Shown piece by piece: positions 1-45,334 of a stretch of 45,334 nucleotides of DNA; positions within the stretch are counted from its first letter, which is position 1; each line of letters starts with the position of its first letter. A program made the position numbers and the translations under genes. The DNA is from an uncultured Eubacteriaceae bacterium (lineage in GTDB: Bacteria > Bacillota > Clostridia > Eubacteriales > Eubacteriaceae). The stretch covers positions 1 to 45,334 of the forward strand of contig CALMRA010000044.1 of assembly GCA_937872065.1 (NCBI GenBank), written 5' to 3'. The notes beneath the pieces are model-generated. The model worked only from the letters and a program-made list of their open reading frames with translations. It was not told where the DNA came from and searched no databases.

Positions 1-451
1 TCCCGACAAGCGGATACAGGAAAATTGCGCCCAGCGTTTTCAGCGAGGTCGGAAGCTTGATCTTTTTCAGCTCATAGACCACCCAGCCTGCGAGAAGACC
101 CGCAACCATGCCGCCGAGAAAACCCGCGCCGACCTGAGAGGCCAGCCATGCTCCGATCATCCCGGGGGCAAGTCCCGGCTTGTCTGCGATCGCGTAGGCA
201 ATGTAGCCTCCGAGTATCGGAACAAACAGTGTCAGACCGCCTTTGCCGATGAGTGCAAGTCCGGCGAGCCAGCCTTCCGTCGGTTCTGATGCGCCGAGCG
301 GATTAAGCATGACGGCCAGTGAATAGAGAATACCGCCGGCAACGATAAACGGGATCATATGCGAAGTCCCGGTCAGGATCCATCTTTTCAGTTTTGCGGC
401 AGTCGATTCGCCGTTCTTTTTCGGGGCTGCAGCCGTTTCTGTTTTAGCCAT
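1..451 (-). CDS. PTS fructose-type EIIC (partial, 3' end outside window)
   Basis: Membrane permease domain of a fructose/mannitol-family phosphotransferase system, which imports and phosphorylates a sugar together with its EIIA and EIIB partners. About 150 N-terminal residues are present; the rest lies beyond base 1. After a charged, Ala/Lys-rich leader come hydrophobic segments typical of fructose EIIC: a TGTSHMIPFIVAGGI-type first helix, the conserved region AYAIADKPGLAPG, and a Gly-rich helix around GAGFLGGMVAGLLAG. The ATG overlaps the TAA stop of the upstream EIIA gene by one base (TAATG), so the two are translationally coupled. The EIIB part is not visible and may follow downstream. The sugar cannot be read from the sequence. 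Confidence 0.9.
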   Translation of the reverse strand, partial: MAKTETAAAPKKNGESTAAKLKRWILTGTSHMIPFIVAGGILYSLAVMLNPLGASEPTEGWLAGLALIGKGGLTLFVPILGGYIAYAIADKPGLAPGMIGAWLASQVGAGFLGGMVAGLLAGWVVYELKKIKLPTSLKTLGAIFLYPLVG

Positions 452-906
452 TATTTTTCCTCCAGTGTTTCGGTAAGCAGGTCGTAGGCGCGGTCCGCAT
501 CGCTGTTGAGCAGTTCGTTTCTGAAATCTTCGTGAATCAGTCTGCGGGAAAGCTTAGCCAGCAGATCCAGGTGTGTGTTGCCGGCTTCCTTTTCGGGAAC
601 CGCCAGCATGATTGCAACCTTCGCTTCTTCTCCGGTTTCAGGATTCCATACCACAGGGCTGCTCATCTTCGCGAAAGCGATACCCGCTTCCATGACGTTG
701 TCTGTTTTTCCGTGAGGGAGCCCCATATCGAAACCTATTGCTGTCGGGGCAATTTGTTCTCTGGCCTGCACATCTTTATAGAAAGCGTCGACATCTTCTA
801 TTTTACCGGCTTCCTTCAGTGCTTCTGCCATCCGGTACAGGACGTCGTTTTTATCCGCTGCATCGATTCCGTACAGAACCGCTTTCCTGTCGAGCATTGA
901 ACTCAT
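451..906 (-). CDS. PTS fructose-type EIIA protein
   Basis: Cytoplasmic phosphocarrier of the fructose/mannitol EIIA family (PTS_EIIA_2); it takes phosphate from HPr and passes it to EIIB. The protein is 151 residues, the normal size of a single domain. The phosphorylated histidine is His65 in the family motif GLPHGK. The start at 906 has a strong GGAGG site; a second Met at codon 4 is possible but less well placed. First gene of an operon running off the left edge with the EIIC gene. Upstream lie two palindromic LacI/CcpA-like sites, which suggest sugar-dependent control. Confidence 0.93.
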   Translation of the reverse strand: MSSMLDRKAVLYGIDAADKNDVLYRMAEALKEAGKIEDVDAFYKDVQAREQIAPTAIGFDMGLPHGKTDNVMEAGIAFAKMSSPVVWNPETGEEAKVAIMLAVPEKEAGNTHLDLLAKLSRRLIHEDFRNELLNSDADRAYDLLTETLEEK

Positions 907-968
907 CGAGTTCCTCCGATCTGATTTGAATTCTATTGATTAATACGTGTGGAGCAGAATGTGTAGTT

Positions 969-982
969 CATAAGCGCTTATG
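969..982. promoter_or_regulatory. 14-bp perfect palindrome, LacI-family-like operator
   Basis: CATAAGCGCTTATG is a perfect 14-bp palindrome centred on the AAGCGCTT core that LacI-family regulators, including CcpA, tend to recognise. It lies about 65 bp upstream of the EIIA start, where a repressor of the PTS operon would act. The outer two bases on each side do not match the cre consensus, so a dedicated LacI-type repressor fits better than CcpA. Binding is inferred. Confidence 0.45.
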
Positions 983-1013
983 TTCTGATCTGTCTTTATT
1001 TTATGAGGCGGTG

Positions 1014-1028
1014 ATGTAAACGTACAGA
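1014..1028. promoter_or_regulatory. cre-like site
   Basis: ATGTAAACGTACAGA fits the catabolite responsive element consensus WTGNAANCGNWNNCW with one mismatch. It sits between the PTS operon (minus strand) and the HTH gene (plus strand), 45 bp from the palindrome at 969. CcpA control of a fructose-type PTS would be expected; the match alone is modest evidence. Confidence 0.35.
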
Positions 1029-1129
1029 TTCAACTTAAAATAAAACTTTTTACAAAAATCAGAGCCTTCGATTTTTGAAAAAAGCTTTTACAAAAAATGA
1101 AACAGGCTCAAATATTGTATGATTGAATC

Positions 1130-1657
1130 ATGAACAAATACGAAAAGCAGAACCGCCTGGACCTGATCAGGCGCTATATCGATGAAAATTATCAGGGTAA
1201 GACGGAGGAACACGTCAAGCTTAAAGCGCTCCGGATGTCAGAGGAGATCTGCGACGCGGAGGCAGCGCCTAAATTTGCTTACTTCGGAGATAAAGAATTT
1301 ACGATCGATCTGACCACGAAGAAGACGTTCTCCGAGAAGCTTCTCTCGCTCATCGACGCGTCGGGAATGACAGATGCGGAGGTCTATAAGCGGGCGGAGG
1401 TGAGCCGGAAAGTATTCTCGAAGATCCGGACAAACAGGGATTATCATCCTGCGAAGCAGACAGCGATCGCCTTTGCCTTCGCGCTGGGCCTGGATCTTGA
1501 TCAGACGGACGATCTGCTGGAGAGGGCGGGCTACGCGCTCTCGCCGTGTTCAAAGGAGGATCTCGTCATCCGCTATTTTCTCGAGAACGATATGCACGAT
1601 CTGTTCGATCTGAACGAGACGCTCACGGATCTCAAGCTTGCCCCGCTCACCGCGTAG
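1130..1657 (+). CDS. Putative helix-turn-helix protein paired with a vWA protein
   Basis: A 175-residue soluble protein I do not recognise by name. The central part (roughly residues 65-150) reads like an XRE-type helical DNA-binding region: a segment around MTDAEVYKRAEVSRKVFSKI resembles helix-turn-helix, followed by a segment with GLDLDQTDDLLERAGYALS. The N-terminus (1-60) is highly charged and helical. No Shine-Dalgarno sequence is visible before the ATG; a TATGAT hexamer at 1118-1123 sits just upstream, so the message may be nearly leaderless. The vWA gene follows 94 bp downstream on the same strand. A regulatory or partner role is inference. Confidence 0.7.
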   Translation: MNKYEKQNRLDLIRRYIDENYQGKTEEHVKLKALRMSEEICDAEAAPKFAYFGDKEFTIDLTTKKTFSEKLLSLIDASGMTDAEVYKRAEVSRKVFSKIRTNRDYHPAKQTAIAFAFALGLDLDQTDDLLERAGYALSPCSKEDLVIRYFLENDMHDLFDLNETLTDLKLAPLTA

Positions 1658-1751
1658 ATGTCGCCTGACGGGAGACCTTTCGGATGTCGTGCTGTTTTAT
1701 GATAGAGATACAAAAACGACAGGCACAGCCGTCGATACAGGAGGCTTTATC

Positions 1752-2363
1752 ATGAAAAAACAGCTGGTATTTATACTGGACAGAAGCGGATCGATGTCGG
1801 GACTTGAAAAGGCCACGATTTCCGGATTTAACGAAACCATTCGGAAACACAGAGCGGCAGACACAGACTGCGCCGTCACGACTATTCTGTTCGACGATGA
1901 GATCGAGGTTCTGCACGATCATATGGATCTTGCGTACGTGCCGGAGCTTACGGAAAAGGAATACTTCACCCGGGGCTGTACGGCTCTGCTGGATGCGGTC
2001 GGGTCGACGCTTAACGGCGTTCGCAAAGGAGAGGACGATCTTGTCTTTGTCGTGATCACGACAGACGGCCTTGAAAACGCGAGCCGCGAGTACTCGTATC
2101 AGACTGTCAAACAGATGATTGAAAAACGGAAGAAGGATGGAGGCTGGGAATTCGTATTTCTCGGTGCCAATATCGACGCGCCGGAGGTCGCCCAGACTCT
2201 CGGAATCGACAGGAAGCACGCCGCGACGTACAAAGCGGATGAAAAGGGAACGCGGCTCAATTTCAATGCGGTCAGCGCGACCGCCTGCAAGTATTTCGGA
2301 GGCAGTGGTTTTGCGGAAGACTGGGATTCGGAGATCGTCGATTACGAAAAGAAAAACCGCTGA
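1752..2363 (+). CDS. von Willebrand factor A domain protein
   Basis: A 203-residue single-domain vWA protein without a signal peptide, so probably cytoplasmic. The metal-ion-dependent adhesion site is complete: DRSGS near residues 10-14, a Thr near 77 in GCTALLD, and Asp105 in TTDGLENAS. Such domains bind a divalent metal and mediate protein-protein contacts. The start is chosen at 1752 because AGGAGG lies at 1739-1744 with ideal spacing; the longer open frame upstream has no such support. It follows an HTH-like gene and is closed by a terminator at 2439. No enzymatic function can be assigned. Confidence 0.85.
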   Translation: MKKQLVFILDRSGSMSGLEKATISGFNETIRKHRAADTDCAVTTILFDDEIEVLHDHMDLAYVPELTEKEYFTRGCTALLDAVGSTLNGVRKGEDDLVFVVITTDGLENASREYSYQTVKQMIEKRKKDGGWEFVFLGANIDAPEVAQTLGIDRKHAATYKADEKGTRLNFNAVSATACKYFGGSGFAEDWDSEIVDYEKKNR

Positions 2364-2438
2364 GTCCGAAGCTGCCAAATTCTTCTGATCAGGGTATAAC
2401 TTAAAATCGATCTGACAATTACTACGGATAAACCTGGC

Positions 2439-2474
2439 GCCGTCGTTTCTGAGATAGAAACGGCGGCTTTTTTC
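2439..2474 (+). terminator. Rho-independent terminator after the vWA gene
   Basis: A 12-bp stem (GCCGTCGTTTCT with AGAAACGGCGGC, one wobble pair) around a 5-base loop, followed by six T residues. It separates the HTH/vWA unit from the Rrf2 operon promoter just downstream. Confidence 0.9.
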
Positions 2475-2503
2475 TGCGCTCCACAAATTTGAAATGCTGA
2501 CCG

Positions 2504-2542
2504 TTGACATCCCGTATCCATAGATTTACTATATCCATAGAT
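2504..2542 (+). promoter_or_regulatory. Promoter of the Rrf2 operon with duplicated operator
   Basis: TTGACA at 2504-2509 and TACTAT at 2527-2532 are separated by exactly 17 bp. The 11-mer TATCCATAGAT occurs twice, at 2515-2525 in the spacer and at 2532-2542 starting on the last base of the -10. This 17-bp phased direct repeat straddling the promoter is well placed for autorepression by the Rrf2 protein encoded immediately downstream. The operator role is inferred. Confidence 0.7.
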
Positions 2543-2566
2543 ATAATATATCGAAAGGAAATGAAT

Positions 2567-3052
2567 ATGAAAGTTCATCAGAGCGTGGAGCAGGGAATCT
2601 ATGTCGTACTGATGCTCGCGCTTGAAAAGGATCATAAGCCGGTCAAAAGCAGCGTGCTCAGCAGGATTCTCGGAGTTTCGGACTCTTATTTAAAAAAGAT
2701 TCTGCGAAAAATGGTCATCGCGGGTATTATCACATCGAATGCCAGAAGAGACGGCGGTTTTCAGCTGGCCAGACCGGTGGAAGAGCTGACCATTAACGAC
2801 GTTTATCATGCGCTTGAAGGCGAGGGCAACGAAATGAAGCTTTCGGGACTCGCTCATCAGATTTTCGACGAAGATGAAAAGCTCGCGGAGGACGAAAAGA
2901 GGGTCGTTGAAATTTTCGACAAGGCGTTTGACGCTTTTGAAAATGAACTGAAAAAAATCAGCATATCGGATCTGCTTTTTAAAACAGATTATACGAACGG
3001 CAAAACACACTGGAGCGACCGGATTCTCGAATCAAAATCGCAGACAGCTTAA
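2567..3052 (+). CDS. Rrf2-family transcriptional regulator (cysteine-free)
   Basis: A 161-residue winged-helix regulator of the Rrf2 family: N-terminal helices, recognition region VSDSYLKKILRKMVIAGII, then the wing RRDGGFQLAR and the family phrase ELTINDVYHALEG. Many Rrf2 proteins (IscR, NsrR) hold an Fe-S cluster through three cysteines, but this protein has no cysteine at all, so it must sense something else. The ATG at 2567 is preferred over 2561 because the GAAAGGAA site ends right at 2560. It starts a run with degV and a patatin gene (15 and 18 bp gaps), so it probably controls lipid functions and itself. Confidence 0.9.
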   Translation: MKVHQSVEQGIYVVLMLALEKDHKPVKSSVLSRILGVSDSYLKKILRKMVIAGIITSNARRDGGFQLARPVEELTINDVYHALEGEGNEMKLSGLAHQIFDEDEKLAEDEKRVVEIFDKAFDAFENELKKISISDLLFKTDYTNGKTHWSDRILESKSQTA

Positions 3053-3067
3053 ACGGGAAGAGAATAT

Positions 3068-3985
3068 ATGAATAACTATCAGATTATTACGGACGCCACC
3101 TGCGACATGAATCAGGAGATTCTGGATCAGAAGGATATACTCGTCATGCCGATGGAAATTGTCATGGACGACGGACAGATCTTTCAGCATTACCCTGACT
3201 TCAGGAATTTTTCAGCGGATGACTTTTATGAAGAGCTGAAGAAGGGAAATCTGGCACATACCTCTCAGATCACGCCGGCGCAGTATCTGTCGTTCTTTAC
3301 TTCGATTCTCGAGGAAGGAAAGGATATCCTGTATGTCTGCTTTTCCAGCGGTATGAGCAATATGGCGGCGAACGCTAAGAATGCGGCGGCAGAGCTTGAA
3401 GAACGATATCCGGGAAGAAATGTCATCGCCGTGGATTCGCTGGGTGCCTGCGGCGGCGAAGGGGTTCTGGCTGTCAGAGCGGCGGAAAACCGTGAAAACG
3501 GCATGAGCATTCAGGAAAACGCAGAGTGGCTTGAGAACAACAAGCTTAATCTTGCTCATTATTTTTCAGTTGACGATCTGATGTATCTTCATAAGGGAGG
3601 ACGGGTGAGCGCCGCAACTGCGATTGTCGGTTCGGCCCTCGACGTCAAGCCGATGATGTACGTCGATGATGAAGGAAAGCTCCTTGTCAATTCTACGGTC
3701 AGAGGGCGGAAGGCTTCCCTGAAAAAACTGATTGCATTTACGCAGAAATCCATTATCGATTCTGAAAACCAGATATTATACATCTCCGGAGCTGAATGTC
3801 GCGAAGATGCGGAGTGGCTGCGAAAAAAAGTTCTTGAAAAGATCCCCTGCAAAGATGTTATCATTACTACTGTCGGTCCGGTTATCGGAACGCATACCGG
3901 TCCGTCGCTTATATGCCTGTTCTCATTCGGAACCGGCAGAAAACCGGTGTCTGATATCGCCGGTGTAATCAGACGCCTTCAGTAG
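3068..3985 (+). CDS. DegV family protein (FakB-type fatty-acid-binding subunit)
   Basis: A 305-residue DegV/FakB protein. Family members bind a fatty acid and present it to the kinase FakA, so exogenous or recycled fatty acids enter phospholipid synthesis. Visible family signatures are the N-terminal ITDATCDM, the TSQITPAQY segment near residue 62, the FSSGMSN loop near 96, the LHKGGRVS motif in the middle and the C-terminal IGTHTGP motif. The length is normal. It lies between the Rrf2 gene and a patatin-like lipase, which could supply its ligand. The partner kinase is not in the window. Confidence 0.93.
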   Translation: MNNYQIITDATCDMNQEILDQKDILVMPMEIVMDDGQIFQHYPDFRNFSADDFYEELKKGNLAHTSQITPAQYLSFFTSILEEGKDILYVCFSSGMSNMAANAKNAAAELEERYPGRNVIAVDSLGACGGEGVLAVRAAENRENGMSIQENAEWLENNKLNLAHYFSVDDLMYLHKGGRVSAATAIVGSALDVKPMMYVDDEGKLLVNSTVRGRKASLKKLIAFTQKSIIDSENQILYISGAECREDAEWLRKKVLEKIPCKDVIITTVGPVIGTHTGPSLICLFSFGTGRKPVSDIAGVIRRLQ

Positions 3986-4003
3986 AGAGGAAATGCAGGG
4001 TTA

Positions 4004-4900
4004 ATGAAAATATACAGCAATGCGGACAAGCTGCCGCAGGGAGAAGCGCCGAAGACGGTCACTGAAGGCTGTCTCGTACTCGAAGGCGGCGCATGGCGCG
4101 GGATCTACACTCAGGGAGCGCTGGACGCGCTGATGGAAGAAGGAATCAACTTTCAGACGGTGACGGGAATTTCTGCAGGAGCGATGTCCGGTCTCGGATA
4201 CGTTTCCGGTCAGATCGGATTTTCCGGCAGGATCAACCTGACTTATCGTCACGATAAAAATTACTGCGGTCTCGGCGCCTATACGAGAGACAGCGGGGTC
4301 ACAGGTTTTTCCTACTTCTTTAACCGGATTATGCCCGACAACCACTTCGATATCAGCCGGTTCGCAGATCCTCGACGCAGATTTGTCGTCGCAGCTACGA
4401 ACTGCCATACGGGAGAAGCGGCATATTTTGAAAAGGGCAGCTGTGATATTTTCAAAGCAGTACAGGCATCCGCGACCGTACCCTATGCGTCAAAGCCTGT
4501 CGATATAGACGGGACTCCATATCTGGACGGCGGATGCGCGACGAAAATTCCATACCAGTGGGCGAAAGACAGCGGCTTTTCAAAAATCTTCGTGATCCGG
4601 ACACGCGACCGTACGTTCCGCAAGGAAGAAAGCGATCATGACAGGCTCAATCATTTCTTTTACAGGAAATATCCGAAGCTTGAGGAAGCTCTGGCAGTCG
4701 GAAACAGCAGCTACAACAAGCTGCTGGGACAGATCGAAGACGACGAGCGAACCGGCAGGACCTTCGTTCTGGCGCCGAAGAAGCCGGTGGAGATAAGCCG
4801 GTTTGAGGGCGATATGGAAGCCCTGGGCGAGCTTTACTGGAACGGCTACAATGAAATGCACGAGCATATGGAGGAGCTGAAAGAGTATCTGGCGAGCTAA
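4004..4900 (+). CDS. Patatin-like phospholipase
   Basis: A 298-residue bacterial patatin-family lipid acyl hydrolase, cytoplasmic by sequence. The catalytic dyad is visible: Ser57 in GISAG (GXSXG) and Asp175 in the DGG motif; the oxyanion-hole glycines are in LEGGAWRG near residues 26-33. Such enzymes release fatty acids from membrane phospholipids. It is the last gene of the Rrf2-DegV unit, 18 bp after degV, and is followed by a terminator. Together with a FakB-type protein this suggests deacylation and recycling of membrane fatty acids; that link is inference. Confidence 0.92.
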   Translation: MKIYSNADKLPQGEAPKTVTEGCLVLEGGAWRGIYTQGALDALMEEGINFQTVTGISAGAMSGLGYVSGQIGFSGRINLTYRHDKNYCGLGAYTRDSGVTGFSYFFNRIMPDNHFDISRFADPRRRFVVAATNCHTGEAAYFEKGSCDIFKAVQASATVPYASKPVDIDGTPYLDGGCATKIPYQWAKDSGFSKIFVIRTRDRTFRKEESDHDRLNHFFYRKYPKLEEALAVGNSSYNKLLGQIEDDERTGRTFVLAPKKPVEISRFEGDMEALGELYWNGYNEMHEHMEELKEYLAS

Positions 4901-4954
4901 AACCGCGGTTATTCCATCGTTACAAATGTAAATAGACAGAAATAAAATCAAAAG

Positions 4955-5010
4955 AAGGAACTCATCAGGATGATCACCGTTCAGGAAAATCAGCTTTGAG
5001 TTCCTTTTTT
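4955..5010 (+). terminator. Terminator after the patatin gene
   Basis: A 10-bp perfect stem (AAGGAACTCA and TGAGTTCCTT) with a long 32-base loop runs into a T tract. It lies between the plus-strand lipid operon and the 3' end of the convergent thiamine operon. Confidence 0.75.
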
Positions 5011-5019
5011 ATTCTTACA

Positions 5020-5946
5020 TTATTCAAACATTGAGATCTGCTCGCGCCGGACGGACTTCATCAGCCGATCTGTGACGATCTCATCTCCCCGCGGATGTCC
5101 TGTGAGCATCGGAGAATTCGGATCGTGGGCACAGGCGCGGTTCATGACATTTTTCGGGCTGCCGGTCGCGTAGCAGTAGACGCAGCCGTGGGCGCAGGTG
5201 TCATAGGTTCCGATATCGACGCTTTCGATGCATCGGCAGGCGTCCCGCTGGTTCGGGTCCTTCTTCACGTCGACGGGACAGTCGATGATTTTTTCGATCA
5301 TCTCCCGTTCGATACATGCGCCGTGCGCGATTCCGTATTCGGACAGGTCGATCTTTTCAGCGCAGGTGTACAGAGGCAGTCCGTACCTGCCGGCCGTTTC
5401 CGAAAACGCAGCGGCGATCTGGTGGATCTCGCTATCAGTCATCGACCGGAAGCGCTTCCGGCTGTTCTGATAGATATCGATAAAGCTGATGATACAACGC
5501 CGGGTCTTTGCGTGGAGCGCTTCGCACATCCGTTCGAACTGTTCGATATGCCAGGAAACCGTATGGGTCTCGTCGATAAAGACCGGGTCGTATCGCCAGA
5601 TGACGCGCTCCGGTCCGATCCTGTCGGAAAGCTCGGAAAAGGTCCGGATCAGCTCATTCTGATCGGGAAGTCCGGGCTCGATATCCCGGCCATAGGGTGT
5701 GAGCGTGAACTGGAAGTAATAGGGGAAGCCGAATGCATCGAAACGGTCGAGCCTGTCCAGCATCGGAGCAGGATTTTTCGTCCAGAATACGAAGCAGTCT
5801 ACCGTTTCAGGAGAGAGCGCGACCCGGCTCAGCCGGTTCGGGTTTCGAGGATTCGGGATCAGTACAAAGCCTTCGTCGAGACGGTTCATCAGCCAGTCGG
5901 AGTACAGCGCCGGAATGTCCGTCCGTCTGCTGGCGCTGACGATCAT
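5020..5946 (-). CDS. DUF1848 family protein with radical-SAM-like Cys cluster
   Basis: A 308-residue protein of the uncharacterised DUF1848 family. Recognisable parts are the N-terminus VSASRRTDIPA, the FWTKNP motif near 54-59, the FTLTPYG strand near 80-86, and a cysteine-rich C-terminus with C237, C239 and C251-X3-C255-X2-C258 followed by Tyr-Ala. CX3CX2C is the spacing of the [4Fe-4S] site of radical SAM enzymes, although here it is C-terminal rather than N-terminal. The ATG overlaps the thiD stop (ATGA), so the gene is translationally coupled to the last thiamine gene and lies behind the TPP riboswitch. The reaction is unknown; a role in thiamine or pyrimidine salvage is inferred from context only. 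Confidence 0.88.
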   Translation of the reverse strand: MIVSASRRTDIPALYSDWLMNRLDEGFVLIPNPRNPNRLSRVALSPETVDCFVFWTKNPAPMLDRLDRFDAFGFPYYFQFTLTPYGRDIEPGLPDQNELIRTFSELSDRIGPERVIWRYDPVFIDETHTVSWHIEQFERMCEALHAKTRRCIISFIDIYQNSRKRFRSMTDSEIHQIAAAFSETAGRYGLPLYTCAEKIDLSEYGIAHGACIEREMIEKIIDCPVDVKKDPNQRDACRCIESVDIGTYDTCAHGCVYCYATGSPKNVMNRACAHDPNSPMLTGHPRGDEIVTDRLMKSVRREQISMFE

Positions 5947-6737
5947 CTCATCTGCCAGCAGTGGTCCATCGGACCGGAGCCGTGTCCGAGGTCGAGCATC
6001 GCGGACAGCGCGCCGTTCAGATAGGTTTTTGCCTGCGCGATGCTGTCTTCGAGGGAGAGTCCGTCCGCGAGACCGCAGGCGATGGCGGAGGACAGCGTGC
6101 AGCCGGTTCCGTGGGTGTTCGGGTTGTCGATCCGTTTCGAATGGAACCAGTGAGTGTTTCCGTTTTCGTACAGCAGATCCGTCGCGTCCTTGATGCGGTG
6201 CCCGCCCTTGACGAGAATCGCGCCGTCGTAACGCTCCGCGATCTTCTGCGCTCCCCGAATCATGTCGTCCGCGCTCCGAACGGGGAAGCCGCACAGAACT
6301 TCGGTTTCTGGAATGTTCGGGGTGATCAGAGCCGCGGCCGGAATGAGCCTGCCGATCACGGCTTCCTGTGCTTCTTCGGAGAGCAGCCGGCTTCCGCTGG
6401 TCGAAACCATGACGGGATCCACGACGATGTTACGGGCGCCGTATTCGGCGAGCGTATCGACGATGACGTCGATGATCCGGCTGCTTGAGACCATGCCGAT
6501 TTTCACGCTGTCGGGAACGATGTCCGTGAAGACCGCGTCCAGCTGGGCCGCGACGAAGTCCGGATCCGTTTCCGCGATACCGAAAACGCCGGTCGTGTTC
6601 TGCGCGGTAAGGGCGGTGATCACGCTCATCCCGTACATGCCGTGAGCCGCGATGGTCTTGAGATCCGCCTGAATGCCGGCGCCGCCGCTGCAGTCGGAGC
6701 CTGCGATGGTCAGTACTTTTTTCATCTTATTGTTCAT
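5943..6737 (-). CDS. thiD: Hydroxymethylpyrimidine (phosphomethylpyrimidine) kinase
   Basis: A ribokinase-family enzyme that phosphorylates HMP and then HMP-phosphate to HMP-PP, the pyrimidine half of thiamine. The 264 residues include the N-terminal substrate motif TIAGSDCSGGAGIQADLKT and the C-terminal ATP/anion-hole motif THGTGCTLSSAIA. Two starts are possible: 6737 (used here) or the Met four codons in, at 6725; neither has a clear Shine-Dalgarno sequence. It lies 51 bp after thiE and overlaps the DUF1848 gene by four bases. Part of the TPP-riboswitch-controlled salvage operon. Confidence 0.96.
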   Translation of the reverse strand: MNNKMKKVLTIAGSDCSGGAGIQADLKTIAAHGMYGMSVITALTAQNTTGVFGIAETDPDFVAAQLDAVFTDIVPDSVKIGMVSSSRIIDVIVDTLAEYGARNIVVDPVMVSTSGSRLLSEEAQEAVIGRLIPAAALITPNIPETEVLCGFPVRSADDMIRGAQKIAERYDGAILVKGGHRIKDATDLLYENGNTHWFHSKRIDNPNTHGTGCTLSSAIACGLADGLSLEDSIAQAKTYLNGALSAMLDLGHGSGPMDHCWQMR

Positions 6738-6788
6738 TTATTTGAATTTCTGTTTTTTCTTTTAGAGAGCGTGGAGCTGTCGAAACAG

Positions 6789-7478
6789 TCAGGCTTCGAT
6801 CATTTCTTCGGAGAGCCTGAGAAGATTCCGGCATTCCCGCGCGATATCGTCAGCCGCGAAAATCGCGGAGACCAGCGCCACACCCGCGACACCTGTTCCT
6901 GCAAGCTCCGGCAGGTTATCCCGGGTGATCCCGCCGATCGCGACAACGGGAATATCGACGGCGCTGCAGATCGCCAGGAGCATTTCACGGGAAACCTCGA
7001 CCGCATCGAGCTTCGTCGAGGTCGGGAAGACAGCGCCGACACCGAGATAATCTGCTCCTGCTGCCTGCGCTGCGAGAGCCTGCTGCACCGTCTGGGCGGA
7101 TACGCCGATAATCATGTCCTCGCCGACTGCCGTCCGGACGTCTCCGGCTTCCATATCCGACTGCCCGACGTGGATCCCGTCGGCCCTGCACTTGAGGGCG
7201 ATCTCTACGCTGTCGTTGACGATCAGGGGGACGTTAGATGCGCGGCATTTCTGTTTGAAGATCTCCGCTTCGGCAAGAAAATCCTCCGGATCCAGATCCT
7301 TTTCCCGGATCTGCAGACAGGTCGCGCCGCCGGCCAGCGCGTCGTCGACCTGTTCGGCCAGTGTTCTGCGGCCAGTCCAGGCCCGATCTGTCACGGCGTA
7401 CAGGCACATCGCCCGTCTGACAGCTTTCGGATCACGCATTGTTTTATTCGATTTCTGATTCTGATCAGCGGAGTTCAT
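6789..7478 (-). CDS. thiE: Thiamine-phosphate synthase
   Basis: Joins HMP-PP and THZ-phosphate to thiamine phosphate. The protein is 229 residues with a TIM-barrel ThiE signature: QIREKDL, VNDS, HVGQSD, GVSAQT, GVGAVFPTSTK and the late AIGGI phosphate-binding segment. The start at 7478 overlaps the end of thiM by 14 bp; a later Met (MRDPKAV) has no ribosome binding site. It receives its two substrates from the flanking ThiM and ThiD kinases. Confidence 0.96.
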   Translation of the reverse strand: MNSADQNQKSNKTMRDPKAVRRAMCLYAVTDRAWTGRRTLAEQVDDALAGGATCLQIREKDLDPEDFLAEAEIFKQKCRASNVPLIVNDSVEIALKCRADGIHVGQSDMEAGDVRTAVGEDMIIGVSAQTVQQALAAQAAGADYLGVGAVFPTSTKLDAVEVSREMLLAICSAVDIPVVAIGGITRDNLPELAGTGVAGVALVSAIFAADDIARECRNLLRLSEEMIEA

Positions 7479-8289
7479 ACTTCGCGCCTTTTTCGAGTTC
7501 TTCAGGAGTGAGATTGTAAACCGCGTCTATCAGATAATTTCTGAACGTAGAGTTACCGTCGAGTTCGCTCATCCGGCTTTCAGCTTTTTCGCCGCACAGC
7601 CCCATCGCGCAGACCGCCGCTGCAGCCGCTTCGAACAGATCGTCCTGATTTGCAGTCAGATAGGCGGTGGTCATCGAGGAGAGCATACAGCCGCTGCCGG
7701 TGATCGTGCTCATCATCGGGCAGCCGTTTGTGATGCAGACGGTCCGTGCGCCGTCCGAGATGATATCGGTCGCGCCGGTGATGACGACGACAGCTCCGGT
7801 GCGTTCTGCAAAATTACGGGCAAGGGCAGCCGCGGCGTCGAGGGTATCCGCGGTTACAGCATCGGCCGCATCCGCATCCACGCCCTTCGTCGTGCCGGAG
7901 CCTTCCGCCAGGGTCTTGATTTCGGAGATATTGCCCCGGATCACGTCGGGTTTCACTTCGTCGAGAAGTCCCAGCGCGGTTTCCGTCCGGTAGGCTGAAG
8001 CCCCCGCGCCTACAGGATCCAGCAGGACCGGATGGCCCAGCTCCTTCGCCTTGCGGCCGGCCGCGTACATTGACGGAATGGTCCGTTCGTTGAGGGTTCC
8101 GATGTTGATGTTGAGTCCGCCGCAGATCGCAGTGATATCCGCCGCTTCGTTCATATCGTCCGCCATGATCGGCGAGCCGCCGCAGGCCAGCAGGATGTTC
8201 GCGCAGTCGTTGACCGTCACATAGTTCGTGATGTTGTGGACCAGCGGTCCCGCCGCTCTGACGTTTTCCAGCCGTTTCTTTAAATTCAT
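7465..8289 (-). CDS. thiM: Hydroxyethylthiazole kinase
   Basis: Phosphorylates the thiazole alcohol (THZ) for thiamine salvage. The 274 residues carry the family motifs HNITNYVT, NINIGTL, LDPVGAGAS and the C-terminal ATP-site TGSGCMLSS. The start at 8289 is chosen because TGAGG lies seven bases upstream, formed by the end of thiN; an upstream in-frame ATG at 8301 lacks this. Because no thiazole or pyrimidine biosynthesis genes (thiC, thiG, thiH) are in the operon, this is a salvage-type locus. Confidence 0.96.
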   Translation of the reverse strand: MNLKKRLENVRAAGPLVHNITNYVTVNDCANILLACGGSPIMADDMNEAADITAICGGLNINIGTLNERTIPSMYAAGRKAKELGHPVLLDPVGAGASAYRTETALGLLDEVKPDVIRGNISEIKTLAEGSGTTKGVDADAADAVTADTLDAAAALARNFAERTGAVVVITGATDIISDGARTVCITNGCPMMSTITGSGCMLSSMTTAYLTANQDDLFEAAAAAVCAMGLCGEKAESRMSELDGNSTFRNYLIDAVYNLTPEELEKGAKYELR

Positions 8290-8297
8290 TGTTTTCC

Positions 8298-8921
8298 TCA
8301 TTCTTCACTTTTATTTGACATCAGGATCATCAGGATACCGCTTCCGACGCTGATCCTCGCTTCGTCGTCCCGCCATTCGTTGCTGACGCCCACAGGCCAG
8401 GTGTTTGTGACCGTCGCATCATCGAGCGGGTATTTCGCGCCGCCTATGTTCACACCGGTACAGCGGTCGGTCATTGCAAAGACAGACAGCGACCAGCCCT
8501 TCCGCTTCGGCAGGACCACCTCCTTGTCCGTCATGAACAGCATGTCCGAATTTTCATCAGCCATCCGGACAAACAGCCCTCGTTCCACCGCGTAGCAGGC
8601 GGACTGGATATTCGCGAAGGTATGATCCAGCCTGAGACCGAGGGCGCTGGTGATCTCGATTTCGTCAAAGCCGTGTTCCACCGCATAGCGGACGGCGATC
8701 ATCGTGTCGGTGTCGTCCTTTTCTTTCCGGTAACGCTGGATCGGGATATCGGGATCGACGGTTCCGTCGTAGGAATCGAAGTCGCCGACCGCTAGATCCG
8801 GCACGATTCCGTCCCGTTTCGCGTAGCCGCAGCCCTTATCACAGGCGATAACGAAATCCTCCGGTCCGATCTCAGGTGCGGGCGTATAGACGCCGCCCGA
8901 TATGATCACGCATTTTTTCAT
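8298..8921 (-). CDS. thiN: Thiamine diphosphokinase
   Basis: Converts thiamine to thiamine diphosphate with ATP. The 207 residues have the N-terminal ISGG motif, CDKG and VGDFDS in the N-terminal domain, the acidic run KEKDDTD that binds metal and ATP, and LRLDHTFANI in the centre. First gene of the thiamine operon, with a GGAG site directly downstream of the riboswitch terminator. Its stop lies just inside the thiM ribosome binding site region, so expression of the two is probably coupled. Confidence 0.95.
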   Translation of the reverse strand: MKKCVIISGGVYTPAPEIGPEDFVIACDKGCGYAKRDGIVPDLAVGDFDSYDGTVDPDIPIQRYRKEKDDTDTMIAVRYAVEHGFDEIEITSALGLRLDHTFANIQSACYAVERGLFVRMADENSDMLFMTDKEVVLPKRKGWSLSVFAMTDRCTGVNIGGAKYPLDDATVTNTWPVGVSNEWRDDEARISVGSGILMILMSNKSEE

Positions 8922-8935
8922 ATTTTCTCCATAAT

Positions 8936-8962
8936 AAAAAGAGCCGCCCTCTGGCGGCCCTC
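8936..8962 (-). terminator. Riboswitch expression-platform terminator
   Basis: In the minus direction a stem of GCCGCC with GGCGGC, extended by wobble pairs, encloses a four-base loop and is followed by five T residues, 15-20 bp before the thiN start. Its position between the aptamer and the first gene marks a transcription-attenuating TPP switch. Confidence 0.85.
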
Positions 8963-8980
8963 CGTTAAAAGCAATCGTTC

Positions 8981-9066
8981 TGACTCCCTACGGCGGCATG
9001 ATCCGCATCAGGTCTAGGGTCGAAGCCGTATGCTTCCTCTCAGTCTGTGCGCAGACTCCCCTGTAT
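8981..9066 (-). ncRNA. TPP riboswitch (THI element)
   Basis: On the minus strand the conserved THI-box blocks occur in order: ACAGGGGAGTC, ACTGAGAGGA, GACCCTAGACCTGAT, GCGGATCATGCCG and CGTAGGGA. CTGAGA and ACCTGAT..GGATCATGCC are the pyrimidine-sensing and pyrophosphate-sensing parts of the aptamer. With the terminator immediately downstream, TPP binding should shut off thiN-thiM-thiE-thiD and the DUF1848 gene. Confidence 0.97.
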
Positions 9067-9074
9067 CTGTATCC

Positions 9075-9103
9075 ATTACACCCGATATCGTGAAAAAAGT
9101 CAA
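9075..9103 (-). promoter_or_regulatory. Promoter of the thiamine operon
   Basis: Reading the minus strand, TTGACT (9103-9098) and TGTAAT (9080-9075) are separated by 17 bp, a near-consensus sigma-A promoter. It ends just upstream of the riboswitch, placing the transcript start at the aptamer. Confidence 0.85.
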
Positions 9104-9192
9104 CATTCTGGAGTGACGCACTCATTCGGGTCAAAAATATTTTAAAACTCCCCGTTAATGAGTATAATAAGCGTAAGACAGGAGGGGAGACG

Positions 9193-10518
9193 ATGGAACA
9201 GCAGACATTTTTTACAGCGCAGGATTCACAGCCGCTTGCGGCAAGACTGCGTCCTCAGACTCTCGAGGAGTTTGCGGGGCAGAAACAGCTTCTCGGAGAG
9301 GGAAAGGTTCTGAGGCGTCTCATTGAAAGTGACCGGATTTCGTCAATGATCTTCTGGGGACCTCCGGGTGTCGGGAAGACGACGCTGGCGAGGATTATCG
9401 CGAACAAGACCCAGGCGAACTTTATCGACTTCTCCGCGGTGAACAGCGGGATCCGTGAGATCCGCGAGGTTATGAAGAAGGCCGAGAAGAGCAGACTCTA
9501 CGGCGGCAAGACCATCGTCTTCGTCGACGAAATCCATCGTTTCAACAAAGCTCAGCAGGATGCGTTCCTGCCCTATGTTGAAAAGGGAAGCATTATCCTG
9601 ATCGGCGCGACCACTGAAAATCCGTCCTTTGAGATCAACGGGGCGCTGCTGTCCCGCTGCAAAGTCTTCGTACTCAAGGAGCTTTCGACAGACGAGCTTG
9701 TCGGACTGCTGGAACGGGCGGTGACCGATCCGAAAGGCTTCGGAGACGAAAAGATCGAGATCGAACCTGAGATGCTCGAGGTGATTGCGAACTTCGCCAA
9801 CGGAGACGCCCGTTCTGCGCTGTCAACTCTCGAGATGGTCGTACTCAACGGCGAGACCGACGGCGATACGATCCGGGTGACGAGCGAGACTCTCGAGCAG
9901 TGCGTCTCAAAGAAATCGCTGCTTTACGACAAGAAGGGCGAGGAGCATTATAATCTGATTTCCGCTCTTCACAAGTCGATGCGAAACTCCGATCCCGATG
10001 CGGCGGTATACTGGCTCGCCAGAATGCTGGAAGCCGGTGAGGATCCGCTGTACGTCGCCCGCCGGGTCGTCCGGTTTGCCAGCGAGGATATCGGGCTGGC
10101 AGATCCCAATGCGCTGGAGATCGCAGTCGCCGCGTATCAGGCCTGCCACTTTATCGGAATGCCCGAATGCACGGTCCACCTGACCCAGGCCGTCGTCTAT
10201 ATGTCCATGGCGCCGAAGTCCAACGCGCTGTACACGGCTTACGAAACCGCGAAGCGGGACGCGCTCACCCAGCTCGCGGAGCCCGTTCCCCTCGTCATCT
10301 GCAACGCGCCCACAAGTCTGATGAAGTCTCTGGAATACGGGAAGGGCTATCAGTACGCCCACGATTCGGAGGAAAAGCTCACCAATATGCAGTGTCTGCC
10401 GGACTCACTCGAAGGCAGGGAATACTACATTCCGACTGAACAGGGAAAAGAGGCGCGCTATAAAGCGCGCCTCGAACAGATCAAAGACTGGAAAATCAGG
10501 CGGAAACAGAAGAAGTAG
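9193..10518 (+). CDS. rarA: Replication-associated recombination protein A (AAA ATPase)
   Basis: A clamp-loader-like AAA+ ATPase (RarA/MgsA family) acting at stalled replication forks. The 441 residues have Walker A GPPGVGKT at 56-63, Walker B VFVDEIH at about 109-115, sensor 1 in GATTENPSF and the arginine-finger region LLSRC, followed by the C-terminal oligomerisation region. RBS AGGAGGGG lies just before the ATG and a TATAAT -10 at 9163-9168. The 3' end overlaps the convergent EIIC pseudogene by 23 bp. Confidence 0.96.
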   Translation: MEQQTFFTAQDSQPLAARLRPQTLEEFAGQKQLLGEGKVLRRLIESDRISSMIFWGPPGVGKTTLARIIANKTQANFIDFSAVNSGIREIREVMKKAEKSRLYGGKTIVFVDEIHRFNKAQQDAFLPYVEKGSIILIGATTENPSFEINGALLSRCKVFVLKELSTDELVGLLERAVTDPKGFGDEKIEIEPEMLEVIANFANGDARSALSTLEMVVLNGETDGDTIRVTSETLEQCVSKKSLLYDKKGEEHYNLISALHKSMRNSDPDAAVYWLARMLEAGEDPLYVARRVVRFASEDIGLADPNALEIAVAAYQACHFIGMPECTVHLTQAVVYMSMAPKSNALYTAYETAKRDALTQLAEPVPLVICNAPTSLMKSLEYGKGYQYAHDSEEKLTNMQCLPDSLEGREYYIPTEQGKEARYKARLEQIKDWKIRRKQKK

Positions 10519-11738
10519 CGGCGCCGGAGCCGGAAGCTTCGGCCGGAGCAGCGATCATCGCAGCCGGAGCCGAAACTTCTGCAGTGACTGCACCGGCGGC
10601 CTGATCTGAGGAAGCTCCCGAACTTTCTTCCACGACATCGACGTTTTTGCAGAGTACGAAGGTCACGACAGCGGATATGATAATCGCAACTGCGACAGCG
10701 ACGGCTGCGGCGATGATGGTTCCTTCGAAGATCGGCAGCGCCAGTACGGTGGAATAGCCCATGACGTAGGCACGGGCGCCCAGCAGGCCTGCGGTAACAC
10801 CGCCTGCAGCGCCGCCGGCCATTACGCCGATCATTGGTTTTTTAAGAGGCAGGTTGATGCCGTAAATGGCCGGTTCTGTTACGCCTGCCACGATGCATCC
10901 GAATGCGATGGACAGTGCTTCCGTACGGAATTCCACGTCTTTAGAACGAAGCGCTACGCCGATGCAGGCGCCGCCTTCAGCCATGTTGTGGAGCAGGAAT
11001 GCGGGACGGAATACAGCGTCATAGCCGGGATTGACGAGCGCCTGGGTCATGAACGGAACGAGGGCCATATGCATGCCGCACATAACGAGCCACGGCAGGC
11101 ATGCAGCCAGCAGACCGACTGCGATCGGCGCAACTCTGTCTCCGAGGAAGCCGAAGGCGATTGCGAGGTAGTTTCCGAGGTAGCCGCCCAGCGGTGCGAG
11201 AACAACATAACCTAAGATCATCGTGACGGTTACGGTACCGAGACCGACGAAGATGGATTTAAAGATGCCGGGAACGATTTTGTTGAAGAATTTTTCCATA
11301 TAATACGCGCACAGCGCCAGCAGGAGAGCAGGAAGCAGAGAACCGGAATAGCTCATCAGCCGGACCGGAAGTCCCAGAAGGGTGACCGCTTCGCCCGCCG
11401 CTACAAGCGCGGTGTAGTTCGCGTGCAGCAGGGATGCCGCGCAGATCATCGCGTAGATAGGTGTGGCGCCGAGCTTTTTCGCTGCTCCGTAAGCGACGTA
11501 GATGGGCATGAAGAAGAATGCCGTGTCGGCTACGCCGCTCAGCAGGGTATACGAGGTTGTATCGGCAAAATCTGCCCATACAAGGGTGATCAGCAGGAGT
11601 ACGACCTTGAGCATGCCGCCCGCAACCAGGCCGGGAATCATCGGCGTGACGGATGCGGATACGAAGCCGATGACGGCGGAGCCCGCGCTCTTGAAGGTCA
11701 GGGGAGTTCCTTTTTTTCGCGTCTATCTGTTTAGCCAT
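10496..11738 (-). pseudogene. PTS beta-glucoside-type EIIC, frameshifted in an A7 run
   Basis: Permease domain of a glucose/beta-glucoside-family PTS. The ATG at 11738 reads MAKQIDAKK and then leaves frame at a run of seven A (plus-strand T 11711-11717). With six A the frame continues directly into GTPLTFKSAG and the full EIIC sequence. Conserved EIIC regions are present: SGVADTAFFFMPI, GMHMALVPF, VTEPAIYGINLPL and a Gly-rich late helix. There is no EIIB domain before it and no EIIA after it; the C-terminus is instead a 45-residue Ala/Ser/Glu-rich tail. An ATG at 11641 could start a shortened protein lacking the first membrane helix. It lies 60 bp after the GH1 pseudogene. Confidence 0.85.
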
Positions 11739-11797
11739 TTCAATATACCTTTCTTATTCTGATAATCTTTTGATTGATTATTTTGCTGCTGTATCGT

Positions 11798-13617
<1,820 letters not shown>

Positions 13618-14466
13618 ATGATTTTTGACAGAAACGAAAAGAAGGACGTAATTGCACTGCTGGGAGCAGGCAGTATGGGAACGGCGATTGTCAGAAGAAT
13701 CGCGGCAGGCAGAAAGATACTGCTGGGCGATATCAGCGCGGAAAATCTGGAAAAGGTATCGACGGATTTTCGTTACAGCGGTTACGATGTGGAAACCATG
13801 ATTGTCAACGCACTGGAAAAAGATTCCATCGAAGCCTTTGCACAGAAGGCAGCGGCCCTGGGCGATGTCATGTATTTCATCGATACAGCGGGAGCTTCTC
13901 CGAATCAGGCGTCGCCTGAACAGATCCTGAATCTCGATATGGTCGGGACCGGATACGCTGTCGATGCTTTCGGAAAGGTTATGGCCAGAGGCGGGGCCGG
14001 TCTTCTGATCTCAAGCCAGACAGGCTATATGATGCCTATCCCGTTTGACGTCGAATCTCAGATCCTCGCAGCATCGACAGAGGAGCTGATGGATATTCCG
14101 TTTATCAAGGAAACGGCGACCAATTCGGGAGCCGCGTATATCATCGCGAAGAGAGTAAACCAGCTTCAGGCGCTCAAGGCGGCGGCAACCACCTGGAAAG
14201 AACGCCGGGCGCGTATCAACTCACTGAGCCCCGGTATCATCGTGACGCCTCTTGCTTATGATGAGTTTGCAGCGGCAGGTGACAACTATCAGGCTATGAT
14301 CGACGCTTCAGCCGCAATGAGAACCGGCACCATCGATGAAATTGCAGAAGCGGGAGCTTTCCTTCTCGGTGAACATGCCGGCTTCATTAACGGAACAGAC
14401 CTGCTCATCGACGGCGGCACCATTGCTTCGATGCGTTCCGGTGTTTACAGCATTAATGTTCAGTAA
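13618..14466 (+). CDS. SDR family NAD(P)-dependent oxidoreductase
   Basis: A 282-residue short-chain dehydrogenase/reductase. The Rossmann glycine motif is GAGSMG (16-21) rather than the usual TGxxxGIG, and the catalytic pair is Tyr174-x3-Lys178 in AAYIIAK. SSQTGYM holds the likely catalytic Ser, and the C-terminal INGTDLLIDGG is typical of the family. An insertion of about 30 residues separates the Ser region from the Tyr, longer than in most SDRs. GGAG precedes the ATG. It is followed after 62 bp by a TetR gene, which may control it. Substrate unknown. Confidence 0.9.
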   Translation: MIFDRNEKKDVIALLGAGSMGTAIVRRIAAGRKILLGDISAENLEKVSTDFRYSGYDVETMIVNALEKDSIEAFAQKAAALGDVMYFIDTAGASPNQASPEQILNLDMVGTGYAVDAFGKVMARGGAGLLISSQTGYMMPIPFDVESQILAASTEELMDIPFIKETATNSGAAYIIAKRVNQLQALKAAATTWKERRARINSLSPGIIVTPLAYDEFAAAGDNYQAMIDASAAMRTGTIDEIAEAGAFLLGEHAGFINGTDLLIDGGTIASMRSGVYSINVQ

Positions 14467-14528
14467 ATTCTGACATATAATACGGGCAGAAAGACTCATA
14501 TTAATAACAGCAGTTTGGAGATCTGAAA

Positions 14529-15092
14529 ATGATACTTACCGGAAATGAGGACCTGCGCGTTCAGAAAACGATCGAGTCGGTTAAAAGCGCCTTTCATGAG
14601 CTTATCCTCGAGAAGGATTATGAGAAGATCACGGTCAAGGAGCTGTGCGAGCGGGCGAGGATCAACAAAAAGACCTTTTATACCTATTACGATACCCTCG
14701 GCGATCTTCTCCTGGAAATGCAGGAATCGGTCTCCGGCGAGTATCGCGAGCGGATCAAAGACTATACCCTTAAGGATATGGATAAGCTGGTCAGAGAATT
14801 CTTTGTGTTTTCTGAGGAACAGGGCGAATTTTACGAAAAGATCACCTGCGGCGGCAGCTATCTCCGGATCCGGGAACAGATGATCGAACGTGTCAACGCA
14901 GAACGGATCATTTACCCGGAGCTGTCCGGACTGGATAATGAAAAACGTGAAATTGTCGAAACATTTATATCGGAATCACTGCTGAGCATCTATCGAAAAT
15001 GGATTGAGAGCGGCAAGAAGCTTCTGGTGAACGATGTGATCCGTATTACGACCGATCTGCTCGTTGACGGTGTGAAACGATATACGAAATAG
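14529..15092 (+). CDS. TetR/AcrR family transcriptional regulator
   Basis: A 187-residue TetR-type regulator. The N-terminal helix-turn-helix is plain: KITVKELCERARINKKTFY followed by TYYDTLGDLLLEM. The C-terminal ligand/dimer domain is divergent, as usual. It sits directly downstream of the SDR gene with a TTGGAG ribosome site and is closed by a terminator at 15120, so the pair is probably one unit in which the regulator responds to the SDR substrate or product. Target and ligand are unknown. Confidence 0.92.
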   Translation: MILTGNEDLRVQKTIESVKSAFHELILEKDYEKITVKELCERARINKKTFYTYYDTLGDLLLEMQESVSGEYRERIKDYTLKDMDKLVREFFVFSEEQGEFYEKITCGGSYLRIREQMIERVNAERIIYPELSGLDNEKREIVETFISESLLSIYRKWIESGKKLLVNDVIRITTDLLVDGVKRYTK

Positions 15093-15119
15093 AACAGATA
15101 AAAGCTTATAGACAGTACG

Positions 15120-15152
15120 AACCGTTCAGACCACAAGTCTGAGCGGTTTTTA
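15120..15152 (+). terminator. Terminator after the TetR gene
   Basis: A stem with AACCG and TCAGAC on the left pairing with GTCTGA and CGGTT on the right (one wobble) around a five-base loop, followed by a T tract. Confidence 0.88.
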
Positions 15153-15254
15153 TTTGTGTTTTTTGATCGATGATTCTCTTAAGACGATGCAGTCAGTTAC
15201 ATCATTGCTGTAAATACTAATTAATTTCATCTTTAAAATTTTGTGGAAAAGCCG

Positions 15255-15310
15255 TTGACAGAAATCTTAAACAGTATTAATGTATTAGATAGATAGTACA
15301 GTAATACATT
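15255..15310 (+). promoter_or_regulatory. Promoter region with 9-bp inverted repeat
   Basis: TTGACA at 15255-15260 is a perfect -35, but the -10 is uncertain (TATTAA at 15275 or TAATGT at 15278). An exact inverted repeat, AATGTATTA (15279-15287) and TAATACATT (15302-15310), lies 14 bp apart over the expected transcription start, so it may be an operator. It is about 90 bp before the secreted beta-helix gene. The AT-rich stretch from 15153 to 15254 holds nothing else I can name. Confidence 0.5.
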
Positions 15311-15397
15311 GATACAGGGTGTGCGGATCTTTGATCTGCAGAAAGAACGATATCGGTAAATAAATCAGATTTCAGGCGATGATCCAGGAGAAGAAAA

Positions 15398-17440
15398 ATG
15401 AAAAAGGCATTCACGGCAACAGGATTCACAATGATTATGATGACAGTACTGATACTGTTTGCAATGGCACTGTACGGAAGCGGAGTAAAAGCGGCTGATA
15501 ATGAAGCGAAGACGATTCAGATCCAGCCCGGCGATCAATGTCTGGAAGTCTATGATGAATATTACACGATGAACGGCGGAGCAAAGCAGAACTGGACAGG
15601 AGATTACGTACTGACAGGTACGAATGTCAATGAAGACGGAACATCCAGCCCGTTTCAGGTTAAGGTCGACGGTTACCACAGTCTTAATCCAGATAGAAGT
15701 ATTACTCTGAAGGATCTTACGATTATCAATACTGAAGAAAGTGAAGAGTGCGCGTTCTATATAAACGAATGCTCAGCGGTTGAGCTTATTCTGAGCGGCG
15801 AAAACTGGGTCCAGAGCGGATCGGGCCAGGCGGGAATCAGAACAGGCATGGTATCAGGCTGCCGGTTATCGATAAATGGAGACGGCGAACTTCACGCTCA
15901 AGGCGGTGAAGATGGAGCAGGTATCGGCGGTGGTCGCAATGAGTCAGCAGGCGGTATCACAATCAACGGCGGCCGTATTGCAGCATATGGTGCAGGAGAA
16001 GGAGCGGGAATCGGCGGCGGGTTATTTGGATACGGGGATTATATATATGTCAACGGCGGGACTATCAGAGCTAAAGGGTATGGTACAGCTGATCATATAG
16101 GAAGAGGTTCAGACATTCCGCAATATGAGAGCGATAAGTTATTTATTCAGGTCACAGGCGGATCGATTGATGCAGATCCTCAAAATTATCTGTATCTTAA
16201 CGCATATAATAATTTAAACATGGAGGGCAGTCGTCTTACCCGTTATACGCTTAACCTGAAAGACGGTTTGGGAAATGCCGCAGCTGAGTGTTCTGTTCAA
16301 GATTTAAATATCGGCGGTTATACCGGAGTAAACGGATTAGTTGAACGCTTTGACTCCAGCAATTACGGCATTAAAGATATGCAGACTAATGCCGGCGGAC
16401 AGATCATTTTATATCTGGACGGAAATTCGATTCAGAACGGTACGAGAGTGACGTTATCCGCTGACGGAAAGACCTTTACCGGAATTCTCGACGGAACAAA
16501 CGCGGACCTCACGCTGCTGCAGTCTGTCACCCTTCAGGAAGGGAACCATCTGACGATCTGGAACGACGGCTATTACGTCGGCGCGGACACAGATCCCTCA
16601 GAATCCGAGAAGACAATGAATAATTCCGGTTATATCATCGACGGCGGACAGGCTGCCAGCGGTGTTACCGTTAAAAACGGTGCGGCAGATAAAAATATCA
16701 TGATCAGCGATCTGAATATCGACAGCGAAACGCCGTTTGTTATTGAAAACGCTGCGAGCGTAAATCTGACTGTTTCGGGGACGAATACTCTTCGTGCAGG
16801 CGACGGTAAAGCAGGGCTGCAGGTTTCAGAAGACGGTTCTGTCGTGATCGACGGGACAGGAAGCCTGCAGGCCTTCGGCGGAAGCCAGGGTGCAGGGATC
16901 GGCGGAACGGACGGGATGACAGCCGGGAGCATTACAATCAATTCAGCGGACATCACGGCAGTCGGAGGAACAGATGCGGCCGGGATCGGCGGCGGAAGCC
17001 ACGGCGCGGTTACCGGGATCGTCTTAAACGGCGGGACTGTTACGGCGGCAGGCGGAGAATCAGGTATCGGAATCGGAAGAAGCAGCTGCCTTACAGGAAA
17101 AATCACTGTCAATCCGGATGTAACGCTGGCCTGTGTATCAGGAATGAAATACGGGATTACGCCGCTTACCAATAACGTTTATCAGCAGCCGGTCGCGCAG
17201 CTGTCCTTTGCGGAACAGCAGACAGCCGGTAAGACGATCAGTCTTTCAGATTCCGTCAGTATTTCTCCTGTTCAGGATTTTCAGAAAGCTGCGTTTACGG
17301 TAGAATCGGGGAGCTACAGCGTACTGCTGGACGGCAGTCAGCAGGGCTATGACAGCGGTAAGGAAACGGTCTTTACGATCGGCGAAGGAATGACTTGTTT
17401 CAGCAGCCTGCAGAACTGTATTTCCACCGATAATCAGTAA
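15398..17440 (+). CDS. Secreted Gly-rich beta-helix protein with GAGIGGG repeats
   Basis: A 680-residue exported protein of unknown function. A signal peptide is clear: MKKAF, a hydrophobic core to about residue 28, and likely cleavage after VKA (32). The mature part has two similar blocks of parallel-beta-helix character. Block one (about 160-250) has GAGIGGG at 173-179 and 202-208 with alternating ITINGGRI/VNGGTI rungs; block two (about 480-580) repeats the pattern (GAGIGGT, AAGIGGG, GIGIGRS). Before each comes a stretch resembling a carbohydrate-binding-like fold. There is no LPXTG, no lipobox and no C-terminal membrane anchor, so it may be released or held non-covalently. Similar proteins occur widely in gut Firmicutes without assigned roles. 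Confidence 0.88.
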   Translation: MKKAFTATGFTMIMMTVLILFAMALYGSGVKAADNEAKTIQIQPGDQCLEVYDEYYTMNGGAKQNWTGDYVLTGTNVNEDGTSSPFQVKVDGYHSLNPDRSITLKDLTIINTEESEECAFYINECSAVELILSGENWVQSGSGQAGIRTGMVSGCRLSINGDGELHAQGGEDGAGIGGGRNESAGGITINGGRIAAYGAGEGAGIGGGLFGYGDYIYVNGGTIRAKGYGTADHIGRGSDIPQYESDKLFIQVTGGSIDADPQNYLYLNAYNNLNMEGSRLTRYTLNLKDGLGNAAAECSVQDLNIGGYTGVNGLVERFDSSNYGIKDMQTNAGGQIILYLDGNSIQNGTRVTLSADGKTFTGILDGTNADLTLLQSVTLQEGNHLTIWNDGYYVGADTDPSESEKTMNNSGYIIDGGQAASGVTVKNGAADKNIMISDLNIDSETPFVIENAASVNLTVSGTNTLRAGDGKAGLQVSEDGSVVIDGTGSLQAFGGSQGAGIGGTDGMTAGSITINSADITAVGGTDAAGIGGGSHGAVTGIVLNGGTVTAAGGESGIGIGRSSCLTGKITVNPDVTLACVSGMKYGITPLTNNVYQQPVAQLSFAEQQTAGKTISLSDSVSISPVQDFQKAAFTVESGSYSVLLDGSQQGYDSGKETVFTIGEGMTCFSSLQNCISTDNQ

Positions 17441-17646
17441 AATTGATGAAATTTTTCCGTACAACTTTGTCATCGCACTGCCCATACAGATGATTATAGT
17501 GGCGCCGTTATCACTAAGACTTGCCGGTCGTCCTGCGTCAATCAGCTAAATCGCAGATACAGGTACGAATCCGTTAAACGGCCGCCGGCACAGTCGTTTA
17601 TAATCGAAGCGGGAAATTAGAAGCCTGCATATCATTGACCATATCG

Positions 17647-17686
17647 GGGATGCTGTTAAAACTGACTATTGCAGCATTCCTTTTTT
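17647..17686 (+). terminator. Terminator after the secreted protein gene
   Basis: GGGATGCTG pairs with CAGCATTCC (one wobble) across a 16-base loop, followed by six T. It overlaps the 3' end of the RpiR remnant on the other strand. The 200 bp between 17441 and this hairpin show no gene. Confidence 0.75.
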
Positions 17687-18079
17687 ATTTCGTTTATTTG
17701 GAGTTTTTTTCCTCAATGTATCTTCGTCGGCGTTTCTGAGGTATTCGATCTGCTTGCTGTCGTTCATGTTGGTTACGATAAACTTGCCGTTGTAGCCGAG
17801 CTTGACCTGCAGATCGACCGCGGCCGTTTCCGAGAACATCAGTCCGAATGCGGCGACCTTTTCATAACGGACGAGATCCTCGACAAATCTGTCGATCGCT
17901 TCCCAGTCGAGGTTTTCATAGGCTGCTTTCAGATCCTCCTGAATCGTATGGAAGTAATCGTCCATGGAATGAGAGCCCATATAGCCCATCACATCCTCGA
18001 CAAAGTTAATTTTGTTATGGTATTTATTATCAGTGAAGGTGGCGGCATATCGAAAATCGACATAATTATCATATTTCAA
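17666..18079 (-). pseudogene. Remnant of a MurR/RpiR family regulator
   Basis: A 137-residue open frame covering only the middle of an RpiR-type regulator. The linker and start of the SIS sugar-phosphate domain are recognisable: NFVEDVMGYMGSHSMDDYFHTI, then DWEAIDRFVEDLVRYEKVAAFGLMFSETAAVDLQVKLGYNGKFIV when read in parts. The N-terminal HTH domain is absent, cut off near 18080, and the C-terminus ends in a short Lys/Arg-rich tail (NKRNKKGMLQ) instead of the second half of the SIS fold. It is therefore broken at both ends. It may have regulated a nearby glycosidase operon, which is inference. Confidence 0.65.
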
Positions 18080-18106
18080 AATCCAATAAAGAACCAGAGG
18101 TCACAA

Positions 18107-18514
18107 ATGCTAACCTGCGAAGAAATCAGAAACATGCGGAATAAAGAAAATATTTTTGCGGTCTTTCTCGGAATTCAGACGACGAAAATCACTCCCGGCT
18201 ACGCGGAAGGTGAGATGGTGATCAAAGAGGAATTTATGAATATCATCTCCTCCGTTCACGGCGGCTGCTATTTTACGCTGGCAGATTCGATAGGCGGAGC
18301 TGCTGCAGCTACTCACGGCTATAAAATCTCTACTGCTTCGGGAGATCTGAATTTCCTGCGTCCCGCGTTAGATTCAAAAAAACTCGTATGTAAAGCCGAG
18401 GTGCTCAAAGCGGGGAAAAGGCTTATTGTCAGCGAAGTAAAAATATACGATGAAAAAGACAGGCTGCTGGCGGCGGGAGTTTATAATTACGCGAACCTCG
18501 GAACGCCGCTCTAA
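18107..18514 (+). CDS. PaaI-family thioesterase (hotdog fold)
   Basis: A 135-residue hotdog-fold protein resembling PaaI/YdiI acyl-CoA thioesterases. The catalytic loop HGGCYFTLADSIGGAAA, with Gly-Gly and the downstream Asp, is in the expected place near residues 46-62, followed by DLNFLRPA and the central strand KLVCKAEVLKAGKRLIVSEV. The ATG at 18107 has AGAGG six bases upstream; the longer open frame 5' of it is spurious. It lies 27 bp before the response regulator gene, but a functional link is not evident. Confidence 0.9.
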   Translation: MLTCEEIRNMRNKENIFAVFLGIQTTKITPGYAEGEMVIKEEFMNIISSVHGGCYFTLADSIGGAAAATHGYKISTASGDLNFLRPALDSKKLVCKAEVLKAGKRLIVSEVKIYDEKDRLLAAGVYNYANLGTPL

Positions 18515-18541
18515 ACGGCGCAGAGCGAGAGAATGAATTCT

Positions 18542-19228
18542 ATGAAAAACATATTTCTCGTCGAAGACGATACGGAGATCGCGAAGAATCTGACACTGCT
18601 TCTTCAGTCGGAAGGATTTGCGGTTACCCGCGCCGCCTCGAAGGCTGAAGCATCGGGCAGTCTCGGTGATCATCCGTATGATCTCGCCCTCGTAGATATC
18701 TGTCTTCCGGATGGCAGCGGCTACGCGGTCTGCACGGAGATTAAACAGAGCCGGAATATTCCGGTGATTTTTCTGACGGCTTCAGGCGATGAAGCGAGCG
18801 TCGTGACAGGGCTCAATATGGGCGCGGACGACTATATCACAAAACCCTTCCGGCCGAGAGAGCTTATCGCCCGTATCGGCGCGGCCCTGCGGAACAGCGG
18901 CCGTTCGCCCGCTGTTTTCGAGATGGGTGGACTTCAGGTCGATACGGCCGGCGGGACGGTAAGCAGGAACGGAGCCGAGGTGTTTCTGTCGGCTCTCGAA
19001 TACCGTCTCCTTCTCGTATTTGTCAGCAGTCCGAAAAGCGTCATCACCCGCGAGCATCTGCTTGACGAGCTGTGGGATGCGGCAGGCGAATATGTCAACA
19101 ACAACACCCTTACCGTCTATATCAAGAGACTGCGCGAGAAGATCGAAGACGAGCCCTCGAATCCGAAGATCATCCTGACTGTCCGCGGAACCGGTTACCG
19201 GCTCGGAGGCGGATGTGTTTCGAAATAA
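18542..19228 (+). CDS. OmpR-family response regulator
   Basis: A 228-residue two-component regulator. The receiver domain has the acidic pair EDD near 8-10, the phosphoacceptor Asp52 in VDICLPDG, a Thr in FLTAS and the conserved Lys in ITKPF; the C-terminal winged helix has EYRLLLVFVSSP, NNNTLTVYIKRLREKI and GTGYRL. The start at 18542 is preferred over 18533 because GAGAGA lies nine bases before it. It overlaps the histidine kinase gene by 14 bp and probably activates the adjacent ABC exporter. Confidence 0.95.
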   Translation: MKNIFLVEDDTEIAKNLTLLLQSEGFAVTRAASKAEASGSLGDHPYDLALVDICLPDGSGYAVCTEIKQSRNIPVIFLTASGDEASVVTGLNMGADDYITKPFRPRELIARIGAALRNSGRSPAVFEMGGLQVDTAGGTVSRNGAEVFLSALEYRLLLVFVSSPKSVITREHLLDELWDAAGEYVNNNTLTVYIKRLREKIEDEPSNPKIILTVRGTGYRLGGGCVSK

Positions 19229-20204
19229 GGAGATCCGCCGGTTCGCAGTCATTTTTCTGATCATTACAGGAGCAGCCGCAGCCGCAGGCTTTAGCGTCAG
19301 CCGTGAGTCAGGACTGCTGATCCTGATCACCGCAGCCGCGTTCGGGACGGCTTTTTTTATCTTCACCCGGATCCGCTACCGAAAACTCGCAGAGCTTGCC
19401 GATCAGATCGATCTCGTTCTGCACGATGATGACGGAATCTGCATCGCGGAGCTTGACGAAGGGGAGCTGTCGATTCTGCAGAATGAGATTGCGAAGATGA
19501 CGACGCGGCTCAACGAACAGAACGCCGCGCTCAGACAGGAAAAGGTCAATCTGGCCGATTCGCTGGCGGATATCGCCCATCAGCTGCGCACCCCGCTTAC
19601 CTCGGCGAATCTGGTGCTGTCACTGCTGAAAAACGAGGATGATCCCGTCCGGAGAAAGATTCTGATCCGCGAAAACGAGGAGCTCTTCGCGCAGATGGAC
19701 CGGCTCATTACCTCTCTGCTGAAGCTGTCGCGCCTCGATGCGGGGATTATCGAATTTCAGAACGAGCCGGTCAATGTGAAGGAGCTGATGGATATGGCCC
19801 TTCGTCCGCTGCTCATACCGATGGATCTGCACGACATCACGCTCCGGACCGAGCTTCCTGACCGGATGATTATCGACTGTGATGCCGGCTGGCTGTCGGA
19901 GGCGGTCCGCAATCTCGTCAAGAACAGTATGGAAAGTGCGGGGGACTCCGGGACGATCGATATCCTGTGCTCGGACAATCCGCTGTACGGTGAGATCACA
20001 ATACATGACAGCGGCAGAGGCTTCGGCAATGAGGAGCTGTCTCATCTGTTCGAACGGTTCTACCGGGGGGAAAACTCCGCAGTCTCAGGTTACGGGATCG
20101 GAATGGCGCTGTGCCGGAGCATTATTATCAGGCAGGGCGGCACCGTTTCGGCCGGAAATCATCCGGAGGGCGGCGCCCTTTTCAGGATCCGTTTTCCAAA
20201 GTGA
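19215..20204 (+). CDS. Sensor histidine kinase with very short extracytoplasmic loop
   Basis: A 329-residue membrane kinase. Two transmembrane helices (about 10-28 and 34-51) are joined by only about five outside residues (SRESG), so there is no external sensor domain; this is the layout of intramembrane-sensing kinases that work with an ABC transporter. Then come a short linker, the H-box IAHQLRTPLTS with His122, the N-box around EAVRNLVKNSMESA, and the ATP lid motifs DSGRGFG and YGIGMALC. It overlaps the regulator gene and is followed by the exporter genes. Confidence 0.94.
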   Translation: MFRNKEIRRFAVIFLIITGAAAAAGFSVSRESGLLILITAAAFGTAFFIFTRIRYRKLAELADQIDLVLHDDDGICIAELDEGELSILQNEIAKMTTRLNEQNAALRQEKVNLADSLADIAHQLRTPLTSANLVLSLLKNEDDPVRRKILIRENEELFAQMDRLITSLLKLSRLDAGIIEFQNEPVNVKELMDMALRPLLIPMDLHDITLRTELPDRMIIDCDAGWLSEAVRNLVKNSMESAGDSGTIDILCSDNPLYGEITIHDSGRGFGNEELSHLFERFYRGENSAVSGYGIGMALCRSIIIRQGGTVSAGNHPEGGALFRIRFPK

Positions 20205-20223
20205 CGGATCTCTCACTTTAAAG

Positions 20224-20254
20224 TCACCGGAATGTAAGCGGAAACCTCTATGAT
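20224..20254 (+). promoter_or_regulatory. Putative response-regulator box and promoter of the exporter
   Basis: TCACC-GGAA-TGTAA at 20224-20237 matches, with one mismatch, the TNACA-N4-TGTAA type of box described for BceR-like regulators, and it covers the -35 region of a TATGAT -10 at 20249-20254. This placement is normal for an OmpR-type activator. Downstream, ATTGACAT is repeated at 20291 and 20304 just before the GGAGAGGAG ribosome site; its meaning is unclear. Confidence 0.5.
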
Positions 20255-20332
20255 GGTAATCAGAAAGATTTTGAAAACATGGCAGACCTGATTGACATGT
20301 ATGATTGACATCATAGAGGAGAGGAGCTTTAT

Positions 20333-21022
20333 ATGGCATTTCTGAAGATAGAAGATCTGAGCAAGGTATACGGAACGGGGGAAAGCGCCGTGACCGCGCT
20401 GGATCACGTTTCGCTCACGATTGAAAAAGGGGAGTTTGTCGCGATTACCGGATCCTCAGGTTCCGGAAAATCGACGCTGCTCCATACGATTGCCGGTGTC
20501 GACAAGCCCACAGGCGGAAAGGTTATCCTTGAGGGTCAGGATGTTTACGCGCAGGATGACGAGAAACTGGCTATCTTCAGGCGGCGTCAGGTGGGGCTTA
20601 TCTACCAGTTTCATAATCTGATCCCAACACTGGACGCAGCGGAAAATATTACCCTCCCCGTGCTTCTAGACGGCAGGAAGGTAAGCGAGGAGCGTCTTGA
20701 TGATCTGCTGGAGCTGCTGGGAATGAAGGAGCGCAGAAACCATCTGCCGAACCAGCTTTCCGGCGGCCAGCAGCAGCGGGTCGCGATAGGCCGCGCGCTG
20801 ATGAACGCTCCGGCCGTCATGCTCGCCGACGAGCCTACCGGAAGTCTCGACAGCAGGAACGGTCACGAAATTATCAGGCTGCTCAAGGAGAGTCACAGGA
20901 AGTATCATCAGACGCTGATTATCGTCACTCATGACGAAAATATCGCGCTGCAGGCGGACCGGATTATCACGATCTCGGACGGTCGGATTACCCGTGACGA
21001 AAGGCTGACGGGCCGTTCGTGA
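20333..21022 (+). CDS. ABC transporter ATP-binding protein (MacB/LolD type)
   Basis: A 229-residue ATPase. Walker A is GSSGSGKST, the Q-loop is [10 protein letters not shown], the signature is [15 protein letters not shown], Walker B is [12 protein letters not shown], and the H-loop is IVTHDEN; this set and the size fit the MacB/LolD/FtsE subfamily that drives FtsX-like permeases. A GGAGAGGAG site precedes the ATG. It overlaps the permease gene by four bases (GTGA), so the two are coupled. Confidence 0.95.
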
Positions 21023-23559
21023 ACATTCTGAATAAAGCGGCTCTGAAGAGTCTGAAAAACAACAGGACGCGGACCCTCGTCACGATCATCGGGGTCGTGC
21101 TGTCGGCCGCAATGATCACCGCTGTCGCGGTCTTTGTCGTGTCTCTGCAGAGCTATATGATTAACGGTGCGGCTGAGAAATACGGCGGCTGGGCGGTCGA
21201 GTTCCTCGACGTCCCTCAGTCGTTTATCGAGGAACAGCAGCAGAATCCGGAGGTTTCAGGGACCGCCTCTGTCGAGAATATCGGCTATGCGCTGCTGCCC
21301 GGATCACAGAACCCGGACAAGCCCTATGTGTATCTCGAAGGCTTCAGCAGCGGCGCCTTCGATACTGTGCCTCTTACGTTAACCTCCGGCAGGATACCGG
21401 AAAACAGCTCGGAGATCCTGATCCCGTCTCATGTCGCAGCTAACGGCGGAGTCAGCTGTTCGATCGGCGATACCATAACTCTCGATATCGGACGACGTGT
21501 CTCGGGTGAGAAAACGCTGGGACAGGATACGCCGTATTCAGGGGATTCGGAGCAGTTTAAGCCGGAATCGCAGAAGATATGCAGGGTCGTCGGTTTCTAT
21601 GAACGACCGTCCTTCGAGGAATCCACAGCTCCGGGCTATACGGTCATCACGGCAGCGGACGCGCAGTCTCCCCAGAGCTGGAGTGTCTTCGTCACCCTCA
21701 GGGATCTCAAGTCGGTTCAGTCCTACGTGAAGGAAGCAGGCGGAGCCTATGCGAGCATCCTGAACAACAATGTTCTGCGCTTCACCGGAGTTTCGGGCGA
21801 CATCTGGATGAACACACTGCTGTACACGGCAGGCGTGATCCTGACGATCCTGATCATGACGGGTTCCGTCTTTCTGATATACAATTCGTTCAATATTTCG
21901 CTGAGCGAACGGATGCGCCAGTTCGGCATTCTGTCATCCGTCGGCGCCACCGCCGGTCAGCTCAGACGATCGGTCCTGTTCGAAGGACTGTGCATCGGCG
22001 CGGTCGGGATACCTATCGGCATCGCGGCAGGACTCGGCGCGATTCAGCTCGTCATTTCGGTTGTGGCGAAGAACTTTTCGGATTTTGCGTACAGCAGCGT
22101 TCCGCTGACGATGACAGTCACAGCGCCTGCAATTATCGTCGCGGCTGTCGTAAGCCTGATCACAATTCTGATCTCCGCGTATATTCCTGCGAGAAAGGCC
22201 GCCTCAATCCCCGTTATAGAGTGCATCCGGCAGACCGGTGAGGTGAAGATCGACTCGAAAGCCGTCAAAGTCTCCGATCTGTCTCAGCGCCTGTTCGGTC
22301 TCGAAGGGACGCTGGCGCTGAAAAATTTCAAACGCAATAAAAAGCGGTATCGCAGCGTCGTGCTGTCGCTGACCTTCAGTGTGGTCCTGCTGATCACGGC
22401 AAGCTCCTTCTCCGCAGATCTTGAACAGGCAGGGCAGAATTCGATCGTCGACAGCGATTTCGATCTGTGCTTCTATTCTCAGGATATCGGCGAGAGCGAG
22501 ATGTTCAGTCTGTACGATCGGTTCCGCAGTGTCTCAGGCGTGACCGAAAGCTCGTATCAGGCGGTCGCGGATTACAGCTGCAGCGTCAATACATCGGAGC
22601 TGTCGCCAGCATGGGAAGAAATCTCAGGTGATGAGGCCGCTGCCGGCCAGGCCGTCGATCTGTCGCTGCAGATCCAGTTTGTCGAGGACAGCGTCTACCG
22701 GAATTTCATCAAAAGTCTGGGGTTCTCCGAATCGGAGTATTCCGGACAGAAAAATCATATGGTCGCCGCCGCAAAGGTGAAGGTGGACAGAGACGGAAAG
22801 AGCGAGCTTGCGGATCTGTTTGCCGAACCGTCAGCCGTCCTGGCGATTGCTCCGTCCGCCGGAGGATCAGAAGAGAGCGTCGATGTGACCTTTGTGGATA
22901 CGATTCCGGTGGATACGCCGCCGGTGGAAGCGGTCTCCGGTCAGGATTATACGTTGATCGTCATCGCGCCGTACTCGATGCGCAGCCAGTTCGATACGTC
23001 GGGAGCGGTGACCGCGCTGACCTTCCGCTCGAATACGCCGTCGGAATCAGCAGCGGAGATGGAGTCCATCGCGCAGGATGCCGGGATCCCTCAGCCTTAC
23101 AAGCTGGATAATCTTGCGGAAGTCTTTGAAGAGAACCGGAATATAAGCTTCGTTATCAGTCTGTTCAGCACCGTTTTCGTCACGATGATGACCCTGATCG
23201 GCATGGCGAATGTGTTCAACACGATCTCGACGAATATCATGCTCAGGAAACGGGAGCTCGCCATGCTGCGCTCCGTCGGGATGAGCAGACGGGATTTTAA
23301 CCGGATGATGTGTTACGAATGTGCGTTTTACGGATTCCGTACGCTGCTGTTCGGCCTGCCGGTCTCTGCGCTGCTGTCCTGGCTCGTCTATCTCGGAATG
23401 AATGCAGGCGGGGCGGATATCAGCTTTGTCTTTCCGTGGGCAGCCTTCGCTGTCAGCATTATCGGGGTGTTTGTCGTGATTTTTATCTCGATGATGTACG
23501 TCGTCAGGAAGATAAGCAGAGAAAATATTATCGACGCGATGCGGGATGAGATGACCTGA
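21019..23559 (+). CDS. FtsX-like ABC transporter permease (846 residues)
   Basis: A large permease with two FtsX-type units. It begins with a membrane helix after LKNNRTRTLVTI, followed by a MacB-like outside domain to about residue 265, three helices with the SSVGATAGQLRRS coupling loop, a second start at LKNFKRNKKRYRS, a second outside domain (about 470-700) and three final helices with RSVGMSRRDFNRM. The start codon is GTG overlapping the ATPase stop. Members of this class export or detoxify peptides, lipids or antibiotics; with the short-loop kinase upstream, an envelope-stress or antimicrobial-peptide role is plausible but unproven. Confidence 0.93.
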   Translation: MNILNKAALKSLKNNRTRTLVTIIGVVLSAAMITAVAVFVVSLQSYMINGAAEKYGGWAVEFLDVPQSFIEEQQQNPEVSGTASVENIGYALLPGSQNPDKPYVYLEGFSSGAFDTVPLTLTSGRIPENSSEILIPSHVAANGGVSCSIGDTITLDIGRRVSGEKTLGQDTPYSGDSEQFKPESQKICRVVGFYERPSFEESTAPGYTVITAADAQSPQSWSVFVTLRDLKSVQSYVKEAGGAYASILNNNVLRFTGVSGDIWMNTLLYTAGVILTILIMTGSVFLIYNSFNISLSERMRQFGILSSVGATAGQLRRSVLFEGLCIGAVGIPIGIAAGLGAIQLVISVVAKNFSDFAYSSVPLTMTVTAPAIIVAAVVSLITILISAYIPARKAASIPVIECIRQTGEVKIDSKAVKVSDLSQRLFGLEGTLALKNFKRNKKRYRSVVLSLTFSVVLLITASSFSADLEQAGQNSIVDSDFDLCFYSQDIGESEMFSLYDRFRSVSGVTESSYQAVADYSCSVNTSELSPAWEEISGDEAAAGQAVDLSLQIQFVEDSVYRNFIKSLGFSESEYSGQKNHMVAAAKVKVDRDGKSELADLFAEPSAVLAIAPSAGGSEESVDVTFVDTIPVDTPPVEAVSGQDYTLIVIAPYSMRSQFDTSGAVTALTFRSNTPSESAAEMESIAQDAGIPQPYKLDNLAEVFEENRNISFVISLFSTVFVTMMTLIGMANVFNTISTNIMLRKRELAMLRSVGMSRRDFNRMMCYECAFYGFRTLLFGLPVSALLSWLVYLGMNAGGADISFVFPWAAFAVSIIGVFVVIFISMMYVVRKISRENIIDAMRDEMT

Positions 23560-23612
23560 CCGGTTCTGCCCTGCATGGCGGCTCTGTTCTCAGGTAAATT
23601 GTCCTTATTGAT

Positions 23613-23642
23613 TTGATCCTTCAGTTTAGGGAAAAATATAAT
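23613..23642 (+). promoter_or_regulatory. Promoter of gltS
   Basis: TTGATC (23613-23618) and a perfect TATAAT (23637-23642) with 18-bp spacing, 35 bp before the gltS start. Confidence 0.75.
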
Positions 23643-23676
23643 GAGATACCTAAATTAAAAGAAAGAATCTGAGAAG

Positions 23677-24873
23677 ATGGTCATTCAACTTACTATGATT
23701 CAGACGCTGGCGCTTGCGGTGGTCGTCCTGTATGTCGGACGGTTTATGCTGCGTCATGTCGCCTTCCTGAGAAGGTTCTGTATTCCGGAGCCTGTCGTAG
23801 GCGGTCTGCTGTTCTCGTTCGTAACGCTTTATGCCCATATGACAGGCGCCTTCGATCTGTCGATGGACATGACGCTCAAGGATTTCTTCATGACCTGCTT
23901 CTTTACGGCGGCGGGTTTCGGCGCTTCGCTCAAGCCTCTTAAAGAAGGAGGAAAAGCGCTTATCGTCTTCCTACTGCTGATTGTCGTGCTCGTCTTTCTG
24001 CAGAATTTTGTCGCAGTCGTCCTGGCGCCGGCAGTGGGCGTATCTCCGCTGCTCGCGCTGTGTACGGGTTCGATCCCGATGCTGGGCGGTCACGGAAGCG
24101 CCGGCGCGTTTGCGCCGCTGCTCGAAGAAGCGGGCGTATCGGCCGCTCCGAGTCTGACGATGGCGGCGGCGACCTTCGGTCTGATCGCAGGGTCGATGCT
24201 GGGCGGCCCTCTCGGCAAGCATCTGATCGATAAATACAATCTGGCCCGCGGACTCGAATCCAGGATCACCGATATGGATCGCGGAATCATCGAAGAAACA
24301 CGGGCGATCCCCCACGGACTGCTCGCAAGATCCGTCTATCAGGTCGCGATTGCGATGGGAATCGGTACGCTGGTGACCTATCTTTTATCATTTACGGGAA
24401 TGTCGTTTCCTTCGTACATCGGCGCAATGATCGTCGGCGCGGTAATCCGCAACTACGGAGACCTGACGGGACGGATCAGGGTCTACGATTACGAGATCAG
24501 CGAGATCGGCAACGTAAGTCTGTCGCTGTTTCTCGCGATGGCGCTGATGTCGCTCCAGCTGTGGCAGCTGGCTTCGCTGGCCGTCCCGATGTTTGTGCTG
24601 CTGTTCGCGCAGGTCCTGCTGATGTTCCTGTTTGTCCGTTTCGTCGTGTTCCGCGCCCTCGGACGCGACTACGACGCGGCGGTCATGTCCGCCGGAACCT
24701 GCGGTTTCGGCATGGGCGCGACGCCCAACGCGATGGCTAACATGCAGGCGCTGACTCAGCAGTTCGTGCCGTCCCCGAAGGCATTCCTGATTATCCCGGT
24801 GGTCGGGAGCCTGTTCGTTGATTTCATCAACAGCTTCGGGGTCTCGCTGTTTATCAACTTCTTCGGAAAATAG
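23677..24873 (+). CDS. gltS: Sodium/glutamate symporter
   Basis: A 398-residue integral membrane carrier of the GltS (ESS) family, importing glutamate with sodium. Two pseudo-symmetric halves of about five helices are visible, each with its re-entrant Gly-rich loop: SIPMLGGHGSAGAF in the first half and GTCGFGMGATPNAMANM in the second. The early IPEPVVGGL motif is also typical. The length is normal. The ribosome site is weak (GAGAAG). It is a single-gene unit between its own promoter and a terminator. Confidence 0.93.
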   Translation: MVIQLTMIQTLALAVVVLYVGRFMLRHVAFLRRFCIPEPVVGGLLFSFVTLYAHMTGAFDLSMDMTLKDFFMTCFFTAAGFGASLKPLKEGGKALIVFLLLIVVLVFLQNFVAVVLAPAVGVSPLLALCTGSIPMLGGHGSAGAFAPLLEEAGVSAAPSLTMAAATFGLIAGSMLGGPLGKHLIDKYNLARGLESRITDMDRGIIEETRAIPHGLLARSVYQVAIAMGIGTLVTYLLSFTGMSFPSYIGAMIVGAVIRNYGDLTGRIRVYDYEISEIGNVSLSLFLAMALMSLQLWQLASLAVPMFVLLFAQVLLMFLFVRFVVFRALGRDYDAAVMSAGTCGFGMGATPNAMANMQALTQQFVPSPKAFLIIPVVGSLFVDFINSFGVSLFINFFGK

Positions 24874-24899
24874 AAAACCGTATTAAAGCGGGGAAATTA

Positions 24900-24939
24900 A
24901 CAGCCGCATCGATTAGCAAAGATCGACGCGGCTGTTTTT
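24900..24939 (+). terminator. Terminator after gltS
   Basis: A 14-bp stem (left arm 24900-24913, right arm 24922-24935, one mismatch) containing ACAGCCGC and GCGGCTGT, followed by five T. Confidence 0.92.
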
Positions 24940-24949
24940 GTCGTGATTA

Positions 24950-25254
24950 TCAGTTTTTGTTTTCGGAGGGCAGCGTCTGCATCAGCGCATAGAAAGCTTC
25001 GCGTCGTTCCACGTATCTGCGCCTGGCAGCAGCAGAATGCTGTTTTCATACACATCAATGTCTTCAATCAGACAGTCGGGAACGACGGTAAGTCCGCCCA
25101 TTGAACGAATCGGATCCTTCGAGCAGCCTGCCGTTTTGAGGGAAACTGCCGGCGCGTCTTTTCTGAAAAAGCGGCCGGAATTCAGCTCCGCAGTGACGTA
25201 TCCGATTTCTCAGTCGGCCAAAGTATCGAGAACATAAACATAGACTGTAATCAT
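24950..25254 (-). pseudogene. DJ-1/PfpI family protein, broken by a TGA and an internal deletion
   Basis: Read from the ATG at 25254 (with GGAGGAG upstream), the frame gives MITVYVYVLDTLAD, then TGA at 25212-25210 where relatives have Trp (DWEIGYVTAEL), and continues in the same frame with ELNSGRFFRK, SMGGLTVVPDC and LLLPGADTW. After ADTWNDAK the frame is lost; a later frame gives REAFYALMQTLPSENKN and a stop at 24950, which looks like the original C-terminus. About 90-100 residues of the middle, including the usual nucleophile-elbow region, are missing. Such proteins are cysteine amidotransferase-like. A clear pseudogene, located just downstream of the radical SAM gene's stop on the same strand. 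Confidence 0.75.
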
Positions 25255-25274
25255 AATGCTCCTCCGAATTCAAT

Positions 25275-26312
25275 TTATTGAATTTCCAGTCCCATTTTAT
25301 CAATCATCGCCCTCTGCTCGGAACGGCTGTCGGAAATTTCCAGCCGGCTTTCATAATTCTCTGCGGTATCTCCGGGTTTCCAGTAAGCCGCATGGTGATT
25401 GAGCATCATCGCGCATAATTCATTCCCGCCTCCGGCGAGGATTCCGCTTACTCGTTCCTGCGGATTCCAGCCCGCCGCGATGCGGATCTCTTTGTCCCGA
25501 AGGACCAGCCGGGCTGCGGAAACAAGCACACAGGCTTCGTCGAGAGGGCACTGCTCCTTGTTCTTAAGCGGGATGGACGGATCCGGTCTGAATTTCGAGA
25601 TATACAGGCTCTGCATATGGGGAAACTGCCGGAGGTAGATCAGGGAGTCCGTATAGTTTTCAGGGCGTGATTCCTCCTGCCCGAGACCCGCCATCAGACC
25701 GGAGTGCATTTGAAGTCCGGCTTCATTTATATCCCACGCAAACTTTTCTTTTGCAGAAAAGCTGTCTCCGGGCTTCATCGATTTGAACAGCTCACGGTCT
25801 GCTGTTTCAAACACGACGCCTGTTTTTACGACACCCATTTTTTTCATGCGCCTCATCGTTTCCACGTTGAGTGCCGCGCCGCAGTTTATCGTAATTTCCA
25901 TATCGCGAATACCGGAATTCCAGATTGCCTGGACGATGGACAGCAGTTCGCTTCCGTCGCTGCCGGGTATGGTCCCGCCGCTCAGGTGAAACTCGCGTAT
26001 GCCTTCACGCTTAAAATGATGCACTGCGGCGACAATCTCATCTGTACTGGCCTGCTGCGCTTCCGGCGAGCGCCAGTACGGGCAGTACAGACACAGCGGG
26101 GCGAGTCTGCATGGCAGCACGCTGGAGATCCCGCCGGTCAGGCGGAACTGATCGCCGCAGGTATTTCTGCGAACATTTCGTGCAGCTTCGAACAGCAGCT
26201 CACGATTTGCTGCATTATCTAATGCGCCGCGGATAATCTCCAGGGTCTCTGTACGAGACGGGTAATGTTCAGCTGCGCGTTCCAGCAGATGACGGTATGA
26301 ACGGTCTTCCAT
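25275..26312 (-). CDS. Radical SAM protein, BioB/HydE/HmdB-like, with CX5CX2C motif
   Basis: A 345-residue enzyme with the layout of BioB/ThiH/HydE-type radical SAM proteins: a helical N-terminus, a cluster motif C68-X5-C74-X2-C77 followed by Pro-Tyr-Trp, the SAM-binding EFHLSGGTIPG (GGE-like) strand near 110, TINCGAALN near 145-155, VKTGVVFETAD in mid-barrel and GLMAGLGQEE near 205-215. The canonical radical SAM spacing is CX3CX2C; CX5CX2C is known to me mainly from HmdB, a maturase of the [Fe]-hydrogenase cofactor. No hydrogenase genes are nearby. The ribosome site is weak. Substrate unknown. Confidence 0.88.
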   Translation of the reverse strand: MEDRSYRHLLERAAEHYPSRTETLEIIRGALDNAANRELLFEAARNVRRNTCGDQFRLTGGISSVLPCRLAPLCLYCPYWRSPEAQQASTDEIVAAVHHFKREGIREFHLSGGTIPGSDGSELLSIVQAIWNSGIRDMEITINCGAALNVETMRRMKKMGVVKTGVVFETADRELFKSMKPGDSFSAKEKFAWDINEAGLQMHSGLMAGLGQEESRPENYTDSLIYLRQFPHMQSLYISKFRPDPSIPLKNKEQCPLDEACVLVSAARLVLRDKEIRIAAGWNPQERVSGILAGGGNELCAMMLNHHAAYWKPGDTAENYESRLEISDSRSEQRAMIDKMGLEIQ

Positions 26313-26582
26313 ATTGATCCAGCTCTTTCTGTAAGAATTAGTTTGTATTATTTGAGAGAAAATTATTATATTGCGAATTTATTGTTAACTTATAACCACG
26401 CCCTCATTAAGTCAATCTGGACAGCAGGAGTGAGTTTGAATTTAGATGAACCATTCGGGGCAGTATTTTCCGAATTGAAACGGAAATTTTGGCTGTAGAA
26501 CATTATCTGTTTCGATTGTAAACTAAATACATCGATAAGATTGCTGCAGCGAACATATTGATTGACACGGGAAGGAGGAAGT
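26313..26582. promoter_or_regulatory. Divergent intergenic region with 20-bp dyad
   Basis: Between the radical SAM gene and the PTS regulator. On the minus side a TATAAT-like hexamer occurs in ATATAATAAT near 26365-26370. On the plus side TTTCCG-N8-CGGAAA (26467-26486) forms an exact dyad about 100 bp before the regulator start, suitable as an activator or repressor site. No -35/-10 pair on the plus strand is convincing. Confidence 0.4.
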
Positions 26583-28502
26583 ATGACTTTTGATTATCAG
26601 CTGGTAAAACTAATGAATTTACTCGACGATGGAAAGTATCATACCCTGAATCAGTTAGCCGGCGAGATGCGTATCAGCGAGAAGACGCTCCGCAAGCTGA
26701 CGAAAGAGCTTGATGAGATTCTCAAAGAAAACGGAGCCTTGCTTAATAAGAAATACGGGCAGGGAATATGCCTGAAGATAGAAAACGACGAAGCCTTCGA
26801 GGGATTTATTCAAACCGATTCGAAAGATACTTTCCCTGTTATCTCTCAGCAGAGAATCAATTCTCTGGCTTATGATTTATTGGACACAGACGGTTATGTG
26901 AAAATCGACGATCTTGCGGACAGGTACTTTGTCTCGAGAAAAACGATTTCCTCAGATTTAAAAAATGTCGAAGGACTGTTTCGTCGTTATAACCTCGAAA
27001 TAGAAAGACGCCCCCATTACGGAATGAAATCGGCAGGAAGAGAGTTTGACATAAGGCTGCTGTTAAGTCACCTGATTCAGTCGGAAGATTCAGGCTTTCA
27101 GTCGAAGCTCAGGCAGCGGTTCGTCAGCTCTGAAATCGTTCGAGACTGCATTGAGCAGACCGTTTTGAAATGCGGCTACACTCTTTATGAATCAGAAATG
27201 TCGACAACGGTACTTCAGATTCAGATTATGATCGATCGCGCTGAGCACGGTCATCCGACAGCTCTTTCCGAGCTTGACAGAGGTCCGTATCTGCTGGAGG
27301 AAGAAGACATCAGGGTCGCGGAACAGACAGCGATAAAGATCCAGGAAGTATTGAACACGGAGATTTCTCGCTCAGAGATCAAGTATCTGGCAGTTCATAT
27401 GTCAGGTAAAAAGAAGATCATGGGCAGCGCCCAGTCCGGCGTCATGATCGATATGGAGATCAACAAGCTGGTCAATCAGATGCTTGAGAGTGTCGAACGG
27501 AATTTCCAGCTGGATCTTCACAGCGATTTCGACCTGCAGACAAACCTGCGCCAGCATCTGGTCCCGCTCCGAGTGCGACTCCTGTATCACCTGCATCTGA
27601 GAAATCCGATGCTGCGTGAGATCAAGGAAAATTACAGCTTCCCATACGCTGTTGCAGCCCAGGCTTCTACAGTACTGTCCGAGTACTTCAGTGTTGTGGT
27701 TGAGGAAGACGAAATAGGCTACCTGGCACTGTGCTTTGCACTTTCAATCGAAAGACAGAAGTATACCAGGAGAAAGAGCAGCATCCTTCTGGTCTGCGCA
27801 TCGGGTGTCGGAACTTCAAAATTATTCGAATACCGCTTTAAAGAAACCTTCGGCGATTACCTGGCCAGTGTGGAAACGACGGATCTTAATCAGCTCCATC
27901 ATGTGGATCTCTCCCGTTTTGACTTTATCTTCACGACTGTTCCGGTGGATCTTGATACGGTCATTCCGATCTGCCAGATTCAGTACTTCTTCGACGAACG
28001 AAATATCCGAACAGTCAGACAGCTTCTCGAAGAGAACGAGTCTGAAAGTATCAGAAAATATTTCAGACCGGATTTATTTTTTACCGAGGTCGAAGGGGAA
28101 AACAGAACGGAAGTACTGAAGAACATATGCGGACTGATCGCCCGGAATTACGACATCCCGGACGCCTTCGAGAAAAGCGTTTTAGAACGCGAAGAAATCA
28201 TGCAGACGGACCTGTGCGACGGTGTTGCTATTCCGCATCCGTACCAGCCGATGACAGAAACGACGTTTGTCGCGACAGCCATTCTGAAGAAACCTGTCCA
28301 GTGGCAGACGCATGAAGTGCAGATCGTATTTTTACTGTCGATCTCAAAAAGCAAAGAAGATTTAGCATCTTTTTATCATACCGCGCCCACCTTCATGATG
28401 GACAGGCAGCTGATGAAAGGTCTGGCTCAGGAAAAGAGCTACAGACGACTTATACAGATTATTGAAGACACTGAGAACTTAGAAAATAACACGGAGAAAT
28501 AA
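26583..28502 (+). CDS. BglG/LicR-type PRD regulator of the lac/cel PTS operon
   Basis: A 639-residue PTS-controlled transcription activator. Order of domains: HTH_11 (about 1-60), a second Mga-like HTH (about 90-150), two PTS regulation domains (roughly 170-385, with His-containing phrases such as YLAVHMSGKK and RQHLVPLRVR), an EIIB-like domain with Cys405 in LLVCASGVGTS, and a fructose-type EIIA domain with His552 in VAIPHPYQP. Phosphorylation of these sites by the PTS tells the protein whether sugar is present. ATG 26583 follows GGAAGGAGG. Two bases separate it from the EIIB gene, so it heads the operon it probably activates. Confidence 0.94.
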   Translation: MTFDYQLVKLMNLLDDGKYHTLNQLAGEMRISEKTLRKLTKELDEILKENGALLNKKYGQGICLKIENDEAFEGFIQTDSKDTFPVISQQRINSLAYDLLDTDGYVKIDDLADRYFVSRKTISSDLKNVEGLFRRYNLEIERRPHYGMKSAGREFDIRLLLSHLIQSEDSGFQSKLRQRFVSSEIVRDCIEQTVLKCGYTLYESEMSTTVLQIQIMIDRAEHGHPTALSELDRGPYLLEEEDIRVAEQTAIKIQEVLNTEISRSEIKYLAVHMSGKKKIMGSAQSGVMIDMEINKLVNQMLESVERNFQLDLHSDFDLQTNLRQHLVPLRVRLLYHLHLRNPMLREIKENYSFPYAVAAQASTVLSEYFSVVVEEDEIGYLALCFALSIERQKYTRRKSSILLVCASGVGTSKLFEYRFKETFGDYLASVETTDLNQLHHVDLSRFDFIFTTVPVDLDTVIPICQIQYFFDERNIRTVRQLLEENESESIRKYFRPDLFFTEVEGENRTEVLKNICGLIARNYDIPDAFEKSVLEREEIMQTDLCDGVAIPHPYQPMTETTFVATAILKKPVQWQTHEVQIVFLLSISKSKEDLASFYHTAPTFMMDRQLMKGLAQEKSYRRLIQIIEDTENLENNTEK

Positions 28503-28503
28503 A

Positions 28504-28824
28504 ATGAAATCATACGACGTAATGCTTTGCTGTGGAGCTGGATTTTCAAGCGGATTCCTCGCTCAGAAGGCGCGAAAGGCTGCAAAGAAGAGAAAACTGA
28601 ACCTGAACATCGAAGCGCGCAGTGAAAGCGTCATTACCGAATATCTGGATCAGATTAACATTCTGCTTATCGGTCCCCATTATAAAAGCGCTTTTGATCA
28701 TCTGAAGACCCTCTGCGAACCCCGCGGCATCAAGGTTGAAATGATTCCTGCGTCGACATACTCGAATATCGACGGTGAAGCGCTCCTCGATCAGATCGTC
28801 AGATTAACCGGTGAGGAGAACTAA
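28504..28824 (+). CDS. PTS lactose/cellobiose-type EIIB
   Basis: Cytoplasmic phosphocarrier, 106 residues, that receives phosphate from EIIA and passes it to the incoming sugar. The active cysteine is Cys10 in MLCCGAGFSSG, matching the family pattern C-x-A-G-x-S-(S/T). The rest fits the small alpha/beta EIIB fold (ILLIGPHYKSAF in the middle). The gene starts two bases after the regulator and ends one base before EIIC. Confidence 0.94.
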   Translation: MKSYDVMLCCGAGFSSGFLAQKARKAAKKRKLNLNIEARSESVITEYLDQINILLIGPHYKSAFDHLKTLCEPRGIKVEMIPASTYSNIDGEALLDQIVRLTGEEN

Positions 28825-28825
28825 G

Positions 28826-30115
28826 ATGAACAAACTGATGAACTGGCTAACTAATTCCTTCGCCCCCGGCTGTCAGAAGGTGTTTGCCAATCCGTGGATC
28901 GACTCGGTGGCAAGCACGATGAAGAAGGTCCTTCCGTTTATCCTGACCGGCTCTCTCATCTCTTTCTACAATGTATTCCGCTCCTATCTGACCTTCCTTC
29001 CTGATCTGAGCATTGTCTTTAATTTCACGTTCGGACTGCTTGCAGTCTACATCGTCTTCCTTGTGACTCATGAAGCGATGGTCAAGCTGGGACATGGGCA
29101 GTATAAGATATACGCCAGTCTGACGGCCGTCGGGCTGCTGCTGCTGTTCAGCAACGCGACTATCGATAACGAAATGTTTATGGTCGAGAATGTCCGTATC
29201 GGAGCTTCCGGTATCATGCTGGGTCTTATAACAGGCCTGCTGACGGCGCTGGTGTTCCATCTGTATGCCAAGCTTAATCTGATGAAAAACAACGATTCCA
29301 TCACTGACTTCGTCACCGAATGGATCAACAATATTATTCCGATCACCATTACCTTTATTGTCGGAATGCTCATCAGAGACGTACTTCACTTCGATCTTTA
29401 TAACGCACTTGTCTGGATCTTCAGCCCGCTTCAGTGGGGCGCGCAGACCCTGCCGGGCTTTATCCTGATATGCCTGGTACCGGCTGTTTTCTATTCGCTG
29501 GGAATTTCAAGCTGGGTATTCAATGCCGTAACGACACCGATCTTTCTCGTCGCGATCGCGGAAAATATTGCGGCCGTCGCAGGAGGCGGAGCGGCAGTCA
29601 ATATCGCCACCAGCGAAACAGTCTTCACCGCAGCGCTCATCACGATGGGCGGCGTCGGAGCTACTCTTCCGCTGAACGTTATGATGCTGCGTTCAAAGTG
29701 CAAGAAACTTAACGTAATGGGCAAGATCTGTATCGCACCTTCCATCTTCAACATCAACGAACCGCTGATGTTCGGCGCTCCGGTCGTCTTTAATCCGATG
29801 CTGATGCTGCCGATGTGGATCAATACGATTCTCGGTTCCGCTATCGTATGGCTGGCAATGCATTTCTCACTTTTGAATATCCCGTCTAAAATGATCCAGG
29901 TGGGGCAGATCCCCGCCCCCTTCTCAAGTGTCATGATCACCCAGGACTGGAGAGCCATTCCGCTGTATGTGGTTCTGTTCGCGATCTATTTCACAGTATG
30001 GCTTCCGTTCTTCAAGGTATATGAAAAAGAATGCATCATGGAAGAAGCGAATGAAGCAGCTGAAAATGAAGAATATGAAACTTCGTCCGACGCAGCCGGA
30101 ATCGCAGAAGCGTAA
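28826..30115 (+). CDS. PTS lactose/cellobiose-type EIIC permease
   Basis: A 429-residue membrane permease of the lac/cel family with about ten hydrophobic segments. Typical signatures are the N-terminal FANPWIDSVASTMKKVLPFILTGSL-like amphipathic start (seen at about 14-38), SSWVFNAVTTPIF, and the conserved substrate-region phrase INEPLMFGAPVVFNPML. A charged Glu/Ala-rich C-terminal tail follows. The ATG at 28826 has GGTGAGGAG upstream; the longer frame from 28811 is not needed. A beta-glucoside such as cellobiose is the likely substrate, judging from the GH1 gene in the operon. Confidence 0.94.
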   Translation: MNKLMNWLTNSFAPGCQKVFANPWIDSVASTMKKVLPFILTGSLISFYNVFRSYLTFLPDLSIVFNFTFGLLAVYIVFLVTHEAMVKLGHGQYKIYASLTAVGLLLLFSNATIDNEMFMVENVRIGASGIMLGLITGLLTALVFHLYAKLNLMKNNDSITDFVTEWINNIIPITITFIVGMLIRDVLHFDLYNALVWIFSPLQWGAQTLPGFILICLVPAVFYSLGISSWVFNAVTTPIFLVAIAENIAAVAGGGAAVNIATSETVFTAALITMGGVGATLPLNVMMLRSKCKKLNVMGKICIAPSIFNINEPLMFGAPVVFNPMLMLPMWINTILGSAIVWLAMHFSLLNIPSKMIQVGQIPAPFSSVMITQDWRAIPLYVVLFAIYFTVWLPFFKVYEKECIMEEANEAAENEEYETSSDAAGIAEA

Positions 30116-30147
30116 ACAGGGAAGTATAAAGTAAAGGATAAAATCAA

Positions 30148-30507
30148 ATGAATTACGATGATAAAATTACCGAAGTAGCGATGGAAATTGTGGTCACAGC
30201 CGGAGAAGCAAGAGAACAGGCGAACCAGGCGCTGGATGCAGTCTCGCAGTTTGATTTCGATAAAGCGAGAGAATATCTGGCTGAAGCGAAGGCATATATC
30301 ACGAAGGCCCATAACGCCCAGACTGAAATCATCCAGACACAGATCGCCGGAGAAGCCGAATACGAACCCAGTCTGCTGTTCAATCATGCGCAGGATACGC
30401 TGATGACCGTCATGACTGAAATAAATCTGACCGAAAAGCTGATCACGCTGTTCGAAGCTTTCAACGAAAAGATGGAAAGCTCGATTCTAATGGAAAAGGT
30501 GTGCTGA
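30148..30507 (+). CDS. PTS lactose/cellobiose-type EIIA
   Basis: A 119-residue all-helical, trimer-forming phosphocarrier. The phosphorylated residue is His80 in LLFNHAQDTLMT, and the earlier KAHNAQTEIIQ segment is also conserved. It passes phosphate from HPr to the EIIB at 28504. The TGA stop overlaps the ATG of the GH1 gene (TGATG). Confidence 0.95.
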   Translation: MNYDDKITEVAMEIVVTAGEAREQANQALDAVSQFDFDKAREYLAEAKAYITKAHNAQTEIIQTQIAGEAEYEPSLLFNHAQDTLMTVMTEINLTEKLITLFEAFNEKMESSILMEKVC

Positions 30508-31955
30508 TGCAGGAAAAAAACAGCGCATTTCCGGCCGGTTTCTTATGGGGAGCTTCTACCAGCGCTTACCAGTGCGAAGGAGCGGCAGGCGAGGACGGAA
30601 AAAAGGCTTCGCAGCAGGATATCGAAGCCGCGGCCTATGCCGAACGTACAGGCTTTGCGGATGCCCAGACTGCCAGCGATCATTATCACCGTTTCAGAGA
30701 AGATATCGCGCTGTTTAAAGATCTCGGTCTCACCTCGTACCGGTTCTCCATCGCATGGAGCAGGATCTTCCCGGACGGAACCGGCGAGGTCAATCAGAAG
30801 GGCGTCGATTTTTACAACGAGCTTATAGACTGCTGCATCGAAAATGATCTGGAGCCCATCGTAACGCTGTATCATTACGATCTTCCGATGGCCCTGGTCG
30901 ACAAGTATGACGGCTGGATCAATCGACAGGTCGTCGCCGATTTTGAAAACTATGCCCGCTTTGTGATCAGCGGATTCAAGGAAAGAGTCAAATACTGGCT
31001 TACTATCAACGAACAGAGCATTATCGTTCAGTTCTGGACGAGAAAGAATATCATCAGGGAAGAGCTGCAGGATAACGATCAGCTCCGCTTTCAGATCAAC
31101 CATCATATGAACATGGCCCACGCCATCGCCTGCAACCTGGTCCATGAGCTTGTTCCTGGAGGAAAAGTCGGACCGGCACTGGGTTATGCTCCTATCTATG
31201 CAGCCAGCTCGAAGCCGGAGGATGCTCTGGCAGCGCTTAATGCTCACGATCTCAAAAATGCTTATTATCTGGATGTGTACATGAAGGGATTCTATAATAA
31301 AGCGGCAATGACCTATCTCGAGCAGAACGGACTGGCGCCTGTTATCGAGCCGGGCGATATGGAGCTGATTGCCAGCGGAAAATCAGACTACATCGCGATC
31401 AATTATTATAACAGCGAAGCAGCGGAGTACTGTCCGCCGGATCAGCCCCGAAGCTTTGCCGGCTTTAATATGAGCGGTAAAAAAGGCGAAATGTCGGGAT
31501 ATGAAACACAGCCCGGATTTTACCGGATATGCCGCAATCCGGAGCTGGAGACGACAGACTGGGACTGGGCAATCGATCCGATCGGAATGGAATACCTGCT
31601 TCGGGATCTATACAGCCGTTACAATGTTCCGCTGATGATCACGGAGAACGGGCTGGGTTCAGTCGATGTTCTGACCGAAGATCATCAGATTCACGACACA
31701 GCCAGAATAGACTACATGAAAACCCATCTTCAGGCGATTAAAAGAGCTGTCGATCTCGGTGTTGAGGTCATCGGTTATAATCCTTGGTCCGCCATCGATC
31801 TGCTCTCCACGAGCAACGGATATCACAAGCGGTACGGCCTGATCTACGTGGACAGGACAGATACTGAATTGAAGGATCTGGCCAGATATCCCAAGGATTC
31901 ATATTATTGGTATCAAAATGTGATTGCGTCAAACGGAACGGCACTGTCAGACTGA
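30507..31955 (+). CDS. GH1 6-phospho-beta-glucosidase (TINEQ variant)
   Basis: A 482-residue cytoplasmic glycosidase that splits the phosphorylated disaccharide brought in by the adjacent PTS. Family-1 landmarks: N-terminal FLWGASTSAYQCEGA, acid/base Glu169 in YWLTINEQ and nucleophile Glu380 in ITENGLG. The acid/base motif is TINEQ rather than the common TFNE, as in one subgroup of clostridial phospho-glucosidases. ATG 30507 has AAAGG upstream at good spacing; a GTG at 30501 is too close to it. Last gene of the operon, followed by a terminator. Confidence 0.94.
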   Translation: MQEKNSAFPAGFLWGASTSAYQCEGAAGEDGKKASQQDIEAAAYAERTGFADAQTASDHYHRFREDIALFKDLGLTSYRFSIAWSRIFPDGTGEVNQKGVDFYNELIDCCIENDLEPIVTLYHYDLPMALVDKYDGWINRQVVADFENYARFVISGFKERVKYWLTINEQSIIVQFWTRKNIIREELQDNDQLRFQINHHMNMAHAIACNLVHELVPGGKVGPALGYAPIYAASSKPEDALAALNAHDLKNAYYLDVYMKGFYNKAAMTYLEQNGLAPVIEPGDMELIASGKSDYIAINYYNSEAAEYCPPDQPRSFAGFNMSGKKGEMSGYETQPGFYRICRNPELETTDWDWAIDPIGMEYLLRDLYSRYNVPLMITENGLGSVDVLTEDHQIHDTARIDYMKTHLQAIKRAVDLGVEVIGYNPWSAIDLLSTSNGYHKRYGLIYVDRTDTELKDLARYPKDSYYWYQNVIASNGTALSD

Positions 31956-32005
31956 ACAGCTGAATCGATCGAAAGAATCAGTTAAAAATAATAGATAATC
32001 TAAAG

Positions 32006-32046
32006 CCATCCCGGAAAGCTTATCGAAGTTGTGGGATGGTTTTTTA
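32006..32046 (+). terminator. Terminator of the lac/cel PTS operon
   Basis: CCATCCC (32006-32012) pairs with GGGATGG (32033-32039), loop 20 bases, then six T. Confidence 0.85.
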
Positions 32047-32054
32047 GACTTCTC

Positions 32055-32102
32055 TCCATAGAAAAAACCTATAATAAACTATTAAGTATAGGCATTTGAT
32101 AT
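32055..32102 (+). promoter_or_regulatory. Conserved regulatory element, copy 1
   Basis: A 48-bp AT-rich element running from TCCATAG through CTATAATAAACTATT and TATAGG to ATTTGATAT, 42/48 identical to copy 2 at 35576 and sharing its last 34 bp with copy 3 at 37947. It contains CTAT..ATAG half-sites like a LysR-type operator. It ends 86 bp before the EIIBCA start codon. Binding by the LysR protein at 36967 is inferred. Confidence 0.7.
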
Positions 32103-32188
32103 ATCTGTTCCGAGGCTTTATTATTAAATCAAGAAGTAACGGCGACACAGATCTGCAGATCGAAGAGTTGAATCACGGGAGAAGAAAA

Positions 32189-35510
<3,322 letters not shown>

Positions 35511-35523
35511 GTATATAAATCTC

Positions 35524-35564
35524 AGACCACCTTATGAAGCTCAATAGGGCTGAAGAGGTGGTCT
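35524..35564 (+). terminator. Hairpin after the beta-glucoside operon (weak T tract)
   Basis: AGACCACCT (35524-35532) pairs perfectly with AGGTGGTCT (35556-35564). Only TATC and a later TTTAATC follow, so termination may be inefficient and some transcription could read into the alcohol dehydrogenase. Confidence 0.6.
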
Positions 35565-35575
35565 TATCAATTTAA

Positions 35576-35623
35576 TCTATAGATAAAAGCTATAATAAAC
35601 TATTTAATATAGGTATTTGATAT
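35576..35623 (+). promoter_or_regulatory. Conserved regulatory element, copy 2
   Basis: TCTATAG, then CTATAATAAACTATT, TATAGG and ATTTGATAT in the same order and spacing as copy 1 (42/48 identical) and 32/34 identical to copy 3. It ends 81 bp before the ATT start of the alcohol dehydrogenase. GATATA/TATAAA at the 3' end may be the -10, with the CTATTTAATATAG dyad then at about -35, as in LysR-activated promoters; this is inference. Confidence 0.7.
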
Positions 35624-35704
35624 AAATACACGGAAGTTTTATGATGGAATCAGGAAATAAAAGTGGGAAACTGCTGAAAAATATAAATATAGAAGGAGAA
35701 TCAT

Positions 35705-36880
35705 ATTCTAGGAAACTTTACATACAGCAATCCGACGAGACTGCATTTCGGCGAAGATGCGCTGAACGGTCTGAACGAGGAGCTGCCGAAATACGGAAAG
35801 AACGTCATGCTCGTTTACGGCGGCGGTTCAATCAAGAAAAACGGGATTTACGATCAGGTTGTCGAGATTCTGAAGAAGAACGGAAAAAATGTCATTGAAG
35901 ACGGCGGTGTTATGCCAAATCCGACTTCCGACAAGCTGAAGGAAGGCTGCAAAATCGCGAAGGACAACGATGTCGATCTGATCCTCGCTGTCGGCGGCGG
36001 TTCCTGCTGCGACTACGCGAAGGCGGTTTCGATTTCGACTCACTGCAAAGAAGACCCGTGGGAAAAATACTGGCTGCACATGGAAGATGTGGACAACGAG
36101 ATTATCCCGGTCGGAAGCGTTCTGACGATGGTCGGAACGGGTTCTGAAATGAACGGCGGCTCCGTCATCACGAATCACGAACAGAAGCTCAAGATCGGCC
36201 ACGTTTTCGGTGACAACGTGTTCCCGAAATTCGCGGTTCTGAATCCGAAGTTCACGTATACGCTCCCTGAATACCAGATGAAGGCCGGCTTCTTCGATAT
36301 CATGTCCCATATCCTCGAACAGCATTTCTCGGGAGACGACGACAACACCAGCGACTACATCATGGAAGGTCTTCTGAGATCTCTGATCCACAGCAGCCGT
36401 ATCGCGGTGAAGGACCCGGAAAATTACGAAGCGAGAAGCAATATCATGTGGATCGCAACCTGGGCGCTCAACACCCTCGCTGCTCAGGGAAAAGCGACAG
36501 ACTGGATGGTCCATATGATCGGCCAGTCCATCGGCGCCTATACCGACGCGACTCACGGGATGACCCTTTCCGCGATCTCGATGCCCTATTACCGTTATAT
36601 CATGCAGTACGGACTTCCGAAGTTCGCCCGCTATGCTCAGACCGTCTGGGATGTGAATCCGGAAGGAAAGAGTGAGGGGCAGATTGCGAAGGAAGGCCTC
36701 AACCGTATGGAAGAATGGATGAACGAAATAGGCCTTGTTATGAATATCAAAGATCTCGGTGTGACTGAAGATATGATCGAACCCATCGCGGACGGCTCTT
36801 TTATCCTCGACGGCGGCTACAAGAAGCTGGATCACGAGGAAATTGTCGGGATCCTGAAAGACAGCATGAACCAGGCATAA
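35705..36880 (+). CDS. Iron-containing alcohol dehydrogenase (BDH/YqhD type), apparent ATT start
   Basis: A 391-residue group III alcohol dehydrogenase that probably reduces aldehydes with NAD(P)H. The frame gives LGNFTYSNPTRLHFGED, the cofactor motif GGGS (97-100) and metal ligands Asp and His in FFDIMSHILEQH plus His in MVHMIGQ and ATHGMT. In this frame no ATG, GTG or TTG occurs between the stop at 35690 and the family-typical N-terminus; AAGGAG at 35693-35698 is spaced six bases from ATT at 35705, exactly where relatives have Met. An internal ATG at 35807 would lose 34 residues of the Rossmann domain. So the start is ATT, either a rare start codon or a mutated ATG. Confidence 0.88.
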   Translation: MLGNFTYSNPTRLHFGEDALNGLNEELPKYGKNVMLVYGGGSIKKNGIYDQVVEILKKNGKNVIEDGGVMPNPTSDKLKEGCKIAKDNDVDLILAVGGGSCCDYAKAVSISTHCKEDPWEKYWLHMEDVDNEIIPVGSVLTMVGTGSEMNGGSVITNHEQKLKIGHVFGDNVFPKFAVLNPKFTYTLPEYQMKAGFFDIMSHILEQHFSGDDDNTSDYIMEGLLRSLIHSSRIAVKDPENYEARSNIMWIATWALNTLAAQGKATDWMVHMIGQSIGAYTDATHGMTLSAISMPYYRYIMQYGLPKFARYAQTVWDVNPEGKSEGQIAKEGLNRMEEWMNEIGLVMNIKDLGVTEDMIEPIADGSFILDGGYKKLDHEEIVGILKDSMNQA

Positions 36881-36910
36881 TACTCAAGCAACACTGATAC
36901 CCCCAATGAA

Positions 36911-36938
36911 AAGGAACCGATCCCCCGGTTCCTTTTTT
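36911..36938 (+). terminator. Terminator after the alcohol dehydrogenase
   Basis: AAGGAACCG and CGGTTCCTT form a 9-bp stem with a six-base loop followed by more T. A-rich sequence on the other side could let it serve the convergent LysR gene as well. Confidence 0.9.
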
Positions 36939-36966
36939 CTGGTTCGTGATATTTGATATCGGAGAT

Positions 36967-37863
36967 TTATTGTTCCGGCCGTTCTTCCTCTGCCGTTTCC
37001 CGCAGGATCTGCAGAAACAGCGAGGCGGCTTTCGTCAGCACCTGGTACTTTTTCCAGATGATATGGGTGCGCATCTCGAGAGGCGGCGAGAACGGTCTGA
37101 AGGTCAGAGTGCTGTCGCCGGTTGTATTGATGAGCTTGTCGATCCCGAGGGCGTAGCCCATGCCTTCTTCGACCATGATCGAACCGTTGTAGAGGAGCGT
37201 ATAGGTCGCGGCGATATCGAGCTTGTCTTTATCCCGGACAAGCCAGTTCTGAAGCTGTTCGCCGTCGATGGCCTGGCGGGAGACGATAAGCGGTTTATCC
37301 CACAGATCCTTCGCTTCGATAGAGTCCTGCTGCGCCAGCGAAGAATCCTTTCTCATCAGGACACCCCAGGTATCTTTGGCAGGAACAGATACGCCGTCGT
37401 ATCTGGTCATATCGATTTCGCCGAAAACGAGGCAGAAATCCGCAAGACCGCTGTCAAGCTGTTCGGTAACGGTGACCGCATCTCCGCTCATAATATGGAT
37501 TCTGATCAGTGGGTACTGTTCCTGTATCTTTTTAGCGGCTTTCGCAATAAGGCGGACCGCATCGGTTTCGCCGGCCCCGATATAGATATTGCCGGCAACA
37601 GTTTCGTCAGACTGTGTGATCTCGTCTTCTGTTTTTCTGACGAGCTCCGATATTTCTTCCGCACGTTTTCTCAGGATCATCCCTTCATCAGTAAGGGTGA
37701 TCTTCCGGTTTCCACGGATAAACAGCTGCTTGCCCAGTTCTTCTTCGAGTTCTTTAAGCTGGCGGGACAGCGTGGGCTGGGACAGGTGCAGTGATTCCGC
37801 GGCGGCGGATATATTCTGTTCTCTGGCTACTGCCAGAAAATAATTCAGTACGCGTAGTTCCAT
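36967..37863 (-). CDS. LysR-type transcriptional regulator
   Basis: A 298-residue LysR regulator. The N-terminal winged helix reads VLNYFLAVAREQNISAAA and LSQPTLSRQLKELEEELG in succession, followed by the dimer helix and a substrate-binding domain of the CysB/CynR type (GNIYIGAGETD, LDSGLADFCLVFGEID). It is transcribed away from the gene run at 38079, with an operator-like element in the 215-bp gap, and the same element stands before the alcohol dehydrogenase and the beta-glucoside operon. It is therefore the best candidate controller of all three. Its ligand is unknown. Confidence 0.95.
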   Translation of the reverse strand: MELRVLNYFLAVAREQNISAAAESLHLSQPTLSRQLKELEEELGKQLFIRGNRKITLTDEGMILRKRAEEISELVRKTEDEITQSDETVAGNIYIGAGETDAVRLIAKAAKKIQEQYPLIRIHIMSGDAVTVTEQLDSGLADFCLVFGEIDMTRYDGVSVPAKDTWGVLMRKDSSLAQQDSIEAKDLWDKPLIVSRQAIDGEQLQNWLVRDKDKLDIAATYTLLYNGSIMVEEGMGYALGIDKLINTTGDSTLTFRPFSPPLEMRTHIIWKKYQVLTKAASLFLQILRETAEEERPEQ

Positions 37864-37946
37864 TGACGGACCTCCTGCATTGAACTTATCACGCAGACGG
37901 CAGTTCTGTAAAGAATCTTTAGTCTGCCGACTGACATGCTTAAATT

Positions 37947-37980
37947 CTATAATAATCTATTTAATATAGGTATTTGCTAT
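37947..37980 (+). promoter_or_regulatory. Conserved regulatory element, copy 3
   Basis: A 34-bp element (CTATAATAATCTATT, TATAGG, ATTTGCTAT) differing from copy 2 at only two positions. It lies 84 bp upstream of the LysR start on one side and 98 bp before the 38079 gene on the other, the standard site for a LysR operator acting both ways. The upstream TC(C/T)ATAG half of copies 1 and 2 is not conserved here. Confidence 0.7.
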
Positions 37981-38078
37981 TGAGCCTTTCGCCCCTTAAG
38001 ATAGAGTTAGAACAGATAAGGCAGAAAGGACAACGGAAGCCCGTAAAAGACCTTGCAGACTTGTATTGAACAAATCAG

Positions 38079-38306
38079 ATGAAAAGAAAAAAAGACATTA
38101 TACTCAATCTCGAAGCAGCCGGCTGCCGGCCGGCGGACATCAGCTGCTTCATGAAATATTACGAGTGTTCGGATCTGAATAAAGAGACAAATCTGCTGGA
38201 CGGCCACCGCAGACAGCTTTTAGGTGATCTGCATGCGGTCCAGAAACAGATTGACTGTCTGGATTATCTCGTTTACGAACTGAAAAAGGAGAATATTAAT
38301 GAATAA
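38079..38306 (+). CDS. Small helical protein of unknown function
   Basis: A 75-residue, charged, mostly helical protein. The second half (LLDGHRRQLLGDLHAVQKQIDCLDYLVYELKKE, read in parts) has heptad-like hydrophobic spacing and resembles the C-terminal dimerisation helix of MerR-type regulators, but there is no DNA-binding domain. Three cysteines are spread along it (residues 16, 23 and 30), with one more near 60. No ribosome binding site precedes the ATG. It overlaps the DUF3737 gene by eight bases, and the AAGGAG inside its end serves that gene. First gene of the LysR-divergent operon; it might be an accessory or adaptor protein. Confidence 0.7.
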   Translation: MKRKKDIILNLEAAGCRPADISCFMKYYECSDLNKETNLLDGHRRQLLGDLHAVQKQIDCLDYLVYELKKENINE

Positions 38307-39168
38307 TAAAACGATAATCGATCAGGAAGTTCTGACAGGTGAACGCGCGCTGTTTAACCGGCAGAATCTTGAGATTACCAATACCATATTTGACGATGGA
38401 GAATCTCCGCTTAAGGAATGCTCGGAGATCGATCTGAAGAGCTCCATGTTTAAATGGAAGTACCCGCTGTGGTACAGCCGCAATATTTCGGTTGAAAACT
38501 GCAGCTGGTTTGACATGGCCAGAGCCGGTGTCTGGTATACCGATCATATGTCTGTCAGGGACTGTGCGATCGAAGCGCCGAAAAATTTCAGACGCTGCAG
38601 AGATCTGACTCTCGAAGATGTCAGTTTCTCCGATGCGGAGGAAACGCTGTGGAGCTGCGCAGACGTGACGATGAACCGGGTAACCGCGAAGGGCGATTAT
38701 TTCGCGATGAACTGTACGGATATGAAGATAAACGGACTGACGCTTTTCGGCAACTACTCCTTTGACGGCGTAAAGAATGTCGAAATCAGAAACTCGAAGC
38801 TGCTGTCGAAGGACGCCTTCTGGAACAGCGAAAATGTTACGGTTTACGATTCCTTCATCTCCGGAGAATACCTGGGATGGAACGCGAAGAATCTGACGCT
38901 TATCAACTGTACCGTCGAAAGCCTTCAGGGACTGTGTTATATCGAAAATCTCGTCATGAAGAACTGCAGACTGATCAACACGACACTGGCGTTCGAATAT
39001 TCGACAGTCGACGCACAGATCGACGGTCCTGTCGACAGCGTGGTCAATCCGAAGAGCGGACGTATCGAAGCAGACTCGATCGGAGAACTGATCATCGAGA
39101 GCGACAAAGTGGATCCTTCCGCAACACAGATCATCTGCAGAGATGATCACGTCCAGTGCTGCGCGTAA
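38299..39168 (+). CDS. DUF3737 family protein (short beta-helix)
   Basis: A 289-residue protein of the uncharacterised DUF3737 family. It is built of repeating 20-22-residue rungs such as NISVENCSWFD, HMSVRDCAIEAP, DLTLEDVSFSD, DVTMNRVTAKG, NVEIRNSKLLS, NVTVYDSFIS and NLTLINCTVES, which is the pattern of a right-handed parallel beta-helix. There is no signal peptide, so it is probably cytoplasmic; the Cys and Trp placement within rungs is regular. Beta-helix proteins often bind or cleave carbohydrates, but no catalytic site is recognisable. It is coupled to the small helical gene before it and followed by a flavoprotein gene. Confidence 0.9.
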   Translation: MNNKTIIDQEVLTGERALFNRQNLEITNTIFDDGESPLKECSEIDLKSSMFKWKYPLWYSRNISVENCSWFDMARAGVWYTDHMSVRDCAIEAPKNFRRCRDLTLEDVSFSDAEETLWSCADVTMNRVTAKGDYFAMNCTDMKINGLTLFGNYSFDGVKNVEIRNSKLLSKDAFWNSENVTVYDSFISGEYLGWNAKNLTLINCTVESLQGLCYIENLVMKNCRLINTTLAFEYSTVDAQIDGPVDSVVNPKSGRIEADSIGELIIESDKVDPSATQIICRDDHVQCCA

Positions 39169-39212
39169 AGCCGGCAGTCCGGAAATTTATATTCATAAAA
39201 GGAAAACTACGA

Positions 39213-39755
39213 ATGGAACATAAAAATATACTGATCATCTCTGCAAGCCCGCGTATCGCCAGCAACTCCTCGGCTCTCGTAGGGGCTTTTGCCGAAGGTG
39301 CGATCGAATCGGGAGCAGAAGTGGAATACGTCAGCCTTCGAAATGCGGACCTGGGATTCTGCAGAGGATGCCTGGCCTGTCAGTCCACCGGCAGCTGCGT
39401 CATCAACGACGACGCAGGAGAAATCGTCCGGAAAATGCACGATGCCGACGTTCTCGCATTTGCGACGCCGGTTTATTACAACAGTGTGAGCGGACAGCTT
39501 AAGACGATGCTGGACCGCGCCAATCCGCTGTTCAGCGCCGACTACAAGTTCCGCGACATCTATCTGTTCACCGTTGCGGCGGAAGCAGACGAACAGCCGG
39601 AGAAGGGTCCGCTGGAAACTCTCCGGGGATGGGCTTCATGTTTTCCGAAAGCAAAAATTGCGGGACACGTCTTTGCAGGAGGAGCTGCCGCGCCCGGGGA
39701 TATCAAAGGTCATCCGGCCCTGAAGACAGCATACGAAACAGGTAAAGCAGTCTAG
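39213..39755 (+). CDS. Flavodoxin-like NAD(P)H:FMN oxidoreductase
   Basis: A 180-residue flavoprotein with the NADPH-dependent FMN reductase fold: ISASPRIASNSSAL phosphate-binding loop near residues 9-22 and TPVYYNSVSGQLKTMLDR near 85-102. Cys50-X2-Cys53-X2-Cys56 (CRGCLAC) is the Cys-rich motif of the flavodoxin-family iron-sulfur-like subgroup. The ATG at 39213 has AAAAGGA upstream; the longer frame from 39156 overlaps DUF3737. A redox partner for the alcohol dehydrogenase or for detoxification of electrophiles is possible but inferred. Confidence 0.9.
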   Translation: MEHKNILIISASPRIASNSSALVGAFAEGAIESGAEVEYVSLRNADLGFCRGCLACQSTGSCVINDDAGEIVRKMHDADVLAFATPVYYNSVSGQLKTMLDRANPLFSADYKFRDIYLFTVAAEADEQPEKGPLETLRGWASCFPKAKIAGHVFAGGAAAPGDIKGHPALKTAYETGKAV

Positions 39756-39771
39756 AAAAGGATAATTCCTT

Positions 39772-40299
39772 ATGAAGAGAATTCTGACCATTCTATTGAG
39801 TCTGATTATCATGATGACTCTGACTGCCTGCTCGGGATCCCAGACTGATTCGACAGATGAATCGGAGTCAGTTCAGCAGGAAGAAAGTACGGCACAAACA
39901 GACACACAGACAGCAGAAACGGGAGCGAAGGATATGACTCTGATCAGCATCGATATCAACGGAACGACGTATACAGCTCAGCTGAAAGACAACGAAGCTG
40001 CTCAGGAGCTTTATAACAGGCTGCCTCTGACCCTGGATATGGACGAGCTTCACGGGAATGAAAAATATGCGTATCTGGATCAGAGTCTTCCGACAGCTTC
40101 GGAAAAAGTCGGCTCAATTAAGAGCGGCGACCTGATGCTCTTCGGCTCAGACTGTCTCGTGCTGTTTTATGAAGATTTTTCGACGTCCTACAGCTACACA
40201 CCGCTGGGACACATCGATGATCCGGCAGGGCTTTCCGATGCTCTCGGTTCCGGATCTGTTCTAATCACAGTATCGGCCTCGCACGGTTCAGGATCATGA
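39772..40299 (+). CDS. Lipoprotein with cyclophilin-like domain
   Basis: A 175-residue membrane-anchored lipoprotein. The signal peptide ends in the lipobox LTAC with Cys20; a Ser/Thr/Glu/Gln-rich linker (about 21-52) follows, then a domain of about 120 residues with INGTTYTAQLKDNEAAQEL, DLMLFGSDCLVLFYEDF and YSYTPLGHIDD, which matches the cyclophilin-like (PF18050-type) family. Known relatives have no proven isomerase activity. Its TGA stop overlaps the ATG of the next gene (ATGA), an unusual coupling of an exported lipoprotein to a cytoplasmic PLP enzyme. Confidence 0.88.
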   Translation: MKRILTILLSLIIMMTLTACSGSQTDSTDESESVQQEESTAQTDTQTAETGAKDMTLISIDINGTTYTAQLKDNEAAQELYNRLPLTLDMDELHGNEKYAYLDQSLPTASEKVGSIKSGDLMLFGSDCLVLFYEDFSTSYSYTPLGHIDDPAGLSDALGSGSVLITVSASHGSGS

Positions 40300-41462
40300 A
40301 ATACGATTTTGACAGGATGACGGACCGGAGGGACACCGGATCGTATAAGTGGGATATTTCGGCAGACGAGCTCCCGATGTGGGTCGCGGATATGGATTTT
40401 CAGACCGCGCCGGAGATTATCAGATTGGTAGAACAGCGGGCTTCTGCGGGCATCTACGGTTATACGGTCGTTCCCGACGACTGGTCAGCTGCGTACATCG
40501 ACTGGTGGCGTGAGCATCACGGAGCTGAATTCGAAAAGGACTGGCTGATCTTCTCGTCGGGTGTGATCCTGGCGATCTCAAGCATTGTCCGAAGGCTCAC
40601 GAGACCTGCGGAAAAGGTGCTGCTCCAGACGCCCGTCTACAATATCTTTTTCAACTCGGTGATTAACAACGGCAGACAGGTCATCGAAAGTCAGCTGGCT
40701 TACGACGGAACGAGCTATTATATCGACTTCGAGGATCTTGAAACGAAGCTGTCGGATCCCCAGACCACGATGATGATCCTGTGCAGTCCTCATAATCCCA
40801 CAGGAAATATATGGGACAGGGAAACACTGGAGCGGATCGGAGAGCTCTGTGGAAAATACGGAGTAGTCGTCGTTTCAGACGAAGCCCACTGTGATCTGAC
40901 TGATCCCGGATATGAATACATCCCGTATGCATCGGTTTCGGAGAGCTGCCGTCAGAACAGCGTGACCTGCATTTCTCCGTCGAAGACCTTTAATCTTGCG
41001 GGACTCCAGTCTGCAGCGGTAGTCGTGCCGAATGAGATTTTAAGACATAGAATCTGGCGGGGACTGAATACGGACGAAGTCGCGGAGCCGAATTACTTCG
41101 CGGCCGCGTCGACTGTTTCAGCATTTACTGAAGGAGCCGGGTGGCTCGGACAGCTCAGAGAATACATCGCTGATAACAGAAGACTGTCGGAGAAGACGAT
41201 CGATGAGATCCCCGGAATCAGGGCAGTGCCTTCTCACGCGACCTATCTGATGTGGCTGGACTGCTCGGAGCTCTGCGAGGACAGTACGAAGCTGGCTGAT
41301 TTTCTCCGGTCTGAAACAGGACTGATCCTGTCGGACGGGAGTGAATTCGGCGGAGACGGTAAAAGCTTTCTGCGAATGAATATAGCATGCCCCCGTGAAC
41401 GCCTCCGGGGCGGACTTGAACGTCTGAGAAAAGGCGTAGAGGAATTCCGGAAACGGATGTAA
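40296..41462 (+). CDS. MalY/PatB-type PLP enzyme (cystathionine beta-lyase-like)
   Basis: A 388-residue fold-type I PLP enzyme of the MalY/PatB branch, which cleaves C-S bonds in cystathionine or cysteine conjugates. Signatures: LPMWVADMDFQTAPEI near 26-41, SSGVILAIS near 88-96, the Asn-Pro-Thr turn in CSPHNPTGNIW, the Asp-Glu-Ala-His in VVSDEAHCDL and the PLP lysine in SPSKTFNLAG. It is coupled to the lipoprotein gene. Cysteine-conjugate cleavage would fit a thiol/electrophile detoxification theme for this operon. Confidence 0.93.
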   Translation: MKYDFDRMTDRRDTGSYKWDISADELPMWVADMDFQTAPEIIRLVEQRASAGIYGYTVVPDDWSAAYIDWWREHHGAEFEKDWLIFSSGVILAISSIVRRLTRPAEKVLLQTPVYNIFFNSVINNGRQVIESQLAYDGTSYYIDFEDLETKLSDPQTTMMILCSPHNPTGNIWDRETLERIGELCGKYGVVVVSDEAHCDLTDPGYEYIPYASVSESCRQNSVTCISPSKTFNLAGLQSAAVVVPNEILRHRIWRGLNTDEVAEPNYFAAASTVSAFTEGAGWLGQLREYIADNRRLSEKTIDEIPGIRAVPSHATYLMWLDCSELCEDSTKLADFLRSETGLILSDGSEFGGDGKSFLRMNIACPRERLRGGLERLRKGVEEFRKRM

Positions 41463-41516
41463 ATCAACGAAATTTTAATTTAAACAATATGCTTGAAGAA
41501 AGAACAGGAGATCATG

Positions 41517-42113
41517 ATGGAGCTTCAGACTTTTTTAGATTATATGAATACCGGAGAAGTGATAACAGGCGGTTCTGAGCTGCATCTGGAAATGATCAGG
41601 CTTTCACAGGAAGCCATCAAGCTCACTTCGGAACTCAATTCCAGCTATCATACGCCGGAAGAGATATGCCGGATTATGACGGAGCTGACCGGCCGTCCTG
41701 TGGATCGATCATTCGGCATGTTCCCGCCGTTCTATACAGACTGCGGGAAGAATACGGTATTTGGAAAGAATGTGTTTATCAACAGCGGCTGCTGCTTTCA
41801 GGATCAGGGCGGTCTCGTCATCGGAGACGGAGCGCTTATCGGCCAGCAGGTGGTGATCGCGACGCTCAACCACGGATTTGATCCGGAAAAGCGCGCGGAC
41901 CTGTGTCCGTCGCCTGTCCGAATCGGTAATAACGTCTGGATCGGCGCTCATGCGACAATTCTTCCCGGTGTGACTATCGGAGACGGCGCGGTGATCGCGG
42001 CAGGCGCTGTCGTGTCGAAGGATGTCGAAGACAATACGATCGTCGGCGGAGTTCCGGCGAAAAAGATCAAGGAGATCGTACCGGAGACTTCGGACGAACA
42101 GCAGTCAGCATAG
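41517..42113 (+). CDS. Hexapeptide-repeat O-acetyltransferase (Maa/NodL/LacA type)
   Basis: A 198-residue acetyl-CoA-dependent acetyltransferase with a left-handed beta-helix. N-terminal helices (Mac domain) are followed by hexapeptide repeats [31 protein letters not shown], the catalytic His in [11 protein letters not shown], and [31 protein letters not shown] read in segments. The Met at 41517 is preferred, with GGAG six bases upstream; the neighbouring Met at 41514 is closer to the site. Probably the last gene of the LysR-divergent run, followed by a terminator. Substrate is likely a sugar. Confidence 0.92.
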
Positions 42114-42130
42114 ATCAGATAAGAATATGA

Positions 42131-42150
42131 AGCCGCCTGCGGGCGGTTTT
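42131..42150 (+). terminator. Short terminator after the acetyltransferase
   Basis: CCGCC and GGCGG form a small GC stem with a four-base loop, followed by TTTT. Confidence 0.65.
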
Positions 42151-42184
42151 GTTAGCTTACTGAAACTCTTCTATAAATTAAATG

Positions 42185-42218
42185 ATAACCCTTGCGGTTA
42201 TTACTAGTTAGTGGTAAT
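42185..42218 (+). promoter_or_regulatory. Two adjacent dyads before the MarR gene
   Basis: ATAACC-N5-GGTTAT (42185-42201) is an exact 17-bp dyad, and ATTAC-N9-GTAAT (42200-42218) directly follows. Both fit MarR-type operators and lie about 40-70 bp before the marR start. A promoter (TTGCGG, 17 bp, TAATTT) would run right through them, which suits autorepression. The promoter hexamers are weak. Confidence 0.5.
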
Positions 42219-42257
42219 TTGAAATCAGACACAGGCGGGAGCCGGAAAGGAACGGAG

Positions 42258-42710
42258 ATGGACCGGAAGTCGGAAGACCACTGCTTAACGAATCAGGAAG
42301 AAATGGCCGTCCATACGCTTGTCGTGCTGCACCGCGCCGAGAAGGCGATCCACGGGCGGGAAGGCGCGGCGATCAAATCCTTCGGTCTTACGCCGATGTA
42401 GTTCGGGGTTCTTGAAGTCCTTCACAGTAAAGGGCCGATGGCAATATGCGAGCTGCTCGATACGATGCTTGCTACATCTGGCAACATGACGGTCGTAATC
42501 CGGAATATGGAACGCGACGGACTGATAAGCCGGACACCGCATCCTGAAGACAAACGGGTCTGCGTGATCAGTCTGACCGATAAGGGTGAAGAGCTGATCG
42601 GTCAGGTACTGCCCGAACACTTTCGCAATGTCGGAAAGATCTTCAGCGTGCTCAGCGAGGAAGACCAGAAGGATCTGGTAAGGATCCTGAAAAAATTCAA
42701 AAATCTCTAG
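42258..42710 (+). pseudogene. MarR family regulator interrupted by an in-frame TAG
   Basis: Read through one stop codon, the frame from ATG 42258 (GGAAAGGAACGG upstream) encodes a normal 150-residue MarR protein: the N-terminal helix NQEEMAVHTLVVLHRAEKAI, then LTPMxFGVLEVLHSKG, the recognition region LLATSGNMTVVIRNMERDGLI-like sequence and the wing RTPHPEDKRVCVISLTDKG. Codon 48 is TAG (42399-42401) where the family has Gln (LTPMQFGVLE), a one-base change from CAG. TAG is a normal stop elsewhere in the window. A downstream ATG at 42438 could give a 90-residue piece with the DNA-binding part. It precedes an FMN reductase by 12 bp, its likely target. Confidence 0.8.
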
Positions 42711-42722
42711 CGGGAGGGAATC

Positions 42723-43277
42723 ATGGAAAAGAAAATACTGTTTATCGTCGGTTCAATGAGAAATCATTCGTTTAACCGTCAGCTGGCGAACGATGCGAAG
42801 AAAATGATCGGGGACAAAGCTGATGTAACGTTCCTGGATTACAGGAACATTCCGTTTATGAATCAGGATATCGAATTTCCGGCTCCGGAAGAAGTCGCGA
42901 GAATCAGATCCGAAGTCGAACAGGCGGACGGAATCTGGATCTTCACGCCGGAATACAATTTCAGCTACCCGGGCGTTCTGAAGAATCTGCTGGACTGGCT
43001 GTCCAGACCTCTGAAGCAGGGTGATTTCGGCGGAGCTTCCGCGATTTCAGGCAGGAAAGTGACGTTCAGCGCGGTGGCAGGACGTGCTGCGGCGAAGGGT
43101 TCCCGGGCAAAGCTCGAAGAAGTACTCAAGCTGATGCGTACGGACATCATGAACGAACCTGTAACGGCGATCGCCGTCGGTCCGGAAACGATGATGTCCG
43201 ACGAGCTGGTCCTGACTGACGACCAGAAGAAAGAACTTGAAGCGCAGATCGACGCATTCCTGAAGTTCATCGGATAG
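42723..43277 (+). CDS. NADPH-dependent FMN/quinone reductase
   Basis: A 184-residue flavoprotein of the NADPH-dependent FMN reductase family. The FMN phosphate loop GSMRNHSFNRQLA (11-23) and the isoalloxazine-contact motif PEYNFSYPGVLKNLLDWLSRP (split near 78-98) are clear. CGGGAGGG precedes the ATG. It lies right behind the MarR gene, an arrangement common for quinone or azo-compound defence, so loss of MarR may leave it constitutively expressed. It is a different subgroup from the Cys-rich flavoprotein at 39213. Confidence 0.93.
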   Translation: MEKKILFIVGSMRNHSFNRQLANDAKKMIGDKADVTFLDYRNIPFMNQDIEFPAPEEVARIRSEVEQADGIWIFTPEYNFSYPGVLKNLLDWLSRPLKQGDFGGASAISGRKVTFSAVAGRAAAKGSRAKLEEVLKLMRTDIMNEPVTAIAVGPETMMSDELVLTDDQKKELEAQIDAFLKFIG

Positions 43278-43306
43278 ATCGACATTAATAATAAATAGGT
43301 CAATAA

Positions 43307-43361
43307 TTAAAACCGCCGTTCGGTGAAGTCGGAAACAGACTCTGCCGGACGGCGGTTTTAA
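43307..43361. terminator. Bidirectional terminator between FMN reductase and hcp
   Basis: A 17-bp stem with one wobble: left arm 43307-43323 (TTAAAACCGCCGTTCGG), right arm 43345-43361. A and T tracts on both sides serve both convergent genes. Confidence 0.92.
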
Positions 43362-43363
43362 TG

Positions 43364-44959
43364 CTATTTGACTGCGGCAAATTTTTCTATATCCGTTTCC
43401 GGGGAACCGTTTGTCGAAATTTTATACTTCTCAACCAGGGTATTCAGAATATTCGGAGAGAGGAATGCCGGCAGAGACGGTCCGAGCTGGATATTTTCGA
43501 TTCCGAGATACAGCAGGGCCAGCAGGATGCAGACGGCTTTCTGTTCATACCAGGATATAACGAATGACAGCGGCAGCTCGTTTACACCGCATCCGAATGC
43601 ATCTGCTAATGCCAGCGCGATCTTGATTCCGCTGTACGAATCGTTGCACTGTCCCAGATCCAGCAGGCGGGGAAGACCCGCAGCGGTTCCGAGGTTTATG
43701 TCGTTGAAACGGAACTTCCCGCAGGCGCAGGTCAGAATAATCGTATCAGGCGGCGTATCCTTGACGAAGTTTGTGTAATATTCGCGGCTTGGCCAGGCGC
43801 CGTCGCATCCACCCACCAGATAGAAATGTTTGATCGTCCCGTTTTTCACCGCTTCGACAATTTCCGCGGCGTGACTCAGGACCGCGTGGTGTGCGAAGCC
43901 TGTCATAACGGTGCCGCCTCCGTTGATTCCCGTCATCGGATGATCTTCAGAATATCCGCCAAGTCTGAGAGACTGTTCAATTACAGCAGAAAAATCGCGT
44001 TCCGGTCCGATATGAATCAGCTCCGGATAACCGACGACTTCGGTTGTGTAGATGCGGTCCGCATAATTCGCTTTAGGCGGCATCAGGCAGTTGGTTGTAA
44101 AGACGACCGGCGCCGGTATGTCGATGAATTCTTTCTGCTGCCGCTCCCAGGCGGTGCCGAAATTACCCTTCAGGTGAGGATATTTCGTCAAACCCGGATA
44201 GGCGTTAGCCGGAAGCATTTCGCAGTGGGTGTACACATTAATGCCTTTTCCCTCGGTCTGTTTGAGGATTTCTTCGAGCACGAGATAATCATGCCCCGAA
44301 ACGACGATAAACGGGCCTTTTTCAATACTCAGATCAATTTCGACCGGTTCCGGATTTCCATAGATCCCCGTATTGGCTTCATCAAGCAGCTTCATCGTAT
44401 CGAGTCCCGCCCTGCCGGTTTCCAGTACGACGGCAAAAAGTTCGTCGGCACCCATCGTATCGGAACCGACTGCGCGAAGGCCCTTCTGAATAAATTCGAA
44501 AATCGACTTGTCAATAAAACCCAGGACAAGCGCATGATACGCATAGGCGGACATACCGCGCATTCCGAACAGGATCAGGGACTTAAGCGAGCGGATATCT
44601 TCATCCCGGGCATACCAGACCTTGTTCATATCATAATTTTCAAAGGGAAAACAATCGGGATCGTTCTTGAGGACCGCTTCCTTTTCCGCGTTGATCTCGT
44701 CGATGTAGTTTTGAACTTTTCCGGCGTCAAAATCCGCATTCGTCACGGTTGTAAACAGACTTTCGATGACAAGACGGTTAGCTCGTTCCGGAAGGACCTC
44801 GCCTTCGCTGACGTAAGCCAGCCCGATGAGCGCGCCCGTTAGCTTGTCCTGAAGATTTGATACTTCCGAGGTCTTGCCGCATACACCCGCTTTTCCAGTG
44901 CATCCGGTTCCTTTTGCTGTCTGCTGACACTGAAAGCAGAACATCTGATTATTGTTCAT
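43364..44959 (-). CDS. hcp: Hydroxylamine reductase / hybrid cluster protein
   Basis: A 531-residue redox enzyme with an N-terminal [4Fe-4S] site (Cys8, Cys11, Cys20 and Cys27 in CFQCQQTAKGTGC..GVC) and the hybrid Fe-S-O cluster ligands further on (GHDYLVLEE, THCEMLPA, TTNCLMPP, GGCDGAW, LTCACGKFR, LGQCNDSY). It reduces hydroxylamine or nitric oxide and takes part in nitrosative-stress defence. The AGGAGGCGAC site directly precedes the ATG. No hcr reductase gene is adjacent. Single-gene unit. Confidence 0.97.
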   Translation of the reverse strand: MNNNQMFCFQCQQTAKGTGCTGKAGVCGKTSEVSNLQDKLTGALIGLAYVSEGEVLPERANRLVIESLFTTVTNADFDAGKVQNYIDEINAEKEAVLKNDPDCFPFENYDMNKVWYARDEDIRSLKSLILFGMRGMSAYAYHALVLGFIDKSIFEFIQKGLRAVGSDTMGADELFAVVLETGRAGLDTMKLLDEANTGIYGNPEPVEIDLSIEKGPFIVVSGHDYLVLEEILKQTEGKGINVYTHCEMLPANAYPGLTKYPHLKGNFGTAWERQQKEFIDIPAPVVFTTNCLMPPKANYADRIYTTEVVGYPELIHIGPERDFSAVIEQSLRLGGYSEDHPMTGINGGGTVMTGFAHHAVLSHAAEIVEAVKNGTIKHFYLVGGCDGAWPSREYYTNFVKDTPPDTIILTCACGKFRFNDINLGTAAGLPRLLDLGQCNDSYSGIKIALALADAFGCGVNELPLSFVISWYEQKAVCILLALLYLGIENIQLGPSLPAFLSPNILNTLVEKYKISTNGSPETDIEKFAAVK

Positions 44960-45090
44960 GTCGCCTCCTTAGATAACTGACTTCAGCTACCCTGTATTTT
45001 TACCCATACACAGGCCTGATTCAGAAAAATATTTCGGAGACGCATATAACTTCATAAGGATTTACAACGATTCATTAATAAAATATACAA
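44960..45090. other. Intergenic region upstream of hcp
   Basis: AT-rich leader of hcp on the minus strand and 3' flank of the response regulator gene. CCTGT..ATACAGG near 44990-45014 forms an imperfect dyad. I find no convincing -35/-10 pair and no clear HcpR, NsrR or Fnr site. Confidence 0.4.
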
Positions 45091-45334
45091 CTACCTGATT
45101 CTGTATTCGACACTCGGCCGACTGCCGGTCGAGTAGTCCACTTTGCTCTCGGCCTCACCGGTCTCCGACAGATAATTCAGGTAACGGCGGACCGTCACGC
45201 GGGACAGGCCGACGCTTTTTGCGACTGCATCGGCCGTCATAAAGCCGGTCTGCGATTCTGAGAGAGCCTTGCGAATCTTCTCAAGGGTCGCGTACTGCAG
45301 GCCCTTCTGCAGCTCAGGCTGCTTCTGCTGTCCG
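45091..45334 (-). CDS. CitB/DcuR-type response regulator (C-terminal part, 5' end outside window)
   Basis: About 80 C-terminal residues up to a TAG at 45093-45091. The sequence LQYATLEKIRKALSESQTG, TADAVAKSVGLSRVTVRRYL and NYLSETGEAES, ending in RPSVEYRIR, is the helix-turn-helix output domain of the CitB/DpiA/DcuR/MalR family, which responds to external citrate or C4-dicarboxylates through a partner kinase. The receiver domain lies beyond the right edge. Confidence 0.85.
   Translation of the reverse strand, partial: GQQKQPELQKGLQYATLEKIRKALSESQTGFMTADAVAKSVGLSRVTVRRYLNYLSETGEAESKVDYSTGSRPSVEYRIR

Follow-up and report, generated by a model that had tools for sequence, protein, structure and literature searches.

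What might an Rrf2 regulator sense, and which genes might it control, if it had no cysteine at all? Rrf2 regulators are mostly known as iron–sulfur (Fe–S) or thiol sensors, and the question is raised by a locus in an uncultured Eubacteriaceae bacterium, where the 45,334-nucleotide stretch of DNA analysed here (hereafter, the window) encodes a cysteine-free Rrf2 protein followed by a FakB-like DegV protein and a patatin-like lipase. All three genes lie on the forward strand: rrf2 (2567–3052, 161 aa), degV (3068–3985, 305 aa; PF02645, E = 1.4e-69; by sequence a FakB-like fatty-acid-binding protein) and the lipase gene, whose product has a C-terminal DUF6363 (4004–4900, 298 aa; PF01734, E = 1.6e-17; PF19890, E = 4.7e-18). 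Gaps of only 15 nt before the degV ATG at 3068 and 18 nt before the patatin ATG at 4004 bear out the original prediction that a FakB-like DegV and a patatin lie closely behind the regulator in a compact unit. The rrf2 start was placed at the ATG at 2567, which fits the MK start of the orthologues and the ribosome site; the TTG at 2504 was rejected as a start, being only the mechanical start of the open reading frame and part of a −35 hexamer. An intrinsic terminator with a 13-pair stem and a T run (2439–2467, forward strand), behind a VWA-like ORF that ends at 2363, isolates the unit from that ORF, and a terminator hairpin with a U run stands 3′ of the patatin gene (4951–5010, forward strand; −22.5 kcal/mol, z = −4.55, 0/200 shuffles). 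With terminators before the promoter and after patatin, the rrf2-degV-patatin unit is closed.

Two other parts of the window call for comment. A thiamine salvage run on the reverse strand (5943–8921) comprises thiD, thiE, a thiM-like kinase and thiamin pyrophosphokinase (thiM and the pyrophosphokinase named via Pfam, thiD and thiE by reading), and the beta-glucosidase and PTS transporter ORFs at 11874–13400 and 10496–11641, also on the reverse strand, appear on reading to be frameshifted or truncated at their ends, which could reflect assembly error or decay.

The regulator belongs to the Rrf2 family (PF02082, E = 7.6e-23, 81.5 bits against a cut-off of 30), and it also exceeds the TIGR00738 cut-off (77.1 versus 73.3 bits). 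Its 161 residues include no cysteine, as originally noted, and its scores fall far below the equivalog cut-offs of the Fe–S sensors RirA (43.6 versus 193), IscR (34.2 versus 207.55) and NsrR (28.4 versus 182). The further claim that it cannot bind a cluster in the usual way is thereby supported: the three cluster cysteines of the IscR, NsrR and RirA sensors are absent, and no column of an alignment of 37 orthologues (the window protein, six from genus g2, one from genome G219 and 29 from family f190) contains a conserved cysteine. Cysteines do occur in these orthologues (none in 17, one in 5, two in 14 and three in 1), at any one column in no more than nine sequences, and the single reactive cysteine of the SifR monothiol kind is likewise neither found in the window protein nor conserved among the 37. 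Among 25 other Rrf2 genes from the same family of genomes, a cysteine triad was detected by a loose pattern in about 15 and about 2 were cysteine-free, both counts being approximate since locus L023 was probably read in a frame other than that of Rrf2. Lack of cysteine as such is not new, because sections of PMC9218516 already note cysteine-less Rrf2 clusters in sequence networks. What is fixed in the alignment is a different set of residues: E8 and W149 are invariant (37/37), and Q9 and F100 are each present in 36 of the 37. Position 8 is a cluster ligand in characterized relatives (D8 in ScNsrR and E8 in RsrR, as given in the same sections of PMC9218516), and its invariance suggests that the old sensory site may still be in use without its metal–thiol ligands. 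A structure prediction of the window protein from its single sequence reached a pLDDT of 41, too low to be of use.

The promoter of rrf2 carries the second distinctive feature of the locus. A −35 hexamer, TTGACA (2504–2509), is followed after 17 nt by a −10 hexamer, TACTAT (2527–2532), both on the forward strand, and the −35 box has the same position relative to the downstream boxes in six orthologue promoters. The original prediction had described a duplicated 11-mer in this promoter; two exact forward-strand copies of TATCCATAGAT (2515–2525 and 2532–2542, 17 bp apart) are indeed present and occur nowhere else in the window, but the element is more aptly viewed as an inverted repeat of 23 bp, CCATAGAT-N7-ATCCATAG (2518–2540), of 8-7-8 design with six of eight arm positions symmetric. 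This putative operator (consensus YYRTRGAY-N7-RTCYAYRR) spans the −35/−10 spacer and the −10 box. Single 11-mers resembling TATCCATAGAT with up to two mismatches are no more frequent in the window than expected (12 found versus a mean of 11.0), and significance therefore lies in the spaced pair: the exact doublet TATCNATNGAT-N6-TATCNATNGAT occurs once in the 2.55-Mb genome. A search of this genome for further regulon sites gave one place at three mismatches (C191), which equals the level of a reversed-pattern control.

Conservation of the site, which the original prediction had proposed as a check, was found well beyond this genome. The same site precedes the rrf2 orthologue, or the gene heading its unit, in seven other genomes of the class. 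When these genomes and that of the window were searched for a −35 box followed by two boxes at spacings of 5 and 6 nt, exactly one match was obtained in each of seven of the eight, always before the Rrf2 orthologue; six of the seven are the genomes of genus g2, each with a close orthologue at 36–42% identity. Of the 22 box bases, 16–21 are identical to the window in the seven others, compared with 6.7 on average and 13 at most for 131 other promoter-like sites, while upstream of the −35 box the g2 flanks match the window at just 10–16 of 40 bases. The remaining genome, G219, has no match to the promoter–operator pattern at three mismatches; its variant, TTGATA-N5-TATCCACGGAT-N6-TAGCCACGGAT, precedes a flavodoxin-ferredoxin gene, with rrf2 next in line.

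A matrix built from these eight sites was then run on the upstream regions of orthologues from the distant family f190, in which all 29 genomes have one. The mean best score was 4.9 at a gap of 7, none of nine other gaps exceeded −2.5, and the best gap-7 dyad (for example, TTGTGGAT-AAAAAAA-GTCTATAA) lay on a promoter element in 27 of the 29 loci, including L139 with its start corrected. Individually, 17 of the 29 dyads reached P < 0.02 against mononucleotide shuffles. We caution against counting these 29 loci as independent because they come from one family; the independent fact is the cross-class match of the matrix at the same gap. As a control, a dyad score of 5 was reached at 2 of the 25 other Rrf2 loci. 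The dyad is not fully exclusive: in a sister group whose members bear cysteine, three of six loci (L047, L057 and L058) also scored above 5, and the DNA site may therefore predate the loss of cysteine. The sister genes at these three loci are divergent from a small pyridoxamine-oxidase-like gene (named by reading) and have a similar gap-7 dyad. A scan of the class for the doublet found it in 4 of 391 genomes, and in the three besides the window genome (L048–L050) it does not adjoin an Rrf2 gene.

The orthologues group together as one Rrf2 subfamily without a conserved cysteine, as judged from phylogeny and alignment. In a tree of 44 rows, for which 14 of the 29 f190 orthologues, 17 of the 25 further Rrf2 proteins and four of the six loci of the sister group were used, the window protein and all 21 other orthologues used fall on one side of a branch with support of 100/99, and the window lies inside an eight-row clade supported at 99/95; its nearest relative is the G219 protein, at 42% identity. 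The window protein thus has both marks by which the subfamily was delimited, a place in this one clade and a YYRTRGAY-N7-RTCYAYRR dyad before its gene or unit. The subfamily is sparse: hits came from 8 of the order’s 67 genomes at E = 1e-15 (including a weak sister-group member), from 6 of the 391 class genomes at 1e-17 (with three in the sister group) and from 5 of the 398 phylum genomes (with two in the sister group, L057 and L058). One other genome of the window’s own genus, 70% complete, had no orthologue at the set cut-off, and a scan of genome contigs with the window Rrf2 protein alone returned one distant Rrf2.

The cargo of the unit is plausibly a pair for acyl recycling. The window DegV scored 250.8 bits in the DegV domain test (cut-off 99.7) and 147.6 bits against the FakB1 equivalog, below its cut-off of 350. 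Like Staphylococcus aureus FakB1 (6alw, 5woo), it belongs to the DegV family and aligns equivalents of most of the carboxylate network and of R173 and R205 (T65, S97, R179, R212 and H276 correspond to FakB1 T62, S95, R173, R205 and H270), but FakB1 S171 is replaced by G177, leaving five of six ligand and FakA-contact residues in place. The two FakB arginines are described, in the parts available of PMC9136124 and PMC8892158, as conserved in all FakB proteins and required both in the kinase reaction and for binding to FakA and the membrane. A single FakA above the family cut-off is encoded in the same genome (655.8 versus 396.1 bits). The third protein has a patatin domain (PF01734, 64.8 bits) and a Ser–Asp dyad, and it matches PlpD; its GGxR, GISAG (S57) and DGG (D175) motifs, read from the sequence, are those usual in patatins. 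From the retained FakB residues, the presence of FakA and the patatin motifs, it is a sound deduction that the pair would release acyl chains and carry them to re-use. A search of one open library returned no literature on FakB together with patatin.

We consider it reasonably probable that the window encodes an autoregulated, Fe–S-independent Rrf2 repressor that is released by an inducer and controls rrf2-degV-patatin, the cargo of which recycles acyl chains. An Rrf2 dimer would bind the inverted repeat and fill the promoter from the −35 box to just past the −10 box; bound in this way, it would shut off the whole unit, its own gene included. That the site covers the −35/−10 spacer argues for repression, of rrf2 as well, although Rrf2 may instead act as an activator, or another factor may occupy the site. 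An inducer would then release the protein from the DNA through a site that now lacks cysteine, for which the invariant E8 and W149 and the near-invariant Q9 and F100 are candidates. The patatin would cleave fatty acids off lipid for the FakB-like DegV to carry to FakA, which would phosphorylate them for re-use.

How far the regulator and its cargo belong together can be judged from the neighbouring genes in relatives. Conservation of the rrf2-degV-patatin order, which the original prediction had named as a test, was not borne out: this gene order was found in none of the 66 other genomes of the taxonomic order, although 31 of them have a patatin homologue (E ≤ 1e-30) and 52 a DegV homologue (E ≤ 1e-35). 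Patatin and DegV homologues were never side by side in these genomes when coordinates were compared by eye (where a search had more matches than the loci it returned, the extra ones were judged by coordinates only), and when 48 other loci were searched by tblastn together with their 1.5-kb flanks, none contained another member of the trio. The lipid role therefore rests on the window genome alone. Elsewhere, the usual gene after the orthologue encodes a YhgE/Pip-type (ABC-2-type) membrane protein, in all six g2 genomes and at 27 of the 29 f190 loci (the name YhgE is by reading; the two neighbours scanned have an ABC2_membrane_3 domain), where the window has degV and patatin; L149 and L151, the two f190 loci without an adjacent YhgE gene, are also the two that lack the dyad. 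Across the genomes compared, the regulator and its operator are conserved and the lipid unit is not; most likely, the operator is ancient and the cargo changes between lineages. In genus g8, another Rrf2 gene stands about 100–150 bp behind a different DegV gene (L011:1456–2952, reverse strand; L014:297–1890, forward strand; and L023). These Rrf2 proteins are cysteine-free in L011 and L014, form a separate clade and have no such dyad, and the DegV proteins are 27–29% identical to that of the window; this is apparently a second Rrf2-DegV neighbourhood, independent of the one described here.

Cargo that varies by lineage, in an order seen in the window genome only, would also be expected if Rrf2 binds the operator while degV and patatin are passengers unlinked to its signal, brought in by chance fusion after a rearrangement. 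We regard this as unlikely because the 15- and 18-nt gaps, the flanking terminators and the single strand point to a settled unit, and because the functions of DegV and patatin suit one another. Another reading, which we also find improbable, is a redox or electrophile regulator of the SifR/HypR sort that has moved to non-thiol chemistry, with the acyl cargo serving a membrane-damage response: Gram-positive Rrf2 relatives sense quinones or HOCl (per portions of PMC9218516), and flavodoxin-type neighbours occur in G219, L061 and L151 (the last two by reading), the G219 rrf2 sharing a unit with a flavodoxin and 4Fe-4S ferredoxin gene that has the operator before it (L059:9499–10831, reverse strand), but the sensors of this sort described in those portions use cysteine, which is not conserved in the 37 sequences. 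That Rrf2 senses an acyl chain (as originally suggested), an acyl phosphate or a lysolipid in a feedback loop on membrane turnover is unlikely and has no direct support. In its favour are the FakB-like and patatin cargo here, the large ABC-2/YhgE membrane protein that most often adjoins the orthologues elsewhere, and the dispensability of cysteines in the orthologues; against it, the regulator’s own relatives are not beside lipid genes, the nearest (G219, 42%) has a flavodoxin-ferredoxin gene in its unit, and with such other neighbours the sensor has no tie to fatty acids.

Several known systems come close to the window protein, each with differences. CymR is an Rrf2 regulator not known to carry a cluster; it shares a Firmicutes origin with the window protein, which weakly matches 3t8r and 2y75, but the CymR equivalog score is 35.8 bits against a cut-off of 195. 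The SifR/YwnA monothiol repressors, too, are Rrf2 proteins with no cluster triad and a near-palindromic operator, but SifR relies on Cys102 and recognizes TGTAA-N9-TTACA, whereas the window protein is cysteine-free with a YYRTRGAY-N7-RTCYAYRR site (SifR/YwnA as presented in extracts of PMC9218516). With IscR, NsrR, RirA and RsrR it shares the DNA-binding domain and, with ScNsrR and RsrR in the same extracts, the acidic position 8, but no cluster cysteine and none of the IscR, NsrR or RirA scores above cut-off. Network clusters 5 and 20, which lack Cys and His, also have no conserved cysteine and keep their aromatics; these are mycobacterial and cyanobacterial proteins, likened to the window protein by their description in extracts of PMC9218516, which give no operator for them.

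A bolder proposal, which we offer as speculation and think rather unlikely, is that the subfamily exchanged metal–thiol sensing for the direct sensing of a lipid-derived ligand held at E8, Q9, F100 and W149, retaining an ancient operator across classes while its membrane-maintenance cargo varies, being an ABC-2-type membrane protein in most lineages and a FakB and patatin pair for acyl recycling here. A search of one open library, as far as its texts were accessible, returned nothing related that joins Rrf2 with YhgE, and the available part of PMC4999554 describes the YhgE/Pip N-terminal domain as without known function. The candidate operator also offers a handle on the control of YhgE/Pip proteins, and a coherent subfamily without a conserved cysteine, with a defined candidate operator and fixed candidate ligand residues, makes the identity of the inducer a tractable question.
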